A DNA stretch of 56,040 nt, from contig CAJBNH010000055.1 of NCBI GenBank assembly GCA_903955385.1, positions 1 to 56,040 on the forward strand, in the 5' to 3' direction. Of this stretch, positions 1 to 56,040 are shown in pieces; position 1 is the first letter of the stretch, and each line of letters starts with the position of its first letter. The translations under genes and the position numbers were made by a program. The DNA is from an uncultured Myxococcales bacterium. Lineage in GTDB: Bacteria > Myxococcota_A > UBA9042. The notes under the pieces were generated by a model. It was not told where the DNA came from and ran no database searches. It saw only the letters and a program-made list of their open reading frames with translations.

Positions 1-410
1 GGACTCGCCGCCAGCGCCAGCAGCTTGCGCACCTTGGCCAGGATGCGGTCGACCTCGGTCCGGTCGCCCTGCAGCGGCCCCGACGCCTTGGCTTGCACGC
101 CCACGACCCGACACGCCTCGGCAAACGCGGGACCGTGGGGCGTCTCGTCCATCACGCCCAACACCTCGGTCACGTATTGGTGCGCGGTCTCGTGGCGCAG
201 CGTGTCGAGCACGTCTTCCCACGCGTGACTCCAGATGTGGTGCTCGCTGATGCCCAGGATGCGCCCCTGACGGTCCCAACGGCCCAGACGCTCTTGCGCA
301 CGGTCGATGGTGAACACCGGCGGCTTCAACCGCCCGCCCAGCTTGACGTTCAGCGCCTGCCACTCGGCACGCAAACGCTGCAGCCAGGCACGGTGGAGTT
401 GCTCGAGCAT
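1..410 (-). CDS. SprT-like zinc metallopeptidase domain protein with DUF2786 (3' end outside window)
   Basis: This is the 5' part of a minus-strand gene that runs off the left edge. Reading from the ATG at 410 I see about 136 codons without a stop. Residues about 65-75 carry HETAHQ, an HExxH zinc-peptidase motif followed by a conserved Q/H context, as in SprT-like proteins. The last visible residues ([12 protein letters not shown]) match the start of a DUF2786 domain. The pairing SprT-like plus DUF2786 is known in bacterial proteins of unknown physiological role. The start is supported by GAGGAT about 5 bases upstream. The family and the HExxH are direct observations; peptidase activity is inferred. 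The catalytic third ligand and the C-terminus cannot be judged from this window. Confidence 0.8.
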
Positions 411-513
411 CGATCCTCGCCGTCCGTCGCAAGGGCGCAAACGGAAGCGCGGATGGTGCCATCGGCCGGGCGGCAGGGCTAGGTGGGGGCGCGAGACCGA
501 GTGTCCACGCAGG

Positions 514-542
514 TTGCCGAAACCGCCCCGTTGCCCTACCCT
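514..542 (+). promoter_or_regulatory. candidate sigma-70-type promoter of speD
   Basis: TTGCCG at 514-519, a 17-base spacer, then TACCCT at 537-542. It lies 60 bases upstream of the speD ATG. It is one of a set of similar TTGnCn-N17-TACCnn sites in this window. Confidence 0.5.
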
Positions 543-601
543 CCCGCGCCGCAAGTCCGCGGCCATTGCCATGCGGAACGAGCAAGGGAGGACCCGCGAC
601 G

Positions 602-1456
602 ATGGCGCTAAAGCCCCTGAAGAAGCTGCAGTTGCAGGGCTTCAACAACCTGACGAAGACGCTGAGCTTCAACATCTACGACATCTGCTACGCGCGGACG
701 GCGAACCACCGGCGCGAGTACATCCAGTACATCGACGAGATGTACAACGCCGAGCGTCTGACCCAGATCCTCGAGCAGGTGTCGAACATCATTGGCGCAA
801 ACATCCTGAACATCGCGCGTCAGGACTACGACCCGCAGGGCGCCAGCGTGACGATGCTGATCTCTGAAGACGAGATCGCCAGCCACATGCCCCCCACGGC
901 CGAAGAACCCGGACCGCTGCCCCAAGGCGTCGATCCCGCCGAGCGCCTGCTGAAGTCCGATGCCGTCGTCGGCCACCTGGACAAAAGCCACATCACCGTC
1001 CACACCTATCCGGAGAGTCACCCGGACAACGGCATCAGCACCTTTCGCGCCGACATCGACGTGTCGACGTGCGGGCGCATCTCGCCGCTGAAGGCCCTGA
1101 ACTACCTGATCCACAGCTTCGACTCGGACATCGTGACCATCGACTACCGGGTGCGCGGCTTTACGCGCGACGTGCACGGCAAGAAGGTCTTCATCGACCA
1201 CAAGATCAACTCGATCCAAAACTACATCGCCAAAGACACGCGCCACCTGTACCAGCTGCTGGACGTGAACGTGTACCAGGAGAACATCTTCCACACGAAG
1301 ATGCTGTTGAAGGAGTTCGACCTGAACAACTACTTGTTCGGGACGGGCGTCGACAACCTGGAGCCGGGCGAGAAGAAGACGATCCGCAAGCGCCTGCGCC
1401 GCGAGATGCTCGAGATCTACTACGGCCGACGGCTGCGCAAGGGCGCCGCGACCTGA
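602..1456 (+). CDS. speD: S-adenosylmethionine decarboxylase proenzyme, E. coli (class 1A) type
   Basis: The 284-residue product decarboxylates S-adenosylmethionine to supply the aminopropyl donor for spermidine synthesis. It aligns over its whole length with E. coli SpeD, including GFNNLTK near the N-terminus, [13 protein letters not shown], and [17 protein letters not shown]. The pyruvoyl-forming cleavage site is visible as HLDKSH: Lys128-Ser129, with Ser129 encoded at 986-988, so the protein should self-process to a small beta and a larger alpha chain. The ATG at 602 is chosen because AAGGGAGG sits at 584-591 and the MALKPLKKL start matches the family; an upstream in-frame ATG at 566 lacks support. 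A spermidine synthase gene is not in the window. An insertion of about 15 residues precedes the cleavage site relative to E. coli. Confidence 0.97.
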
Positions 1457-1511
1457 TCTCCGTCTACTAGACGAACATCACCAAGATAGATATTTGTCCA
1501 GTTTCATTCGG

Positions 1512-2099
1512 TCACGCCAGCAAGTGCGCGACCAGGATGCGGATTCCGATCGCGATCAGCACGGCACCGCCCAGCCACTCGGCGTGACGGCCCAGCGCCG
1601 CGCCTGCCTTGCGCCCGACGTGCGCCGCGACCAGCACCAGCCCGAACGTCACCAGACCGATGACCGTCGCGGCAAGCGCCAGCGGCACCTGCAGCAGGCC
1701 GAAGCCGATGCCGACCGCCAGCGCGTCGATGCTGGTGGCCACGCCCAAACCCAGCAGCGCGGTGAATGTCGGCCAACCCGACGGCGCGTCCTCGTGGCGG
1801 CCGCTGCCCTCGGCGCTGTTCTCGGGTGATTGGAAGGCACTCCAGACCATGCGCCCGCCCAAGCCCGCCAGCAGCGCGAACGCAATCCACGGCGCTGTCG
1901 ACGCCACCGCGCCCGTGAAGGCCACCCCAAGGAAGTAGCCAATCACCGGCATGACGGCTTGGAACCCGCCAAACACCAATGCCATTTCCAGCGTGCGGGC
2001 GGCGGACACTCGCGGCACGCGCAAGGCACAACCCGCAGCAACGGCGCAGGCGTCCATGGCCAGGGCAACAGAGGTCAGCAGCACGATGTCGAGGGTCAT
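1512..2099 (-). CDS. mntP: MntP-family manganese efflux pump
   Basis: The 195-residue product is an integral membrane protein of the usual MntP length with about six hydrophobic helices. The family exports Mn(II) across the cytoplasmic membrane and protects against manganese excess. The two pseudo-symmetric acidic motifs are present: ALAMDAC near residue 16 and TSIDALAVGIGFG in the second half. The ATG at 2099 (MTLDIV) is preferred over upstream in-frame starts because the hydrophobic first helix begins there. A TATATG element (plus-strand 2141-2146) with an extended TGC lies 41 bases upstream and could be its own -10. I looked for a yybP-ykoY-like Mn riboswitch upstream; the 88-base gap is too short and has no recognisable core. 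Confidence 0.9.
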   Translation of the reverse strand: MTLDIVLLTSVALAMDACAVAAGCALRVPRVSAARTLEMALVFGGFQAVMPVIGYFLGVAFTGAVASTAPWIAFALLAGLGGRMVWSAFQSPENSAEGSGRHEDAPSGWPTFTALLGLGVATSIDALAVGIGFGLLQVPLALAATVIGLVTFGLVLVAAHVGRKAGAALGRHAEWLGGAVLIAIGIRILVAHLLA

Positions 2100-2187
2100 G
2101 TCGGCCACCCGAAAGGCGCGCGAATGCGCGTGGGTCCGCGCATATAGCACAGGTTGGGGGAAAGGGGGGGGGCGATCTCCCCCCGCA

Positions 2188-4185
2188 TCACGGCACCAAA
2201 AACCGCTCAAAGAACGCCACAACCGCCCGCCCCATCACGTCGCGGTTGCCCTTCTTCTGAAAGCCATGCCCCTCGTCCTTGGCCAGCAGGTACCCGACCT
2301 CGACGCCGTTCTTGCGCACCGCCTGGACAATCTGCTCGGCCTCGCTGGCCGGCACGCGCGGGTCGTTCGCGCCCTGGATCACCAGCAGCGGCGCGCGGAT
2401 GCGGTCGGCCAGCGTCAGCGGCGAGATCGCTTGCAGGAAGGCGCGCATGTCCGGGATGCGCTCGTCGCCGTACTCCACGCGGCGCAGGTCCTGGCGATAG
2501 CCCTTCGTGTTCTCCAGAAACGTGACGAAGTGGCTGATGCCGACCACGTCTACGCCCGCCCGCAGCTTGTCGGGATACTTGGCCAGGCTCGCCAGCACCA
2601 TGTAGCCGCCGTACGACCCGCCGTAGACCGCCGCCCTTGTCGCGTCGAGCTGCGGCTGCGTCGCCGCCCAGTCCAGCAAAGCCCCGATGTCGCGGACGGA
2701 ATCCTCGCGCAGCTTGCCGTTGTCCAGCGCCAGGTACGACCGACCATAGCCGTCGGACCCGCGCACGTTCGGCACCAGCACCGCCACCCCCAACTCATTG
2801 ACCCAGAACTGGATCGTGGGGTCGAACCGCGGTCGCGCCTGGCCCTCGGGGCCGCCGTGGATGTGCACCACGAACGGACTGCGCGCGGGGCGCCCCTGCT
2901 TCGCCCGCGGCTGGTACCAGAAGGCGGGGATCTCGCGCGACTTTCCGTTGGTCTGGTCAAACGTCGGATAACGCACCAGTTTGGGCGCGACAAAAGTCTC
3001 GTGCGGCAGCCCCCCCACCTCGCTCTGGGTCCAGCGCGCGACCTTGCGCCCCAAGGCATCGACCGAAAACACATCGCCGGGTGTGGTGGCCGTCGACACC
3101 GAAAGCCCCAGTTCCTTGCCGTCGGGGCGCCACTTCAGCCCGGTCAGCAGGCCCTCTGGCACCGCGCCGACCCGCACGGGCTTGCCGCTGGGGGGCAGCA
3201 GGTACAGGCGCGAGATGCCGTCTTCGTTGACGGCGAAGGCCACCTGTCGGAGGTCACGCGACACGTCCAGGTCCTCGACGTTCCAAGGGATCTCAGCCGA
3301 GAACCACTTGACCTGACCGTCGGGCTCGCGCCGCCCCAGCTGCTGCAGCTCGCCGCCGTCGTCGGACAGGAACCAGACGCGACCGCCCTCACCCCACTGC
3401 AACGTGCCGTACGACACCAGCTTCTTCGGCTGCGGAAACAGCCGCGTCAGCTCGCGCCGGGCCAGATCGAGCACGAACGGGTGGCTCTCTTCGATGGACA
3501 CATACCGCAGCAGCAGCAGCTTCGACCCGTCCGGCGACCAGTCGGTGATGCGCCACGACCCTTCGAGGTCGATCACCCGCCGCGCCGTCGCCGGATCGTC
3601 CGGGTTCATCACGTAGACGTCAAAGTCCTTGCCGTTCCGCGTGTTCGACGTATAGGCGATGCGATCGCCCTGCCGCGACCACACTGCCGACTCGTGCCGC
3701 GACTTGCCGTCGGTCAGCAGCGTCGACCGTCCGTCGCGCCAGCGCCACAGGTACAGCTGGTCGTTCTCGGCACCGCCCTGATCCATCGACAGCAGCGCCT
3801 CCCGGTCGCCCACGCGCGGACGCCACTGCGCGCTGCGCACCGGCTCCGGAAAGAAGGTCAACTGGGTGCGCGCTCCGCCCGGCTTCTGGACGAAGTGCAG
3901 CTGGTTGGTCTCGCCAAAGCGCGTGCTGATCAACACGCCCTGCCCGTTCGGGTCCCAATCCAGCAGCCCCGCCGCGCGCACGTTCTGGTACTGCTGCATC
4001 CGCTCGGCCAGCGCGTCCGGGATGTCGGGCACGCCGTCCAGCACCAGGTTGCCGACCGTGCGGACCGGCGGCGGCGCGGGCGGCGCGGCGAAGGCAAAGA
4101 CGGCAATCAGGGACAAGGCCCCGCAAGCACTCAGGATGATGCGCCTGGCTGGCTTGCGACGGGCGAGGGAGACGACGAACAGCAT
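2188..4185 (-). CDS. secreted prolyl oligopeptidase family (S9) serine peptidase
   Basis: The 665-residue product has a signal-like N-terminus (hydrophobic segment about residues 16-33), a beta-propeller of TolB/WD-like blades (SRQGDRIAYTS, DWSPDGSKLLLL, KWRPDGKELGLS), and a C-terminal alpha/beta hydrolase domain. The triad is visible: Ser524 in GGSYGGY, Asp608 in GANDPR, and His640 in DEGHGF. HIHGGPEG supplies the oxyanion-hole region. Family members cleave short peptides or N-blocked amino acids after periplasmic or extracellular delivery. The ATG at 4185 is used because the signal sequence starts there and GGAG lies upstream. The gene is divergent from the sigma-54 activator at 4342, with back-to-back promoters between them. 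The exact substrate is unknown. Confidence 0.93.
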   Translation of the reverse strand: MLFVVSLARRKPARRIILSACGALSLIAVFAFAAPPAPPPVRTVGNLVLDGVPDIPDALAERMQQYQNVRAAGLLDWDPNGQGVLISTRFGETNQLHFVQKPGGARTQLTFFPEPVRSAQWRPRVGDREALLSMDQGGAENDQLYLWRWRDGRSTLLTDGKSRHESAVWSRQGDRIAYTSNTRNGKDFDVYVMNPDDPATARRVIDLEGSWRITDWSPDGSKLLLLRYVSIEESHPFVLDLARRELTRLFPQPKKLVSYGTLQWGEGGRVWFLSDDGGELQQLGRREPDGQVKWFSAEIPWNVEDLDVSRDLRQVAFAVNEDGISRLYLLPPSGKPVRVGAVPEGLLTGLKWRPDGKELGLSVSTATTPGDVFSVDALGRKVARWTQSEVGGLPHETFVAPKLVRYPTFDQTNGKSREIPAFWYQPRAKQGRPARSPFVVHIHGGPEGQARPRFDPTIQFWVNELGVAVLVPNVRGSDGYGRSYLALDNGKLREDSVRDIGALLDWAATQPQLDATRAAVYGGSYGGYMVLASLAKYPDKLRAGVDVVGISHFVTFLENTKGYRQDLRRVEYGDERIPDMRAFLQAISPLTLADRIRAPLLVIQGANDPRVPASEAEQIVQAVRKNGVEVGYLLAKDEGHGFQKKGNRDVMGRAVVAFFERFLVP

Positions 4186-4226
4186 GGAGACTCCACGGGA
4201 GGAGCGCGGGTCTCGCGCGCGGCGAA

Positions 4227-4255
4227 TCGGTAGCAGAACTGGGGCGGAGTGCCAA
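4227..4255 (-). promoter_or_regulatory. candidate promoter of the S9 peptidase gene
   Basis: On the minus strand, TTGGCA (plus 4250-4255), a 17-base spacer, and TACCGA (plus 4227-4232). The -35 lies only 18 bases from the -35 of the divergent activator gene, so the two promoters could influence each other. Confidence 0.5.
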
Positions 4256-4273
4256 GCCACGCAGCGGGATCCC

Positions 4274-4302
4274 TTGCCCTTCCGCCATGCGGGGGCTACC
4301 GT
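4274..4302 (+). promoter_or_regulatory. candidate promoter of the PAS/sigma-54 activator gene
   Basis: TTGCCC at 4274-4279, a 17-base spacer, and TACCGT at 4297-4302, about 40 bases upstream of the ATG at 4342. Confidence 0.5.
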
Positions 4303-4341
4303 GCGCCGCTCGGGGCCTGGGAGCCCCTGCCCCAACATCAC

Positions 4342-6447
<2,106 letters not shown>

Positions 6448-6575
6448 GCCCAGCCTCTCGAATTCTGCCAAAAAGTTTACACCTCCAAGTTCGCGATTAT
6501 CGTCGCCTTGAGCCCGAGGGCATCCCGGGCGACGAGTCGTTTCTTCCCGTTTTCGCGCATCCCGGAGGTCGCCTC

Positions 6576-7595
6576 ATGATCCGCAAGCTCTTCGCCAAGC
6601 CTGGCGTGCCTTGGCTGCTCCTCGCCGTCTCGTTGGTGGTGATCCTCGCGCTGGTGTTCATTCGCGGTTCTGCACCCGCTCCTCAGACCACCAAGCCCGC
6701 CGCTGCCGCCCAACCCGCCGCCCCGCAAGCCGCTGCCCCAGCCCTTGCTGCGGTGCCGGAAGGCGAGTGGGAGGCCGTCACGGTCTCGCTCAAGCACACT
6801 CCTTCGCAGGACTTTGGCGACGCGTCGGTCGACGGCGACCTCGTCTCGGCCGAGTGGGCTCGCCTGTTCGTTTGGGACGTCGACCTGCGCCGCCAGCTGA
6901 ACCCCGGCGACGTGATGCGCGCGGGCTGGCACTGGACGGACGAGGCAGAGCTGGAGATCGGCGTCGCCACCCTCAAGGTCAACAAGCTGGGCAAGACCTT
7001 CCGCGCGTATCGCTTTCTGGCCCCGGGCGACAAGTACCCGAGCTACTGGAACGAGCAGGGGGCCGAGGTCGCTCGCCGTCTGAACGACTCGCCGATCGAG
7101 GACTATGAACAGGTCACCAGCCTGCTGAAGGACCGCCCCACCCACAAGGGCATGGACTTCAAGACCGACGTCGGCACCGAGGTCAACTGCCCCAAGGCCG
7201 GCGTCGTGCTTCGGAGCAACTGGAACTGGAGCGCGAACGGCAACTGCATCGAAGTGCAGTTTGAAGACGGCACGATCGCCAAGTTCCTGCACCTGTCCGA
7301 GAACCGCGTGAAGGTCGGCGACAAGCTCACGGCGGGCCAGATCATCGCGCTGTCCGGCAACACCGGCCACTCGACGGGCGCGCACCTGCACTATCAGCTG
7401 AACACGGCCGACGGCAGGGTCATCGACCCCATCGACTACCACGGCACGACGCAGCGTCAGTTGGATGCCGGTTCGCTGGCCAGCTTCCAGGCCACCGTGC
7501 AGAAGTTCGACGCGCTGTTGGACAATCCGCCGAAGCCGGCCGCGCCCGCCGTCGAGCCCGTTGCCGCCATCGTCGTTCCCGTCGCCAAGCGCTGA
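6576..7595 (+). CDS. membrane-anchored M23 (LytM-like) peptidase
   Basis: The 339-residue product has one N-terminal transmembrane segment (about 12-29), an Ala/Pro/Gln linker to about residue 60, a middle domain of unknown type, and a C-terminal M23 fold. Zinc ligands are visible: His190 and Asp194 in HKGMD, and His270/His272 in AHLHY. The motif set is complete, so hydrolysis of peptidoglycan cross-links in the periplasm is plausible. The start at 6576 is fixed by GGAGG at 6564-6568. The protein ends in a Pro/Ala/Val-rich tail. The gene stands convergent to the kinase gene at 7656 with about 60 bases between stops. Confidence 0.9.
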   Translation: MIRKLFAKPGVPWLLLAVSLVVILALVFIRGSAPAPQTTKPAAAAQPAAPQAAAPALAAVPEGEWEAVTVSLKHTPSQDFGDASVDGDLVSAEWARLFVWDVDLRRQLNPGDVMRAGWHWTDEAELEIGVATLKVNKLGKTFRAYRFLAPGDKYPSYWNEQGAEVARRLNDSPIEDYEQVTSLLKDRPTHKGMDFKTDVGTEVNCPKAGVVLRSNWNWSANGNCIEVQFEDGTIAKFLHLSENRVKVGDKLTAGQIIALSGNTGHSTGAHLHYQLNTADGRVIDPIDYHGTTQRQLDAGSLASFQATVQKFDALLDNPPKPAAPAVEPVAAIVVPVAKR

Positions 7596-7655
7596 TTGCA
7601 GCTCGCCTGACCGTCGCCCGACCTTCGCGACCGACAAGCCTGCTTCCCCCTACCC

Positions 7656-9209
7656 CTATTCCACCAAAATCTCAGGCGTGGCGGCCGACTTGGGCTTGGC
7701 CACCTTGCGGACCGGCTTGACCTTGGCAGGCGCCTCCGCAGCGACCGGATCAACGGCCGGCGGTGCGGCGGGAACGGGCTGGGGAGCGACCGCAACCGGC
7801 GCAACCGGTGCAGCGGGAGCGACCGGGGGTTGCGCGACTGCTGGCGCATTAGCGGCGGCAGGTCGTTCCACGACAGCGGGCAACGCGACTGGGGCCGCTG
7901 ACTCTGGGCGCGGGCGCATGGCAGCGTACCCTCCCGCCGCTGCTGCAGCCACCAGCACGGCGCCGATCCCGATCCACATCCACTTCGACGATCCACCCTT
8001 GGACGACGCCACCGGCGCGTTCGCGGCAGACGCCGCGGCCGGCATGGGCGCGGCGACGGCCGACCGGGCGGGCGCCGGCGCAGGCGCCGCGAGGATGTCG
8101 ATGGCCACGGTCCGCTCTTCCTGCTCCTGCGGCGCGGCAGCTGCCGACCGGGGCGACGGGCGGGGCGCTGCGGGCTGCGGCGCCGGACGAGGCGCGGCCG
8201 GCTGCGGACGGGCCGGACGGGGAGGCACCGGCGCCACGCGTGACGTCGGCGGCCCCGGGGCGTTGGACTGCTTCATCGCCTCAGTCAACGCCTTGGCCAT
8301 CTCTTGCGCCGACGCGTAGCGGTCAATCGCTTCGGTGGCCATCGCCTTGCGGACCACCTCGCACACCGCATCGGGCGTCGGGGTCAGGCACTGGCCGCGC
8401 GCGTCTGGCGGAGGCTGGGTCAGGCGCTGCACCAAGGTGTCGATCGCGCTCTCTGAAGCGAAGGCGAGCTTGCCGGTTAGCGCTTGGAACAGGATGCATC
8501 CCAGCGCGTACAGGTCGGTTCGCGCGTCCACCGGTGTTCCGCGCGCCTGCTCCGGGCTCATGAACTGCGGGGTGCCGACGATCACGCCTGCCGCCGTCCG
8601 CGACTCGCTGCCCCGCGCAAGCGACTTGGCGATGCCGAAGTCCAGCACCTTGGCAAAGTCGTCTTCGCCATGGACGTTTTGCAGGAAGATGTTGTCCGGC
8701 TTCAGGTCGCGGTGCACCAACCCCTGCGCGTGCGCCTCGGCCAGCGACTTCAGCACCTGCAGCGCAATCCTGCCGATGCGTTCGTACCCCAGCGGGCTCT
8801 CGGTATCGGTGACCTTGGTCAGGGTGCGGCCGTCCAGAAACTCCATCGCCAGGTACAGCGCACCCGAGTCCATCTGCCCAAAGTCGAACACCCGCACCGT
8901 GTGGGGCTGCTTCAGGCGCGCAGTGACGGCCGCCTCGTGCTGGAAACGGGAGGTGGTCTCGCCGCTGTCCGCCTGCTCCGGATGCAGCACCTTGATGGCC
9001 ACCACGTCGCCGGTTCCCGAGTGCTCGGCCTGGTACACGGCACCAAAGCCGCCCTCACCGATCAGGCGCGTGACGCGGTATCGGCCGCCGATGGTCTTGC
9101 CGATCAGGCCGCCGCCCACCGAAGACTCGAGGGGCATCGTGTCCGTTCCGTCCGCGGGGCACTGAAGCGCCTCGGTGGTGGACTGGCAGGTCGGACAAAT
9201 GCGCGGCAT
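7656..9209 (-). CDS. Ser/Thr protein kinase with N-terminal zinc ribbon and C-terminal membrane anchor
   Basis: The 517-residue product begins with a short Cys motif (CPTCQ ... CPADG, residues 5-21), followed by a Hanks-type kinase domain at about 44-310. Key residues are present: Gly-rich loop GEGGFG, Lys73 in VAIK, Asp168 in HRDLKPDN, Asp190 in DFGIAK and the APE-equivalent SPEQ. A Pro/Ala-rich linker leads to one transmembrane helix (WMWIGIGAV onward, roughly residues 405-425) and a Pro/Ala/Val tail. The ATG at 9209 is chosen because the same Met-(x)n-Cys-x-x-Cys start occurs in the second kinase at 54964; a TTG at 9230 overlapping the upstream stop is the alternative. It follows the repeat-protein gene at 9227 by 17 bases and is probably co-transcribed with it. 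Confidence 0.93.
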   Translation of the reverse strand: MPRICPTCQSTTEALQCPADGTDTMPLESSVGGGLIGKTIGGRYRVTRLIGEGGFGAVYQAEHSGTGDVVAIKVLHPEQADSGETTSRFQHEAAVTARLKQPHTVRVFDFGQMDSGALYLAMEFLDGRTLTKVTDTESPLGYERIGRIALQVLKSLAEAHAQGLVHRDLKPDNIFLQNVHGEDDFAKVLDFGIAKSLARGSESRTAAGVIVGTPQFMSPEQARGTPVDARTDLYALGCILFQALTGKLAFASESAIDTLVQRLTQPPPDARGQCLTPTPDAVCEVVRKAMATEAIDRYASAQEMAKALTEAMKQSNAPGPPTSRVAPVPPRPARPQPAAPRPAPQPAAPRPSPRSAAAAPQEQEERTVAIDILAAPAPAPARSAVAAPMPAAASAANAPVASSKGGSSKWMWIGIGAVLVAAAAAGGYAAMRPRPESAAPVALPAVVERPAAANAPAVAQPPVAPAAPVAPVAVAPQPVPAAPPAVDPVAAEAPAKVKPVRKVAKPKSAATPEILVE

Positions 9210-9226
9210 GCAGAACTCGCTGGGGG

Positions 9227-10237
9227 TCAAAAGCGCATCGCCAAACCGATTCCGGCGGGCGCGGGTGTCACGAACAGGCGGGTCTGGGCGGCGTCGGCCG
9301 ACTCAGGAGCCAGGAACCAGCCGACGGCGGCGGCAACGGCGCCGGCACCGACCAGTCCAATGCCGGTGAAGTACTGCAAGTCTGCACCGTCACGCGCCTT
9401 CTTGTACTCGGCATAGGTCGAACGCCCTTCGGTCAGGTCGTCGTTGGCCGCCTGCGTCGCGCTCGCGCCCATCACCCACAGCACCGCGCCCGCGACCGCC
9501 AGCGTCGCGCCGCCACCCCAAGCCGCCCACTGCGCGCCTGTGGGTCCGCCCGAAGTGCGAACGACCGGCACCGGCGGCGCGGGCGTCTGAACCGCCGTTG
9601 GTCGATCGAGCTCAGCCTGTCGGGTGCGCAGCCGGGCAATCCACGCGTCCAGCTCGGCGACCTGACTCGGGTCCGTGGCCGCCCGACGCGCCGTCTCGGC
9701 GAACGCCAGCGCCTTGCGGTGGCCCGCAGCGTCGTTCAGCACCTCGAACGCCTTGCCCGCGTCGGCCTCCAGACCCGCTTGCGGATAGCGCTGGCAAGCC
9801 CCCTCCAACGCTTCGGCCCGCTCTTGCGGGGTCGCCTTGCGCAGCTTGTCGAGGTTTGGCAGCAGCGTCGCGCGCAACGCCACCTCGGGCTCCTGACGGT
9901 CATAGCGCTCCAGCAGGTCCAGTGCCTTGGGCCAGTGCCCGACCTCTTGCCAGGCGCGACCGGCATAGCGCAGCAGGCGGAAGTCCTTGCCGTCCAAGGC
10001 GATGGCCCGGTCGAAGGTGCGTGCAGCGTCGAGGTATTCGTTCCGCTTGAACAGCGCCGCACCCTCCGCTGCCAGCGCCGCAGAGGTGTCCGCAGGGACC
10101 GCAACGGCAGTCGAAACCGCAAGGCCGACCACTGAAATCGCAGCGACCTGCAGCGCGAGGCCCAGCGCGAGACAACGGACCACCGCGCGACCACGGTCGA
10201 TCCACTGGCTGCGCTGCATGACTCGCTGGTCGACCAT
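9227..10237 (-). CDS. TPR-like repeat protein with two membrane segments, upstream of the kinase
   Basis: The 336-residue product has a hydrophobic N-terminal segment (about 19-48, signal or anchor), a helical repeat region at about 55-180 resembling two or three tetratricopeptide units (AALFKRNEYLDAARTFDRAI), a Pro-rich linker, two hydrophobic helices at about 237-258 and 289-310, and a short C-terminal strand ending in Phe. This layout resembles myxobacterial TPR/PEGA-type proteins that accompany Ser/Thr kinases. The ATG at 10237 is supported by GAGAGGAA upstream. The kinase start lies 17 bases past its stop, so the two probably act together at the envelope. The biochemical role is unknown. 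Confidence 0.8.
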   Translation of the reverse strand: MVDQRVMQRSQWIDRGRAVVRCLALGLALQVAAISVVGLAVSTAVAVPADTSAALAAEGAALFKRNEYLDAARTFDRAIALDGKDFRLLRYAGRAWQEVGHWPKALDLLERYDRQEPEVALRATLLPNLDKLRKATPQERAEALEGACQRYPQAGLEADAGKAFEVLNDAAGHRKALAFAETARRAATDPSQVAELDAWIARLRTRQAELDRPTAVQTPAPPVPVVRTSGGPTGAQWAAWGGGATLAVAGAVLWVMGASATQAANDDLTEGRSTYAEYKKARDGADLQYFTGIGLVGAGAVAAAVGWFLAPESADAAQTRLFVTPAPAGIGLAMRF

Positions 10238-10286
10238 TCCCGTTCCTCTCCCCCCCCCGATGACACCCGACAACCGAAATCGCGCG

Positions 10287-10315
10287 ACCCTACGCCGTGC
10301 CGCCCCTGCGTTCAA
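10287..10315 (-). promoter_or_regulatory. candidate promoter of the TPR-like/kinase operon
   Basis: On the minus strand, TTGAAC (plus 10310-10315), a 17-base spacer, and TAGGGT (plus 10287-10292), 50 bases upstream of the ATG at 10237. Confidence 0.4.
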
Positions 10316-10332
10316 CCCTGCCCGTCCACAAC

Positions 10333-13050
10333 CTATTTGCAGACCGCCGGCACCGGCTGGGTCTTGGCGAACGACAGCTGGGTGTTCTGATGCACCAGTC
10401 CCAGCGTCAACACGCCCGAGACCGCGTCGTACAGCCAGGTCGTGGCCTCTTGCGGCAGCGTGTCGATGGTCGACAACACCTGACCCGCCGTGTTCATGCG
10501 GACGGCGTACGTCGTCCCGCTGTTCGTCTTGATGCCTGCCACCAGAAACTCTGTCGTCGTCAGCGGCACGATCGCCATCGGTGCCACGACCGCCGCCTTG
10601 CCGCCGGCGTCGACCAGCGGAACCTTGGCGATGAAGGCCAGATTCGACGTGTAGAACAGCGACGCCCAAGCAGGTCCCACCGACGGTCCGCCGGGCGGCT
10701 GGTAGCCAGCGACGACGGCGATGTTCGGGTCCCCAGTCAGGCCCAGTGCCGTGACGGGAGCGCCCGCGAACGAATTCGGCTGCGGCGACGATATCGTCAC
10801 GGTGGACACGATCTTGCTGCCGTCGGCAGAAACGGCGTGACGCGCCATGGTTCCCGCGCCGTACAACACGATGTAGGCCCCCGAGACGGGCAGCACCAGG
10901 CCCGAGTACTGCGCCGCACCGGACGAGGTCGGCAAAGCCGCGACCAAAGCGTCGTTGGCGACGACGAACAGGGTGGTCGACGTGTCGGTGACCGAGTCGC
11001 TGGACGGCACCTTGCCGCCGATCAGCACCGCGACGCCGCCCGCAATTGCCCTGGCGTCGGCCGGATAGACGACGCCAGCGGTCGGCAGCAGCAACTCGCC
11101 CTTCAGGACGCCATCGAGTCCAAAACGGACCACCACGAGGCGCCGCAGTCCGGTCTGGTCCTGGTACAACGGAACCAGAATCGACTTGCCGTCCCAGACC
11201 GCGCCCAGCACCAGATTCGACGTGGACGGGTAGAACGACGTCGCGGGACCCAGCGCGACGCCGTCGGGACCCAGGCGCAGAAGCATCGAGCCCATGCTGT
11301 CGTTGCCGCTGGAACCGCCGCAGTTCGCGTCGCCCGCGACGGCATAGCCACCGGGAACCACCGTCATCGCGCGCTGGCGGAACGAGGTCGGCCCCCCGAT
11401 GTACGCGCAGGCCTTCACCTGGGCATGGGTGACGGTGGCCAACTTCTTGGCCTGACAGGACTTGTTGCTGCACTGGTCGGACACCGTGCAGGCCTCTCCG
11501 TCGTTGCACGGGGCCGTGTTCGCAATGTTGGCGCAAACGCCGCCCGCGCACGAGTCGTCGGTACACGGGTTGCTGTCGCCGCACTCCTTGGCAGCGCCCG
11601 ACTTGCACTGCCCCACCTGGCAGGTGTCGCCCAGCGTGCAGCCATCGCCGTCATCGCAGCTGAGTCCGCTCAGCGCCGGGAAGCTGCAGTTGCCCTCGGC
11701 GCAAGTGTTCTTGGTGCAAGTGTTGTTGTCGTCGCAGGTCTTGGCGGCGCCGCCCACGCATACGCCCGCGTCGCAGGCATCGTCGACCGTGCAACCGTCG
11801 CCGTCGTCGCAAGCACCGCTGGCCTTCGGCTGATACTTGCACGTCCCGGCCACGCAAGCGTCTGCCGTGCAAGGGTTGTTGTCGTCGCAAACCTTGGGGG
11901 TCCCCGCCACGCACACCGAGTCCTTGCAGGCGTCGCCCAGGGTGCACGGGTTGTCGTCGCTGCAGGGGTCGCCCGCGGCGACCGGGCCGTGGGCGCAGAC
12001 GTTGTTGGCACAAGTATCTGTGGTGCAAGGGTTATCGTCGTTGCAGTCCTTGCCCGCTCCGCCGCACTTGCCCAGCCCGTCGCACTTGTCGCCGACCGTG
12101 CAGTCGTTGCCGTCGTTGCATACGGTCCCGATCTCCGTGTCGGCAAAGGTGCATCCCGTCGCCGCCACGCACTTGTCGGTCGTGCAAGGCTTGCCGTCAT
12201 CGCAGGTCAGCGGCTTGCCCGCCTTGCAGGTGGCTCCCTCGCAAACATCGCCCTCCGTACAGGCGTCGCCGTCGTCGCAACCCATATCGGCCGAAACCGC
12301 TGGATGGACGCACCCTTTCACCGCGTCGCAGCTGTCGTCCGTGCACACGTTGCCGTCGTCGCACGCCACGGGCTTGCCCGCCGCGCACTTGCCGGTTTCG
12401 CAGGCATCACCCGCCGTGCAGGCGCTGCCGTCTTCGCACGCGATGCCATCCGCCGCGGCCTTCTTCTGGCAGCCGGCCACCTTGTCGCAAGTGTCGATGG
12501 TGCACGGCTGGCCGTCGTCGCAGCTGGTCGGCCCGGTCGCCTTGCACAGCCCCTGCACGCACTTGTCACCGGCTGTGCAGGCGTCGCCGTCGTTGCAGAA
12601 GGCCCCCGCCAAGGCCAGATGCGAGCACGCGCCGTCCTGGCAGCTGTCCGCCGTGCACGGCTGGCCGTCGTCGCAGGTCTGGTTGGTGCAGGGCTCGACC
12701 GTGTCCGGCACCTCGGCGGCATCGACCGCGACGTCGTCGGGCGTCACGTCGTCCACAGCCGCGTCGGTGACGGCGTCGACGGCCACGTCCAACTCCGCGT
12801 CGGCACTGGTCTCTGCCGCTGCGCCCTGATCCGCACCGGTGTCCGCTACGTCGTCGGCGGATGTGTCGACCGCAAGGTCCGCCCCACCGTCGGGCGTGAG
12901 GTCACCCGCCCCATCGGGGACGGCAGCGTCCACGGCATCCGGCGAATCGACGTCTTCGCCCGGTGCGGCCGAAGCGGGCAGGAATTCGGCCCGACAGCCC
13001 GCAAGCATCAGAGACGCAGCCAGAATCGCGACGAGTGGACCACGCTTCAT
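10333..13050 (-). CDS. large Cys-rich lipoprotein with 16 alternating CDDG-type repeats (Dicty_CTDC-like)
   Basis: The 905-residue product has a lipoprotein signal (LMLAGC, Cys19), an Asp/Ala-rich acidic linker to about residue 117, then a Cys-rich block to about residue 540, and a C-terminal domain of about 360 residues of propeller-like character. The Cys block holds 16 units that alternate between two forms, CDDGxPCTxDxC and CxDGxACTxGDxC, giving a period of about 50 residues per pair. The motif resembles the Dictyostelium CTDC repeat, known in secreted proteins of Myxococcota-like bacteria. It should be exported, lipidated and disulfide-rich, with the acidic linker as a spacer from the membrane. 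The start is fixed by the lipobox. A function in adhesion or surface display is inference only. Confidence 0.85.
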   Translation of the reverse strand: MKRGPLVAILAASLMLAGCRAEFLPASAAPGEDVDSPDAVDAAVPDGAGDLTPDGGADLAVDTSADDVADTGADQGAAAETSADAELDVAVDAVTDAAVDDVTPDDVAVDAAEVPDTVEPCTNQTCDDGQPCTADSCQDGACSHLALAGAFCNDGDACTAGDKCVQGLCKATGPTSCDDGQPCTIDTCDKVAGCQKKAAADGIACEDGSACTAGDACETGKCAAGKPVACDDGNVCTDDSCDAVKGCVHPAVSADMGCDDGDACTEGDVCEGATCKAGKPLTCDDGKPCTTDKCVAATGCTFADTEIGTVCNDGNDCTVGDKCDGLGKCGGAGKDCNDDNPCTTDTCANNVCAHGPVAAGDPCSDDNPCTLGDACKDSVCVAGTPKVCDDNNPCTADACVAGTCKYQPKASGACDDGDGCTVDDACDAGVCVGGAAKTCDDNNTCTKNTCAEGNCSFPALSGLSCDDGDGCTLGDTCQVGQCKSGAAKECGDSNPCTDDSCAGGVCANIANTAPCNDGEACTVSDQCSNKSCQAKKLATVTHAQVKACAYIGGPTSFRQRAMTVVPGGYAVAGDANCGGSSGNDSMGSMLLRLGPDGVALGPATSFYPSTSNLVLGAVWDGKSILVPLYQDQTGLRRLVVVRFGLDGVLKGELLLPTAGVVYPADARAIAGGVAVLIGGKVPSSDSVTDTSTTLFVVANDALVAALPTSSGAAQYSGLVLPVSGAYIVLYGAGTMARHAVSADGSKIVSTVTISSPQPNSFAGAPVTALGLTGDPNIAVVAGYQPPGGPSVGPAWASLFYTSNLAFIAKVPLVDAGGKAAVVAPMAIVPLTTTEFLVAGIKTNSGTTYAVRMNTAGQVLSTIDTLPQEATTWLYDAVSGVLTLGLVHQNTQLSFAKTQPVPAVCK
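11415..12710 (-). repeat. degenerate tandem repeats coding the 16 Cys-rich units
   Basis: About 1.3 kb inside the lipoprotein gene in which motifs encoding C-x-D-D/N-G-x-x-C-T recur every 60-90 bases. The DNA is not identical between copies, so the array is old or under selection at the protein level. Confidence 0.7.
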
Positions 13051-13106
13051 CCGCAACGGCTCCACGGCGTACGACCTGCCTTCGCGACGCCTGAATAGTG
13101 CATGTG

Positions 13107-13135
13107 AAGGTATCGGAGATGCTTGCGTATCGCAA
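13107..13135 (-). promoter_or_regulatory. candidate promoter of the Cys-rich lipoprotein gene
   Basis: On the minus strand, TTGCGA (plus 13130-13135), a 17-base spacer, and TACCTT (plus 13107-13112), 56 bases upstream of the ATG at 13050. Confidence 0.5.
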
Positions 13136-13225
13136 CCTGAGCGCTCGGTCAGTCGGCCTGCAGCGACTCGACGCCCGCGCTGTCGCCGCCTCTGAAAAGC
13201 AGCGTACGCCGGGTCGTTGGAGCGG

Positions 13226-14389
13226 CTACCTGGGCGCGCCCTTGCCGGCCGACGGGATCCCGCGCACCGCGATCCAGTGCGCCACCGAAGCCCACAGCGC
13301 CTCGAACTCACGCCGCTTGAATCCCGACCCGCTGGTGATCCAGTCGTAGTGCGGCGGATCGTGCTCCGTGTCGTCAAAGTGGCCGATCAGGTCGTGATGG
13401 TCCGCCGTGACGGCGCAGATGACCTCGCCCCACAGCTGCGACAGCGTGGGCACGATGCCGTCGTTGTCGCGGGGGTCTGGCACCTCGCCCCACGCAGCTC
13501 GCATCGCCTGCACCTGCTCGTACGACGGCATCACCGTGCGGTCATGTGGCGTGCGTGACGCCCCGCGATAGATCGTCGCGTACAAGGCGTGACTGGCTTG
13601 CGCATACACCCCAAGGCCCGCCGCCAACGTCGAGGCGAGCCCCGGCGGCCGTCCGCGGGCCAGCACACACCCGTAGCGCACCCCGCCGTCGTCGCGCGTC
13701 GTCGCGTTGAACGTCGCCATGTTCTCAGGCGTCAGCTGCGGAATCAGCTGCTGGTCGTTGCCCACGTCGGTCAGGAACTCGTCCAAGGCGACGCGCCGCT
13801 CGTCCGAGAAGTCGTCCAGCAGCTCGCCGTACAGCTGGTCCAGCACGTCCTGTCCGGTGCCCATCCGGTCTTCCAGCTTGACCAGAAGGCCGCCCAACCG
13901 CACCGCGACCGACAGCGGCAATCGGCCATAGCGCAACACGTAAATCGTCGACAGCGAGAGCACTTGCAGCAGCCGACCGCCCAACCGTCGGGTAAAGACC
14001 GATACCAGCGGCGTGCCGAAGTGCGGTGTGGCGACGCTGACGATGGAGCGAACGCGGGCGGCGATCCGCTCTGCCGGGGGGTCTTCGGACAGCGACGCGC
14101 CGGCGGAAACCAGCAACCGGGCGTCCAGGCCACCCGACGAGTGACCGATCAGGTGGATCGGCTCGTCGCCGTCGCCCCCCGTCTCTGCGATGACCTGCAC
14201 CAACCGCTGCGCCCGGCGGCGGACCGAGGCCGTAGGCCACGTCCGCACCGGGTGCACGACCACGTCCAGATCGCGGCGCGCAAACTCGTCCCGCAGCACG
14301 TCGTTGACGTGGGCGAAATAGCGAAGGTCACCCAGATTGGTGAACCCGAAAAAGCCGGGAATCAGGTAGATGTGGTGGCGGTCGGTCAT
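13226..14389 (-). CDS. alpha/beta-hydrolase lipase/esterase
   Basis: The 387-residue product starts with HHIYLIPGFFGF, the beta-strand and oxyanion-loop region typical of triacylglycerol lipases. The nucleophile elbow is GHSSG with Ser84. A likely Asp310 sits in NDGIVP and a catalytic His in the DHHDLIGH stretch (331-337). No signal peptide is visible, so it is probably cytoplasmic or exported by another route. GGAGG lies 11 bases upstream of the ATG at 14389. It lies 51 bases downstream of the P-domain protein gene on the same strand and may be read from that transcript. Substrate chain length cannot be told from sequence. Confidence 0.88.
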   Translation of the reverse strand: MTDRHHIYLIPGFFGFTNLGDLRYFAHVNDVLRDEFARRDLDVVVHPVRTWPTASVRRRAQRLVQVIAETGGDGDEPIHLIGHSSGGLDARLLVSAGASLSEDPPAERIAARVRSIVSVATPHFGTPLVSVFTRRLGGRLLQVLSLSTIYVLRYGRLPLSVAVRLGGLLVKLEDRMGTGQDVLDQLYGELLDDFSDERRVALDEFLTDVGNDQQLIPQLTPENMATFNATTRDDGGVRYGCVLARGRPPGLASTLAAGLGVYAQASHALYATIYRGASRTPHDRTVMPSYEQVQAMRAAWGEVPDPRDNDGIVPTLSQLWGEVICAVTADHHDLIGHFDDTEHDPPHYDWITSGSGFKRREFEALWASVAHWIAVRGIPSAGKGAPR

Positions 14390-14440
14390 TCGCCTGCTGC
14401 TGCCCTCCGCGAAGGGCGGCGGAGGTGAGTCCGGCGGGGA

Positions 14441-16501
14441 TTACTGTTCCCAGCCGCCCGTTGCGGTGTCCATGTCGTCGACGAACTGCAGACCTGCCGG
14501 AAGTGCCAAGCTGTTGTTGTAGAACGCGAGGAACGTTGTCGCCGTGCCTGACGGTGCCGTGTTGGCTGCGATGAAGATCACAGTGCTGACGCGGTTCGCC
14601 GGAATCGACAGGTTCCAGCTGAAGTTCGCATTCGCGTAGTAGTTGTTGCCGCCGCTGTTCCAAACGTTTGCACCGTTTAGAGCCACGCTCGCGTAGTTGC
14701 CCCAGCCTGCGTAGGACGTCATGTACGCGAAGGGCGTCCAAGCGATGGCAGAGCCCGTGGTGTTGCGGATGCGGAACAACGCTCCCGCGTGCTTGGAGTT
14801 TGTCGAGCTGTAGGTGTACCAGGACTCGGCCCACACCGTCGCGTTCTTCTGAGCGTAGCCCTTGTTGGTAAACAGGGTCCGCAGCACTTCCTTGTCGGCG
14901 CTCATCTGGGCCGCAAGACCGCTGCCGTCACCCCAAGCCTGCGGAGTCACGCCGCCGAACAGCGCCGCGTTGCCGTTGCCGCCAGCGCCAAACCAGCAGC
15001 AGCTCTGGTCGTAGCTGGACCAGACGGCCCAGCGGTACGTCGCGCCAGATGCGCCAAGCGGCGTCCACCCGGTACCGTTGCAGTACTCGAATCCTGAGCC
15101 GGTCCAGCGCTGGGTGCCGGCCTTGGCGGCGGTGCAGACCGAGCTGTCGGCGCCGACCTTGACGCCACCGTCCACGAGCAAGTCGCCCTTGACCTGAATC
15201 TTCTTGCTGGACAGCGTCTCAATCGCGATCGTCCAGCCGTTGATCTGACCGTCGGTGGTGTTGTTGAGGAAGTCGTTGTCCACAACCTTCAGGAACCACT
15301 TGCCCTTGGGATTCTTGCCGAGCCAGGTGCTCAGGTCGCCCGACGCCGTACTGGTCGGGGTCGGATAGCCGGTCTTCAGGCTGGTGCCGGACCCCGACTT
15401 CTGGTGCAGGACGTACTCCTGATTCGCTGGGTCGTAGAGGTACACGGTCACGGTGTTGATCTTGGAATTGGTGATGTCGATGTTGATGGTGAGCTTCTTG
15501 GCCAAGCCCACGTCGGGGAACTCGATGATATCGGACACGCCGACCGGGCTGTTGTCGGGGATCTTCACGCCGGTGCTGCCGGTGGCGGAGTCGGTGAACT
15601 CATTGGTGATCAGGCCGTTGGAGATCTCGTTCAGGCCGTCGCCGGGCAGGGCCGCCGGGTCGAGCGCGACCACGCAGTCGTAGGCGCCGTTGGCCAGAAT
15701 GCCGCGCATCACAAGACCAGTGCCGCACTTGTCGCCCAGCTTGGGCAGCGTCGGCTGGTCGATCAGGTCCTTGTACGAGCCCGACTTCGCAACCGCCGCC
15801 AGCACCGGAGCATCCAGCAGATCCGCGTACTTGCCCGTAGTCGCAACCTTCTGCAGAGCCGCAGACTTGGTGTAGACCGCGAGATCGGGAATGCCCGACA
15901 GGTCGGCGTAGGCCCCCGACAGTGCGACGGTCGCGAGCGACACCATCTTGACGTACGCAGACAGGTCCGGCCCGCCCTGCAGGTCGGAAAACTTGCCGGT
16001 AGTTGCGACCTTGGCGAGGTCGGCCGTCTTGGCGTAATCGACCAGCGCCGTCGCGTCCAGCTGCCCCAAACCGATACAGCCGGAGCAATCGAGGTTCTCA
16101 GCCACAGCCGCACGCAGCGCAGTCGTCACGGAATTCAGCGGCTTTCGCGCAAACTCCGGGTCGCCGGCAACCTGCACCCCGAGAAACGCCTGAGCGCCTG
16201 CGGTGGCAAGAACCTGTTGGGTCAGCGCCGTCTTGCTGCCCAACGTGTGGACGAAGTGCCCACTCTTCACGGCCAGGGACACAGGCCCCTCTGACCACAC
16301 GGCGGCCCCACCGCTGACGTCCTTGTAGATCGCGAAAGTCACGGCGTAGTCGCCGTCCGCCGCCGGACCACCACCGGACGACAGCAGCATCGCCTCTACC
16401 CCAACAGTCGTGGGGACAAGGGCTACGGCCGGAACCGCAAGCCAAAGGCAAGCAAGCGCAAGTGCAAAGGAAACGGAGAAGCGAGTTGCGGTCGTCCTCA
16501 T
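14441..16501 (-). CDS. secreted modular protein: repeats plus proprotein-convertase P domain, unique C-terminus
   Basis: The 686-residue product has a signal peptide (1-27), an N-terminal domain (28-135) with GGGPAADGDY and AVWSEG, a DCSGC motif at 138-142, 3.5 tandem units of about 27 residues at 155-253 (pattern LAKVATTGKFSDLQGGP), a conserved block CGTGLVMRG, and a P domain at about 313-430 (PDNSPVGVSD, GKNPKGKWFLKVVD, GWTIAIE). The last 250 residues are rich in Trp, Tyr, Asn and Gly and match no family I know. The first 435 residues are clearly paralogous to the product at 34758-36917. P domains are usually attached to secreted proteases, but no protease motif is visible here. The start follows from the signal peptide. 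Function unknown. Confidence 0.85.
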   Translation of the reverse strand: MRTTATRFSVSFALALACLWLAVPAVALVPTTVGVEAMLLSSGGGPAADGDYAVTFAIYKDVSGGAAVWSEGPVSLAVKSGHFVHTLGSKTALTQQVLATAGAQAFLGVQVAGDPEFARKPLNSVTTALRAAVAENLDCSGCIGLGQLDATALVDYAKTADLAKVATTGKFSDLQGGPDLSAYVKMVSLATVALSGAYADLSGIPDLAVYTKSAALQKVATTGKYADLLDAPVLAAVAKSGSYKDLIDQPTLPKLGDKCGTGLVMRGILANGAYDCVVALDPAALPGDGLNEISNGLITNEFTDSATGSTGVKIPDNSPVGVSDIIEFPDVGLAKKLTINIDITNSKINTVTVYLYDPANQEYVLHQKSGSGTSLKTGYPTPTSTASGDLSTWLGKNPKGKWFLKVVDNDFLNNTTDGQINGWTIAIETLSSKKIQVKGDLLVDGGVKVGADSSVCTAAKAGTQRWTGSGFEYCNGTGWTPLGASGATYRWAVWSSYDQSCCWFGAGGNGNAALFGGVTPQAWGDGSGLAAQMSADKEVLRTLFTNKGYAQKNATVWAESWYTYSSTNSKHAGALFRIRNTTGSAIAWTPFAYMTSYAGWGNYASVALNGANVWNSGGNNYYANANFSWNLSIPANRVSTVIFIAANTAPSGTATTFLAFYNNSLALPAGLQFVDDMDTATGGWEQ

Positions 16502-16817
16502 GGCGGGGCCTCGAAAGTACACAAGGGTTGAGGGAGTCTGGCGGCTGTAGTGGCAGGCAGGGGTCGCAACGACCCGCTTGGTTCCGCGCGCGGGCGCAGA
16601 AGTGGGCGCGAAGTGTATCGAACCAGAAGGCTTTGCGACAGTCCCGCCGATGCATCGACTGACGTCGCCGGGACCGCACCGCCGAGCTTGGCACGGACGA
16701 ACCCTGAACGACTGTGGGGCCGTCCTGACGGAAATCGATGCAGGCAAGCTGCACCGCCGCCGTGTGAGCCGGAACTGGCTCACACGGTCAGCGGTACTGC
16801 GTGGGTGGCGCGGGGAA
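16502..16817. other. 316-base intergenic region upstream of the P-domain gene
   Basis: No coding sequence is supported. On the minus strand it holds the hairpin at 16760-16787 and a possible promoter, CTGTCG (plus 16636-16641), an 18-base spacer and TACACT (plus 16612-16617). A 12-base string GATGCATCGACT at 16649-16660 occurs again at 44887-44898 in another intergenic region; its meaning is unclear. Confidence 0.4.
16760..16787 (-). terminator. hairpin after the YgeY-type hydrolase gene
   Basis: An 11-base perfect stem (CCGTGTGAGCC at 16760-16770 with its complement at 16777-16787) and a 6-base loop, 30 bases past the stop codon of the minus-strand gene. There is no T-tract, so it may end transcription weakly or only protect the 3' end. 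Confidence 0.5.
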
Positions 16818-18371
16818 CTACTTCTGCGCGTAAAGGCTGGGGAAACGCGCCAGGAAGGCGATCGCGAACTGCAGCTCGCGCAGGTCCGAGCACTCGCCGA
16901 TCTTGTGCGTGTTCTGCTCGATGCCGGGCCCGATGCCGAACATGGCCGGGTGCTTGACGGGGCCCGAGGTCACCCACTGCTTTCCCTCGGTCTTGATGGT
17001 CTTGTCCTCGACCAGCACGGGGAAGCCCACGCCGTCGGTGGAGAAGATCCAGCGGTCGACGCGCGGCTCTTTGCGCAGCATGCCGCCCTTCTCTTCGCGC
17101 ACGGGGATGTGCGGCGTGATCACGCGGTGGTAGGCATCGACGGCGGTCTGGATGGCGGGGTGCTCTTCCGGCGTGAGCCAACCCATGTAGATCTGCGGGT
17201 TGTCGGGGCGATACTTGCGCCAGGTCAGGTTGTTGTAGCGCGGCACCGACACGTCGACCTTCAGGCCGGCCTCGCGGGCGACCCGCACGCCGTCCAGCGC
17301 CTCGACGTCCTTGACGGCCTGCTCCGGCGTCTCGCCCACGGTCAGACGGCGGTCGAAGCGGAACACGAACTTGTCGGGCACTGCGCAGTCGCTGGGGGAG
17401 TCCAGCGTCGCCCAGCTGGCCGTGCGGGTGCCGTGGCCCAGGAACGCGTGGTCCAGAAAGCCTTCGCGCGCGTTGTAGCGGCGAGAGGCCTCGCTGACGA
17501 TGGCGCCACCGAACTCCAAGGGATTCAGGCCCTCCCACGGCATCGAGCCATGGCAGGAACGGCCGGCGACCGTGACCTCGATCTGCATGCGGCCGCGCTG
17601 ACCGCGGTAGATGCCCAGCGCGCCCTTGTTGGCGTCGCCCGTGCCCTCGGTCAGGATCACGACGTCAGGCACCATCTCGGCGGGGGCGCCGCGCAGCACC
17701 TTGTCGACGACGTACAGCGGGCCGCCGCCGTCGTTGTCCTCTTCGGCCGCCGTCGCGTAAGCGCGGACGATGGCTCCGCGCAAGGCGCCCTCAGGGGCCA
17801 GCTCCAGCAGGATCTTGGTCGCAACCACCTCAGCCACGACGCCACCCAGCTGGTCCGCGGAACCGCGACCGAACAGCAGGTGGTTCCACTCGTTTTGCGG
17901 CGGCAAGTAGCCCAGCGAGCTGGCAAGCGCCTTGGGATCCAGCTTGGACGCATCGACCAGACCGTCGAACGGGTCGAGCGAACCGTTCATGCGGGCGTGC
18001 CACTGTGAGCGCAGGGGGCGCACGGTGTCGCCATGGCCATCCATGTAGATGACCTTCTTCTCCGAGCGGGGGATGCCGTCCGACTCGTCCTCGACGTGCC
18101 ACACGACGTTGCCGAAGGCGTCGAAGCACGCGTCCTCGGGGCGGCGGACCGCACCGATCTCAATGATTTTCTTGCGCAAGTACTCAAACCGCGGGCCCTC
18201 GTGGTTCGACTCGCCGCAAGTCGGGTCGCCCCCTTCCTCGACCGAGCGATCGACGTAGTCGGCCGGAATGCGGATGACTTCCGCCAGGATCTCGGCGGCG
18301 AGCGGCCGATACTTCTCAGCCAGTTGGGCGATGCGGGCGTCCAGCGTGGAAGCCTTGTTGTTGTCGACCAT
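16818..18371 (-). CDS. ygeY: YgeY-type M20 family metallohydrolase
   Basis: The 517-residue product belongs to the M20 zinc hydrolases. DGHGDTV carries the first metal-binding His and Asp, AAEEDND the catalytic Glu and a metal ligand, and CHGSMP the lid-domain His. RGQRGRM, DRRLTVGET and IFSTDGVG match E. coli YgeY, a selenium/purine-linked hydrolase of unproven substrate. This copy is about 100 residues longer than the E. coli protein, with extra sequence before the first metal motif (residues about 45-170). It is the last gene of the operon after a 118-base gap with a hairpin. AGAGG upstream supports the ATG at 18371. The role is probably release or hydrolysis of an N-carbamoyl or amide bond that feeds the carbamoyltransferase step; this is inference. 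Confidence 0.88.
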   Translation of the reverse strand: MVDNNKASTLDARIAQLAEKYRPLAAEILAEVIRIPADYVDRSVEEGGDPTCGESNHEGPRFEYLRKKIIEIGAVRRPEDACFDAFGNVVWHVEDESDGIPRSEKKVIYMDGHGDTVRPLRSQWHARMNGSLDPFDGLVDASKLDPKALASSLGYLPPQNEWNHLLFGRGSADQLGGVVAEVVATKILLELAPEGALRGAIVRAYATAAEEDNDGGGPLYVVDKVLRGAPAEMVPDVVILTEGTGDANKGALGIYRGQRGRMQIEVTVAGRSCHGSMPWEGLNPLEFGGAIVSEASRRYNAREGFLDHAFLGHGTRTASWATLDSPSDCAVPDKFVFRFDRRLTVGETPEQAVKDVEALDGVRVAREAGLKVDVSVPRYNNLTWRKYRPDNPQIYMGWLTPEEHPAIQTAVDAYHRVITPHIPVREEKGGMLRKEPRVDRWIFSTDGVGFPVLVEDKTIKTEGKQWVTSGPVKHPAMFGIGPGIEQNTHKIGECSDLRELQFAIAFLARFPSLYAQK

Positions 18372-18430
18372 GATGAACCTCTGCCGGCCACGGGGGGTCG
18401 GGCGGAATGAAGAAACGCTCACGGAAACAG

Positions 18431-18478
18431 GAGACTGCCGCCCGCGCCGAAGTCTTGCCCGGCGCGGACGGCAGCCTC
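18431..18478 (-). other. long intercistronic hairpin between ygeW and ygeY
   Basis: Arms at 18431-18448 and 18461-18478 pair over 17 positions with two mismatches (core CTGCCGnCCGCGCC), with a 12-base loop. It starts 12 bases past the ygeW stop. On the minus strand a T-tract precedes rather than follows it, so it looks more like an mRNA-processing or attenuation element than a classical terminator. Confidence 0.55.
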
Positions 18479-18489
18479 GAAAAAACGGA

Positions 18490-19629
18490 CTAGCGGCCCA
18501 GAGCAGCCAGACGGTTGGCCAGATCCGGAACCTTGCCGATGGCCAGCATCGCCATGATCACATAGACCTTCCACTGGGCTTCCTTGGCCACGTTCACGCG
18601 GTGCAGGTCCATGATGCCGGGGGAGACCTCGGCGCCGATGTCGGCCGGCAGGCAGTGCAGGTAAAGGGCCTTGCCACCCGCGGTCTTGGCCATGCGATTC
18701 TCGTCGCAGATCCAGTCCTTGTGGGTCGCGTTCATCGCCAGCGCGCGCTGCTCGATGTCGCCCATCGCCTTGGTGTCGCGGCGCTTGTTGGCAGCCACGC
18801 GCTCGAACATCAGGGCCTGCGGGCCCCAGCTCTTCGGGTACACGGCGATGGCGCCCTCGAAGGCCTGGTCCATCGAATTCGTGACGTTGAACTGGCCGCC
18901 GGACTCCTTGGCGTTCTTCTTCGCCGCGGCAATCGTGTCGGGCAGCAGGTCGTAGCCCTCGGGGTGCGCCAGCGTGATGTCCGCGCCATAGCGGGTCAGC
19001 AGCATGATCAGGCCCTGCGGCACCGACAGCGGCTTGGCGTAGCTGGGCGAATAGGCCCACGACACCGCGACCTTCTTGCCCTTCAGGCCGTCATTGCCGA
19101 AGTTCTCGCGCAGCCACAGCAGGTCGGCCAGCACCTGGGTCGGGTGGTCGATGTCGCACTGCAGGTTGACCAGCGGCACCTTGCGCGGATTCTTGGTCGC
19201 TACAAGATAGTCGGTGATGCCCTTCAGCACGTCACGCATGAAGAGGTTGCCTTCGCCGAGGATCAGGTCGTGGCGAACGCCCAGCGCGTGCGCGTTCATG
19301 CCGAGCATCGCGCCGGTCTCTTCCGCGGTCTCGCCGTGAGCGACCTGGGTGGACGAGCCGTCGACGATGACGGGCATCATGCCCAGACGCGTGGCAGCAC
19401 CGGCCCACGCCGACTTGGTGCGGGTCGAGTTGTCGAAGAACATGGCATAGGCCAGCTCGTTCGGCAGCAGATCCATCTGCTTGCCAGAGCGGTCAAGCTC
19501 GTGGAAGCGGGCGGCGACGCCCAGCAGTTGCTCGATCTCGGCGGTGGTCCAGTCCTGGGTGATGGACAGGCTGCGGCCGTAAAGTGCATTCAAGGCCTGC
19601 GCATCCAGGCCGTGGAGGGGGTTCGTCAT
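18490..19629 (-). CDS. ygeW: knotted carbamoyltransferase, YgeW type
   Basis: The 379-residue product is a transcarbamoylase. The carbamoyl-phosphate loop reads FFDNSTRTK (STRTR in most relatives), the centre has LVNLQCDIDHPTQ, and the second domain has SWAYSPSYAKPLSVPQG and HCLPADIG. These strings are nearly identical to E. coli YgeW, whose deep trefoil knot and lack of ornithine or aspartate transcarbamoylase activity are known; its natural substrate is not settled. The ATG at 19629 has AAGGA overlapping the stop of the upstream carbamate kinase gene (5-base gap), so the two are translationally linked. Working in the catabolic direction it would release carbamoyl phosphate for the kinase to make ATP. 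Confidence 0.93.
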   Translation of the reverse strand: MTNPLHGLDAQALNALYGRSLSITQDWTTAEIEQLLGVAARFHELDRSGKQMDLLPNELAYAMFFDNSTRTKSAWAGAATRLGMMPVIVDGSSTQVAHGETAEETGAMLGMNAHALGVRHDLILGEGNLFMRDVLKGITDYLVATKNPRKVPLVNLQCDIDHPTQVLADLLWLRENFGNDGLKGKKVAVSWAYSPSYAKPLSVPQGLIMLLTRYGADITLAHPEGYDLLPDTIAAAKKNAKESGGQFNVTNSMDQAFEGAIAVYPKSWGPQALMFERVAANKRRDTKAMGDIEQRALAMNATHKDWICDENRMAKTAGGKALYLHCLPADIGAEVSPGIMDLHRVNVAKEAQWKVYVIMAMLAIGKVPDLANRLAALGR

Positions 19630-19634
19630 GGTGT

Positions 19635-20591
19635 TCAATCCTTCGTGACGCGGGTGCCCGCGCGACCGTCGTAGGCGTCGGCAAGCGCCTCGGGGGTGCA
19701 GATGATCACTTCCTCGCCGCCGTTCTCGAGAAAGTCCATGGCCGCCTCTACCTTGGGGCCCATGCTGCCAGGGGGGAACTGGCCCTCGGCTTCCAGCCGC
19801 CGCAGCTCTGCAATCGTTACCTGATGCAGCGCGCGACGGTGATCGGTCTGGTAGTCGACGTAGACCGCATCGACTCCCGTGGTGATGAAGAAACGCTTGA
19901 CGCCCAAGGCCGCCGCCAGCAACGCGCTGGCCCGGTCCTTGTCGATGACGGCCTCGACCCCGCGCCAACCTTCGGGCGTGCGCTTGACCGGAATGCCGCC
20001 GCCGCCGCACGCGATCACGGTGGCGCCGTTCTCGACCAGCATTTTAATGGCGCCCAGCTCGAGGATGCTGACGGGTGAAGGAGAGCTGACCACGCGACGG
20101 TAACCGCGACGCGAGTCCTCGACCATGTCCCAGCCGGCGTTGCGCTTGAAATCCTCTGCCTCTTCGGCCGAGTAGAACTTGCCGATGGGCTTGGTGGGCT
20201 TCTGGAACGCCTTGTCGTTCGGATCGACCTCGACCTGCGTCACGATGCTGATCGGCGTGTGGTCGACGCCCCGTCTGGCCAGCTCATCGCGCAGCAGCCG
20301 CTGGATCATGTAGCCGATGGCGCCCTGCGAGTCGGCGACCAGCGAGTCAAGCGGAACCTGATGCACCACCTGGCGCGCGGCGTCCGAGCGCAGGAGCATG
20401 AAGCCGACCTGCGGGCCGTTGCCGTGCGTGAGCACGATGTGGACGCCGCGCTGGATCAGGTCGGCCACGGGAATGACGGCCGCGGCGGTCACGGCGAACT
20501 GGTTGTCGACCGTCGGCGGCTTGGCCGGGTCGAGGAGCGAGTTGCCTCCCATCGCGACAAGCACGGGGATGGCAGAGCGATCGTGGTTCAT
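19635..20591 (-). CDS. arcC: carbamate kinase
   Basis: The 318-residue product converts carbamoyl phosphate and ADP to ATP plus carbamate. It is full length for the family. MGGNSL near the N-terminus, THGNGPQVG, QGAIGYMIQ, CGGGGIPV and IDKDRASALLA are family signatures of the amino-acid-kinase fold. It is the first gene of the minus-strand operon carbamate kinase - ygeW - ygeY. The same three functions sit together in the E. coli ygeW-ygeX-ygeY-hyuA-yqeA cluster, so the E. coli counterpart is YqeA rather than the arginine-deiminase ArcC; no arcA or arcB is present. GGAG lies upstream of the ATG. TTGACT about 45 bases upstream could be a -35, with a poor -10. Confidence 0.95.
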   Translation of the reverse strand: MNHDRSAIPVLVAMGGNSLLDPAKPPTVDNQFAVTAAAVIPVADLIQRGVHIVLTHGNGPQVGFMLLRSDAARQVVHQVPLDSLVADSQGAIGYMIQRLLRDELARRGVDHTPISIVTQVEVDPNDKAFQKPTKPIGKFYSAEEAEDFKRNAGWDMVEDSRRGYRRVVSSPSPVSILELGAIKMLVENGATVIACGGGGIPVKRTPEGWRGVEAVIDKDRASALLAAALGVKRFFITTGVDAVYVDYQTDHRRALHQVTIAELRRLEAEGQFPPGSMGPKVEAAMDFLENGGEEVIICTPEALADAYDGRAGTRVTKD

Positions 20592-20953
20592 GGCAGTTCT
20601 CGCTGCTCCACGAAGGAGCGTTCTTGGGGACGACAGTCAAACGCGAATCGCTGCACGTGGCCAGAAAATCGCCATCCCGCCGGCTGTGGGTGCGGCCACC
20701 TTCGTTCGCCGCTGCTGGCCGCAGCGCGGTGCTCGGCTCGTTCTCAGCGACCGAGTCCGCGGCGAGACTCAACGAGACATGCTGACCCGGGCCGTCGCCG
20801 AAGCGCGGGATTGTAAGAAGCGGCGGCGCGGGCGTCTACGGCTGCCGTCCACATCGCGGGGCCGTTCCCATGCGCCGTGTCACGCGGTTTCGCTTGGCCG
20901 CGTGGCTGGCCTGTGCGAAGCTCGGCCCTGCCCTCCCCCCGGCCGGAGACGCG
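20592..20953. other. 362-base divergent intergenic region
   Basis: It separates the carbamate kinase operon (minus) from the HAD gene (plus). I see TTGACT pointing to the carbamate kinase gene but no convincing -10, and no hairpin or repeat. If the HAD gene started at the upstream ATG at 20870 the gap would be 278 bases. Confidence 0.4.
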
Positions 20954-21718
20954 ATGCGCAAGGCCCCTGCTCCCCTGTCGACCGCCCCTTCGGCTACGCT
21001 CGCGGGCATCCGATTGCTCGCCACGGACATCGACGGCACCCTGACCCACGGCGGCCGCATCCCCCCGGACGTCCTGATCGAGTTCCGTCGACTCAGCCGT
21101 GCAGGCGTCGAGGTGCTGCCCGTCACCGGTCGTCCCGCAGGCGAGACCCTGGGGCTGGCGCGCTACTTGCCCGGCATCCGTGAGGCCATCGCAGAGAACG
21201 GCGCCACGCTGGTCACTCCCGACCTTCCAGTGGAGGCGCTGACACCGCCCCCCGACCTGGGTCGGTTGTTCGAAGCAGCCAAGGAACTCGAACACTTGGG
21301 TCGCCCCTGGACGCTGTCGCCCGACCGTTTCTGCCGGGTCGGCGACGTGGCCTGGCTGCGGGAGGGGCGGACTGACGCGGAGCTGGACGGGTTGCGCGCG
21401 GTCGCCCGAAAGCTCGGGGTGTGGCTGGTGTGGTCGTCGGTCCACCTGCACCTGTCGGACCACGATCCGGACAAAGGCCTTGCGGTGCTTGAACTTGCGC
21501 GACGGCGCGGCATTGCCCCGCACGAGATTGCGACGATCGGCGACTCTGCCAACGACGTGGGGCTCTGGCACACGGGGCGATTCGGTCTGGCGGTGGGAAC
21601 GGCCGACGTCGCCGCGCAGCTGCCCGTCATCGGCCACCCGCCTGCCTGGATCACCGTCGAGTCCGGCGCGAGCGGCTGGCTCGAACTCGCCGACCGCTTG
21701 ATGGTCGCCCGTACGTGA
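20954..21718 (+). CDS. HAD-superfamily (Cof/MPGP-like) phosphatase
   Basis: The 254-residue product is a cytoplasmic phosphohydrolase of the C2-cap HAD group. Motif I is DIDGTLT (two catalytic Asp), motif II is the Thr of PVTGR, motif III a Lys in HDPDKGLAVLE, motif IV GDSANDVG. The order and the large cap insertion resemble mannosyl-3-phosphoglycerate or sucrose-phosphate phosphatases and Cof proteins. The ATG at 20954 is preferred because GGAG sits 5 bases upstream; the in-frame ATG at 20870 would add 28 residues of unusual composition. The PhyH gene begins 7 bases after the stop, so the two form an operon. The substrate is not predictable. Confidence 0.85.
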   Translation: MRKAPAPLSTAPSATLAGIRLLATDIDGTLTHGGRIPPDVLIEFRRLSRAGVEVLPVTGRPAGETLGLARYLPGIREAIAENGATLVTPDLPVEALTPPPDLGRLFEAAKELEHLGRPWTLSPDRFCRVGDVAWLREGRTDAELDGLRAVARKLGVWLVWSSVHLHLSDHDPDKGLAVLELARRRGIAPHEIATIGDSANDVGLWHTGRFGLAVGTADVAAQLPVIGHPPAWITVESGASGWLELADRLMVART

Positions 21719-21725
21719 GGGGACC

Positions 21726-22526
21726 TTGGTCGACCTGAGCCAACCGCTAGAGCCCCACACCTTTCGCACCCAACCGTTTCGCGACGCACGGCCGCAACTG
21801 CAGGATCCGCAAGCCCTTCGCGAACTGGCCAACCACGAAGGCTACCTCTACCTCCCCGGTCTGATCGACGCGGCATCGGTCGTCGCCTTGCGGCGTCTGG
21901 TGCACGACTTCGCCTGCAGCTGCGGACTGCTGCAACGGATGACCGACACGGATGTGCTGCGCGTTGTCCCAGGCGCGCGGCTGGAGGGTCGGGGCTGGGA
22001 CGACCCCCGCTTTGTCGAGCTGCAGCGGCACTTGGCCTCAGCCCCGGAGTTCATCGCAGTGGCGCAGCATCCGGCGCTGGTGGAGGTCATCGCCACCGTG
22101 GCAAACCAGCCGATGTGGCTGGCGACGGCCAACTACTGTTGGCTGAAGCTTCCGGGCAGTCCGGCGCAGACCACCCGCCCCCATCAGGACGCGTACTACC
22201 TGCCGCAAGCGCCCGGCCTGTGGACGGCGTGGGTGCCGGTGGTCGATACGCCGATCCCTTTGGGACCCTTGGGGATTCTTCGCGATTCCCACCGCCGCGA
22301 CTGGCCGCACGTGGATGCGTGGACCGGGATCGATCTCGACCCGACCGCCCCGGACGTGTGCTGGGCGACCCAAGCCGCGCACGCGGGCGACGTGGTGCTG
22401 TTTCAGGCGCGCACGGTGCACTGCGCATGGTCGAACATGTCGCAGGATCTGGTGCGTGCGTCGTTGGACCTGCGCTTCGAGCCCCAGCCGAACGAAGGCA
22501 CGACCGCGCTGCGGCCCATGCGCTGA
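21726..22526 (+). CDS. phytanoyl-CoA dioxygenase (PhyH) family Fe(II)/2-oxoglutarate oxygenase
   Basis: The 266-residue product has the double-stranded beta-helix ligands of this family: His153-x-Asp155 in PHQDAYY, distal His232 in VHCAWSN, and Arg244 for 2-oxoglutarate in RASLDLRF. Members hydroxylate small molecules, lipids or compatible solutes such as ectoine. The start codon is TTG at 21726 with GAGGGG directly upstream; no ATG fits the frame near there, and the TTG may lower expression. It is coupled to the HAD gene. Its stop codon abuts the stop of the methyltransferase gene on the other strand (shared TGATCA), with no room for a terminator. Confidence 0.9.
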   Translation: MVDLSQPLEPHTFRTQPFRDARPQLQDPQALRELANHEGYLYLPGLIDAASVVALRRLVHDFACSCGLLQRMTDTDVLRVVPGARLEGRGWDDPRFVELQRHLASAPEFIAVAQHPALVEVIATVANQPMWLATANYCWLKLPGSPAQTTRPHQDAYYLPQAPGLWTAWVPVVDTPIPLGPLGILRDSHRRDWPHVDAWTGIDLDPTAPDVCWATQAAHAGDVVLFQARTVHCAWSNMSQDLVRASLDLRFEPQPNEGTTALRPMR

Positions 22527-23492
22527 TCAGGCCGGTCGCTGTGCCAGCAGGACGCAGGTTTCGGGTGCCGAGGTCAAAGTCATGTTCTGGATCACTTCCA
22601 TCGATCTATCTTCAAGCAACTGTTGCAGTTCTCTTTCTTCATAAACCCGTCCGGCGGGGGTGTAGATCGCCATGTCCACGGCAAACCAAAGGGCCGTCTC
22701 GGGTCCCCGCCGGTTGGCGTCCAAGGCCAGGTCGATCATCACCATCCGCCCGCCAGGCCGCAGGGCCCGAACACAAGTGCCCACCACGGCGGCCGCGTCC
22801 GACGGACCCAGCAAGTGCAACACATGGGCCAGCAGCACCAGGTCGAAGCCGCCCACGCCAAGCTCCTGCCGCAAGTCTGCCGCGTGCAGCAGCGTCCGGG
22901 CGCGAAGCCCGGGGGCCCCCGCCGCATCCGCCTGATCCAGCAGCGCCGCCGCAATGGCCAAGGTATCCGCGTCGTCGATGATCGTCGTGGTCGCCTCCGG
23001 GCACGCGCGCATCAACGCCGATGACCACACCCCGGAACCGCCCCCTGCATCGAGAATCCGCAACGGCTGCTGGGTCTTGAGTGCGCTCGCCAGCTCCACT
23101 GCCGGGTCGGCATGCACACGGGCTTGGTAGATGTGCCAAGCCAGCTTGGCGTCGCGAACCTCCAGACCGGTGAACGGGTCGAGGGGAATGTCATCATGCA
23201 ACACCTCACCCAACAGACCCCAACCAAGCTTGATTACTGTTGTATCGTCAGGTATAGCGCCAACCACCTGCCAAGCATCACACTCGTCCGTCTCCACCCA
23301 CCCCTGACAGCGCATCGCCTCCAGCACGGGGCGTAGCCGCTGCGGCGACACGTGGACCCGTTCAGCCAGCTGGGGCAGCGGGACCGGGTCCGCCAGCGCG
23401 TGCCACAGCCCCAAGGCATGGCCTGCGTGCGACAGCGAGTCACGCAAGTAAGCACGACTGGTATGGACAACTTCGGCGAACAGGTCGGGCAT
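22527..23492 (-). CDS. SAM-dependent O-methyltransferase (acetylserotonin-MT-like)
   Basis: The 321-residue product has an N-terminal helical winged-helix/dimerisation part (about 1-75, LAERVHVSPQRLRPVLEAM) and a class-I methyltransferase fold. Motif I is LRILDAGGGSGVWS, the acidic residue after strand 2 is in TIIDDAD, and LLAHVLHLLG is the strand-4 region typical of O-methyltransferases of secondary metabolism. The gene is convergent to HAD-PhyH with zero gap. GAGAGG precedes the ATG at 23492. Acceptor substrate unknown. One codon cluster, near CTTCAAGCAACTGTTGCAG, is less GC-rich than the rest. Confidence 0.87.
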   Translation of the reverse strand: MPDLFAEVVHTSRAYLRDSLSHAGHALGLWHALADPVPLPQLAERVHVSPQRLRPVLEAMRCQGWVETDECDAWQVVGAIPDDTTVIKLGWGLLGEVLHDDIPLDPFTGLEVRDAKLAWHIYQARVHADPAVELASALKTQQPLRILDAGGGSGVWSSALMRACPEATTTIIDDADTLAIAAALLDQADAAGAPGLRARTLLHAADLRQELGVGGFDLVLLAHVLHLLGPSDAAAVVGTCVRALRPGGRMVMIDLALDANRRGPETALWFAVDMAIYTPAGRVYEERELQQLLEDRSMEVIQNMTLTSAPETCVLLAQRPA

Positions 23493-23534
23493 CGGTGCAG
23501 CCTCTCCAACGGGGTCACGCGGCCCCGGAACTGC

Positions 23535-23563
23535 TTGGCGAAGAACCGTTCATGGCGCAGGAT
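23535..23563 (+). promoter_or_regulatory. weak candidate promoter of the beta-propeller lipoprotein gene
   Basis: TTGGCG at 23535-23540, a 17-base spacer, and CAGGAT at 23558-23563. The -10 is poor. Confidence 0.3.
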
Positions 23564-23588
23564 GGACCCGTTGTCGAGGAGGTTCGCA

Positions 23589-25871
23589 ATGCCCTGCCGC
23601 CGGTTTCGCTCTGCCGCCCCGCGCTTCACCGGACTGCTGGTTCTGGCTACCGCTGTAATGGCGGCAGGTTGCAAGGACGAGACTCGCCGAGTTCTTTTCG
23701 CCGGTGACGCCACTGGAGACACGACCGGGTACGTCTGGACACCGCCGCCCCACACACCGACGTACGGCGAAACGCTGGCGCGACTGGTAGAGGCCAAGGG
23801 GTGCGGCGAGGTGATGGACACTGTCCGGGACCGCATCGTCACCACCATGGCCGCCGAGGTCGACGTGCAGAAAGAGCGTGCCCTGAAGCAGGTCGAGCTC
23901 GGCTGCGGGTCCCGCCTGGCCGCCGACGGTGGAGGACCTGCGGTCGATGCCCAAGCCGGCGAGACGATGGTCGGGACCGGGGACACCCTCGACCCGCCGG
24001 AATCGGATGCCAAAGACTTCCCCGCGAATGGAGAGCGGACTGCCGATGCGGCGCCGCCCCAAGTCGAAGAGGCCGACTTCCTGAAATACGACGACAAGTA
24101 CCTGTATCTCTTGACTGACAAAAAGCTGCGGATCTTCGACGTGTCGACGCCCGCCGACATTCAGGAGGTCGGCTCCCACACCTTCGACGGAATCCCGCGC
24201 CGTCTGTTCGTCCACGGCGACTTCGCGGTCGTCTTCGAGTCCAAGTACCCGCTGCAGCTGCTGAGTCCCAACGCGGGCATGGATGCGGGCGGCGGGTGGC
24301 AGGCCGGCACCGATGCGTGCACCTACGGCTATGACTGCGACTTCACCGGCGACGCTTACTCGCTGGACATCACCGTGCTCGACATCACCAATCGCAAAGC
24401 TCCGGTTCCGGTGCGCAAGACCGGCATCACGGGCACGTTTCTGTCTGCCCGGCTGATCGGCAACGTCGTGCACACGGTCGTGGTGTTTCCGCAACTCGCG
24501 GCCGACAAGTACGACATGCGGCCCAAGCAGCTGCTGCCGTGGGAGGAGGCCTGCAGCTCTAGCGGCGCGGTCTACCCGTACTCTGCGCCTCAGGTCGCCG
24601 AAGCCTACGAGCTGCTGAAGGCCAAGAACGAGAAAGTGATCGAGCAGTTGGACCTGACAGGCCTATTTCCCTCCGTCATCGACCAACGCGATCTGTTGGG
24701 CAAGCCGACGACAGACACCGAGCTATTCGGCAACTGCGGCGGCTTCCTGATCGGGCAGGAGGGCGACGGCCAGAACCTGATGGGGCTGATTTCCTTCGAC
24801 CTGACCAGCGACGAACCGCTGTCGGCGCGCACGGTCTTGGGCCGCCCCGGCGCCGTCTATGCCACCGCCAAGTCGATCTACATCGCCCAGCGGCACTACC
24901 GACAGCCAAACGAGAATTGGTACTGGCAGGAGGACCCGAGTCAGCAGGCCACCAGCGTCCATCGCTTCAGCCTTCCGGCAACCGGCGTGACGACGACGTA
25001 CATGGGCTCTGGCGTCGTGAAGGGGCTCGTGCTGAACGAGTTCTCGATGAACGAGTCCGGTGACGACCTTCGCCTCGCCACGACCTTGGGCAAGATGCCC
25101 AACCCGGCGGTAGAGAATCACTTGTACGTGATGCAACAGGCGGGACTCGACCGACTGGAAACTGTCGGCGCGCTGACTGGGCTCGTGAAGGGTCAGGACA
25201 TCCGCTCCGTGCGGTTCGACGACAAGACCGCGTACCTGTCGACGGCAGACAAGACCGCCCCGCTGCTGGTGATCGACCTGACGGACAAGACCCACCCCAA
25301 GGAAATCGGGCAACTGAAGGTGCCCGGGTTCGCCACGTACATGCAGTTCATCGCACCAAGGACCTTGCTGACGCTTGGCTTCGAAGTCTCGGGCGCGTCC
25401 TCCGGTCAGGTGAGCTGGTCGTCCCTGCGGCTGCAGCTGGTGGACGTGGCAGTTCCGGCGAGTCCCAAGCTGCTTCACGCAGAAGTCATCGGCACGCAAG
25501 GTTCGTCGTCGGCGGCGGCGACGGACCACCTGGCGTTCAATTGGGACGGCAACCGGCACTGGTTGGGGCTGCCAGCCACGGTGTGCGGCGCCGCGACGCC
25601 CGGCATACCCTCGCAGCCCCTCGAGTTCAGCGGCCTGTACGTGTATGACGTGACGGCCTTCAACGGCTTCCAGAAGCTCGGCGGGCTCCCGCTCGTGACC
25701 CCGAACGATGAGGTGTACGCAACGGGTTGCGCCGACCCATGGATGTTCTCCACCAGCGAGGTCAAGCGCAGCCTCTTCATCGGAGACTACGTGTTCGCGA
25801 TCTCGGCACGCACCATCGTGTCGGCCAAGATGGGCGCACTCGAAACACCGCTGGACACCCAGTCGCTCTAG
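23589..25871 (+). CDS. secreted beta-propeller lipoprotein (Beta_propel family)
   Basis: The 760-residue product has a lipoprotein signal (VMAAGC, Cys28), a short region with a CGE motif, then a long domain that matches the family of secreted proteins with a C-terminal beta-propeller. Recurrent blades read EADFLKYDDKYLYLLTDKKLRIFDV, DITVLDITNRKAPVPV, VRFDDKTAYLSTADKTAPLLVIDLTDKTHPKEIGQLKVPG and so on. The start at 23589 follows from the lipobox and from GAGGAGG upstream. Family members are surface or periplasmic proteins of unknown function found in archaea and bacteria. It opens a plus-strand run of envelope genes up to 33659. Confidence 0.88.
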   Translation: MPCRRFRSAAPRFTGLLVLATAVMAAGCKDETRRVLFAGDATGDTTGYVWTPPPHTPTYGETLARLVEAKGCGEVMDTVRDRIVTTMAAEVDVQKERALKQVELGCGSRLAADGGGPAVDAQAGETMVGTGDTLDPPESDAKDFPANGERTADAAPPQVEEADFLKYDDKYLYLLTDKKLRIFDVSTPADIQEVGSHTFDGIPRRLFVHGDFAVVFESKYPLQLLSPNAGMDAGGGWQAGTDACTYGYDCDFTGDAYSLDITVLDITNRKAPVPVRKTGITGTFLSARLIGNVVHTVVVFPQLAADKYDMRPKQLLPWEEACSSSGAVYPYSAPQVAEAYELLKAKNEKVIEQLDLTGLFPSVIDQRDLLGKPTTDTELFGNCGGFLIGQEGDGQNLMGLISFDLTSDEPLSARTVLGRPGAVYATAKSIYIAQRHYRQPNENWYWQEDPSQQATSVHRFSLPATGVTTTYMGSGVVKGLVLNEFSMNESGDDLRLATTLGKMPNPAVENHLYVMQQAGLDRLETVGALTGLVKGQDIRSVRFDDKTAYLSTADKTAPLLVIDLTDKTHPKEIGQLKVPGFATYMQFIAPRTLLTLGFEVSGASSGQVSWSSLRLQLVDVAVPASPKLLHAEVIGTQGSSSAAATDHLAFNWDGNRHWLGLPATVCGAATPGIPSQPLEFSGLYVYDVTAFNGFQKLGGLPLVTPNDEVYATGCADPWMFSTSEVKRSLFIGDYVFAISARTIVSAKMGALETPLDTQSL

Positions 25872-25886
25872 CCGCTCTTCCAACCC

Positions 25887-26624
25887 ATGCCCAGACGCCT
25901 TCGCATGATGCTGATCGCCCTGTTCACCCTCGCCGTCGTCGTCGTGGTGGCGTACGCCCTGAATCAGACGGTGCAGCAGGCAGGCGCGGGGGTGACCTAC
26001 CGCAACGCCGCAGATGTGCCTGACTTCGCGGTCGCCATCGTGCCGGGCGCCCACGTTCGCCCCGACGGCACCCCGTCGCTTGCGCTGCAAGACCGCCTGC
26101 AAGCAGCGCTGGACCTGCTTCAGGCTGGCAAGGTGCAGCGCATCCTGGTGTCCGGCGACCACCACGGCCCCAAGTACGACGAGCCGAATGCGATGCGGCG
26201 TTGGCTGCTGGCCCAGGGCGTGCCGTCCGAAGCGATCTTCATGGACCACGCGGGGTTGCGCACGCTCGACACGATGCAGCGGGCGGCGCAGGTGTTTCTG
26301 GTGCGGCGGGCGGTCGTGTGCACGCAGGCCTTCCATCTGCCGCGTTCGCTCTATCTGGCGCGACAGGCCGGAATCGACGCGGTGGGGCTCGAGGCCGACC
26401 GGCGCGTGTATGCCAAGCGCACCTTCGATGCAGTGCGCGAGTCAGGTGCGCGGGTCAAGGCTTGGCTCGACGTCAAGGTCCTGAACACGCAACCGCGCTT
26501 TCTGGGTCCAACGATTCCCATCGACGGCGATGCCGGCCGAACGCACGACGTCTGGACCCAGCGAGACGATCGGCAGGCGCAACGGCAGGAACAGGCCCCG
26601 CCCCGACCGGACTCCGACGAGTGA
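25887..26624 (+). CDS. SanA/YdcF-like DUF218 membrane protein
   Basis: The 245-residue product has one N-terminal transmembrane helix (about 8-25) and a DUF218 domain: VAIVPGAHV near residue 50, DRLQAALDLLQAGKVQRILVSGDH, and a later VVCTQAFHLPRSLYLARQAGI. E. coli SanA and relatives affect envelope barrier function. The ATG at 25887 is 15 bases past the preceding stop, so co-transcription with the propeller gene is likely. The tail (about 215-245) is hydrophilic and rich in Arg, Gln and Pro, without family match. Confidence 0.88.
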   Translation: MPRRLRMMLIALFTLAVVVVVAYALNQTVQQAGAGVTYRNAADVPDFAVAIVPGAHVRPDGTPSLALQDRLQAALDLLQAGKVQRILVSGDHHGPKYDEPNAMRRWLLAQGVPSEAIFMDHAGLRTLDTMQRAAQVFLVRRAVVCTQAFHLPRSLYLARQAGIDAVGLEADRRVYAKRTFDAVRESGARVKAWLDVKVLNTQPRFLGPTIPIDGDAGRTHDVWTQRDDRQAQRQEQAPPRPDSDE

Positions 26625-26658
26625 CCGCGCCCGGTCGGTTACGGTTGGCGCCTGGGGT

Positions 26659-26687
26659 TTGCGCGACCCGCCCGATTGCGCCAGCAT
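26659..26687 (+). promoter_or_regulatory. weak candidate promoter of the small lipoprotein gene
   Basis: TTGCGC at 26659-26664, a 17-base spacer, and CAGCAT at 26682-26687, 25 bases upstream of the ATG at 26713. Confidence 0.3.
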
Positions 26688-26712
26688 CGACACCCCTTCC
26701 CCGAGGTGCGTC

Positions 26713-27444
26713 ATGGCCCACCGCCTGCCGACCGTTGCCGCCCTGCTCTTGCTCCTCGTCGGCTCAGGTTGCGAGCGAAAGCCCGCGCCGCCCCCTCCAC
26801 CTTCCGGCACCGCGACGGCCGCCCCAGCCGCGGACGCGGCCAAGGCGCCGCGCTGGACCTACCGCGCCAAGGTCACTCGAGACGGGGAGGCTCCGGAGAC
26901 CGCTGCGCTTGACGCCACCCGCGAGCTCGATCTGGTCGAGACCGGCCTCCGTGAGGTTGCCGGGTACCGCGTACACGACCTGATTGTCGAAGTCGGCGGC
27001 AGGCGCCAAGGGGCAGAGGACCTCGACCGCTTGGGACTGACCGCAGCGCCCTTCCCCGAGTTTGCTCCTCACCTCGCTCTGGTGTTCGGGACACACAAGG
27101 CACAGCCGTCGGCCTGGCTGCTGCTCGGCGACGATGCGCCCGACGCAGACGAGGTCCGCACGCTGGTCGCAGAGGACCCCACTTGGCCACTGTCGCCCAC
27201 CGCGAAGCTGGACGGCTCTCCCGCCGCGCTGCGCCCCGACGACGAGGGCGTGTACCGCAAGGCCATCGGCTCGTGGCCCAGCCTGTGCGCCGCCCTGCAG
27301 CATCCGTCACCGGATACGGGCGACTACTACAGCCATGAGCGTTGTCTGGCCCCCGAAGTCGGCTTGACCCGACTGGAATTCGATTCGGTCTGGGGCGGTT
27401 ACGAGCTCGAGTTGGTGCGAGCGCCGGACCATTGGCAGCGGTAG
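26713..27444 (+). CDS. hypothetical lipoprotein
   Basis: The 243-residue product has a lipobox (LVGSGC, Cys20), a Pro/Ala linker to about residue 45, and a compact soluble domain without any family I recognise. It contains two later Cys in LCAAL and ERCLAPE that could form a disulfide. GAGG upstream supports the ATG at 26713. It lies 88 bases downstream of the DUF218 gene. Periplasmic or outer-membrane placement is inferred from the signal only. Confidence 0.75.
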   Translation: MAHRLPTVAALLLLLVGSGCERKPAPPPPPSGTATAAPAADAAKAPRWTYRAKVTRDGEAPETAALDATRELDLVETGLREVAGYRVHDLIVEVGGRRQGAEDLDRLGLTAAPFPEFAPHLALVFGTHKAQPSAWLLLGDDAPDADEVRTLVAEDPTWPLSPTAKLDGSPAALRPDDEGVYRKAIGSWPSLCAALQHPSPDTGDYYSHERCLAPEVGLTRLEFDSVWGGYELELVRAPDHWQR

Positions 27445-27593
27445 AACGCCGGCCCACACGATCACGCCCCTGAACCACCCGCACGTTTGTCCCCGGCACA
27501 CGCCGATTGACGCGCTGCGTCGTCAAGGCCGCGCCCATCCACACCGCGAACGCACGCGGCAAGGCCAGAGAGGACTCGTCGCGCAGTTCGGCA

Positions 27594-27622
27594 TTGACAC
27601 CCGGCGTCGCGCGGACTACCAC
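27594..27622 (+). promoter_or_regulatory. candidate promoter of the beta-barrel/metalloprotease operon
   Basis: TTGACA at 27594-27599 (perfect -35), a 17-base spacer, and TACCAC at 27617-27622, 63 bases upstream of the ATG at 27686. Confidence 0.5.
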
Positions 27623-27685
27623 ACGCGCCCCTCGGCTCCCGCACGGGTGGTCGTTCCTCTCCGCTCTGAAGGCCCGGTTCCCCAC

Positions 27686-28726
27686 ATGCCACGGTCTCTT
27701 CGTCCGCTCCGCTCCTCCTGCCTGAGCTTGTCCCTCCTGCTCCTCCTCGTCGGAATGCTTGCCCGTCCCGCTTCGGCGGCGGCGGAGGATGCAGTTACGG
27801 CAGTGGCGGCACCAGCGGATGAGCCCGGCATCGCGGCCAACTTCCGCGGTTCCGACGTCAGCTTGCGGACCGACGTACTGGCCATCGGCTTGGACAAGGC
27901 CGCAGACCCGACCTGGAACCCGAACGTCGAGATGTCGCTGAGCGCCACCGTGCGCTACACCCTGAATCCGCGGGTGCGCTTCAACGCATCCAGCAGCCTG
28001 TCGCGCGAGCTGACGCAGAGCGACTGGACCACCTACCAGGGCGAGACCATGGTGGGCGACACGCAACTGGGCGCGCGCTATGCGATCTTGCTGCCAGACC
28101 CCGTGACCCCGACCGGACTGTCGGTGTCCTCTGACTTGGGTGTGAACCTGCCCACCAGCAAGGCGTCGGCCGCCCGCTCGCTCATCATCGCCCCTTCGCT
28201 GGGCGTCACGGCAGCGTGGAGCTCTCGCTTCGCGGGTCAGGGACTGCAGTTGTCGTTGTCCGGACGCGGCACCTACATGGCACACCAGTACACGACCGGC
28301 CAGCTCGACTCACCGTGGGTCGTGGGCTGTGCCGACCTGACCAGCGGCTGCTCGCAGTTCTCGCACACCGGCCTGCGCAACCCTGAATGGCGCTGGACCG
28401 GCCTGGCCAACGCGACGTGGACGCCTCTGTCCTCGGTCGCTGTCACCGCCACGGCGGGTGTGCACGCCGACCAACTCTACGCCCTCGGCACCGCCAAAGG
28501 CACGACCTACACCGTCGAGCCGGACCCCAACGACCCGTCGCAGCGCGTGACCATGGTCTACGTGCTCGAGGCGTCGTGGGACATCACGGATGTGGTGAAC
28601 GTGTCGCTGGGCGCCCAAACGGTGAACAGCCAGCTCGCACCCGATTCGACGTACCAGTCCGTGTTCATTAATCGTTTCACTAACCTGTACCTCAATTTGC
28701 AGATTGCCCCCGCGGAGCTCTTCTAG
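27686..28726 (+). CDS. predicted outer-membrane beta-barrel protein
   Basis: The 346-residue product has a signal peptide (about 1-32, ending ARPASA). The rest alternates hydrophobic and polar residues in strands such as VEMSLSATVRYTLNP, VRFNASSSLSREL, GLQLSLSGRGTYMAH and NLYLNLQIAPAELF. The last residue is Phe, the usual C-terminal signature for BAM-assembled barrels. No enzyme motif is visible. The ATG at 27686 begins the signal peptide, and GAAGG lies upstream. The metzincin gene starts 37 bases downstream, so the two are probably one operon and may work together at the outer membrane. A porin or secretion role is only a guess. Confidence 0.75.
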   Translation: MPRSLRPLRSSCLSLSLLLLLVGMLARPASAAAEDAVTAVAAPADEPGIAANFRGSDVSLRTDVLAIGLDKAADPTWNPNVEMSLSATVRYTLNPRVRFNASSSLSRELTQSDWTTYQGETMVGDTQLGARYAILLPDPVTPTGLSVSSDLGVNLPTSKASAARSLIIAPSLGVTAAWSSRFAGQGLQLSLSGRGTYMAHQYTTGQLDSPWVVGCADLTSGCSQFSHTGLRNPEWRWTGLANATWTPLSSVAVTATAGVHADQLYALGTAKGTTYTVEPDPNDPSQRVTMVYVLEASWDITDVVNVSLGAQTVNSQLAPDSTYQSVFINRFTNLYLNLQIAPAELF

Positions 28727-28763
28727 CCCCGCCATTTCGTCTCGCCCGTCCGGGAGGTCCTCG

Positions 28764-31700
28764 ATGTTCCGCGCCCTTCGCGCCCCCCTGTTCCTGCTGC
28801 TCGCCCTTTCGGCCTTTACCGCAAGCTGTGCCGAGGAGCGCGATCCGATCGACCGCGTCCAGCCTTGGGCGCTCGACAAGACCCTGTTCGTCGGCAAGGA
28901 CCTGGTCAGCACCGCCGACGACCCGGAGTTCTGGGCACAGGCCACCCTCGTCGACGTCGGCTACGGCGCGTCGCAGGACGGTTTGTTCACGTCGACCTAC
29001 GCGCAGCCCGTGTCGCGCATCAAGTGGCAGATCACCGAGGGACTGCTGATCGGCCGTCTCGCCTACGAGCGCATCGAGGGCTCGGACGGCAAGGGTCTGG
29101 GCAAGGCGACGCAGGATGGCGTGATCGTCTGCGCCTTCCGCATCGAGTCGCACTTCGACATCAAGCGGTCGTACAACTCCACCACGGGCGAGGAGATGAA
29201 CATCCTCGAGGAGAACAACTACGACCGCCCCTGGTACCAGCGCACCCACATGCGGATCGACTGGTCCAAGAACCAGAACGTGGACAGCTATGACTTCGAC
29301 ACGCTGTCGATGGTCGGCATCTACGGCGGCGTGCAGTACGAGCCCCTGGCGTACAACGTCCAGGACCCGAACGACCCGAACGCCCCGTATTTCGCCAAAG
29401 ACAACAGCTACTTCGACATCACCAGCAAGGCCTTCGCCAAGCCCGGCGTGGTCGATCTCAGCCACCTGGGCTGGGGCATCGACACCTTCCCCGCCTGCTT
29501 CCTCGAGGCCGACTTCGCCGGCGGCACTGCGCCCGCCGGCTCGTGCAACCCCATCGAACTCACCGTCCGTCACGCCTTTCGACGCGTCGTGGTCAGCGAC
29601 TTCGAGCCCCGCGACTGGGACGGCTATCGCTTCCAGGCCTTTGGCGGCTTCACGACCGAGCGCTCGGGCTATACCCGCAACTACGGCATGACCGACGCCA
29701 AGTGGTACCGCTTCCTCAACTACTACAACATCTGGAAGCAGAGCCACGCGTACTACAAGTTGGATGCCGCGGGCGGTCTGACCTCGACACCCACGACCTT
29801 CCAGGACCCCAAGGGCGGTCCGGTGGCCTGCTACACGCCCGAGACCACCAAGTTCGGCCAGGACCCGCACCGCGACCTGAACCAGGACGGCACCGAAGAC
29901 GAGTGCGCTTCCGTCGGCAACGGATCGCGTTGCGACACGTTCAAGCAGCGCTGCACCCTGCCGCTGACACAGCGCGAGGCCAAGCCGGTCGCGTGGTACT
30001 ACACCGGCGGCAGCAACCTGAAGTACTTCGAGGCCACGGAACAGGCCACCCACGAGTGGGACGTGGCGCTGCGCGCCGCCATCCGGTCCTCGCAGCTCGG
30101 TGAGTGCAAGCGCGTTGCCCAGGCCCGCGCCAGCGCGACCGTTCCCGATGGGGGCGCCGCCGTCGATCTGGTGGCCGAGTACGCCAAGTGCGAAACCCAG
30201 TTCCCTGTCTACGACGGCCAGCAAGACGACAACGTCGATGCTATGGCCCTGGCCATGGAAGTCGACGACTGCCGCAACGGCCGTGCGTACGCGCAGTTGG
30301 GTCGCAACGACCTGCTGTGCCAGAACCTGGCCGATACCGTGGGAACCGAGCGCGGCTATACCGACGGCGTCAAGGCGATCGCCAAGATGCCCGAGATGAT
30401 CGTCCTGTGCCACAGCCCGGTCGAAGACGGGGACCCCATCGGTTGCGCCAAGTCGACCGAGCGCCTGCCGATCGGCTGGACCGCAGACAAGTGCGAGACG
30501 GCCCGCGTCGACGGCGACACCGACACGCTGGCGGTATGCAGCAAGGCGCTGAACGTCCGCCGCGGCGACCTGCGCTACCACCAGGTCAATGGCCTTCCCG
30601 AGCCGCAGACGCCGTCGCCCTGGGGCATCATGGTCGACTCGAACGACCCGCTGACCGGCGAGACCATCGCCGCCAGCATCAACGCGTGGACGTACGTCAA
30701 CGACCTCTGGAGCCAGGGCGTCGTGGACCAGGCACGCTATATCGCCGGCGAGTTGAAGGCCGAGAACATCACCGAGGGCAAGTACATCAAGGACTGGTCC
30801 GAGGCCGCCCGGGCCGCGTCTGCCAACGGCCTGCTTCCCCGCATGACGGCTGAGGAATTCAACGCGCGCACCGCCCAGTCCGAGGGCATCGATATGAACG
30901 AAGAGCGCGCGGCCGCCTTCGAACACCAGCACCCCGAAGCGGTTCAGGCCGCTGCCGACCTGAAGAATCAGTTGAAGGAAGTCACCGCCTCCGCGAAGGT
31001 CGCCTCGGCCATGGCACCGACCTATGCGGCCCGCCGCCAGATGGCGATGGGAACGCTGTTCGAGGCCTCGCTGATCACGCCCGCCGTCCAGGTTCTCGCC
31101 GGGATGGTGGGGATGCCCCTGGGTCAGACCGTGCTCGACATGGCGTCGCCGCTGCGTGGCGGCAACCCGACCGTTCAGCGCGAGTTGCGCCGCATGAAGG
31201 AGACCGCCCTTGCCGAGCGGGGCATGTGCATCATGCAGATGGCTGAGGCCCCGCTGAGCATCGCCGGCCTGTCCGACGTACTTCAGGAGAAGTTTGGCAA
31301 GTTCGACGCGACCCAATCGCCCGAGGTTCAGCAGGCGCGCGCTGAGAAGATGCGCGACTACGTCGCTCGCCGCGCCCACTATGCGGTCATCGCGCACGAA
31401 ATGGGGCACAGCATCGGTCTGCGCCACAACTTCATCAGTTCGTCCGATGCGACCGGCTTCCGCCCGCAGTACTGGCAGCTCCGCACCAAGAACGGCAAGG
31501 TCAAGACGGATTGCAAGGCGCTGGCACCCGACGGCTCGACCTGCGTAGGCCCGCGCTACTTCGACCCCGTCACCAAGGAAGAGCGCGACAACCTGATCTG
31601 GATGTGGCAGCAGTCGTCGATCATGGATTATGCCGGCGAAACCACTCAGGACTTCTTGGGCTTGGGCGTGTACGACTTTGCCGCGACGCGCATGCTTTAC

Positions 31701-33659
31701 GGCGACTCCGTGGCCGTCTACGCCGACGACACCTACAAGGCCGGAACGCCGCGCGGCAAGAGCATGCTCGGCAAGACCGACGACTTCGGCGGCATCCTGG
31801 GCCTGACGTTCAGCATGGGCACCAAGGACATCCACTACTCGGCGCTGAACACGAACTTCGAGCTGATCAAGGACTGCCAAGAGGTGGACCCGCTGAAGTT
31901 CAAGCCCGCGCGCTGGAACGAGGCCACCGACGGTTCGTTCTCGCCCCTGCTCGATGGTCTGATCGTCAAGGTCGACGAGAGGTACACGCGCTGCCGCCAG
32001 CAGAAGGTTGATTACGTGCCGTGGACCAGCCTGCGTGCGCCGGCCTCGAACGAATTGCCGAGTGGCGGTTACCGCGGTGGCGTCGCCGTCGACACCCAGA
32101 AGCGACAGCGGGTGCCCTATGGCTTCGCGACGGACAACTGGGCCGATCTGGGCAACCTGAGCGTGTATCGCCACGACAACGGTGCGGATCCCTACGAGAT
32201 CTTCGGGTTCATGATCACCCAGCAGGAAGTGGGCCACATCTTCGACAACTACCGTCGCGGTCGCAAGAGCTTCTCGGTCCGTGGCGCGGCCAACCGCACG
32301 CTGTCCCGTTTCAACGAGAAGCTGCGCGACGGCGCCAAGGGCCTCGCCCTGTACCGCAACATCTACCGCGACGTCGCGTTGGAAGTGGGTGCGGACCCCG
32401 ACGAGCTGTGGGCCTATGCCGCCAAGTCGTTCTTCCCCGAGAACGTGCTCGCCTCGGGCATCGTGTTCGACCACTTCGCCAAGCAGTTGGCGCGCCCAGA
32501 GGCAGGCGAGCATTACGCTGACACCGTCAACGGCGTGCTGCGGTCGATGGAATCGAAGATGAGCAGCTCGCCGGCAACCGTATCGGTGGTCGTGCCGAAT
32601 GGCGCGACGGGCTACTACGGTCAGGTCACCTACGGTGGCCGCCCGGTCGAGAACCAACTGGCCAGCGACAAGGGCGAGTACGACTCGCAGTACACGCTGA
32701 ATGCGGGTTCGTACTACGACAAGATGTACATCTCGATGTTGATGACCGAATCGGTCGACAACTTCATCAGCTCGACCCTTGGCGATTTCGTCGATGCCCG
32801 CTACCGCTCGGCCTCGCTCGCCGACCTGTTCCCCGAGGGCTTCCGCCGCCTGCTGGCCAACCAACTGACCGGCGACGACTTCCTGAAGGGCCCACGCCTG
32901 GCCGCCGGCAACAACGGCAAGCCGCTGATCGACACCCAGAAGTTCCCGACCATGGGCTTCGGCTGGACCACATGGTTCGGTGCCCAACCGACCAGTTGCT
33001 TCCCGGCGCAGAACAGCACGGTCTGCACAACTTATGGCTCGACCGACGACAAGCCCTTCGGCGCCGTCGCTCCCGCCAAGACCGTGGTTGTCGACCCGCA
33101 AGTGGGTTGGGAGCAGCAGAAGTTCCTGATCGCGTGGACGATGCTGTACCTGCCCGAGAACGCGCAGCAGGGCTGGATGGACATGATGCGCATCTGGGAG
33201 CTCGGCAAGGACGCCGACCCGGGCATCAAGGCGCGCATCGAGTTTCACAATCCGATTGGCAAGGTCTACGTCGCCCGGCGTATCGGCCGCGAGACGATCT
33301 TCGGCAAGACGGTCGAGAAGGGTATTGCCGCTCGCGTGCTCGAGTACGCCAACTCGCTGCTGAAGGACGCCTACCAGACCACGCCCGGTCCGGATCAGGA
33401 CGGCGATGGCCAGCCCGACTGGTACGAGCCCGTCTACAGCGACAAGACCGGCGAGGCCCTGGTGAAGTACGACCCCGCGATGGAGAACGTGAACGGTGGC
33501 CCGATCGCGGGTTGCTCGGCCACGGACAACGCCGGCTGCAAGTGCGTGCACAACAAGGCCTGCATGAAGCTGGCGCAGTACACCGAAGTGCCGTTCTACC
33601 TGCGCGAGGCAGTGGACGCGTACGGCTTCGGCGGCGCGCACCCCAAGGGCATCTACTGA
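28764..33659 (+). CDS. giant zinc-dependent metalloprotease (metzincin), probable lipoprotein
   Basis: The 1631-residue product has a signal sequence ending near Cys22 (TASC, a weak lipobox). The zinc site is HEMGHSIGLRH: His878, Glu879, His882 and His888, the extended HExxHxxGxxH motif. A Met-turn follows at SIMDYAG (Met954), the defining mark of metzincins. Flanking sequence (VIAHEMGHSIGLRHNF, a long gap, then SSIMDYAGE) resembles the bacterial DUF5117/DUF4953 zinc-metalloprotease group. The roughly 850 residues before and 670 after have no family I can name. Cys pairs in the N-terminal part suggest disulfides. GGGAGG upstream supports the ATG at 28764. It is last in the operon, before a strong terminator. 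Confidence 0.87.
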   Translation: MFRALRAPLFLLLALSAFTASCAEERDPIDRVQPWALDKTLFVGKDLVSTADDPEFWAQATLVDVGYGASQDGLFTSTYAQPVSRIKWQITEGLLIGRLAYERIEGSDGKGLGKATQDGVIVCAFRIESHFDIKRSYNSTTGEEMNILEENNYDRPWYQRTHMRIDWSKNQNVDSYDFDTLSMVGIYGGVQYEPLAYNVQDPNDPNAPYFAKDNSYFDITSKAFAKPGVVDLSHLGWGIDTFPACFLEADFAGGTAPAGSCNPIELTVRHAFRRVVVSDFEPRDWDGYRFQAFGGFTTERSGYTRNYGMTDAKWYRFLNYYNIWKQSHAYYKLDAAGGLTSTPTTFQDPKGGPVACYTPETTKFGQDPHRDLNQDGTEDECASVGNGSRCDTFKQRCTLPLTQREAKPVAWYYTGGSNLKYFEATEQATHEWDVALRAAIRSSQLGECKRVAQARASATVPDGGAAVDLVAEYAKCETQFPVYDGQQDDNVDAMALAMEVDDCRNGRAYAQLGRNDLLCQNLADTVGTERGYTDGVKAIAKMPEMIVLCHSPVEDGDPIGCAKSTERLPIGWTADKCETARVDGDTDTLAVCSKALNVRRGDLRYHQVNGLPEPQTPSPWGIMVDSNDPLTGETIAASINAWTYVNDLWSQGVVDQARYIAGELKAENITEGKYIKDWSEAARAASANGLLPRMTAEEFNARTAQSEGIDMNEERAAAFEHQHPEAVQAAADLKNQLKEVTASAKVASAMAPTYAARRQMAMGTLFEASLITPAVQVLAGMVGMPLGQTVLDMASPLRGGNPTVQRELRRMKETALAERGMCIMQMAEAPLSIAGLSDVLQEKFGKFDATQSPEVQQARAEKMRDYVARRAHYAVIAHEMGHSIGLRHNFISSSDATGFRPQYWQLRTKNGKVKTDCKALAPDGSTCVGPRYFDPVTKEERDNLIWMWQQSSIMDYAGETTQDFLGLGVYDFAATRMLYGDSVAVYADDTYKAGTPRGKSMLGKTDDFGGILGLTFSMGTKDIHYSALNTNFELIKDCQEVDPLKFKPARWNEATDGSFSPLLDGLIVKVDERYTRCRQQKVDYVPWTSLRAPASNELPSGGYRGGVAVDTQKRQRVPYGFATDNWADLGNLSVYRHDNGADPYEIFGFMITQQEVGHIFDNYRRGRKSFSVRGAANRTLSRFNEKLRDGAKGLALYRNIYRDVALEVGADPDELWAYAAKSFFPENVLASGIVFDHFAKQLARPEAGEHYADTVNGVLRSMESKMSSSPATVSVVVPNGATGYYGQVTYGGRPVENQLASDKGEYDSQYTLNAGSYYDKMYISMLMTESVDNFISSTLGDFVDARYRSASLADLFPEGFRRLLANQLTGDDFLKGPRLAAGNNGKPLIDTQKFPTMGFGWTTWFGAQPTSCFPAQNSTVCTTYGSTDDKPFGAVAPAKTVVVDPQVGWEQQKFLIAWTMLYLPENAQQGWMDMMRIWELGKDADPGIKARIEFHNPIGKVYVARRIGRETIFGKTVEKGIAARVLEYANSLLKDAYQTTPGPDQDGDGQPDWYEPVYSDKTGEALVKYDPAMENVNGGPIAGCSATDNAGCKCVHNKACMKLAQYTEVPFYLREAVDAYGFGGAHPKGIY

Positions 33660-33682
33660 GATCCTGACCGTCGATAGACGCA

Positions 33683-33729
33683 CGAAGGGGACCCCTGCCG
33701 AACGCGGTGGGGGTCCCCTTCGGCGTTTT
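33683..33729 (+). terminator. strong rho-independent terminator
   Basis: A perfect 13-base stem (CGAAGGGGACCCC at 33683-33695 with its complement at 33710-33722), a 14-base loop, and GCGTTTTG after it with the T-run at 33726-33729. It lies 24 bases past the metzincin stop. Confidence 0.88.
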
Positions 33730-33817
33730 GGCTGCCCTGCCCTGCGGCGTCGGGTCGAGGTCAGGCCAGCCTGCGGTCTGTGGTTTCGATGTGAGCTTGT
33801 GAAGCCTGCTGGAATCG

Positions 33818-34726
33818 TCAGGCGGGGCGAACCAACGCCTGCTGCATCGCCGCCTCGGGCGAACCGGGCTCAGGGTGCAGGTCGTAGCCCCACGCGGCCA
33901 ACGGCGGCATCGACATCAGGATCGACTCGATGCGGCCGCCCGTGCGCAGCCCGAACACGGTGCCGCGGTCGTGAACCAGGTTGAACTCGACGTAGCGCCC
34001 TCGACGGACCAGCTGCCATTGCCGCTCGCGGTCGCCGTACAGGTCGTCGCGGTGGCGTTGGGCGATGGGCAACCAGGCGGGCAGAAACGCATCGCCCACG
34101 GCCTTGACGAAGGCAAACATCTCTTGCGGGTTCGCGGACATGTGATCGAAGAACAGGCCACCGACGCCGCGACGCTCGCCCCGGTGCGGCAGGTAGAAGT
34201 ACTCGTCGCACTGGCGATGCAGGGTCGGCCAGTCGGCCACGCGGGGGTGCTGCTCGCACACTTGCCGGTGGGTGTCGTGAAAGTGCCGCACATCCTCGGG
34301 ATTCAGGTAGCAGGGCGTCAGGTCCGCGCCTCCGCCGAACCAAGCCGTCTCGCCGCGCCCCAAGCGCCGGTAGTTCAGGTGCACGATGGGCACATGGGGA
34401 TTGCGGGGGTGCAGGACCAGTGACACGCCAGTGGCCTGGAAGTCCAGACCGTCGCCGGGCATCGAGGCGGCGTGGCCCTCTGCGAACCGGCCGTGAACCT
34501 TGGAGAATGCGACGCCTGCCTTCTCCAGCACCGCGCCGCCTTCCAGAACGCAGGTCCGCCCCCAACCGTGAAGAGCGGGACCACCGTCGGCTTCGGACTC
34601 GTCCCGGGTCCACTCGTCCCTGCGGAAAGTCGCCTGACCGTCCAGAGACTCCAGCGCCGCGACGATGCGGTCCTGCAGGCCCAAGAAGTGTTCGGCGGCG
34701 GGCTCGAAGAGCGGGTCCGTCAGCAT
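33818..34726 (-). CDS. hemF: oxygen-dependent coproporphyrinogen III oxidase
   Basis: The 302-residue product converts coproporphyrinogen III to protoporphyrinogen IX with O2, in heme synthesis. It matches E. coli HemF in length (299). Conserved blocks are visible: HVPIVHLNYR at 111-120, WFGGGADLTPCY at 129-140, and the C-terminal RGRYVEFNLVHDRGT and ESILMSMPP. The ATG at 34726 is preferred because AAAGGA lies upstream and the N-terminus matches the family. The gene sits 31 bases downstream of a secreted-protein gene, an unusual neighbour, and no other heme gene is nearby. It implies at least microaerobic growth. Confidence 0.96.
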   Translation of the reverse strand: MLTDPLFEPAAEHFLGLQDRIVAALESLDGQATFRRDEWTRDESEADGGPALHGWGRTCVLEGGAVLEKAGVAFSKVHGRFAEGHAASMPGDGLDFQATGVSLVLHPRNPHVPIVHLNYRRLGRGETAWFGGGADLTPCYLNPEDVRHFHDTHRQVCEQHPRVADWPTLHRQCDEYFYLPHRGERRGVGGLFFDHMSANPQEMFAFVKAVGDAFLPAWLPIAQRHRDDLYGDRERQWQLVRRGRYVEFNLVHDRGTVFGLRTGGRIESILMSMPPLAAWGYDLHPEPGSPEAAMQQALVRPA

Positions 34727-34757
34727 GCGGATTCCTTTGAAGTGTCGTAACAGCGCC

Positions 34758-36917
34758 TTAGCGCACATAGGTCCAGAAGCGCTTGTTGCCCCACGCGGCG
34801 CCGTTGCCACAGCCCTCGATGGTCGTGTACGGGGCGTTGCGGCAGCGACACGAGTTGCAGGCATAGCCCTTGCCCCAGATCTTCACGGCGCCTGCGCTGC
34901 AGTTCCAGTTGCACCCGCCCCCGACGGCCAGGTCGCCGTAGTACAAGCCAAAGCAGCCGTCTTCGGCGTCGCCGCAAGACCCCCCGGTACCGCCGACGCG
35001 CACCTGATAGCCCGAGTCGCAGTTGGCCGAAGTGTTGGCGACCTGGAAGCCGGTCTTGGCTGAGTTGTAGCAGGTGTGCTGGACCACGAAGTTCGAGTAG
35101 ACGGGGGTTGCGGCGGTGTGGTCCCACTCGAGGATCAGCACTTCCTTGTACGGGATCTTGCTGCGCTCGCTTAGGTTGTCGTAGTACGTCTCGGCGAACT
35201 CGCTGACCTTGGTCCAACCGCCGCCCTTCTGCGTCATGTCGCAGGTCGCCTGGAACGCGTCGGCCGGGTCGCCCAGATTCGGGTCGAGCCAGTACTTGCC
35301 GTCCTTGGCCGTCCAGCCCGCGCTGGTCCACGCGGCCAGGATCGCGGCGCAAGAGGTCCCCGGCTTGGCCTTGAGGAGGCCGACCGACGCGATGCACGCC
35401 GCACTGCAGCCGTCGCCATCCTTGGTGTTGCCGTCGTCGCACTCTTCCTTGCCCAGCAACTTGCCGTCGCCACACACGGTCTGGCAGGTGGCCGAGCAGC
35501 CGTCGCCATCGGTGTTGTTGCCGTCGTCACACTGCTCGGTGGCGTCGAGGATGCCGTTGCCGCACGTGTCGGCCAAGTTGCGCCAGGCCGCTCCGTCGCA
35601 ATAGCGCACGGCCTTGGCCACTGTATCGAAGTACAGCGAACCGGCCAGTGTCGGACCGCACGGAAGCGGGGCCTCGGCGGCGTTCTGCAGCTTCAGCAGA
35701 CCGGCCAACCCGACCTTGGCGGACGACATGACGCCGATGTTCAGGCTCCACCCCTTGAGGGCGCCGTCGAAACCGTTGTTGAGGAAGGCGACGTCGACCA
35801 CTTCCAAGTACCATTTTCCCTTGGGATTTTTGCCGATCCAAGTGGTCAGGTCGCCGGACACGGTCTTGGTGGGGTTGGGCCAGCTCGTCTTGACCTGAGT
35901 GCCCTTGGCCGTCTTGTCCCACAACACAAACTTGGTGCCGGCGGGGTCGATGAGCGTGACGCGCAGGTTGCCCGTGTCGCTGTTGGCAATCTCGGCCGCT
36001 ACGGTGAACGTCTGAGCGATGCCGAAGTCGGGCACATCGATCACGTCGCTGATGCCAACCGGGCTGTTGTCGGGGATGGGGACCAGCTTGGTGCTTGCGG
36101 CGACCTCGTTGAACTGGTTGGTCAAGAGACCATTGGAGACCTCGTCCAGTGCATCCTTGGGCAACGCCGTGGGGTCCATCGCCTGCACGCAGTCGTAGCT
36201 GCCGTCTGCCTTCAGGCCGCGCACCACCAGACCGGTGCCGCAGGCGATGCCAAGCTTGGCAAGGGTCGGCAATCCCTCCAGATCTGCATAGGTGCCCGAC
36301 GTTGCCACGGTCGCCAGCGATGCTGTCTGGGCATAGCCGCTCAGGTCCGGGCCACCCGACAGGTCGGCAAAGGCTCCCGACGTCGCGACCTTGGCCAATG
36401 TGGCGGTCTTGGCGTAGGCAGCCAGGTCGGCCGACTTGGCGTACGGGGCGAACACCTGCGGATCCAGATGCGCCGTCTGGACGCAACCGGAACAGTCGAT
36501 GCCCGTCGCCACACCGGCGCGCAAGGCGTACAGCACGGTGTGCACGGGCACCCGCGGCAGCTCAGGGTCCGGCTGCACGGCGATGCCCAGGTAGGCTTTG
36601 GCAAGCGTGGCAAGCAGCTCGGGCTTCAGCGGGACCTTGGCGCCCATGGCGAGACTGAACAGGCCACCCTGGACCGACGCTTCGGCGCCCTGCTCGCTCC
36701 AGGCGGCCTGACCACCTTGCGCGTCCGGATAGATCGCCAAGTTCAGCAGGTACTTGCCGTCGGCCGCCGGACCACCGCCGGTCGCCTGCAGCGTCCCCTC
36801 CAACAGCACCGTGGTCGGCACAGCGGCCGACGCAAGGGCAGGCAGCAGCAGCGACGCGAGAGCGCCCCAAGTAATCCGTCGAAGTGTGCGAGACAGGGTC
36901 GTGCGGTTAGGCGTCAT
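34758..36917 (-). CDS. secreted modular protein: repeats, P domain, two DUF4215 units, fibrinogen-like C-terminus
   Basis: The 719-residue product is a paralog of the product at 14441-16501 through residue about 400: signal peptide (1-31), GGGPAADGKY, DCSGC at 141-145, VATSG-x-Y/F-ADL repeats at about 170-220, CGTGLVVRG, and a P domain at about 280-395. Past this the proteins differ. Here two DUF4215 units follow (CGNGILDATEQCDDGN and CGDGKLLGKEECDDGN, 452-510), then a fibrinogen-like domain (519-719) with TSCAAIL, ATCDMTQKGGGWT and several Cys. The shared front with exchanged ends points to domain shuffling. It is probably secreted. Function unknown; carbohydrate or surface binding is possible for fibrinogen-like domains. 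Confidence 0.85.
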   Translation of the reverse strand: MTPNRTTLSRTLRRITWGALASLLLPALASAAVPTTVLLEGTLQATGGGPAADGKYLLNLAIYPDAQGGQAAWSEQGAEASVQGGLFSLAMGAKVPLKPELLATLAKAYLGIAVQPDPELPRVPVHTVLYALRAGVATGIDCSGCVQTAHLDPQVFAPYAKSADLAAYAKTATLAKVATSGAFADLSGGPDLSGYAQTASLATVATSGTYADLEGLPTLAKLGIACGTGLVVRGLKADGSYDCVQAMDPTALPKDALDEVSNGLLTNQFNEVAASTKLVPIPDNSPVGISDVIDVPDFGIAQTFTVAAEIANSDTGNLRVTLIDPAGTKFVLWDKTAKGTQVKTSWPNPTKTVSGDLTTWIGKNPKGKWYLEVVDVAFLNNGFDGALKGWSLNIGVMSSAKVGLAGLLKLQNAAEAPLPCGPTLAGSLYFDTVAKAVRYCDGAAWRNLADTCGNGILDATEQCDDGNNTDGDGCSATCQTVCGDGKLLGKEECDDGNTKDGDGCSAACIASVGLLKAKPGTSCAAILAAWTSAGWTAKDGKYWLDPNLGDPADAFQATCDMTQKGGGWTKVSEFAETYYDNLSERSKIPYKEVLILEWDHTAATPVYSNFVVQHTCYNSAKTGFQVANTSANCDSGYQVRVGGTGGSCGDAEDGCFGLYYGDLAVGGGCNWNCSAGAVKIWGKGYACNSCRCRNAPYTTIEGCGNGAAWGNKRFWTYVR

Positions 36918-36989
36918 GACGTCCCCCGAAAGGTGGGCGGCCGAACGGTCGCAGTGGAATGCCGCAGCTTAGACCCAAACAGCCTGTGG

Positions 36990-37018
36990 TGGGTAGGCGT
37001 ACGGTGGCGTGTCGCCAG
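36990..37018 (-). promoter_or_regulatory. candidate promoter of the DUF4215/fibrinogen-like gene
   Basis: On the minus strand, CTGGCG (plus 37013-37018), a 17-base spacer, and TACCCA (plus 36990-36995). Confidence 0.35.
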
Positions 37019-37025
37019 ATGCAGG

Positions 37026-39062
37026 TCAGGAAGCGAACAGCAGATTGTTCAGGGCCGCCACGATGACGCCGACGATGGACACGCCGGCGATGATGCCCGA
37101 CGCGATGGGCACCACGTAACGCTCTGCCCCTTCCTTGCTGCGCGCTTGCCACACCCACGCGATGACCGCACCCGCCAGCATCGACAGCGGGTACTGGAAC
37201 GGCAGGATCAGCCCAAGGCCGATGCCGGTGGCCGACGGCAACCACTTCTGCCACTTGGGGAATACCTGTTCCAGCACCACCAGCACGACGCCAAACCCAA
37301 GGCCCCAGAAGATCGCCTCGCGGTGCACGGGGTGCATGTTGCCCAACCCGTGCCGGAACACGTCGGCCACCGCCTTCCACGTCTGCGCGGCCGGAGCCGG
37401 GAACCTGGGCGCGATGACCGTGCCGTCCGCCGCCGTCGAGCCCATCAGCGCCGTGGCGTCGGGCACCAGCAGGTAGAAGCCCATGACCGTCGCAGCCGTG
37501 CCCGAAAAGATGCCAATGAACTGCGCCATGAACTGCCGGCGTGGGTGGGCTCCCAGCAGATACCCGGACTTGAGGTCGTTCAGCAGGTCCGCCGCAGAGC
37601 CCGCCGAGCTGGACGTGATGCTGGCGGTCATCAGGTTTGCCGTCGCGTTCTGCGGGATCAGCACCCCGTAGGTCAGCTGCATCACCTTGCCCATGGCGCC
37701 CACCGGCGTGATGTCGGACTCGCCCGTCGCGCGACAAGCCACCAGCGAAAGGAAGAACGTCAGCGCGACCGCCAGCGCACCGTAATGCCACGGCACCGCA
37801 AAGTACGCGTGCGCCAGCCACACCACGCCGCCACCGCTGAGGACGACGCCCCAGGCGAACCACGAGAACGGCACCTCCGTTCGACGGATTTGGTCGTCGG
37901 CGCCACCGACCGCGCTGCTGCCCAAGCCTTGGAAAGCGCGCAGGATCGTGCGCCATTGCAGCAGGAACATCAGCAGACCTGAGGCGACCATGATCGGCAC
38001 GCCGGACCAAATGCCGATTTCCTTCCACGCCTTGCCCGGGGCGGTGACGGCCGCGACCAGCTCGCCCTGCCCGTTCGTCCACACAGCGTCCTGCCCCAGC
38101 GGCCCGAGTACATAGGCAAGGAACAGCCCGGACAACGTCATCCAAATCGCGACCTTCAGACCGACCAAGGCTCCCGCGGCGATCATGATCGGGTTGTGGT
38201 CCAGCACCATCGTCCAGTCCGACGGCCGGTTCGGCACCTGACCGCCGCCCTCGTGCGTGTGTGTGCCCAGCGCCGGCAGCCAGTCGAACAGCGCAGTCTC
38301 CGCCGGCAGCAGCGCCGACCGGACCTTATCCCCGGTCGCGGTGACGGTCTCGCGGATCTGCAGCTCGATCAGCAACGGCACCACGGCGCCGCCCAGCGCC
38401 GCCCAAAACAGCGCCCGAGCCTTGGCCAATGCCTCGTCGCCCTTGCTGTACAGCGATTGCAACGTCACGGCGGCGGCAGTGCCAGACGGAAAACGCAGCC
38501 GCTCGCGGTTGATCATGTTGCGCTTCATCGGGATCGCGAGAACGGTGCCCAGTGCCCCCAGCAGCAGCGTCCAAGCGACCAGAATCGGCCACGGCAAGTG
38601 GTGCCCCGACACCATCAGCAGCGCCGCAATCGCCGACACCATCGTGCCGCCCGTCGCATAGCCCGCCGACGACGCGGTGGACTGCATGCAGTTGGTCTCG
38701 AGGATGGTCATCGGGGCCTTCGACAGGCCCACGCGCTGCAACACTGACCACAGCGAGTACGACACGATGGTCGCTGTGATGGCCACGCCCAACGCCCAGC
38801 CGGTCTTCAGGCCGATGTACAGGTTGGTGAAGGCAAGCAGAAACCCCAACAACGAGCCCACCAGCACCGCGCGCCAGGTCAGCTGAGGGGCATCCTCGCC
38901 GCGATAGACCTTGGCGTACCAGTCGGCCTCGTCCATCTCCAGCACTTGGTCCGGCCCGATGTCGAGGGGCGGGTGCTGCTGGGCTTCCTCCAGACTTGCC
39001 GGAGCCCGCTGAAACAGGCGAAAGCTGTGGCGCGGCGATGGGTTGGCAGGGGCGGCGGACAT
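37026..39062 (-). CDS. OPT-family oligopeptide transporter
   Basis: The 678-residue product is a polytopic inner-membrane protein with about 14-16 hydrophobic helices. OPT-family features are present: NLYIGLKTGWALGVAI after the first helices, MQSTASSAGYATGGTMVSAIAALL, MKRNMINRERLRFPSGTAAA, and SITSSSAGSAADLLNDLKSGYLLGAHPRRQF. OPT proteins import small peptides or metal chelates with protons. The ATG at 39062 is chosen because GGAG sits 6 bases upstream and the candidate promoter at 39122-39150 would lie inside a longer version starting at 39128. It lies 123 bases downstream of the signalling operon on the same strand. Whether it belongs with that operon is open. Confidence 0.93.
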   Translation of the reverse strand: MSAAPANPSPRHSFRLFQRAPASLEEAQQHPPLDIGPDQVLEMDEADWYAKVYRGEDAPQLTWRAVLVGSLLGFLLAFTNLYIGLKTGWALGVAITATIVSYSLWSVLQRVGLSKAPMTILETNCMQSTASSAGYATGGTMVSAIAALLMVSGHHLPWPILVAWTLLLGALGTVLAIPMKRNMINRERLRFPSGTAAAVTLQSLYSKGDEALAKARALFWAALGGAVVPLLIELQIRETVTATGDKVRSALLPAETALFDWLPALGTHTHEGGGQVPNRPSDWTMVLDHNPIMIAAGALVGLKVAIWMTLSGLFLAYVLGPLGQDAVWTNGQGELVAAVTAPGKAWKEIGIWSGVPIMVASGLLMFLLQWRTILRAFQGLGSSAVGGADDQIRRTEVPFSWFAWGVVLSGGGVVWLAHAYFAVPWHYGALAVALTFFLSLVACRATGESDITPVGAMGKVMQLTYGVLIPQNATANLMTASITSSSAGSAADLLNDLKSGYLLGAHPRRQFMAQFIGIFSGTAATVMGFYLLVPDATALMGSTAADGTVIAPRFPAPAAQTWKAVADVFRHGLGNMHPVHREAIFWGLGFGVVLVVLEQVFPKWQKWLPSATGIGLGLILPFQYPLSMLAGAVIAWVWQARSKEGAERYVVPIASGIIAGVSIVGVIVAALNNLLFAS

Positions 39063-39121
39063 GCGGGACTCCGGCGGCAACGGCCGCTCGCACCAAGGCG
39101 CACTGTTCGGGGGGGACGGCA

Positions 39122-39150
39122 AGTCCACGGGACCCGCGGGGGTCTGTCAA
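39122..39150 (-). promoter_or_regulatory. candidate promoter of the OPT transporter gene
   Basis: On the minus strand, TTGACA (plus 39145-39150), a 17-base spacer, and TGGACT (plus 39122-39127), 59 bases upstream of the ATG at 39062. Confidence 0.4.
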
Positions 39151-39185
39151 GCTGCCCGCGCGGATCCGTTGCGGAACTGGTGGGT

Positions 39186-41894
39186 TCAGGTGAGCGGCAG
39201 GGCCTGCTGGTCGACCGGACTGCGCCGTGGCAGGCGGACGATGAACGTGGTGCCGACGCCCGCTTCGCTGGTCAGCTGCAAGGTGCCGCCCAGGCTCTGC
39301 ACGACGCGGCGAACGATGGTCAGCCCCATGCCCATGCCGCGCCCGGGGCCCTTGGTCGTGAAGAAAGGCGTGAAAATACGCGCCTTTGCTTCATCCGAGA
39401 TGCCGTGTCCGTTGTCCGCCACCGTGACCGTCACCCAGTCGTCGTCGCCGCGTCCGGTGACCGACACGCATCCGGATTCGTCGGCGACGGCCTCGATGGC
39501 GTTTTGCAGCAGGTTTGAGAGGACCTGGTTCAGTTCCTCGGGTACGCAGTCCACATGGCCGTCGCCCTCCAGATCGACGTCCACCTTCACCGGCCTTCCC
39601 GTCGCGGGCAGCACCATGGCGACGATGTCGCGAACGGCACCAAAGGCGTCGTAGAGGCGCATGGCGCGGGAGTAGCCCTCGCGGCTATAGCGCCCCATCA
39701 GGTCCACCGTCGCCGCGATGCGCTTCACGCCTCCGTCGGCCATCTCGATCATCTTGTGGACGCGTTCCTCGTTCTTCTGCAGTCGGGCGATCTCCTCGTC
39801 GCTCAGCGCGCGGCCGCGGGCGACCTGCATCAACTCGACGGTGTCATGCACGTCGATCTCCACCCGCCTCAACGCATTTTTCACGTAATTCAGTGGGTTA
39901 TTGATCTCGTGGGCGAGTCCCCCGGCAATCGTCTCCAGCGAGTCCAGCCGTGAGTTCAGCAGCAGATCGGCCTGCGTCTCCTGAATGTTCAGCAGCGCCC
40001 GTGCGGTCGAGAGCAGCTCCTTGGCCGAGAACGGCTTGCTCAAGTACGCGTTGACGCCGGTGTCGAGACCGCGCACCCGGTCCTCCAGATCGCCGCGGGC
40101 CGTCAGCATCACAATCGGCGTGTGGCGCGTCCGCGGGTCCTCGCGCAACCGACGGGTCAGCTCCAGGCCGTCGATGCCCGGCATCATCAGGTCGGTAATG
40201 ATCAGCGACGGCAGCTCTCGCACCGCCATCTCGAGACCCTTCAGCCCGTCGGGAGCCGCCATGACCTTGAAGTGACGCCGCAGCGCCAGGTGAATGACGC
40301 GGATGACGTCTGGGGTGTCCTCGACGATCAGCACCGTCCATTGGCGCTGGTTCTCGTCCTGGTCGCGCTCGACGACACGCCGCTCGGTCAGCTCGGAGAT
40401 GTCCAACAGCCGGAAGTCATCGCGTCCATCGACCTCGACCGCTCCGCCCAGAATCTCGATCTGGTGGGGCCGGCCGACCTTGAGCGCATCCGCCGGCTCT
40501 GAGGCGTCGGTCAGTGTGTCCGGACGGAAGTGGCTGCGACCCTTCAGCAGTTCGACCGTGAAGCAGGCGCCCTTGCCCTCTGCGCCGCGCGCATAGATGC
40601 GGCCACCGTGCAGCCCGACCAGCTCGCGGGCCAGCGCCAGACCGATGCCGGTGCCACCGTGCTTGCGGGTGCCGCCCATGTCGACCTGGAAGAACCGCTC
40701 GAACACCCGGTCGGCCATCTCGGGGGGGAAGCCCGGGCCATCGTCGGCAACCTCGATGCGCACCGCCCCCCCGTCGTCGAACAGCCGCACGGCGATGTGG
40801 CCCTCAGGGGGCGTGAACTTCACCGCATTCGACAGCAGGTTGATCATCACCCGCTCGATGCGCTCGATGTCGCACCAGATGTTCGCGTCCGCAACCGAGG
40901 TGTTGAACACCAATGCCACGCGCTTGCGTTGGGCCAGCGGCTGCACGTGCCCCACCAGATTGCCCAGCCATTCGACCATGTCGTGCTGCGCGATGCGCAA
41001 GCGGAGGCGCGACTCCTCCAGCTTGGTCAGGTCAAGCAAGTCATTGATCAGGTTCAGCAACTTGAAGCCGTTGCGAAACATCGTCTGCAGGGTCGACCGC
41101 TGCACGTCGGTCAGACGGCCCAGCTCTTCCTGAATCAGCAGCTCCAGCGGCGAGAGGATCATCGCAAGCGGCGTCTTCAGCTCGTGCGTGATGTTCGCGA
41201 AGAACTTGGTCTTGAAGGCGTCGAGCTGCTGCAGCTGCGCGTGCGCGCGCTCGAGATTGGCTGTCGTCTGCTCCAGGCGGATCTGGTTGAGCACCTGGTC
41301 GCGGTTGGAGCGAAAACCAAACGCTTGCGCTGCCGTGACGACCGTTGCCGTCGACGACACAAAGAACAGGTTCGGCGCAGCCCACGCCCAGTTGATCGGG
41401 ACGCCGTGAAACGCATTGGGAATGACATAGGAGGCCACGACCAGACCGTACGTCCACGCCGCCTGCCGCCCCGTCCACACGAACAGCAGGCCGACACCCA
41501 TCACGGACAGGTTCAGGCCCGCGTAGTACGGCGTCTCGTAGCCGCCCATCACCACCGTCATGACCGAGATGCCGCCGCCCAGCATGACCGCGTGCCCCGA
41601 GGTCAGGACGCGCCAGTGCCGACTGAAGAACTCACCGCGGTGGATGGCGAGCAGCCACAGGCTCCACAGCGAGACCACCGCCCGCGTGGTGAACAGCAGC
41701 GGCCACCACTTCGAGGGCGCCACCATCCAGTCCAGCAAGCCGAACATGGGGTAGATGGTGATCGTGAGCCAGAACGCGATCCGGGTGCTCATCCGGTTGC
41801 GTTCGAGCAGCCACGATTCCCACCGACGCTCCACGTCGACGGGGTCGGCCTCCAGCGGCTGCGTGTTCGGCCGGTCTGGGTTCAGACGGAGCAT
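39186..41894 (-). CDS. membrane hybrid sensor with two histidine-kinase cores (5-6TM-HK-REC-HK), PhcS/PhcR-like
   Basis: The 902-residue product has five or six transmembrane helices (about 38-190), a first kinase core with His237 in HELKTP, N and G boxes (NLLSNAVKF, DDGPGFP, GGTGIGLAL), a receiver at about 519-640 with Asp568 in IITDLMMPG and Lys620, then a second, complete kinase core with His662 in HEINNPLNY and ATP-binding motifs NLLQNAIEA, DNGHGIS and GRGMGMGL. The ATG at 41894 overlaps the stop of the upstream methyltransferase gene by one base (TGATG), so translation is coupled. It has the combined domain set of PhcS (membrane sensor) and PhcR (receiver plus kinase). Dual cores allow an internal phosphorelay. 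The ligand is not known. Confidence 0.92.
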   Translation of the reverse strand: MLRLNPDRPNTQPLEADPVDVERRWESWLLERNRMSTRIAFWLTITIYPMFGLLDWMVAPSKWWPLLFTTRAVVSLWSLWLLAIHRGEFFSRHWRVLTSGHAVMLGGGISVMTVVMGGYETPYYAGLNLSVMGVGLLFVWTGRQAAWTYGLVVASYVIPNAFHGVPINWAWAAPNLFFVSSTATVVTAAQAFGFRSNRDQVLNQIRLEQTTANLERAHAQLQQLDAFKTKFFANITHELKTPLAMILSPLELLIQEELGRLTDVQRSTLQTMFRNGFKLLNLINDLLDLTKLEESRLRLRIAQHDMVEWLGNLVGHVQPLAQRKRVALVFNTSVADANIWCDIERIERVMINLLSNAVKFTPPEGHIAVRLFDDGGAVRIEVADDGPGFPPEMADRVFERFFQVDMGGTRKHGGTGIGLALARELVGLHGGRIYARGAEGKGACFTVELLKGRSHFRPDTLTDASEPADALKVGRPHQIEILGGAVEVDGRDDFRLLDISELTERRVVERDQDENQRQWTVLIVEDTPDVIRVIHLALRRHFKVMAAPDGLKGLEMAVRELPSLIITDLMMPGIDGLELTRRLREDPRTRHTPIVMLTARGDLEDRVRGLDTGVNAYLSKPFSAKELLSTARALLNIQETQADLLLNSRLDSLETIAGGLAHEINNPLNYVKNALRRVEIDVHDTVELMQVARGRALSDEEIARLQKNEERVHKMIEMADGGVKRIAATVDLMGRYSREGYSRAMRLYDAFGAVRDIVAMVLPATGRPVKVDVDLEGDGHVDCVPEELNQVLSNLLQNAIEAVADESGCVSVTGRGDDDWVTVTVADNGHGISDEAKARIFTPFFTTKGPGRGMGMGLTIVRRVVQSLGGTLQLTSEAGVGTTFIVRLPRRSPVDQQALPLT

Positions 41895-43447
41895 CACGTG
41901 CGCGTCACCACCAGGAAGGGGTTGATCCGCGTGCGATCTTCGGCGATGCGCAGCGGGGCGTCAGGCAGGGCCTGGCGGCCAAAGCCGAGCATCTCGGCCT
42001 GCGACCGGTAGATCAAGGTCCAGTCAAGGTGATGCTCGAAGATCCAGCGACATGGGTTGGCCGGGTCCATGTTGCCCACGTACGCCTCACCGCCGGGCAC
42101 CAGCTGCAAGTGCAGGTTGCGGGTCAGCGTCACGGCGGTGGGAATCCGCAGGTAATCGTAAAGCCCTGAGCTGAAGATGAAATCGAACGGCCCTTGGTCG
42201 GCGAACAGCGTGGGGTCGTGCAGCAGGCGCTTGATCGAGTCGTGCAGGAACACCAGCTTGATCAGGCCGCGGCCGTGGCTCTCGACGGCTGGCCCCAAGC
42301 GACGGTGCGCGAAGGACAGCGCTTGCTTGTCCTGATCGAACAGCACGATCTCGATGGGTCCCGCGATCTCCTCGACCTCCAACAGAAATTCCAGTGTTTC
42401 CTGCGCGGGGCCGGCTGCCACGGAGGCAATCCGCACCGGCCGACCCGGACGGGTCTCGCGCGCCAGCTCAAGCAACCGAGCCTTGATCACGTCCTTGCGC
42501 GCCCGCACGGCTTGGGCCGGCAGCGAATCGCACGAGGCGAGGTGCAGCGCCTTGCCGTACAGCGTGGCGCCCTCAAAATTGCGGAAGTACATGTAATTCA
42601 TAGACTCGAAGTCACCCGGATACCCCAGCGGCTTGTATCGGGTGCGGTGCAGCAGCGGCGCGGGCATCAGCAGCTGGTGCAGGTGACGCACCGAAAACGC
42701 CTTCAGCACCTCGTTGTCGGCCCGATTTGCGCGCCGCATCGCCTGGTCGATCCGCGTGAATCGGTCGAGCACCTGCGGCACAAACTCGGCGCGCAACCGC
42801 TCGATCAGGGCGCGGCGCGCGGGCAGGTCCGCCTCACCGTGCACGACGGACCACGGCAAGTCCGCTTCCATCTTGCGAAACGCCTCTTCGGCGTCCTCCA
42901 GGAACAGGCGGAACTCGGCAACGTGGGCGCGAAACGCCTCGTGTCCCTCGATCGACCACTCGGCCTGACCAAACGACAAGTCCGACTGGACGCCCCGCCA
43001 GGTCACGACATGGCGCAGGCTCAGCACGTCGTCGATGCTGACCAGCGCGTCGGCAAAGGACACGCCCACCACCTGTGCATCGCCCCGACGGCGCAGCGAG
43101 GTGACCCGCGCCCCGCCGTCGTACAGCACGTGGCCGTCAAAGCCAACGGTCAGGCGCTGCAGCACGGCACCCACCGAAGGAATCGCGTCCCCGGACCACG
43201 CAAGACCGACGCCGGACGCCGAGATGTCCACCAGCTGGCAGATCTCTACCGCGCCGTCCCACGAGACCTCGACCGCCGACGTCAGCGGCAGCAGATCTTC
43301 GGGACGATAGCGCTCTGGGCGGAAGAAGATCTCGCGGCCCTGTGCCCCTTCCAACTCTTCGTATTCTCTGATCTCTCCCATCGACTGCAGGCCAGCCCCC
43401 CGCAGGGCGGCGCCGGAGACGGTGGGAACGTCGGGGGTCAGGGTCAT
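41894..43447 (-). CDS. PilZ-domain/PhcB-like methyltransferase fusion
   Basis: The 517-residue product has a PilZ-like N-terminal domain (about 40-135) with DISASG (Asp74, Ser76, Gly79) but an imperfect RxxxR (RPERYR, Arg43, 46, 48). A helical linker follows, then a methyltransferase domain with KPLGYPGDFESMNYMY, PAQAVRARKDVI, motif I in IASVAAGPAQETLE, DQDKQAL and SSGLYDYL. This matches proteins annotated as extracellular-factor (3-hydroxypalmitic acid methyl ester, PhcB-type) synthesis enzymes. Known biology: PhcB makes a volatile fatty-acid methyl ester sensed by PhcS. GGAG lies upstream of the ATG at 43447. Its stop overlaps the hybrid kinase start. The PilZ part may link c-di-GMP to signal synthesis; the degenerate motif makes that uncertain. 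Confidence 0.82.
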   Translation of the reverse strand: MTLTPDVPTVSGAALRGAGLQSMGEIREYEELEGAQGREIFFRPERYRPEDLLPLTSAVEVSWDGAVEICQLVDISASGVGLAWSGDAIPSVGAVLQRLTVGFDGHVLYDGGARVTSLRRRGDAQVVGVSFADALVSIDDVLSLRHVVTWRGVQSDLSFGQAEWSIEGHEAFRAHVAEFRLFLEDAEEAFRKMEADLPWSVVHGEADLPARRALIERLRAEFVPQVLDRFTRIDQAMRRANRADNEVLKAFSVRHLHQLLMPAPLLHRTRYKPLGYPGDFESMNYMYFRNFEGATLYGKALHLASCDSLPAQAVRARKDVIKARLLELARETRPGRPVRIASVAAGPAQETLEFLLEVEEIAGPIEIVLFDQDKQALSFAHRRLGPAVESHGRGLIKLVFLHDSIKRLLHDPTLFADQGPFDFIFSSGLYDYLRIPTAVTLTRNLHLQLVPGGEAYVGNMDPANPCRWIFEHHLDWTLIYRSQAEMLGFGRQALPDAPLRIAEDRTRINPFLVVTRT

Positions 43448-43492
43448 GGCAGGGAGTCTCCAGAAAGCCGCGGGACGGGGAGCCCGCTGCGC

Positions 43493-44698
43493 CTATGCCG
43501 GCAAGTCGGCGGTCGGCAGGTGGATCTCGAAGATGGTGCCGCCGCCCGGTCGGTCGTGGCAGGCGATGCGGCCGTTGTGGCTGGTGACGATGAGGTGGGA
43601 CATGTACAGCCCCAACCCCATGCCCTGTTCGCCCTTGGACGAGACGAAGGCCTGGAACAGGTGCTCCCGCAGGTCCTCGGGAAAGCCGGGGCCCTCATCC
43701 TCGACCCGATAGACGATGTCGGGACCGCTGTGGCTGACGCGAATCGCGATGCCCTGTTGCGGCTCCGTCGCCTGAACGGCGTTGCGCAACAAATTCACCA
43801 GCACCTGCACGAGCTTCTGTCGATCACCAAACAGCGGAGGCAGGTCACCCGTCGGCGCCTCGACGTCGACCCGCCGCACCCGGAAGCTCAGGTCCAGACG
43901 CATCACCGTCACGGCATCCTTCACCACCTGGGCCGGATCGAAGTATTCCACCGCCATCGACATCCGCCGCTGACGGACGAACTGGTTCATCGTGTCCAGG
44001 GCGTTCATCAGGTTGCGGACACCTGCGACGCCCACGGTCACCGACTCGACAAGTTCCGGGTCGGCATCCCGCGCGTTGATCTCCCGCTCCAGATGCAGCA
44101 ACCCGTTCATGGCGTTGCGCAAGTCGTGGGTGATGCCGGCCGCCAGACGACCGGTCGTGGCCAAGCGGTCCAAATGCAGCATGTTCTTCTGGGCTTCTCG
44201 CAGCTCTGCCAGGGCCTCCGCCAGCTCGTCGGAGCGCGCCGACAGCAGCTCGACCAGACGCAGAATGGCGCGCTGCTGGGCCACGGCCTCACTGGCGCGA
44301 GAGACGGCGTCCAGCACCTCGTCGGCGTTCCAGGGCTTCTTCAGGTAGCGAAACACGCGGGCGCGATTGATGGCCGAGATCAGGGCCGGCGTGTCGCTGT
44401 AGCCCGTCAGCACGATGGTCGCGACGTCGGGGCGAGTGGCCCGGGCCCGCTCCAGCAGCTCGATACCCGTCATCTCCGGCATGCGCTGGTCGGCGATGAT
44501 GACGTCAACCGTCTCGCGGGCCAGCAGCTCCAGCGCTTCGGCACCGGAACGGGCCGTCAGCACTTCGTAGTCCGTCTCCAGAAAGGCTTGCAGTACGGCC
44601 AAGTTGGGCAGTTCGTCGTCGACCAGCAGCAAGCGCCGGGTCAGCAGCTCGCCCACGGGGTACTTGCTCAGTAGCTCTGGTATCACACAGGACCTCAC
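43493..44698 (-). CDS. response regulator with C-terminal histidine-kinase core (REC-HK), PhcR-like
   Basis: The 401-residue product has a receiver at about 22-140 (acidic pair in LLLVDDE, Asp70 in IIADQRMPEMTG, Lys121 in RYLKKPW), then a coiled linker and a kinase core with His191 in HDLRNAMNG, NLLRNAVQA, DEGPGFP and QGMGLGLYM. No output DNA-binding domain is visible. A receiver followed by a kinase is the unusual layout described for PhcR. The start is uncertain: GTG at 44698 is listed, but GTG at 44686 has GAGG before it. It is first in the operon; the methyltransferase gene begins 45 bases later. It is cytoplasmic and probably acts with the membrane hybrid kinase. Confidence 0.88.
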   Translation of the reverse strand: MRSCVIPELLSKYPVGELLTRRLLLVDDELPNLAVLQAFLETDYEVLTARSGAEALELLARETVDVIIADQRMPEMTGIELLERARATRPDVATIVLTGYSDTPALISAINRARVFRYLKKPWNADEVLDAVSRASEAVAQQRAILRLVELLSARSDELAEALAELREAQKNMLHLDRLATTGRLAAGITHDLRNAMNGLLHLEREINARDADPELVESVTVGVAGVRNLMNALDTMNQFVRQRRMSMAVEYFDPAQVVKDAVTVMRLDLSFRVRRVDVEAPTGDLPPLFGDRQKLVQVLVNLLRNAVQATEPQQGIAIRVSHSGPDIVYRVEDEGPGFPEDLREHLFQAFVSSKGEQGMGLGLYMSHLIVTSHNGRIACHDRPGGGTIFEIHLPTADLPA

Positions 44699-44805
44699 GC
44701 GTGGAGGAAGGCGAGCCCAGCGTGGTGTTCGCCAGGGACCGACGCGAGGACGGACGATTCACAAGAGGTCCCCCAACGGGACGCTACCCCAAATCACGGG
44801 GGCCC

Positions 44806-44834
44806 AAATTGAACCGTAATGTACCGAAATGCAA
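44806..44834 (-). promoter_or_regulatory. candidate promoter of the signalling operon
   Basis: On the minus strand, TTGCAT (plus 44829-44834), a 17-base spacer, and CAATTT (plus 44806-44811), about 107 bases upstream of the GTG at 44698. It lies in a relatively AT-rich patch of the divergent region. Confidence 0.35.
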
Positions 44835-44866
44835 CCCCGGACTGGTGTCTGTCGTCGAAATTGAAC
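44806..44866. repeat. direct repeat AAATTGAAC in the divergent region of the signalling operon
   Basis: AAATTGAAC occurs at 44806-44814 and 44858-44866, with a degenerate copy CGAAATGCAAC at 44825-44835. The copies overlap the candidate promoter and could be an operator. With only two exact copies, chance cannot be ruled out. Confidence 0.35.
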
Positions 44867-44951
44867 GGGTCGATCCGCAGCCCGGTGATGCATCGACTTC
44901 GGCGGTTGCGGACACTACGCTTCGCCTCTGGACCCGAACCCAGAGCCCTGC

Positions 44952-46178
44952 ATGCCCTCGACCCAGCCTGCCACGCCCACCGCCAGAGACCTCGCCACGC
45001 ATTGGAAGGTCGCGCAGAACATCACCTTCCTGAATCACGGTTCGTTTGGCGCCTGCCCCGACATCGTGCTGGACGCCCAAGCGCAGCTGCGTGCCCGGAT
45101 GGAACGCAATCCCGTGCAGTTCCTGGACCGCGATCTCGAGCCGCTGCTGGACGCCGCAAGGGCCGAGCTGTGTGCGTTTCTGGGAGCCCAGCCGCAGGAC
45201 CTCGCGTGGGTCGCCAATGCCACCGCGGGCGTGAATTCCGTCCTGCGATCGCTGTCTTTTGCACCGGGCGACGAGATCCTTGTCACCGACCACGGCTACA
45301 ACGCGTGCCGCAACGCCGTCGAGTACGTCGCCCAGACGACCGGAGCGCGCGTCGTGGTGGCGCAGGTGCCGTTTCCTCTTGCGTCTGGCCGTCAGGTGGT
45401 CGAAGCCGTGACCGCTGCGGTGACGCCCCGGACCCGCCTTGCCCTGATCGACCATGTCACGAGCCCCACGGGCCTTGTATGGCCCATCCAACCGATCGTC
45501 GACACGCTGCAGGGGCAAGGGATCGACGTGCTGGTCGACGGCGCGCATGGCCCCGGGATGGTGGCGCTGGATCTCGACCGTCTGGGCGCCGCCTACTACA
45601 CCGGCAACTGCCACAAGTGGACGTGCGGCCCCAAGGGTGCGGCCTTCCTGCACGTCCGCCGCGACCGTCAGCCGCAGCTGCATCCGCTGTCGATCAGTCA
45701 CGGTTTCCAAGGACCGACACGCGGAAGACCCCGCTTCTGGATGGAATTCGACTGGACGGGCACCGGCGACCCGACCGCTGCCCTTTGCGTCCCGGTCGCC
45801 CTGCGATTCCTGGACGGTCTGCGCCCCGGGGGTTGGCCGGCGTGGCTAGCGGCGAACCGGTCGCTGGTCCTGCAGGCCCGCGATCTGCTGTGCTCGGCTT
45901 GGCGAGTCGCGCCTGCCTGCCCCGACGAGCTGATCGGTAGTCTGGCCACGGTCGCGCTGCCCGGCCACCTGCACGACCCCGACGACGCGCCCGCGCTGCC
46001 CCCCGACCCGCTTGCCGCGCACCTGTGGCAGGTCCACCGCATCGAGGTGCCGGTCATGACGTGGGGAGGCCACCGCTGGCTGCGAGTCTCTGCGCAGGGC
46101 TACAACCACCTGCCCCAGTACGCGAAGCTGGCCGCCGCGGTGCTGAGGTTCGCGGCGGCCGCACCACCCGTTGGGTGA
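44952..46178 (+). CDS. class-V PLP-dependent aminotransferase (isopenicillin-N-epimerase-like)
   Basis: The 408-residue product is a PLP enzyme of the NifS/isopenicillin-N-epimerase branch. The N-terminal LNHGSFGACP, NATAGVNSVL (phosphate-binding region), Asp196 in VDGAHGPG and the PLP Lys222 in GNCHKWTCGPKG are all present. Family members epimerise, desulfurate or transaminate small amino-acid derivatives. The gene is divergent from the signalling operon over 253 bases. TTGAAC at 44861, 17 bases and GGTGAT, or TTGCGG at 44910, could drive it, both poorly. Substrate unknown. The ATG at 44952 is the first in frame after the upstream region. Confidence 0.88.
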   Translation: MPSTQPATPTARDLATHWKVAQNITFLNHGSFGACPDIVLDAQAQLRARMERNPVQFLDRDLEPLLDAARAELCAFLGAQPQDLAWVANATAGVNSVLRSLSFAPGDEILVTDHGYNACRNAVEYVAQTTGARVVVAQVPFPLASGRQVVEAVTAAVTPRTRLALIDHVTSPTGLVWPIQPIVDTLQGQGIDVLVDGAHGPGMVALDLDRLGAAYYTGNCHKWTCGPKGAAFLHVRRDRQPQLHPLSISHGFQGPTRGRPRFWMEFDWTGTGDPTAALCVPVALRFLDGLRPGGWPAWLAANRSLVLQARDLLCSAWRVAPACPDELIGSLATVALPGHLHDPDDAPALPPDPLAAHLWQVHRIEVPVMTWGGHRWLRVSAQGYNHLPQYAKLAAAVLRFAAAAPPVG

Positions 46179-46218
46179 CAGTGCGTTTGCGGTCGCACGG
46201 GCTGCGGGAATGCGCGGC

Positions 46219-46247
46219 TTGCCCTTTGACTTGCACGCTCCTACCAT
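46219..46247 (+). promoter_or_regulatory. candidate promoter of the MPQG-repeat gene
   Basis: TTGCCC at 46219-46224, a 17-base spacer, and TACCAT at 46242-46247, 37 bases upstream of the ATG at 46284. Confidence 0.5.
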
Positions 46248-46283
46248 GCGCCCGCCTCACGAGGGTCCAAACTGGAGGAATTC

Positions 46284-47543
46284 ATGCAAGGCAAGGGATT
46301 GTGGATCGGAATCGGCGCCATCGCCGTCTTGGTCGTTCTCGTCATCGCCGGCATGGTTGAGCGGGTCGCCCCCACTCACCTGTGGTTGTACCAACGCGAC
46401 GGAACTCCGCTTGGCGGCAGGGAAGTTCGCGTCGAAGTCGCGCCCACCCAGTCCGCCAGCTACGCGGATGCATGGGAAGTCGTGGCCAAGATCCGCAGTG
46501 ACCCAAAGGGTCGCGCTGAGATCTTGCGCGACCGCAAGTTCGGCGTGCCGTTCGTCAGCGAGCGCGACTGGTCGGTTCGTCTCGTGATTCCGGCGCCCGA
46601 CGGCGACTCGGAAGTGCGCCTCGAGCACGATCAGGGCGTCCAGATCCTGTTCGAGATGGACGGCCGCGTCACGGCGACCCTGCACTTCCGCCAAGGTGCA
46701 GGCGCTCGCGCCGACCAGTGCGTGCAGGCAGCGAACAAGCTCTTCGGCGGCCAGCCGTTCGTCGCCGGACCCAACGTCTCCGGCGCCGTCGGCAAGTCCC
46801 GTCTGGTGGCCGCGGCCGACAGCGCGGGCCTGAAGTTCACGCCTGTGCCGCGCCGCGGGGCCGATCAGGGGCCGCAGGGCCTGCTGTTCGCACTGGCCGC
46901 TGGTGCGCCGACCTGCACGGTCGAGGTCTTCCTGCTCGACGGCGCCGCTCGCGTGCCCATGTCGTTCAGCCCCGACGAGGTCACCGACTTCTCCGCGCCT
47001 GAGCTCTCCCCCATCTTCCGCCGCATCCAGCGCTTCGGCCCCCAGGGTGGCAACGGGATGCCCCCCGGCATGATGCCCCCCGGCGACATGCCTCCCGGCA
47101 TGATGCCCCGCGGCCTGCCCGGCCGTCCGACCGGCACCGACATGCCCGCGGGCATGATGCCTCCCGGAATGATGCCGCAGGGTATGCCGCAGGGTGGGAT
47201 GCCTCAGGGTATGCCGCAGGGTGGGATGCCTCAGGGTATGCCGCAGGGTGGGATGCCTCAGGGTATGCCGCAGGGCGGAATGCCCCAGGGGATGCCGCAG
47301 GGTGGAATGCCCCAGGGTATGCCGCAGGGTGGAATGCCCCAGGGAATGCCGCAGGGTGGGATGCCGCAGGGTATGCCGCAGGGTGGGATGCCGCAGGGTA
47401 TGCCGCAGGGTGGAATGCCGCAGGGTGCCGCTCCTGGCGTGGCCCCGGCTCCCGGTGTCGCTCCCGCTGCCATTCCGGCTCCGAAGGCCGCTGCGGTCCC
47501 GGCGCCTGCCGCCGCTCCGGTTCCGCCTCCCGCCGCGAAGTAG
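46284..47543 (+). CDS. membrane-anchored protein with MPQGMPQGG tandem repeats
   Basis: The 419-residue product has one N-terminal transmembrane helix (about 6-24), a soluble domain (25-250) that I do not recognise, with scattered Cys, and a Met/Pro/Gly/Gln-rich tail. The tail begins with looser GMMPPG units and then holds nine exact MPQGMPQGG copies, followed by an Ala/Pro end. The tail is probably disordered and reaches out from the membrane. GGAGG at 46274-46278 fixes the start. The gene is convergent with the VWA lipoprotein gene, with 10 bases between stops. Function unknown. The Met-rich tail might bind copper or act as a spacer; neither is shown by the sequence. Confidence 0.85.
   Translation: MQGKGLWIGIGAIAVLVVLVIAGMVERVAPTHLWLYQRDGTPLGGREVRVEVAPTQSASYADAWEVVAKIRSDPKGRAEILRDRKFGVPFVSERDWSVRLVIPAPDGDSEVRLEHDQGVQILFEMDGRVTATLHFRQGAGARADQCVQAANKLFGGQPFVAGPNVSGAVGKSRLVAAADSAGLKFTPVPRRGADQGPQGLLFALAAGAPTCTVEVFLLDGAARVPMSFSPDEVTDFSAPELSPIFRRIQRFGPQGGNGMPPGMMPPGDMPPGMMPRGLPGRPTGTDMPAGMMPPGMMPQGMPQGGMPQGMPQGGMPQGMPQGGMPQGMPQGGMPQGMPQGGMPQGMPQGGMPQGMPQGGMPQGMPQGGMPQGMPQGGMPQGAAPGVAPAPGVAPAAIPAPKAAAVPAPAAAPVPPPAAK
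47172..47426 (+). repeat. 27-base tandem repeat (nine copies plus a 12-base partial)
   Basis: The unit codes MPQGMPQGG. Nine copies fill 47172-47414 and a partial unit ends at 47426. Copies differ only at a few third positions (CCG/CCT/CCC, CAG, GGT/GGG/GGC/GGA), so the array looks recently expanded and likely to vary in copy number between strains. Confidence 0.95.
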
Positions 47544-47564
47544 CGCCCTTGGGTCAGGGCGTTT
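47544..47564 (+). terminator. short hairpin between the convergent stops
   Basis: CGCCCT at 47544-47549, a 6-base loop, AGGGCG at 47556-47561 and TTT. It follows the stop of the MPQG-repeat gene directly and overlaps the last codon of the VWA gene on the other strand. Confidence 0.45.
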
Positions 47565-49326
47565 GCTGCGCCTGACCCTGCGCCATCACCGACTTCAACA
47601 AAGCCGCAAGCTCCGCCGCGTCGTCCAGACCTGGCGCCATGTCGACCTTCGCCAGCTCCTCGGCGGAGAACTCGGCCTTCTGCTGCGCGACCAGCGTCTT
47701 GGCCTCGTCCAGCACCGCCAGGGCTTCCACGACCTGCCCGGCCTCAAACCGCGTGCAGGACCGCATCAGCGCCCGACCGACCTGCAGCAGCGTGAACGCA
47801 CGGCGCACGATGGGACTGGCGAAATAGCCGATGCCGCCATCGGGAATCTGCACGACGCCGGGGACGGTGACCGGCACCGTGAACTGCTGCGACTCGTTGG
47901 TCTTGGACAACGTGTAGCCGTAGGTGATGTCTGCCAGCAGAAGGTCCTGAATCTTGGCCAGATCAGACCCCTCCGGGGGAATCAGCCGCGCCATGACCAG
48001 ACCGTTCTTCTTCGAGGCAAACAGCGTCGGCAACGCCACCGGCGGCGACTCGTCCGTGGTGTCGGGGGTCTCGACCGTGTCGCCCTGATCGGTGCCCTGC
48101 TCGGGGTCGCTGGGCTCGTCCTTCTTGGGTCCCAACAGCTTGACGACGCCGTCCTTTTCCACCCACTCGAACCCGTAGATCTGCTCGACGTGCCAGCCTT
48201 CCGCCAGCTTGAATTGCACCCACAGGTTCTGGCCGACCGGCAGCAGCATCGTCTGCAGGTCCTCGATGAAGACCTCCTTGGCCTTCTCCGCATTCGGCAG
48301 GAACCAGGCGGTGCCATCGGCCTGCTGGGCAATCTTCGTCATCAGCGGCAGGTCGAAGTCGTAACCCACGCCCGCGGTCGAGATGCTGCAGCCGCTCTGC
48401 TTGCCGCCCTTGGCCACCGCGAGGATCGCGTTGGGGTCGGTGTTGCCCTCGGTGGCCTGGCCGTCGCTCAGCAGCAGGACACGGCGAAAGGTGTACTCAG
48501 GGCCTGCGGACTTGCACACGAAGATGCCCGCCTGCAGCGCGCCATGGATGTTGGTGCCGCCGTCTGAGGTCAGCTGGTTGATCACGTTCAGCAGCGCGGG
48601 CTTGTCGTCGGCCGTGAAGTCCTTGGCCGGCCAATCGGTCTTCACGTCACTGGAGAACGACACGATCGCCAGCCGCGTGCCCACCGGCAGCACCTCGATC
48701 AGCGCCCGCATGCCCGCCTTGACGTACTCCAGCTTGTCGCCCCACATCGACCCCGAACGGTCGATCACGAGCGTCAGCGCGACCTTGGCCTTGACCTGCT
48801 CCAGCGACATGCCGCTGTTGAAGCCCAGCTGCAGCACGACTTCGGGCGCGACGTTGGCCGTGCCCTGCAGGATCGCCGCCATGGCGTGCAGGTCGATCGA
48901 GCGCTCCGGGTTGGCCTTGGGCAACAGCGTGTCGTGCTCGTTCAGCCAGCCTTCGATCGTCATGTCGGCCGCTTTGGGAAGCTTGCCCTGCCCCAGCAAC
49001 ATCCTGAAGTAGTTGATGTCTTGAGCGCCGCCCGGCTTCAGGCCGATGCCCATGTCGCCGTTTGTGCCGGGATACGGGGTGCCACCGGTGGCGTCTGAGC
49101 TGCTTGCATCCATCGGCGACCAGCCAGAGCTGTCGCTTGCGACGACGTCGCTGCTGTAGCTGGTACTGGTGTCGGACTTGACGTCGCCCATCTGATTGGG
49201 CGTCTCCAGGCTCTCGTCGGCACCGGTCATCGAGGCGTCGCTGCCACACCCCGCAAGGGCAGCGGGCAGGAACAGCACGCACACGGCCAGGGTCAGGGCG
49301 CGGATGCTGCGGCGGGTGGGTGACAT
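47554..49326 (-). CDS. von Willebrand factor A (VWA) domain lipoprotein, YfbK-like
   Basis: The 590-residue product has a lipobox (LAGC, Cys27), a Ser/Asp-rich linker to about residue 95, the segment YFRMLLGQGKLP...MTIEGWLNEHD that precedes the VWA domain in YfbK-like proteins, and a VWA domain from about 183. The MIDAS is DRSGSM (Asp189, Ser191, Ser193), with GGTNIHGAL and LLLSDGQATEG as further ligand loops. The C-terminal part (about 400-590) is unassigned. VWA domains bind proteins through a metal ion. GGAGG lies upstream of the ATG at 49326. Location in the outer membrane or periplasm is inferred from the lipobox. Confidence 0.9.
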   Translation of the reverse strand: MSPTRRSIRALTLAVCVLFLPAALAGCGSDASMTGADESLETPNQMGDVKSDTSTSYSSDVVASDSSGWSPMDASSSDATGGTPYPGTNGDMGIGLKPGGAQDINYFRMLLGQGKLPKAADMTIEGWLNEHDTLLPKANPERSIDLHAMAAILQGTANVAPEVVLQLGFNSGMSLEQVKAKVALTLVIDRSGSMWGDKLEYVKAGMRALIEVLPVGTRLAIVSFSSDVKTDWPAKDFTADDKPALLNVINQLTSDGGTNIHGALQAGIFVCKSAGPEYTFRRVLLLSDGQATEGNTDPNAILAVAKGGKQSGCSISTAGVGYDFDLPLMTKIAQQADGTAWFLPNAEKAKEVFIEDLQTMLLPVGQNLWVQFKLAEGWHVEQIYGFEWVEKDGVVKLLGPKKDEPSDPEQGTDQGDTVETPDTTDESPPVALPTLFASKKNGLVMARLIPPEGSDLAKIQDLLLADITYGYTLSKTNESQQFTVPVTVPGVVQIPDGGIGYFASPIVRRAFTLLQVGRALMRSCTRFEAGQVVEALAVLDEAKTLVAQQKAEFSAEELAKVDMAPGLDDAAELAALLKSVMAQGQAQQTP

Positions 49327-49473
49327 GGGGGACCTCCGGAGGGTGGGAAGAGAGCGAGCGCGTGGCTGCCAGCCCAACCAGTTGCAGCGTCTGTGCCACA
49401 CGACCCATCGCCAGACAACACCGCTTGCAGACAAGGGAAACCTCGTTCTGCCTGCTCGCCGTCATGGCCGAGG

Positions 49474-49497
49474 CATGTAGGAATTTTCCACATGTAG
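49474..49497. promoter_or_regulatory. possible operator: direct repeat CATGTAG around GAATTTTCCA
   Basis: CATGTAG at 49474-49480 and again at 49491-49497, enclosing GAATTTTCCA, in an AT-rich patch of the 235-base divergent region between the VWA lipoprotein and OsmC-like genes. It resembles a regulator site, with copies 17 bases apart. No regulator gene is adjacent. Confidence 0.35.
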
Positions 49498-49510
49498 CGA
49501 GATTCTTCAG

Positions 49511-49539
49511 TTGCGCCGGCCGACGCGGTCGACCATCCT
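49511..49539 (+). promoter_or_regulatory. candidate promoter of the OsmC-like gene
   Basis: TTGCGC at 49511-49516, a 17-base spacer, and CATCCT at 49534-49539, 22 bases upstream of the ATG at 49562. It lies just downstream of the CATGTAG repeats. Confidence 0.35.
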
Positions 49540-49561
49540 CAGCTGACCTTGGAGGTGTCGC

Positions 49562-50071
49562 ATGCCCGCCGAACTTCACTGTCAGGCTCAGGTCACGTGG
49601 ACCGGAAGTGCGACGGGCCCGACCGACGGCCCGGGCTACTCACGCGAATTCACTTGTACATTCGATGGAAAGCCCGCCATCGTCGGGTCCGCCGACCCCT
49701 ACTTTCGCGGCGACCCGACGCTGCACAATCCTGAGGAGCTGCTGCTCGCCGCCGTGGCCAGCTGCCGCCTGCTCAGCTTTCTGGCGCTGTGCGCGCGGGA
49801 GCGGGTGACGGTGGTCGGCTACGAAGACCACCCCGTGGGGCGTCTGGAACCCGTCAACGGCGTGCTGCAGTTCACCGAGATCCGGCTGCAACCTCGCGTC
49901 GTTGTGGTCAATCCTGCGCACGTCGCCTTGGCCCACGCGCTGCACGAGCGGTCGCGGCAGATCTCGTTCATCGGCCGCTCGGTGAACTTCCCGGTGCAGC
50001 ACGACCTGGTCGTCACTGCCGCGCTGGACGACGACGTGGATCAGGACCAGAACGCGCTTTCTTTGGATTGA
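49562..50071 (+). CDS. OsmC-family protein lacking the second catalytic Cys
   Basis: The 169-residue product has the OsmC fold features: NPEELLLAAVASCRLLSFLAL with Cys68 as the first (peroxidatic) Cys, GYEDHPVGRLE, and LQPRVVV. In active OsmC/Ohr proteins a second Cys sits in a CP-type motif near the C-terminal helix; here that stretch reads HERSRQISFIGRS, without Cys. Direct thiol peroxidase activity by the usual two-Cys route is therefore doubtful. Cys7 and Cys32 exist but are in atypical places. GGAGG lies upstream of the ATG. It is convergent with the gene at 50078. Confidence 0.88.
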   Translation: MPAELHCQAQVTWTGSATGPTDGPGYSREFTCTFDGKPAIVGSADPYFRGDPTLHNPEELLLAAVASCRLLSFLALCARERVTVVGYEDHPVGRLEPVNGVLQFTEIRLQPRVVVVNPAHVALAHALHERSRQISFIGRSVNFPVQHDLVVTAALDDDVDQDQNALSLD

Positions 50072-50077
50072 CGCCGC

Positions 50078-50875
50078 TCAGTGCTGGGCGTTCGGCGCCA
50101 GCTCACGGCCGTAGAAGTGCCGGCCCAGCTCATCCAACTCTGCCCAACGCGTGAACAATCCCTGTGCGGGGTCCAGGATCAGCACGTCGCCGTACGGGTC
50201 GACGAACCGCACCCACGCGTGGCTGAAGTAGCCTGGCACGTGCTTGCGATCCAGGTGCACCTCGCCGACCAGCCAGCCATCGCGCACGGCCAGCTCCAGC
50301 ACCAAGCCCAGCAGACACACCTGGTGACGACACACGCCGCCGCGAGCGGTGACGTAGATGTCCAGCTCGACCTCGTCGTCCGGCCGCAGTGCCCGAATGA
50401 CGGCGACATCGCGCACCACCGCTTCGTCATAGGGCATTTCGCGCCGGATCAGGTCGGCCAGCAGCGTCAGCAGGTGCGTTCGAAACCAGCGACGGGCCTC
50501 TCGCAGGAACGCAGAGGTGCTGACCGCCGTGGCTCCCAGCCCCGCCTCGACCTCGCCGTGCACGCGGTTGACCAGGTCGTGGTAGACGCGCGCCAGTTGG
50601 CCCTGCGCCCCCCGCGAGTCGACCACAATGGCCTCGCGCGGCTTGCGCCCCAGGTACACGCCACCGTCGATGCGGGCGCCGGATCCGATGATGGGACGGC
50701 CGTTGTAGGTGCCGTGGGGCGCGTTGGGTTGGTCGGGACGCGGTGGGCGATAACCCTGAGTCGGCGCAAGACGTTCCAGCAACATCGCGGTGTTGCCCTG
50801 TCTCGCGTAGCGCTTGAACACCTCGAAGTCGGGGCGGGCGGCAACGGTCGCGGTCAGGTCTTGCATGCCATCCAT
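50078..50875 (-). CDS. transglutaminase-like (Cys-His-Asp) protein
   Basis: Listed from ATG 50875; with GTG at 50884 it is 268 residues. Numbering from that GTG, Cys185 in GGVCRHQ, His222 in YFSHAWVRF and Asp238 in LILDPAQG are in the order and spacing of the transglutaminase/NlpC-like papain fold, whose members are cysteine proteases or transferases. The N-terminal 100 residues hold a Gly-rich stretch (IIGSGARIDGGVYLG) but no signal peptide. The gene lies 34-43 bases after the stop of the Cys-rich lipoprotein gene, on the same strand. It has no clear ribosome site, so translation may depend on the upstream gene. Confidence 0.72.
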   Translation of the reverse strand: MDGMQDLTATVAARPDFEVFKRYARQGNTAMLLERLAPTQGYRPPRPDQPNAPHGTYNGRPIIGSGARIDGGVYLGRKPREAIVVDSRGAQGQLARVYHDLVNRVHGEVEAGLGATAVSTSAFLREARRWFRTHLLTLLADLIRREMPYDEAVVRDVAVIRALRPDDEVELDIYVTARGGVCRHQVCLLGLVLELAVRDGWLVGEVHLDRKHVPGYFSHAWVRFVDPYGDVLILDPAQGLFTRWAELDELGRHFYGRELAPNAQH

Positions 50876-50918
50876 GGGTTGCACGGTACGGAAGCACGCA
50901 GCGCAGGTCCATCGATTG

Positions 50919-52451
50919 TCACGGACAAGAGCCCTGTATCTCGATCTCGTCGACCACGAAGCCCAGCTTGCTCTTGTTCGAGGTGTCGTACTTCACCTGA
51001 TCGAACCAGAACCGCAGCTTGACCTGCTTGCCGGCCCAAGGCGCCAGCGAGACCAACTGGTCCTTCCAGGCGCCCATGGTGCTGCCCTTCAAGTTATCGT
51101 TCTTGTTCCACAAACCGACCTTGATGGCGCCCGTGGCCACGTCGATCACGTCCAGGCCCACCTGATGCACGGCAGTGCCGGGCTCGGCGTCCAGCGCGAC
51201 CCAGAACGCAATGCTGGGGGCACCGGTCGGCACCGTCAGCACCGGGCTGGTGGCCGAGCCCTTGTTGGCCGTCGAGTCCTCGAACGAAATCACTCCCGGC
51301 TTGCCGTAACGCAGTGAGCCAGCACCCGCGACGGACCCCAACGTGCTGAAGTGGAAGTACACGCTCTGACTAGACTTTTCGACCGTCCAGCCGTTCAACG
51401 CCGCCGTGTCGAACCGGTAGCGCTGGTGAGGCCCCACCCCCGACACGGAAGACTGCATGCACACGCCGCCCTGGCACGCGGGGACGAAGCACTTGGCATC
51501 GGTCTGGCACTGGTCGTCGGCCTCGCAGCACCCAGTCGCCGTCGGAATCGGGCTGTAGCTGCACTTGCCCGAGACGCAGCTGCTGGCGACGCACGCGGTC
51601 TGCTGGCACTGACCTTCGCCGGTGCAGGTCGCCGTCATCCCGGGCCAAGCGTGCACGCACTTCTGCGCCACGCAGGTGTCGACGGTGATGTCGAGGCTGT
51701 CCATGCAGTTGCCGTCGTTGGCGCAGCAATTCGCCACCGGGGTGAACACGCACTGGCCGTTGCTGCACTTGTCGGTGGTACAGGGCTTGCCGTCGCCGCA
51801 CTCGAGGTCGCTGGAGCAGCAGTCGCCCACCGGCTCGTTCACGCACTTCTGGCCCACGCAGGTGTCCACGGTGCACGCCACCTTGTCGTCGCACTGGGCA
51901 CTGGTGGCGCAGCAGTTGCTGACGTTTGTCACCTCGCACACGCCGCTTGCGTAGTTGCAGGTGTTCAGGGTGCAGGGGTCGCCGTCCTCGCACGCCGAAG
52001 GGTTGGTCTGGCAGCCGGTTCCGGGCGAATAGCACAAGTAGGTCAGCTTGTTGCAGTCGTCGCCGGGCTTGCAGTCGCTTTTGTCCGAGCACTGGAACAG
52101 CTGGCACTTGCCGCGGTAGCAGTAGTGCGGCGGGTCGATCGCAGGCACGGGATTGCACTGCGCGTCGGTCTGGCACGAAGCGGGCTCGCACGTCTCGTCC
52201 ACACACACCTGCCACATGGGGCACGCGGGGTCGCAGCCGGCGGGGGTCACGGTCTCGGCGGCGGTGTCCGGCAGCGGGCGCGAGCGACCGTCGTCCGGGT
52301 CGGCGGCGGTGTCGCCCTGATCGGTGGCGGCATCCAGCGTGTCTTCGGCCTGATCCGAGGCAGTGAACGGCGTGGGGCAGCCGGTCAGCAGGATCGGCAT
52401 CAGGCAGCCGGCCAGGACCAGCACAGGGCGACGCAGCGAGACTTGCAGCAT
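50919..52451 (-). CDS. Cys-rich lipoprotein with jelly-roll-like C-terminal domain
   Basis: The 510-residue product has a lipobox (LLTGC, Cys25; another LAGC at Cys16), an acidic Asp/Thr-rich linker to about residue 75, and a Cys-rich block (about 75-335) of CxxxxQCxxxxxC, CDDKVACTVDTC and CGDGKPCTTDKC units. A C-terminal domain (about 345-510) follows, with RYRFDTAALNGWTV, SIAFWVALDAEPG and a final Cys, like a MAM or carbohydrate-binding jelly roll. It shares the plan of the 10333 lipoprotein (lipid anchor, acidic spacer, Cys repeats, beta domain) but with a different C-terminal domain. Surface localisation is likely but not shown. Confidence 0.83.
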   Translation of the reverse strand: MLQVSLRRPVLVLAGCLMPILLTGCPTPFTASDQAEDTLDAATDQGDTAADPDDGRSRPLPDTAAETVTPAGCDPACPMWQVCVDETCEPASCQTDAQCNPVPAIDPPHYCYRGKCQLFQCSDKSDCKPGDDCNKLTYLCYSPGTGCQTNPSACEDGDPCTLNTCNYASGVCEVTNVSNCCATSAQCDDKVACTVDTCVGQKCVNEPVGDCCSSDLECGDGKPCTTDKCSNGQCVFTPVANCCANDGNCMDSLDITVDTCVAQKCVHAWPGMTATCTGEGQCQQTACVASSCVSGKCSYSPIPTATGCCEADDQCQTDAKCFVPACQGGVCMQSSVSGVGPHQRYRFDTAALNGWTVEKSSQSVYFHFSTLGSVAGAGSLRYGKPGVISFEDSTANKGSATSPVLTVPTGAPSIAFWVALDAEPGTAVHQVGLDVIDVATGAIKVGLWNKNDNLKGSTMGAWKDQLVSLAPWAGKQVKLRFWFDQVKYDTSNKSKLGFVVDEIEIQGSCP

Positions 52452-52559
52452 GAGACTCCGGGGTTCCGCGGGGTTCGGCACGCTTCGTGCCAAGGCGGCG
52501 ACCAAGGCGTATGCTAGTCGCTCCGGGCGAGAAGCGGAAACGTTGCAGCGAGGACGAGC

Positions 52560-53384
52560 ATGGGCATTGAATCAGACAAGACGGCAGGCCCGGACGCTCG
52601 CGTTCACGCGGCCCTTGCTGTCGACACCATCTACGGACCGGTGCCGTCGCGACGCTATGGAAACACCTTGGGGATCAACCTGTTGCCGCTTGACCACAAG
52701 CGCTGCAGCTTGCGATGCACCTACTGCCAGCTTGGCCCCGAGGGCAGGGACACCGTGCCGTTCCCGAGCGTCGAGCGGTTCGCCGCCGAGCTGCGCGGCG
52801 CATTGGAACTCCTTCGTGATCACGGCGACTTTCGCGGCTACCCGCTGCACGGTCTGGTGCTGAGCGGCAACGGCGACGCCACCCTGCACCCGCAAGTGGC
52901 CGAAGCGATCGACGTGCTGCTGCACCTGCGCGACGAGCTGGCCCCCAACGTCCCCACGATCCTGCTGACGGCCGGCACCGAGCTGATCCATCCGCACATC
53001 CGCAGTGCTGTTGCACGGTTGGACGAGGTGGCGGTCAAGATCGACGGCGGCAGCCAGCAGCTGTTCGAGCGGCTGAACATGCCGTTCCAGCCGATTCTGC
53101 TGCGCGACATCGCTGCGGCGGCGGCAGAGCTGCCGAACGCCATTGTCCAGACCCTGCTGGTCCAGGGCAGCGTCGACAATACCGTTGCGGCAGAGGTGGA
53201 TGCGTGGCTCGAGCTGGTGCGTCTGGCGCACCCCCGCCGCGTCGACCTGTACGCGCTGGACCGCGCGCCCATCGAGAAGAAGCTGCGCAAGGTGCCGGGC
53301 ATCGTGGCCGAGGCCATCGCGCAGAGGGTCCGCGACGAGGCGGGCATCGCCTGCCGGGTGTTCAGCGACGGACTGAACGACTGA
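52560..53384 (+). CDS. radical SAM protein
   Basis: The 274-residue product has the radical-SAM Cys motif CSLRCTYCQ (Cys49, Cys53, Cys56) right after GPVPSRRYGNTLGINLLP, and SGNGDATLHP for SAM binding. This N-terminal pattern belongs to the short COG0731-type radical SAM proteins whose function is not settled. GAGG sits upstream of the ATG at 52560. TATGCT at 52508 could be a -10. The gene is convergent with the PepSY-membrane gene, 15 bases between stops. Confidence 0.9.
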   Translation: MGIESDKTAGPDARVHAALAVDTIYGPVPSRRYGNTLGINLLPLDHKRCSLRCTYCQLGPEGRDTVPFPSVERFAAELRGALELLRDHGDFRGYPLHGLVLSGNGDATLHPQVAEAIDVLLHLRDELAPNVPTILLTAGTELIHPHIRSAVARLDEVAVKIDGGSQQLFERLNMPFQPILLRDIAAAAAELPNAIVQTLLVQGSVDNTVAAEVDAWLELVRLAHPRRVDLYALDRAPIEKKLRKVPGIVAEAIAQRVRDEAGIACRVFSDGLND

Positions 53385-53399
53385 TCTCGACTGGGGAAT

Positions 53400-54023
53400 T
53401 CAGCGCGTCAGGTGATACCAGACGACCGCCGCGACGGGCACCAGCAGGCCGGCGGCAAAGAACCACTTCCCCCTGCCCGTCAGCCCCTTGCGCCCCTTGA
53501 GCATGAACAGGCCGCCGATGGCCAGAAACAGCAGCGCGACCGCAAACACGTCGGCGACCCAGGTCCATACACCCTTGAGATGATTGAGGTGCAGTGCGTT
53601 GGCCTCGAACAGGCCGTTGCGCCGGTGCACGTCGACCAGGGTGCCCTTGCCGGTGGACAGGGTGACCTTGGCCTCACTGCCCTCATCCAGAAAGACGCGA
53701 AACACATCAGGTGCCGGGCGATGGCGTCCCCGAACGCGCGAGGGGTCGATGCCGGCGCGCTGGACCACGGCCTTTTCCGCCGCGTCCAGATCGGTCGGCA
53801 GGGGCCCCAGCTCCAGCTGCGTGGTGGTCTTGTCGAGGCTGGGGTTCCAGTCCGCCGTGTGGTTCACCGCCAGACCGCTGACCGCGTAGATGATGGCCAG
53901 CGCACTGACGAAATAGCCGACGTCGCGGTGCAACGCCCGGTTCAGGACGAACGCGGACCAGCGGCGGGCGCGCGGGCGCTCGACCGGAGGCGTCGCAGGC
54001 GAGCCCGAAGCCGGGGCAACCAT
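53400..54023 (-). CDS. PepSY-associated transmembrane protein
   Basis: The 207-residue product has three transmembrane segments (about 35-55, 150-174, 183-205) with a periplasmic stretch in the middle. The N-terminal ALHRDVGYFVSALAIIYAVSGLAVNH and the central LHLNHLKGVWTWVADVFAVALLFLAIGG match PepSY_TM-like proteins; PepSY regions often act in peptidase inhibition or redox/metal handling. The start ATG at 54021-54023 abuts the stop of the upstream DUF4920 gene, so the two are co-translated and probably work together. Confidence 0.87.
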   Translation of the reverse strand: MVAPASGSPATPPVERPRARRWSAFVLNRALHRDVGYFVSALAIIYAVSGLAVNHTADWNPSLDKTTTQLELGPLPTDLDAAEKAVVQRAGIDPSRVRGRHRPAPDVFRVFLDEGSEAKVTLSTGKGTLVDVHRRNGLFEANALHLNHLKGVWTWVADVFAVALLFLAIGGLFMLKGRKGLTGRGKWFFAAGLLVPVAAVVWYHLTR

Positions 54024-54716
54024 CTACTTCTTCTCGCGAATGACCGCGCCCAGACCCTGCAGCCGCACGATGGTCTTGGCCTCGGTGATGGTCTTGGGGT
54101 CGAAGGCGGTGTTGCCGGACTCCTCAGCCTCGCGCGCCGCCACCTTCTGGGTCTGCTCGAGCGTCAGCGGGATCTTGCGCACGATGCCCTCCGCCACGAC
54201 GTACTGGCCCTTGACCGAGACGGGGAACACGATCACGCCGTCGTCGACCTTGATCTGGAGGGTCTCGAATTCCTTGTCGCTTGCCACGCGGATCCAGCAG
54301 CCCTTGGCCGCGCAGACGTCGGTGACCAGTCCCTCGATGCGCACGCGCTTGCCGACGAAGGTGTCCGACTCAGCGCTGACCTTCGAGATCGGCGTGGCCT
54401 CGGCAACCGTGACGCCAGCGCCATACGTGGTGCCGGGAATCGTCAGGGCGGGGCCGGCGGCGGCGGGGATCGACGTGTCTGCGGTGGGCTCGCCGTGGAC
54501 GCAGGCGGACGTGCCGGCGTGGGGGCAGGCGGCGCCTTCAGCCTTGGGCTCCTCGGTCGTCGTGGTGGCGGCGGCGGGAACGGCGGCGGGCGGCGTTTCG
54601 ACAACTTGAGCAGGCGGGACGGCGGCTTGCGGCTCGGCAGGCGGGGCCTTGTTGCAGGCAAGCGCGGCGAGAGCAAGAGCGGCAACGACAGACGACAGCG
54701 AAAGGGGGCGCAGCAT
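54024..54716 (-). CDS. DUF4920 lipoprotein
   Basis: The 230-residue product starts with a lipoprotein-like signal (ALAALAC, Cys21), a Pro/Ala/Glu-rich linker, a CPHAGTSACVHGE stretch with two Cys and two His (about 64-76) that could bind a metal, and a DUF4920 domain (about 97-230) beginning YGAGVTVAEATPISKV and containing CAAKGCWIRV. AAGGAG upstream fixes the ATG at 54716. It heads a two-gene operon with the PepSY-membrane gene. DUF4920 is of unknown function. A link to copper or redox is a guess based on the His/Cys stretch. Confidence 0.87.
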   Translation of the reverse strand: MLRPLSLSSVVAALALAALACNKAPPAEPQAAVPPAQVVETPPAAVPAAATTTTEEPKAEGAACPHAGTSACVHGEPTADTSIPAAAGPALTIPGTTYGAGVTVAEATPISKVSAESDTFVGKRVRIEGLVTDVCAAKGCWIRVASDKEFETLQIKVDDGVIVFPVSVKGQYVVAEGIVRKIPLTLEQTQKVAAREAEESGNTAFDPKTITEAKTIVRLQGLGAVIREKK

Positions 54717-54763
54717 CGGGAAATCTCCTTGGCCGGCGGAGCGGCCGGGCCGAATGGCGCGGC

Positions 54764-54792
54764 AGTATAGGGGCAAATGCGTTGGCTGCACA
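54764..54792 (-). promoter_or_regulatory. candidate promoter of the DUF4920/PepSY operon
   Basis: On the minus strand, TGTGCA (plus 54787-54792), a 17-base spacer, and TATACT (plus 54764-54769). This is the best -10 match to the classical consensus in the window. Confidence 0.5.
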
Positions 54793-54860
54793 GTAGGTTC
54801 GACTCGCGCACGCTTGCTGGGCGGGGTGCAACGACACCGGAGTGCACGCCACGACACCCG

Positions 54861-54890
54861 TTCCGGTCCTGCGGTCGACCGTGTTACACT
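54861..54890 (+). promoter_or_regulatory. candidate promoter of the second kinase gene
   Basis: TTCCGG at 54861-54866, an 18-base spacer, and TACACT at 54885-54890, 73 bases upstream of the ATG at 54964. Confidence 0.4.
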
Positions 54891-54963
54891 CTCAAGGTTG
54901 CCACGTCGGCGCGAAGTCCAACCTTGCGCCCCAGAACCCGAATTCACCGGCCCGGAGCTTCCG

Positions 54964-56040
54964 ATGCGCACCTGTCTGCAATGCGGCCAGAAGACCGACC
55001 TTGCCCACTGCCCCGACGACGGCATGGCCACGATCGTGGAGGGCGTCCATCCCTCCAACGCCGCCCTGACCCCCAACAGCGTGTTCGCGGGGCGCTACCG
55101 CATCGGCAACGTGCTCGGCCGCGGCGGCATGGGGACCGTGTACTCGGCGCAGCACACCGGCACCGGACAGACGGTCGCGATCAAGACGCTGCTGCTGGAC
55201 TCGGACGCCGATCCGGGTGCGGCCCAGCGCTTCTACAAGGAAGCGCGGCTGACGGCGGGCCTGCAACACCCCAATACGATTCGCGTCTTCGACTTCGGTC
55301 AGTCGGACGAGGGCGTCTTCTTCCTCGCGATGGAGTGCCTGCGCGGCGACACGCTGGCCGACCGGCTGGCCCGCTACAAGCGCGACGGCAAGCGGATGTC
55401 TCAAGAAGAAACGGTGGAGATCGCGATCCCGGTGCTGCGCAGCCTGGGCGAAGCGCACCGCGTGGGTCTGGTGCACCGGGATCTGAAGCCGGCCAACATC
55501 TTCCTGCACGAGATCGATGGCGCAGAAACCGTCGTCAAGGTGCTGGATTTCGGCATCGCCAAGACGGCCGACAGCTCGCTGACCCGCACCGGCACGTCGT
55601 TGGGCACGCCGTCGTACATGAGCCCCGAACAGGTCATGGGGCAGCCCATCGACGGCCGCAGCGACCTGTACGCACTGGGCATCGTGCTGTACGGCTGCGT
55701 GGCGGCCGAGCTGCCGTTCCAGGCGGATTCCACGTACTCGATGATGATGAAGCAGGTGGGCGAGGCACCTCCTGACCTGCGCAACCTGCCGAATCTGGGC
55801 GTGACTTCCGAGTTTGCCCAGATCGTCGAGATCGCGCTGGCCAAGCGCCCCGGTGACCGATTCTCGGATGCCACCGCAATGCGACAGGCGCTCGAATCGC
55901 TGGGGACGAGTCCCGCTGTGCAGCCCGCCGCAGTGCCCGCCGCCGCAGTGGCCGCTCCGCCGCCGTTCGTGCCCGCCAGCGCCCCGGCCGCCGCGCCGGC
56001 TCCGCCGCCCTACATGCCGCCGCCGCCCGCATCCCGGGCC
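54964..56040 (+). CDS. Ser/Thr protein kinase with N-terminal zinc ribbon (3' end outside window)
   Basis: The reading frame stays open to the right edge (359 codons). It begins MRTCLQCGQ ... CPDDG, a Cys motif like that of the kinase at 7656-9209. The Hanks kinase domain covers about 45-310: GRGGMG, Lys74 in VAIK, Asp173 in HRDLKPAN, Asp196 in DFGIAK and SPEQ. A Pro/Ala-rich linker has begun at the edge, and a transmembrane anchor probably follows outside. GGAG lies upstream of the ATG. The two kinases share the same layout and are likely paralogs with different partners. Confidence 0.93.
   Translation, partial: MRTCLQCGQKTDLAHCPDDGMATIVEGVHPSNAALTPNSVFAGRYRIGNVLGRGGMGTVYSAQHTGTGQTVAIKTLLLDSDADPGAAQRFYKEARLTAGLQHPNTIRVFDFGQSDEGVFFLAMECLRGDTLADRLARYKRDGKRMSQEETVEIAIPVLRSLGEAHRVGLVHRDLKPANIFLHEIDGAETVVKVLDFGIAKTADSSLTRTGTSLGTPSYMSPEQVMGQPIDGRSDLYALGIVLYGCVAAELPFQADSTYSMMMKQVGEAPPDLRNLPNLGVTSEFAQIVEIALAKRPGDRFSDATAMRQALESLGTSPAVQPAAVPAAAVAAPPPFVPASAPAAAPAPPPYMPPPPASRA

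Follow-up and report, generated by a model that had tools for sequence, protein, structure and literature searches.

The window, a stretch of 56,040 nucleotides of DNA from an uncultured Myxococcales bacterium (hereafter the host), contains a three-gene operon which is probably a signalling circuit of the Phc type, made up of an enzyme that would produce a small methylated, probably lipid, signal, of its own receptor and of a relay. This reading is drawn from the architecture of the operon, its homology to PhcB and PhcS, the intact catalytic residues and the conserved linkage of the genes. The PhcBSRQ proteins of Ralstonia and Cupriavidus form a quorum sensing system based on methyl 3-hydroxymyristate or methyl 3-hydroxypalmitate. 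Judging from the sequences, the resemblance of the operon to Phc is homology, and the operon is a circuit of the Phc type and not PhcBSR itself.

The three genes and their products

The features of the operon are listed in Table 1. The coordinates agree with an earlier note on this DNA, which had described one minus-strand operon of three genes: genes 1 and 2 are separated by 45 bases (43448-43492), and the stop codon of gene 2 (TGA, 41896-41894) has one base in common with the ATG of gene 3, which begins at 41894, giving the junction TGATG. An alternative start of gene 3, an in-frame GTG upstream at 41897, would give a four-base overlap with gene 2. A promoter scan found no promoter, and terminator-like sites were not in excess over shuffled sequence. 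The three genes of the operon include no transport, precursor or output gene, and no output regulator is linked to the locus; the same note had seen no DNA-binding output in the window. There is no fourth gene and hence no PhcQ, a receiver protein, the role of which may fall to gene 1.

Table 1. Features of the operon, with residue numbers of the respective protein
Feature	Position	Strand	Remarks
Gene 1, REC-HK	43493..44698	minus	401 aa ORF; PhcR/PhcQ-like; receiver-controlled soluble histidine kinase
Gene 1, receiver domain	44303..44632	minus	residues 23-132; Asp in DQRMP at residue 70
Gene 1, histidine kinase core	43505..44206	minus	His in THDLRN, residues 190-195
Gene 2, PilZ-methyltransferase	41894..43447	minus	517 aa ORF; PhcB homolog
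Gene 2, PilZ-fold N-terminal domain	43043..43330	minus	about residues 40-135; DISASG at 74-79; no canonical RxxxR
Gene 2, helical cap and class I SAM methyltransferase domain	41897..42967	minus	residues 161-517
Gene 2, family motif GYPGDFESMNYMY	42587..42625	minus	residues 275-287; KPxGYxGD core also in PhcB
Gene 2, family motif SSGLYDYL	42149..42172	minus	residues 426-433
Gene 3, membrane receptor TM-HKa-REC-HKb	39186..41897	minus	903 aa ORF; PhcS homolog with internal HK-REC block
Gene 3, multi-spanning membrane sensor domain	41283..41897	minus	residues 1-205; homologous to PhcS sensor
Gene 3, first kinase HKa	40518..41282	minus	residues 206-460; His in HELKTP, residue 238
Gene 3, internal receiver domain	39978..40352	minus	residues 516-640; DLMMP at 569
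Gene 3, second kinase HKb	39189..39977	minus	residues 641-903; His in HEINNP, residue 663; sister lineage of PhcS kinase

The domain make-up proposed from the sequence (REC-HK, PilZ-methyltransferase and membrane HK-REC-HK) was borne out by Pfam for gene 1 (Response_reg and HATPase_c, with a weak HisKA) and for gene 3 (two HisKA, two HATPase_c and Response_reg), and by structure for the PilZ domain. The phospho-acceptor histidines and aspartates and the ATP-lid motifs are all present in the kinases and receivers of both proteins. In NCBIfam, gene 3 matches LvrA best, with 329 bits against a cut-off of 1200.

Gene 2 has no confident family in Pfam, NCBIfam or PHROGs; its Pfam matches to PilZ (E 0.022) and to methyltransferases all lie below threshold, and NCBIfam holds no model that matches PhcB itself. 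The single sequence of gene 2 gave nothing useful against solved structures, and its profile gave a weak match to 3ocj. In the AlphaFold2 model (mean pLDDT 79) a beta-barrel is followed by a helical cap and by a SAM-methyltransferase fold, of which the nearest solved structure is again 3ocj (Z 20.6, rmsd 3.0 over 248 residues), a putative exported protein of Bordetella parapertussis with 18% identity to gene 2 and no function assigned. When the N-terminal domain was modelled alone (core pLDDT about 85), PilZ proteins filled the structural matches from rank 1 down, with Z up to 10.8, and the name PilZ is therefore valid as a fold. The motif D/NxSxxG is kept in 24 of the 29 PilZ domains of the window's clade, and FRxxR(x)R stands where RxxxR is expected. 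Both methyltransferase strings quoted in the earlier note, GYPGDFESMNYMY and SSGLYDYL, occur in gene 2.

Relationship to the Phc proteins

Ralstonia and Cupriavidus loci were obtained by genome scan, and a Paraburkholderia plasmid with the order methyltransferase-HK-RR-RR was reached by tblastn. A four-gene operon of R. pickettii (L082) can be taken as phcBSRQ, since Arg22 of PhcB, Leu161 and His230 of PhcS and Arg154 of PhcQ stand exactly at the published positions (PMC6989110, PMC11960443). A methyltransferase profile built from the relatives of the window, with no Phc sequence included, found a single match in the whole R. pickettii genome, phcB (E 6.0e-69), and the corresponding sensor-domain profile likewise found only phcS (E 4.9e-11). 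In the opposite direction, a true PhcB profile matched only gene 2 in the host genome (E 3.8e-39), and the one match there to a profile of the PhcS sensor was gene 3 (E 4.5e-7), the sensor domain of which occurs above chance a single time in that genome. These reciprocal single matches uphold the assignment of the methyltransferase to the PhcB type, and no profile search placed it outside that family. In profile-profile comparison with Phc (hhalign) the methyltransferase reached 100%, the sensor 98.8% and the PilZ/N-domain 89-93%. The link to Phc is stronger than the earlier note could see, because PhcB is also PilZ-like at its N-domain and because gene 3 and PhcS have homologous sensors.

The methyltransferase of gene 2 is about 25-29% identical to PhcB, and the gene 2 family and PhcB have in common the motifs KPxGYxGD, GLxDYL and a C-terminal EHxLxWxLxYR. 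In the methyltransferase tree PhcB and a set of intermediates make up one strongly supported clade (PhcB 100/99) and the window falls in another, so that gene 2 is by clade a relative of PhcB and not its ortholog. The low identity and the separate clade also mean that its substrate may differ. A Phc-like circuit with other chemistry, in which a different small acid (a polyketide, a quinolone-like compound or a keto acid) is methylated and the receptor is tuned to it, is the likeliest of the alternatives, though it seems unlikely; the separate clade is consistent with it, as are the alpha-keto acid and polyketide methyltransferases among the fold neighbours of gene 2 and the Enterobacter and rhizobial members of the wider family (see below), whereas the three motifs held in common with PhcB speak against it.

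Gene 1 is 29% identical to R. pickettii PhcR, and its receiver profile is the nearest to the PhcR receiver (hhalign score 188, compared with 92 for the gene 3 receiver). Like PhcR, it is a REC-HK encoded in the operon with no DNA-binding domain. In a single FastTree run on divergent kinase domains, the gene-1-type kinases formed clades of their own with the PhcR kinase outside them. The proposal that the kinases correspond to PhcS and PhcR can be kept in the form of a PhcS-like gene 3 and a PhcR/PhcQ-like gene 1.

The PhcS kinase is nearer to HKb (hhalign score 280) than to HKa (211). In the kinase tree (FastTree) it groups with the second kinase of all the double-kinase receptors (support 0.92) and with that of the intermediates from other groups (support 1.00), and PhcS therefore looks like a receptor of the window type minus the internal HK-REC block. 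The simplest reading, in which the rooting is that of a midpoint-rooted tree, would be that the receptor with two kinases came first and that PhcS of the Burkholderiales has lost HKa-REC. A view of gene 3 as a fusion of PhcS and PhcR was rejected, since the kinase of PhcS falls beside HKb and not HKa. The domains are indeed laid out differently from Phc, as had been proposed, but gene 3 has an extra HK-REC block relative to PhcS and is not a mixture of PhcS and PhcR.

Both systems therefore comprise, in one operon, a homologous methyltransferase with a PilZ-like N-domain, a homologous membrane sensor and sensor kinase (HKb in gene 3), and a REC-HK partner. They differ in the extra HKa-REC block of gene 3, PhcS being a single sensor-kinase architecture, in the upstream position of the REC-HK gene in the window, in the lack there of PhcQ and of a linked output, and in the DxSxxG motif, which the PilZ domains of the window's clade keep and the N-domain of PhcB does not. 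The likeness to PhcB/PhcS/PhcR proposed in the earlier note is partly supported, with a methyltransferase from a different clade.

Conserved linkage and distribution

Relatives of genes 1, 2 and 3 were found by blastp in 28, 28 and 26 of 29 other loci, the counts for the two kinase genes being inflated by kinase cross-matches. None of the genes flanking the operon in the window recurs in the loci of its relatives. Among the relatives of the host, nearly all loci of sufficient length have a TM-HK-REC-HK gene after the methyltransferase gene, and 12 of 18 have a REC-HK gene before it. The pattern holds across the wider phylum, where a sensor kinase lies at most two same-strand genes away in 39 of 46 PilZ-methyltransferase loci, several exceptions being contig ends, and a REC-HK is present in 27 of the 46. 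Kinases thus almost always stand beside the methyltransferase in related genomes. In 284 genomes of the phylum, 35 of the 38 sensor matches of at least 100 bits had the methyltransferase no more than 5 kb away, and 42 of the 47 methyltransferase matches of at least 280 bits had an adjoining sensor; lower-scoring sensor-domain matches also occurred on unlinked kinases. The divergence of methyltransferase and sensor is correlated (r = 0.89), a value which, like the linkage figures, is inflated by shared ancestry, and as the genomes are related a p-value for the linkage would overstate it.

CheR methylates chemoreceptors, and MapZ gates CheR1 with c-di-GMP. It could be supposed from this that gene 2 modifies a partner protein such as the receptor kinase, with gating by c-di-GMP through PilZ, in an adaptation circuit that has no diffusible signal. 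The co-divergence of methyltransferase and receptor would suit such a circuit, as would a weak similarity to CheR in 12 of 18 family members and the match of the PilZ model to MapZ in the CheR1-MapZ complexes 5xly and 5y4r, in which a PilZ fold is likewise paired with a SAM methyltransferase. In those complexes, however, the two are separate proteins and the enzyme is one that methylates receptors, while in gene 2 they are fused and the enzyme is of the PhcB type; the reciprocal single matches tie it to PhcB, the product of which is a free methyl ester, its nearest folds are 3ocj and small-molecule methyltransferases, no demethylase was seen in the operon, and none of the window's flanking genes recurs in relatives. 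Protein methylation is hence improbable. As for an ordinary two-component system with an unrelated methyltransferase beside it by chance, two-component genes abound in the host, with 47 receiver-like matches in its genome, but the genes of the operon are orthologous neighbours in several phyla, the flanking genes are not common to the relatives and the methyltransferase adjoins 35 of the 38 strong sensor matches, so that the linkage of the genes already refutes a chance adjacency and this explanation is very remote.

Beyond the host phylum, in loci from the tblastn search and the genome scan, the set occurs in Gammaproteobacteria, Planctomycetota and one Hyphomicrobiaceae MAG, and in a reduced form in a cyanobacterium. 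The intermediates (L118-L126), from Gammaproteobacteria, Planctomycetota, Myxococcota and Hyphomicrobiaceae genomes, combine a PhcB-type methyltransferase with a receptor of the form TM-HK-REC-HK and with a gene for either a REC-HK or a receiver. According to an ortholog survey of Pseudomonadota from 2023, the phc cluster is restricted to Betaproteobacteria (PMC10653808), and no report of such operons outside this class was found in the open-access literature. The wider methyltransferase family also takes in a PKS domain of Enterobacter and enzymes of rhizobia that are not beside kinases.

In some relatives (L173-L175) a MerR-type HTH-receiver gene lies upstream of the methyltransferase and would be the DNA-binding output there. 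A search of the host genome for a MerR-HTH-REC regulator gave generic receiver matches only (47 receiver-like), and it therefore yielded no output candidate. Two LysR proteins of the host, considered as outputs of the PhcA type, scored above the cut-off and are both unlinked to the operon.

The proposed circuit and a possible origin of Phc

In the Phc-type circuit favoured here, gene 2 would transfer a methyl group from SAM to a carboxyl group, in all likelihood that of a (hydroxy) fatty acid. The product, as homology to PhcB suggests, would be a hydrophobic, membrane-permeant methyl ester, and the PilZ domain probably modulates the methyltransferase activity. The PhcS-type sensor of gene 3 would detect the ester in the membrane, and HKa would autophosphorylate and pass the phosphate to the internal receiver. 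This receiver would then switch HKb, as in receiver-controlled kinases, and HKb would phosphorylate the receiver of gene 1, the kinase of which would relay the signal to an output whose gene lies elsewhere. Ligand binding, this order of phosphotransfer, export and density sensing are what we infer for the operon. Transfer from a hybrid histidine kinase to a REC-HK has a precedent in Leptospira, where LvrA phosphorylates LvrB (PMC5863495), and LvrB is a model for receiver-controlled kinases (PMC13269768). There too the hybrid kinase and the REC-HK are encoded in one operon; however, LvrA is a soluble protein, its sensor being of the PAS type, whereas gene 3 has a membrane sensor, and PMC5863495 mentions no methyltransferase.

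Homologous synthase-receptor-relay operons, mostly with the longer receptor, in several groups beyond Betaproteobacteria give Phc an evolutionary origin and provide concrete organisms in which to search for fatty-acid-ester signals. As a more speculative suggestion, the Phc system of Ralstonia may be a late and reduced offshoot of an ancient family of methyl-ester circuits that crosses phyla, with an ancestral receptor that had two kinases in series and a synthesis that could be gated by c-di-GMP through PilZ. If this were true, Myxococcota-like bacteria, Planctomycetota, Gammaproteobacteria and Cyanobacteria would use related ester signals. The PilZ domain on the synthase suggests a link between c-di-GMP and signal production. 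Moreover, the N-terminal region of PhcB, which is the site of the adaptive R22C mutation and lies outside any known domain (PMC6989110), can be interpreted as a PilZ domain that has diverged, on the basis of the profile-profile comparison (N-domain 89%).

Receptor variants and a candidate transcriptional output

The loci described here belong to other genomes and carry relatives of the window methyltransferase or sensor. The receptors of L165 and L166 (628-644 aa) end past the internal receiver and no second kinase was found for them. At L033 the receptor is divided between two genes, encoding TM-HK and REC-HK proteins. In three further relatives (L173, L174 and L175) a small protein with a MerR-type helix-turn-helix and a receiver is encoded directly upstream of the methyltransferase operon, and is a candidate for their transcriptional output. 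At the cyanobacterial locus L045, the kinase facing the PhcB-like enzyme combines a kinase core of the HKa type (HKa being the first of the two kinases in the window receptor) with the sensor domain (E 4.5e-14).

Sensor domain joined to a nucleotide cyclase

The PhcB-like methyltransferase of L187 lacks PilZ and adjoins the gene for a membrane protein that unites, in a single chain, the same sensor domain as in the window receptor, a cyclase for nucleotides of class III and a domain for cNMP binding, so the sensor-methyltransferase pairing is also found with a non-kinase output. At L195 one ORF contains the sensor domain, a nucleotide cyclase, a cNMP-binding domain and a remote PhcB-family methyltransferase; the latter is without the family motifs KPxGYxGD and GLxDYL.

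Other genes in the window

The predicted protein bearing the tandem repeat had no family match; the repeat lies in the C-terminal part of the protein.

Coordinates of features in the window and at related loci
Feature	Locus	Position	Strand
Membrane protein: sensor domain, class III nucleotide cyclase, cNMP-binding domain	L187	6241-9201	-
PhcB-like enzyme without PilZ, facing sensor-domain kinase, receiver gene	L045 (Pseudanabaena plasmid)	5022-7641	
953-aa ORF: sensor domain, nucleotide cyclase, cNMP-binding domain, remote PhcB-family methyltransferase	L195	2194-5055	+
Predicted protein with long MPQGG/MPQGMPQGG tandem repeat	window	46284-47543	+
Large protein of secreted appearance; cysteine repeats of the CGNGILDATEQCDDGNNTDGDGCS type	window	34758-36917	-

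Follow-up and report, generated by a model that had tools for sequence, protein, structure and literature searches.

We report that a 517-residue protein encoded in the window, i.e. the 56,040-nucleotide stretch of DNA from an uncultured Myxococcales bacterium that was analysed here, combines an N-terminal domain with a predicted PilZ fold and a methyltransferase that appears to be PhcB-like. In the explanation that we favour, and to which we give an even chance, it would act as the signal synthase of a quorum-sensing locus of the phc type: its PhcB-like SAM methyltransferase, preceded by a PilZ-like domain with a regulatory role and encoded in one operon with a PhcS-like membrane receptor kinase and a PhcR-like receiver-kinase, would make a signal, and c-di-GMP or a related nucleotide would gate its synthesis. 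In its favour we count the PilZ fold and profile, the near-invariant motifs, the matches to a Paraburkholderia enzyme and its sensor kinase, the gene linkage, the c-di-GMP domains of the genome and the precedents MapZ and PixB. If true, one protein ties the intracellular c-di-GMP level directly to the production of a cell-to-cell signal; the finding would moreover offer an account of the N-terminal part of PhcB, so far without explanation, in which a mutation reported to delay quorum sensing lies, and name a likely synthase-receptor pair in Myxococcota. A literature search covering titles and the beginnings of abstracts revealed no description of a PilZ-methyltransferase or PilZ-signal-synthase fusion, and PilZ is named only as an effector class in the part of PMC10667535 consulted. 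The features referred to below are the following.

39186..41897, minus strand: hybrid histidine kinase with PhcS-like sensor (membrane sensor-HK-receiver-HK; Pfam, sensor profile)
41298..41834, minus strand: membrane sensor region of the hybrid kinase, about residues 22-200 (sensor profile against P0003)
41894..43447, minus strand: 517-aa protein, PilZ-like domain and putative PhcB-like SAM methyltransferase (ORF, model)
41897..42961, minus strand: helical region and class I SAM methyltransferase, residues 163-517 (model; 3ocj, Z 20.2; Paraburkholderia profile match)
42611..42634, minus strand: KPLGYPGD signature, residues 272-279, common to the Paraburkholderia enzyme (KPLGYAGD)
43001..43279, minus strand: PilZ barrel and C-terminal helix, residues 57-149 (structure models, fold searches)
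43211..43228, minus strand: DxSxxG, residues 74-79, DISASG (41-sequence alignment)
43310..43324, minus strand: FRxxR, residues 42-46 (R43, R46), in the linker ahead of the barrel (R43 40/40, R46 41/41)
43493..44698, minus strand: receiver and histidine kinase, layout as reported for PhcR, 45 nt upstream of the synthase gene

The 517-aa protein is encoded by a single intact open reading frame that runs from an ATG start at 43447 to 41894, and its stop codon is overlapped, as GTGA, by the listed GTG start of the downstream hybrid kinase gene. The gene order is receiver-kinase, synthase and sensor kinase, and because of their common strand and spacing we infer that the three genes form one operon. 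Homologues of the 517-aa protein were found in 72 of the 282 genomes of the phylum and, according to our reading of the match table, the match covers both domains in 47 of these 72 genomes (in 3 of the 47 in two pieces). That the fusion is an assembly artefact was rejected, many genomes holding both domains in one open frame. Of the 72 genomes with a homologue, 40 supplied the gene neighbourhoods analysed.

An earlier note, made from the sequence alone, had proposed a PilZ-like domain in front of the methyltransferase, and this proposal is borne out by the fold, by the profile searched against the PDB and by Pfam matches in relatives. Fold searches using the whole-protein model (pLDDT 89.1) returned methyltransferase-type folds exclusively, and the N-domain was therefore modelled alone (pLDDT 89.3), which gave six strands followed by a helix. 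With this model 37 of the first 38 rows in Foldseek (PDB) were PilZ proteins (some by our own assignment); the exception was the uncharacterised 4q63, and row 39 was an unrelated protein. VIA-align gave Z 11.7 against Alg44 (rmsd 2.5, 98 residues aligned); 3f3b, the highest-ranking chain that is plainly unrelated, reached Z 7.2. According to the models, then, the fold adopted by residues ~42-150 is that of PilZ; a fold other than PilZ, which the note had named as a refuting outcome, was not obtained.

The Pfam PilZ score of the window protein alone is 15.5 bits, under the cut-off of 22.5, and we count this against ligand gating. Among the 37 members of alignment A1, 31 match Pfam PilZ at E<=0.1 (best 6.4e-7), and the N-domain profile A2 (37 rows) matched 19 sequences in the PDB at E<=10 (best E 0.0071), 17 of which were PilZ proteins (YcgR, Alg44, VCA0042, PA4608, BcsA, YpfA and PA0012) and two D-Ala ligases; both alignments keep 37 of 41 sequences, the near-duplicates L055, L056, L061 and L075 having been dropped. 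No convincing match was obtained in the PDB with the single protein using phmmer, nor any match with the whole-protein profile, and NCBIfam had nothing for the 517-aa protein. A chance Pfam match was rejected as an account of the N-domain, since fold, PDB profile and conservation concur.

Among solved structures, the methyltransferase domain (model residues 163-517) comes closest to 3ocj (Z 20.2, rmsd 3.1, 250 residues aligned), a protein of unknown function from Bordetella; SgvM, which is involved in alpha-keto acid methylation, is also among the nearest. In a tblastn search of plasmids the best of 142 records was a methyltransferase on the Paraburkholderia graminis plasmid pPHS1_P, where the gene is followed by a kinase gene and two response regulator genes, an arrangement that would make this operon phcBSRQ-like. 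The family profile matched the Paraburkholderia methyltransferase over 439 columns (probability 100, E 6e-58). The window enzyme is accordingly described here as probably PhcB-like, as the earlier note had it, on the basis of this profile match and of the phc-like locus; its kinship to PhcB runs through one Paraburkholderia operon. The Paraburkholderia enzyme had no matches among viral contigs.

While Pfam gave no match in the membrane part of the window kinase, a profile of 38 sensor regions scored 87.2 against the sensor of the Paraburkholderia kinase; 11 decoys (five shuffles, one reversal and five membrane-transporter stretches) reached at most 16.4. The whole Paraburkholderia kinase had 42 matches in the window's genome, and only C55:40545-41777, beside the synthase gene, reaches the sensor (from query residue 26), all others starting at query residue 182 or later. 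A kinase with a PhcS-like sensor is present within 300 nt and on the same strand in 38 of the 40 loci (all but L063 and L065), and a receiver-kinase within 300 nt in 17 of the 40. In five distant loci (L064, L066, L068, L070 and L071) the receiver-kinase gene comes after the sensor kinase gene instead of preceding the synthase gene. As in phcBSRQ of Ralstonia, the methyltransferase gene thus stands beside genes for a membrane sensor kinase, here PhcS-like by its likeness to the Paraburkholderia kinase, and for a protein (43493-44698) that according to Pfam has a receiver and a histidine kinase domain, the layout reported for PhcR (PMC8578825). Points of difference from phcBSRQ are the gene order and the hybrid nature of the window's sensor kinase, which also has a receiver and a second kinase core. 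The likeness of the receptor supports the identification of a phc-like locus. In the window kinase the receiver lies between the two kinase cores; in L048 and L050 the matched kinase frame stops near the receiver, and L052 encodes the second half in a frame of its own.

The methyltransferase might instead not be a signal synthase and act on an intracellular metabolite, or modify protein or lipid, with the kinase sensing something else. The other or unknown substrates of the nearest solved methyltransferases, 3ocj and SgvM, which we also count against our explanation, are consistent with this, as are the single operon through which the link to PhcB runs and the ~345-aa relatives without a PilZ domain in Rhizobium and Aureimonas, which sit without such a kinase. 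We consider it unlikely: the same type of enzyme adjoins the same rare membrane sensor in Myxococcota and in the Paraburkholderia operon, and the members of this pair in Ralstonia are reported to be synthase and receptor (PMC10653808). The ~345-aa relatives are found on plasmids (L078:3719-4756, L080:4710-5756 and L081:3728-4771). In L078 (Rhizobium) the gene adjoins one for an EAL-domain protein; in L080 (record labelled Roseateles) its flanking genes encode a diguanylate cyclase/phosphodiesterase and a diguanylate cyclase; in L081 (Aureimonas) neither an EAL nor a diguanylate cyclase gene lies beside it.

Returning to the N-domain of the proposed synthase, its motifs were compared in the window protein and 40 loci, which in A1 are 26-55% identical to the window protein; the 41-row counts that follow include four near-duplicate pairs, and the rows are not independent. 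Residues 41-48 read FFRPERYR, which the earlier note had taken as an imperfect RxxxR (RPERYR) with Arg43 and Arg48 as the residues to follow in orthologs. The canonical RxxxR is indeed absent, with FRxxR, one residue shorter, in its place, but the conserved pair is R43 and R46: R43 is Arg in all 40 sequences that reach this position (one contig ends short of it) and R46 in 41/41, whereas R48 is Arg in 20/41 and was rejected as the second motif Arg. The DxSxxG that had been placed at 74-79 is there, as DISASG, and agrees with the [D/N]xSxxG of canonical c-di-GMP-binding PilZ domains; of the 41 sequences, 36 have D and 5 have N at place 74, 33 have S and 8 have A at place 76, and all have G79. 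Both Arg residues together with the exact D, S and G occur in 28/41 sequences, and in 40/41 if D/N and S/A are allowed. These residues stand out because the barrel averages 25% pairwise identity in the 41-sequence alignment and the methyltransferase 41%. The motif residues were thus retained, not lost, across orthologs, and such strict conservation argues, at the level of sequence, against a plain loss of function. The interpretation in the note consequently holds for the PilZ fold, for DxSxxG and for a PhcB-like methyltransferase in a phc-like locus, and is corrected with respect to the Arg pair.

With canonical c-di-GMP-binding PilZ proteins (Alg44, YcgR, BcsA and VCA0042) the window domain shares the fold, DxSxxG and a linker Arg pair before the first strand. 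It differs from them in its fusion to a methyltransferase, in a longer linker with a predicted short helix (residues 49-52) before the first strand and in having RxxR, not RxxxR; because of this replacement it is not classed as a canonical c-di-GMP-binding PilZ domain, and the replacement is the main doubt about ligand gating. The distance from the second Arg to D/N, 28 or 29 residues in 31/41 sequences, is also longer than in the three PilZ domains above cut-off in this genome (22-25, all with RxxxR), and this too counts against gating. At its start the VIA-align alignment to Alg44 pairs model residue 13 with chain residue 15; on our reading, and with what we take to be the Alg44 motif numbering, this would place R46 near the second Arg of Alg44.

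Aligned to the N-domain profile, the ~90 N-terminal residues of the Paraburkholderia methyltransferase (one sequence) scored 32.9, and controls (five segments from elsewhere in this protein, eight shuffles and one reversal) at most 13.1; Pfam detected no PilZ-like domain in this enzyme up to E 1. The copy would be degenerate, because it has NLQRNS at the place of DxSxxG and no stretch left for the Arg motif; the PilZ-like domain before the methyltransferase is shared between the two systems, the profile alignment of this one sequence providing the link, and FRxxR and DxSxxG are retained in the window. Since the Paraburkholderia enzyme appears to bear such a degenerate N-domain, a hidden PilZ domain may be common to PhcB-type synthases. 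The adaptive mutation R22C in phcB of R. solanacearum GMI1000 is reported to fall outside the methyltransferase domain and to delay Phc activation without abolishing it, residue 22 being conserved across Ralstonia, Cupriavidus and Paraburkholderia homologues (PMC6989110). Residue 22 of the Paraburkholderia protein is Arg and falls in the second strand in the alignment to the N-domain profile, and R22C may thus map to the hidden PilZ-like domain. A bolder reading, which we put forward tentatively and rate below an even chance, is that PhcB-type synthases as a family are PilZ-enzyme fusions, in which the Myxococcota domain would bind c-di-GMP via FRxxR and directly gate autoinducer synthesis, while the Burkholderiaceae copy would have decayed to a hidden, ligand-free regulatory domain in which R22C falls.

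Apart from the window protein, the genome encodes 8 GGDEF, 7 HD_5 (HD-GYP type) and 3 above-cut-off PilZ domains, and for this reason c-di-GMP signalling is likely present; no EAL domain was matched in the whole genome, and c-di-GMP breakdown would therefore rest on HD-GYP enzymes. In the mechanism that we propose, c-di-GMP or a related nucleotide would bind between the linker that carries FRxxR and the DxSxxG motif; with the ligand bound, the N-domain would shift its position on the methyltransferase and so change the activity of the enzyme, by analogy with MapZ and PixB. The product of the methyltransferase would be a methylated signal able to diffuse, possibly a 3-hydroxy fatty acid methyl ester as the analogy to PhcB suggests, the neighbouring kinase would sense it, and the second-messenger level would set the signal output. 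MapZ of Pseudomonas is likewise described as a PilZ protein acting on a methyltransferase, CheR1, to which it binds (PMC12564702), but it is a separate adaptor in chemotaxis and no quorum-signal synthase. PixB of Myxococcus, also a PilZ-transferase fusion, is reported to bind c-di-GMP although its second motif lacks the Ser (PMC8316039); it is an acetyltransferase with two PilZ domains, again no quorum-signal synthase.

The main rival to ligand gating is that the PilZ domain has lost nucleotide binding and is retained for protein contacts, i.e. for dimerisation or for docking to the kinase or the receiver-kinase, with R43 and R46 touching the methyltransferase domain or a partner. This possibility, to which we assign a substantial but less than even probability, fits the absence of the canonical RxxxR and the report that PilZ of P. 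aeruginosa itself does not bind c-di-GMP (PMC12564702). The Paraburkholderia relative appears to retain the barrel without the motifs, so that the domain can serve without them, and this we count against gating as well. Conversely, the linker Arg pair and DxSxxG occupy the places of the canonical ligand site and are retained together in distant members, and the genome, judged from its domain content, makes c-di-GMP.

Elsewhere in the window, a plus-strand ORF (46284-47543) has a long run of PQGMPQGG-type repeats close to its C-terminus.
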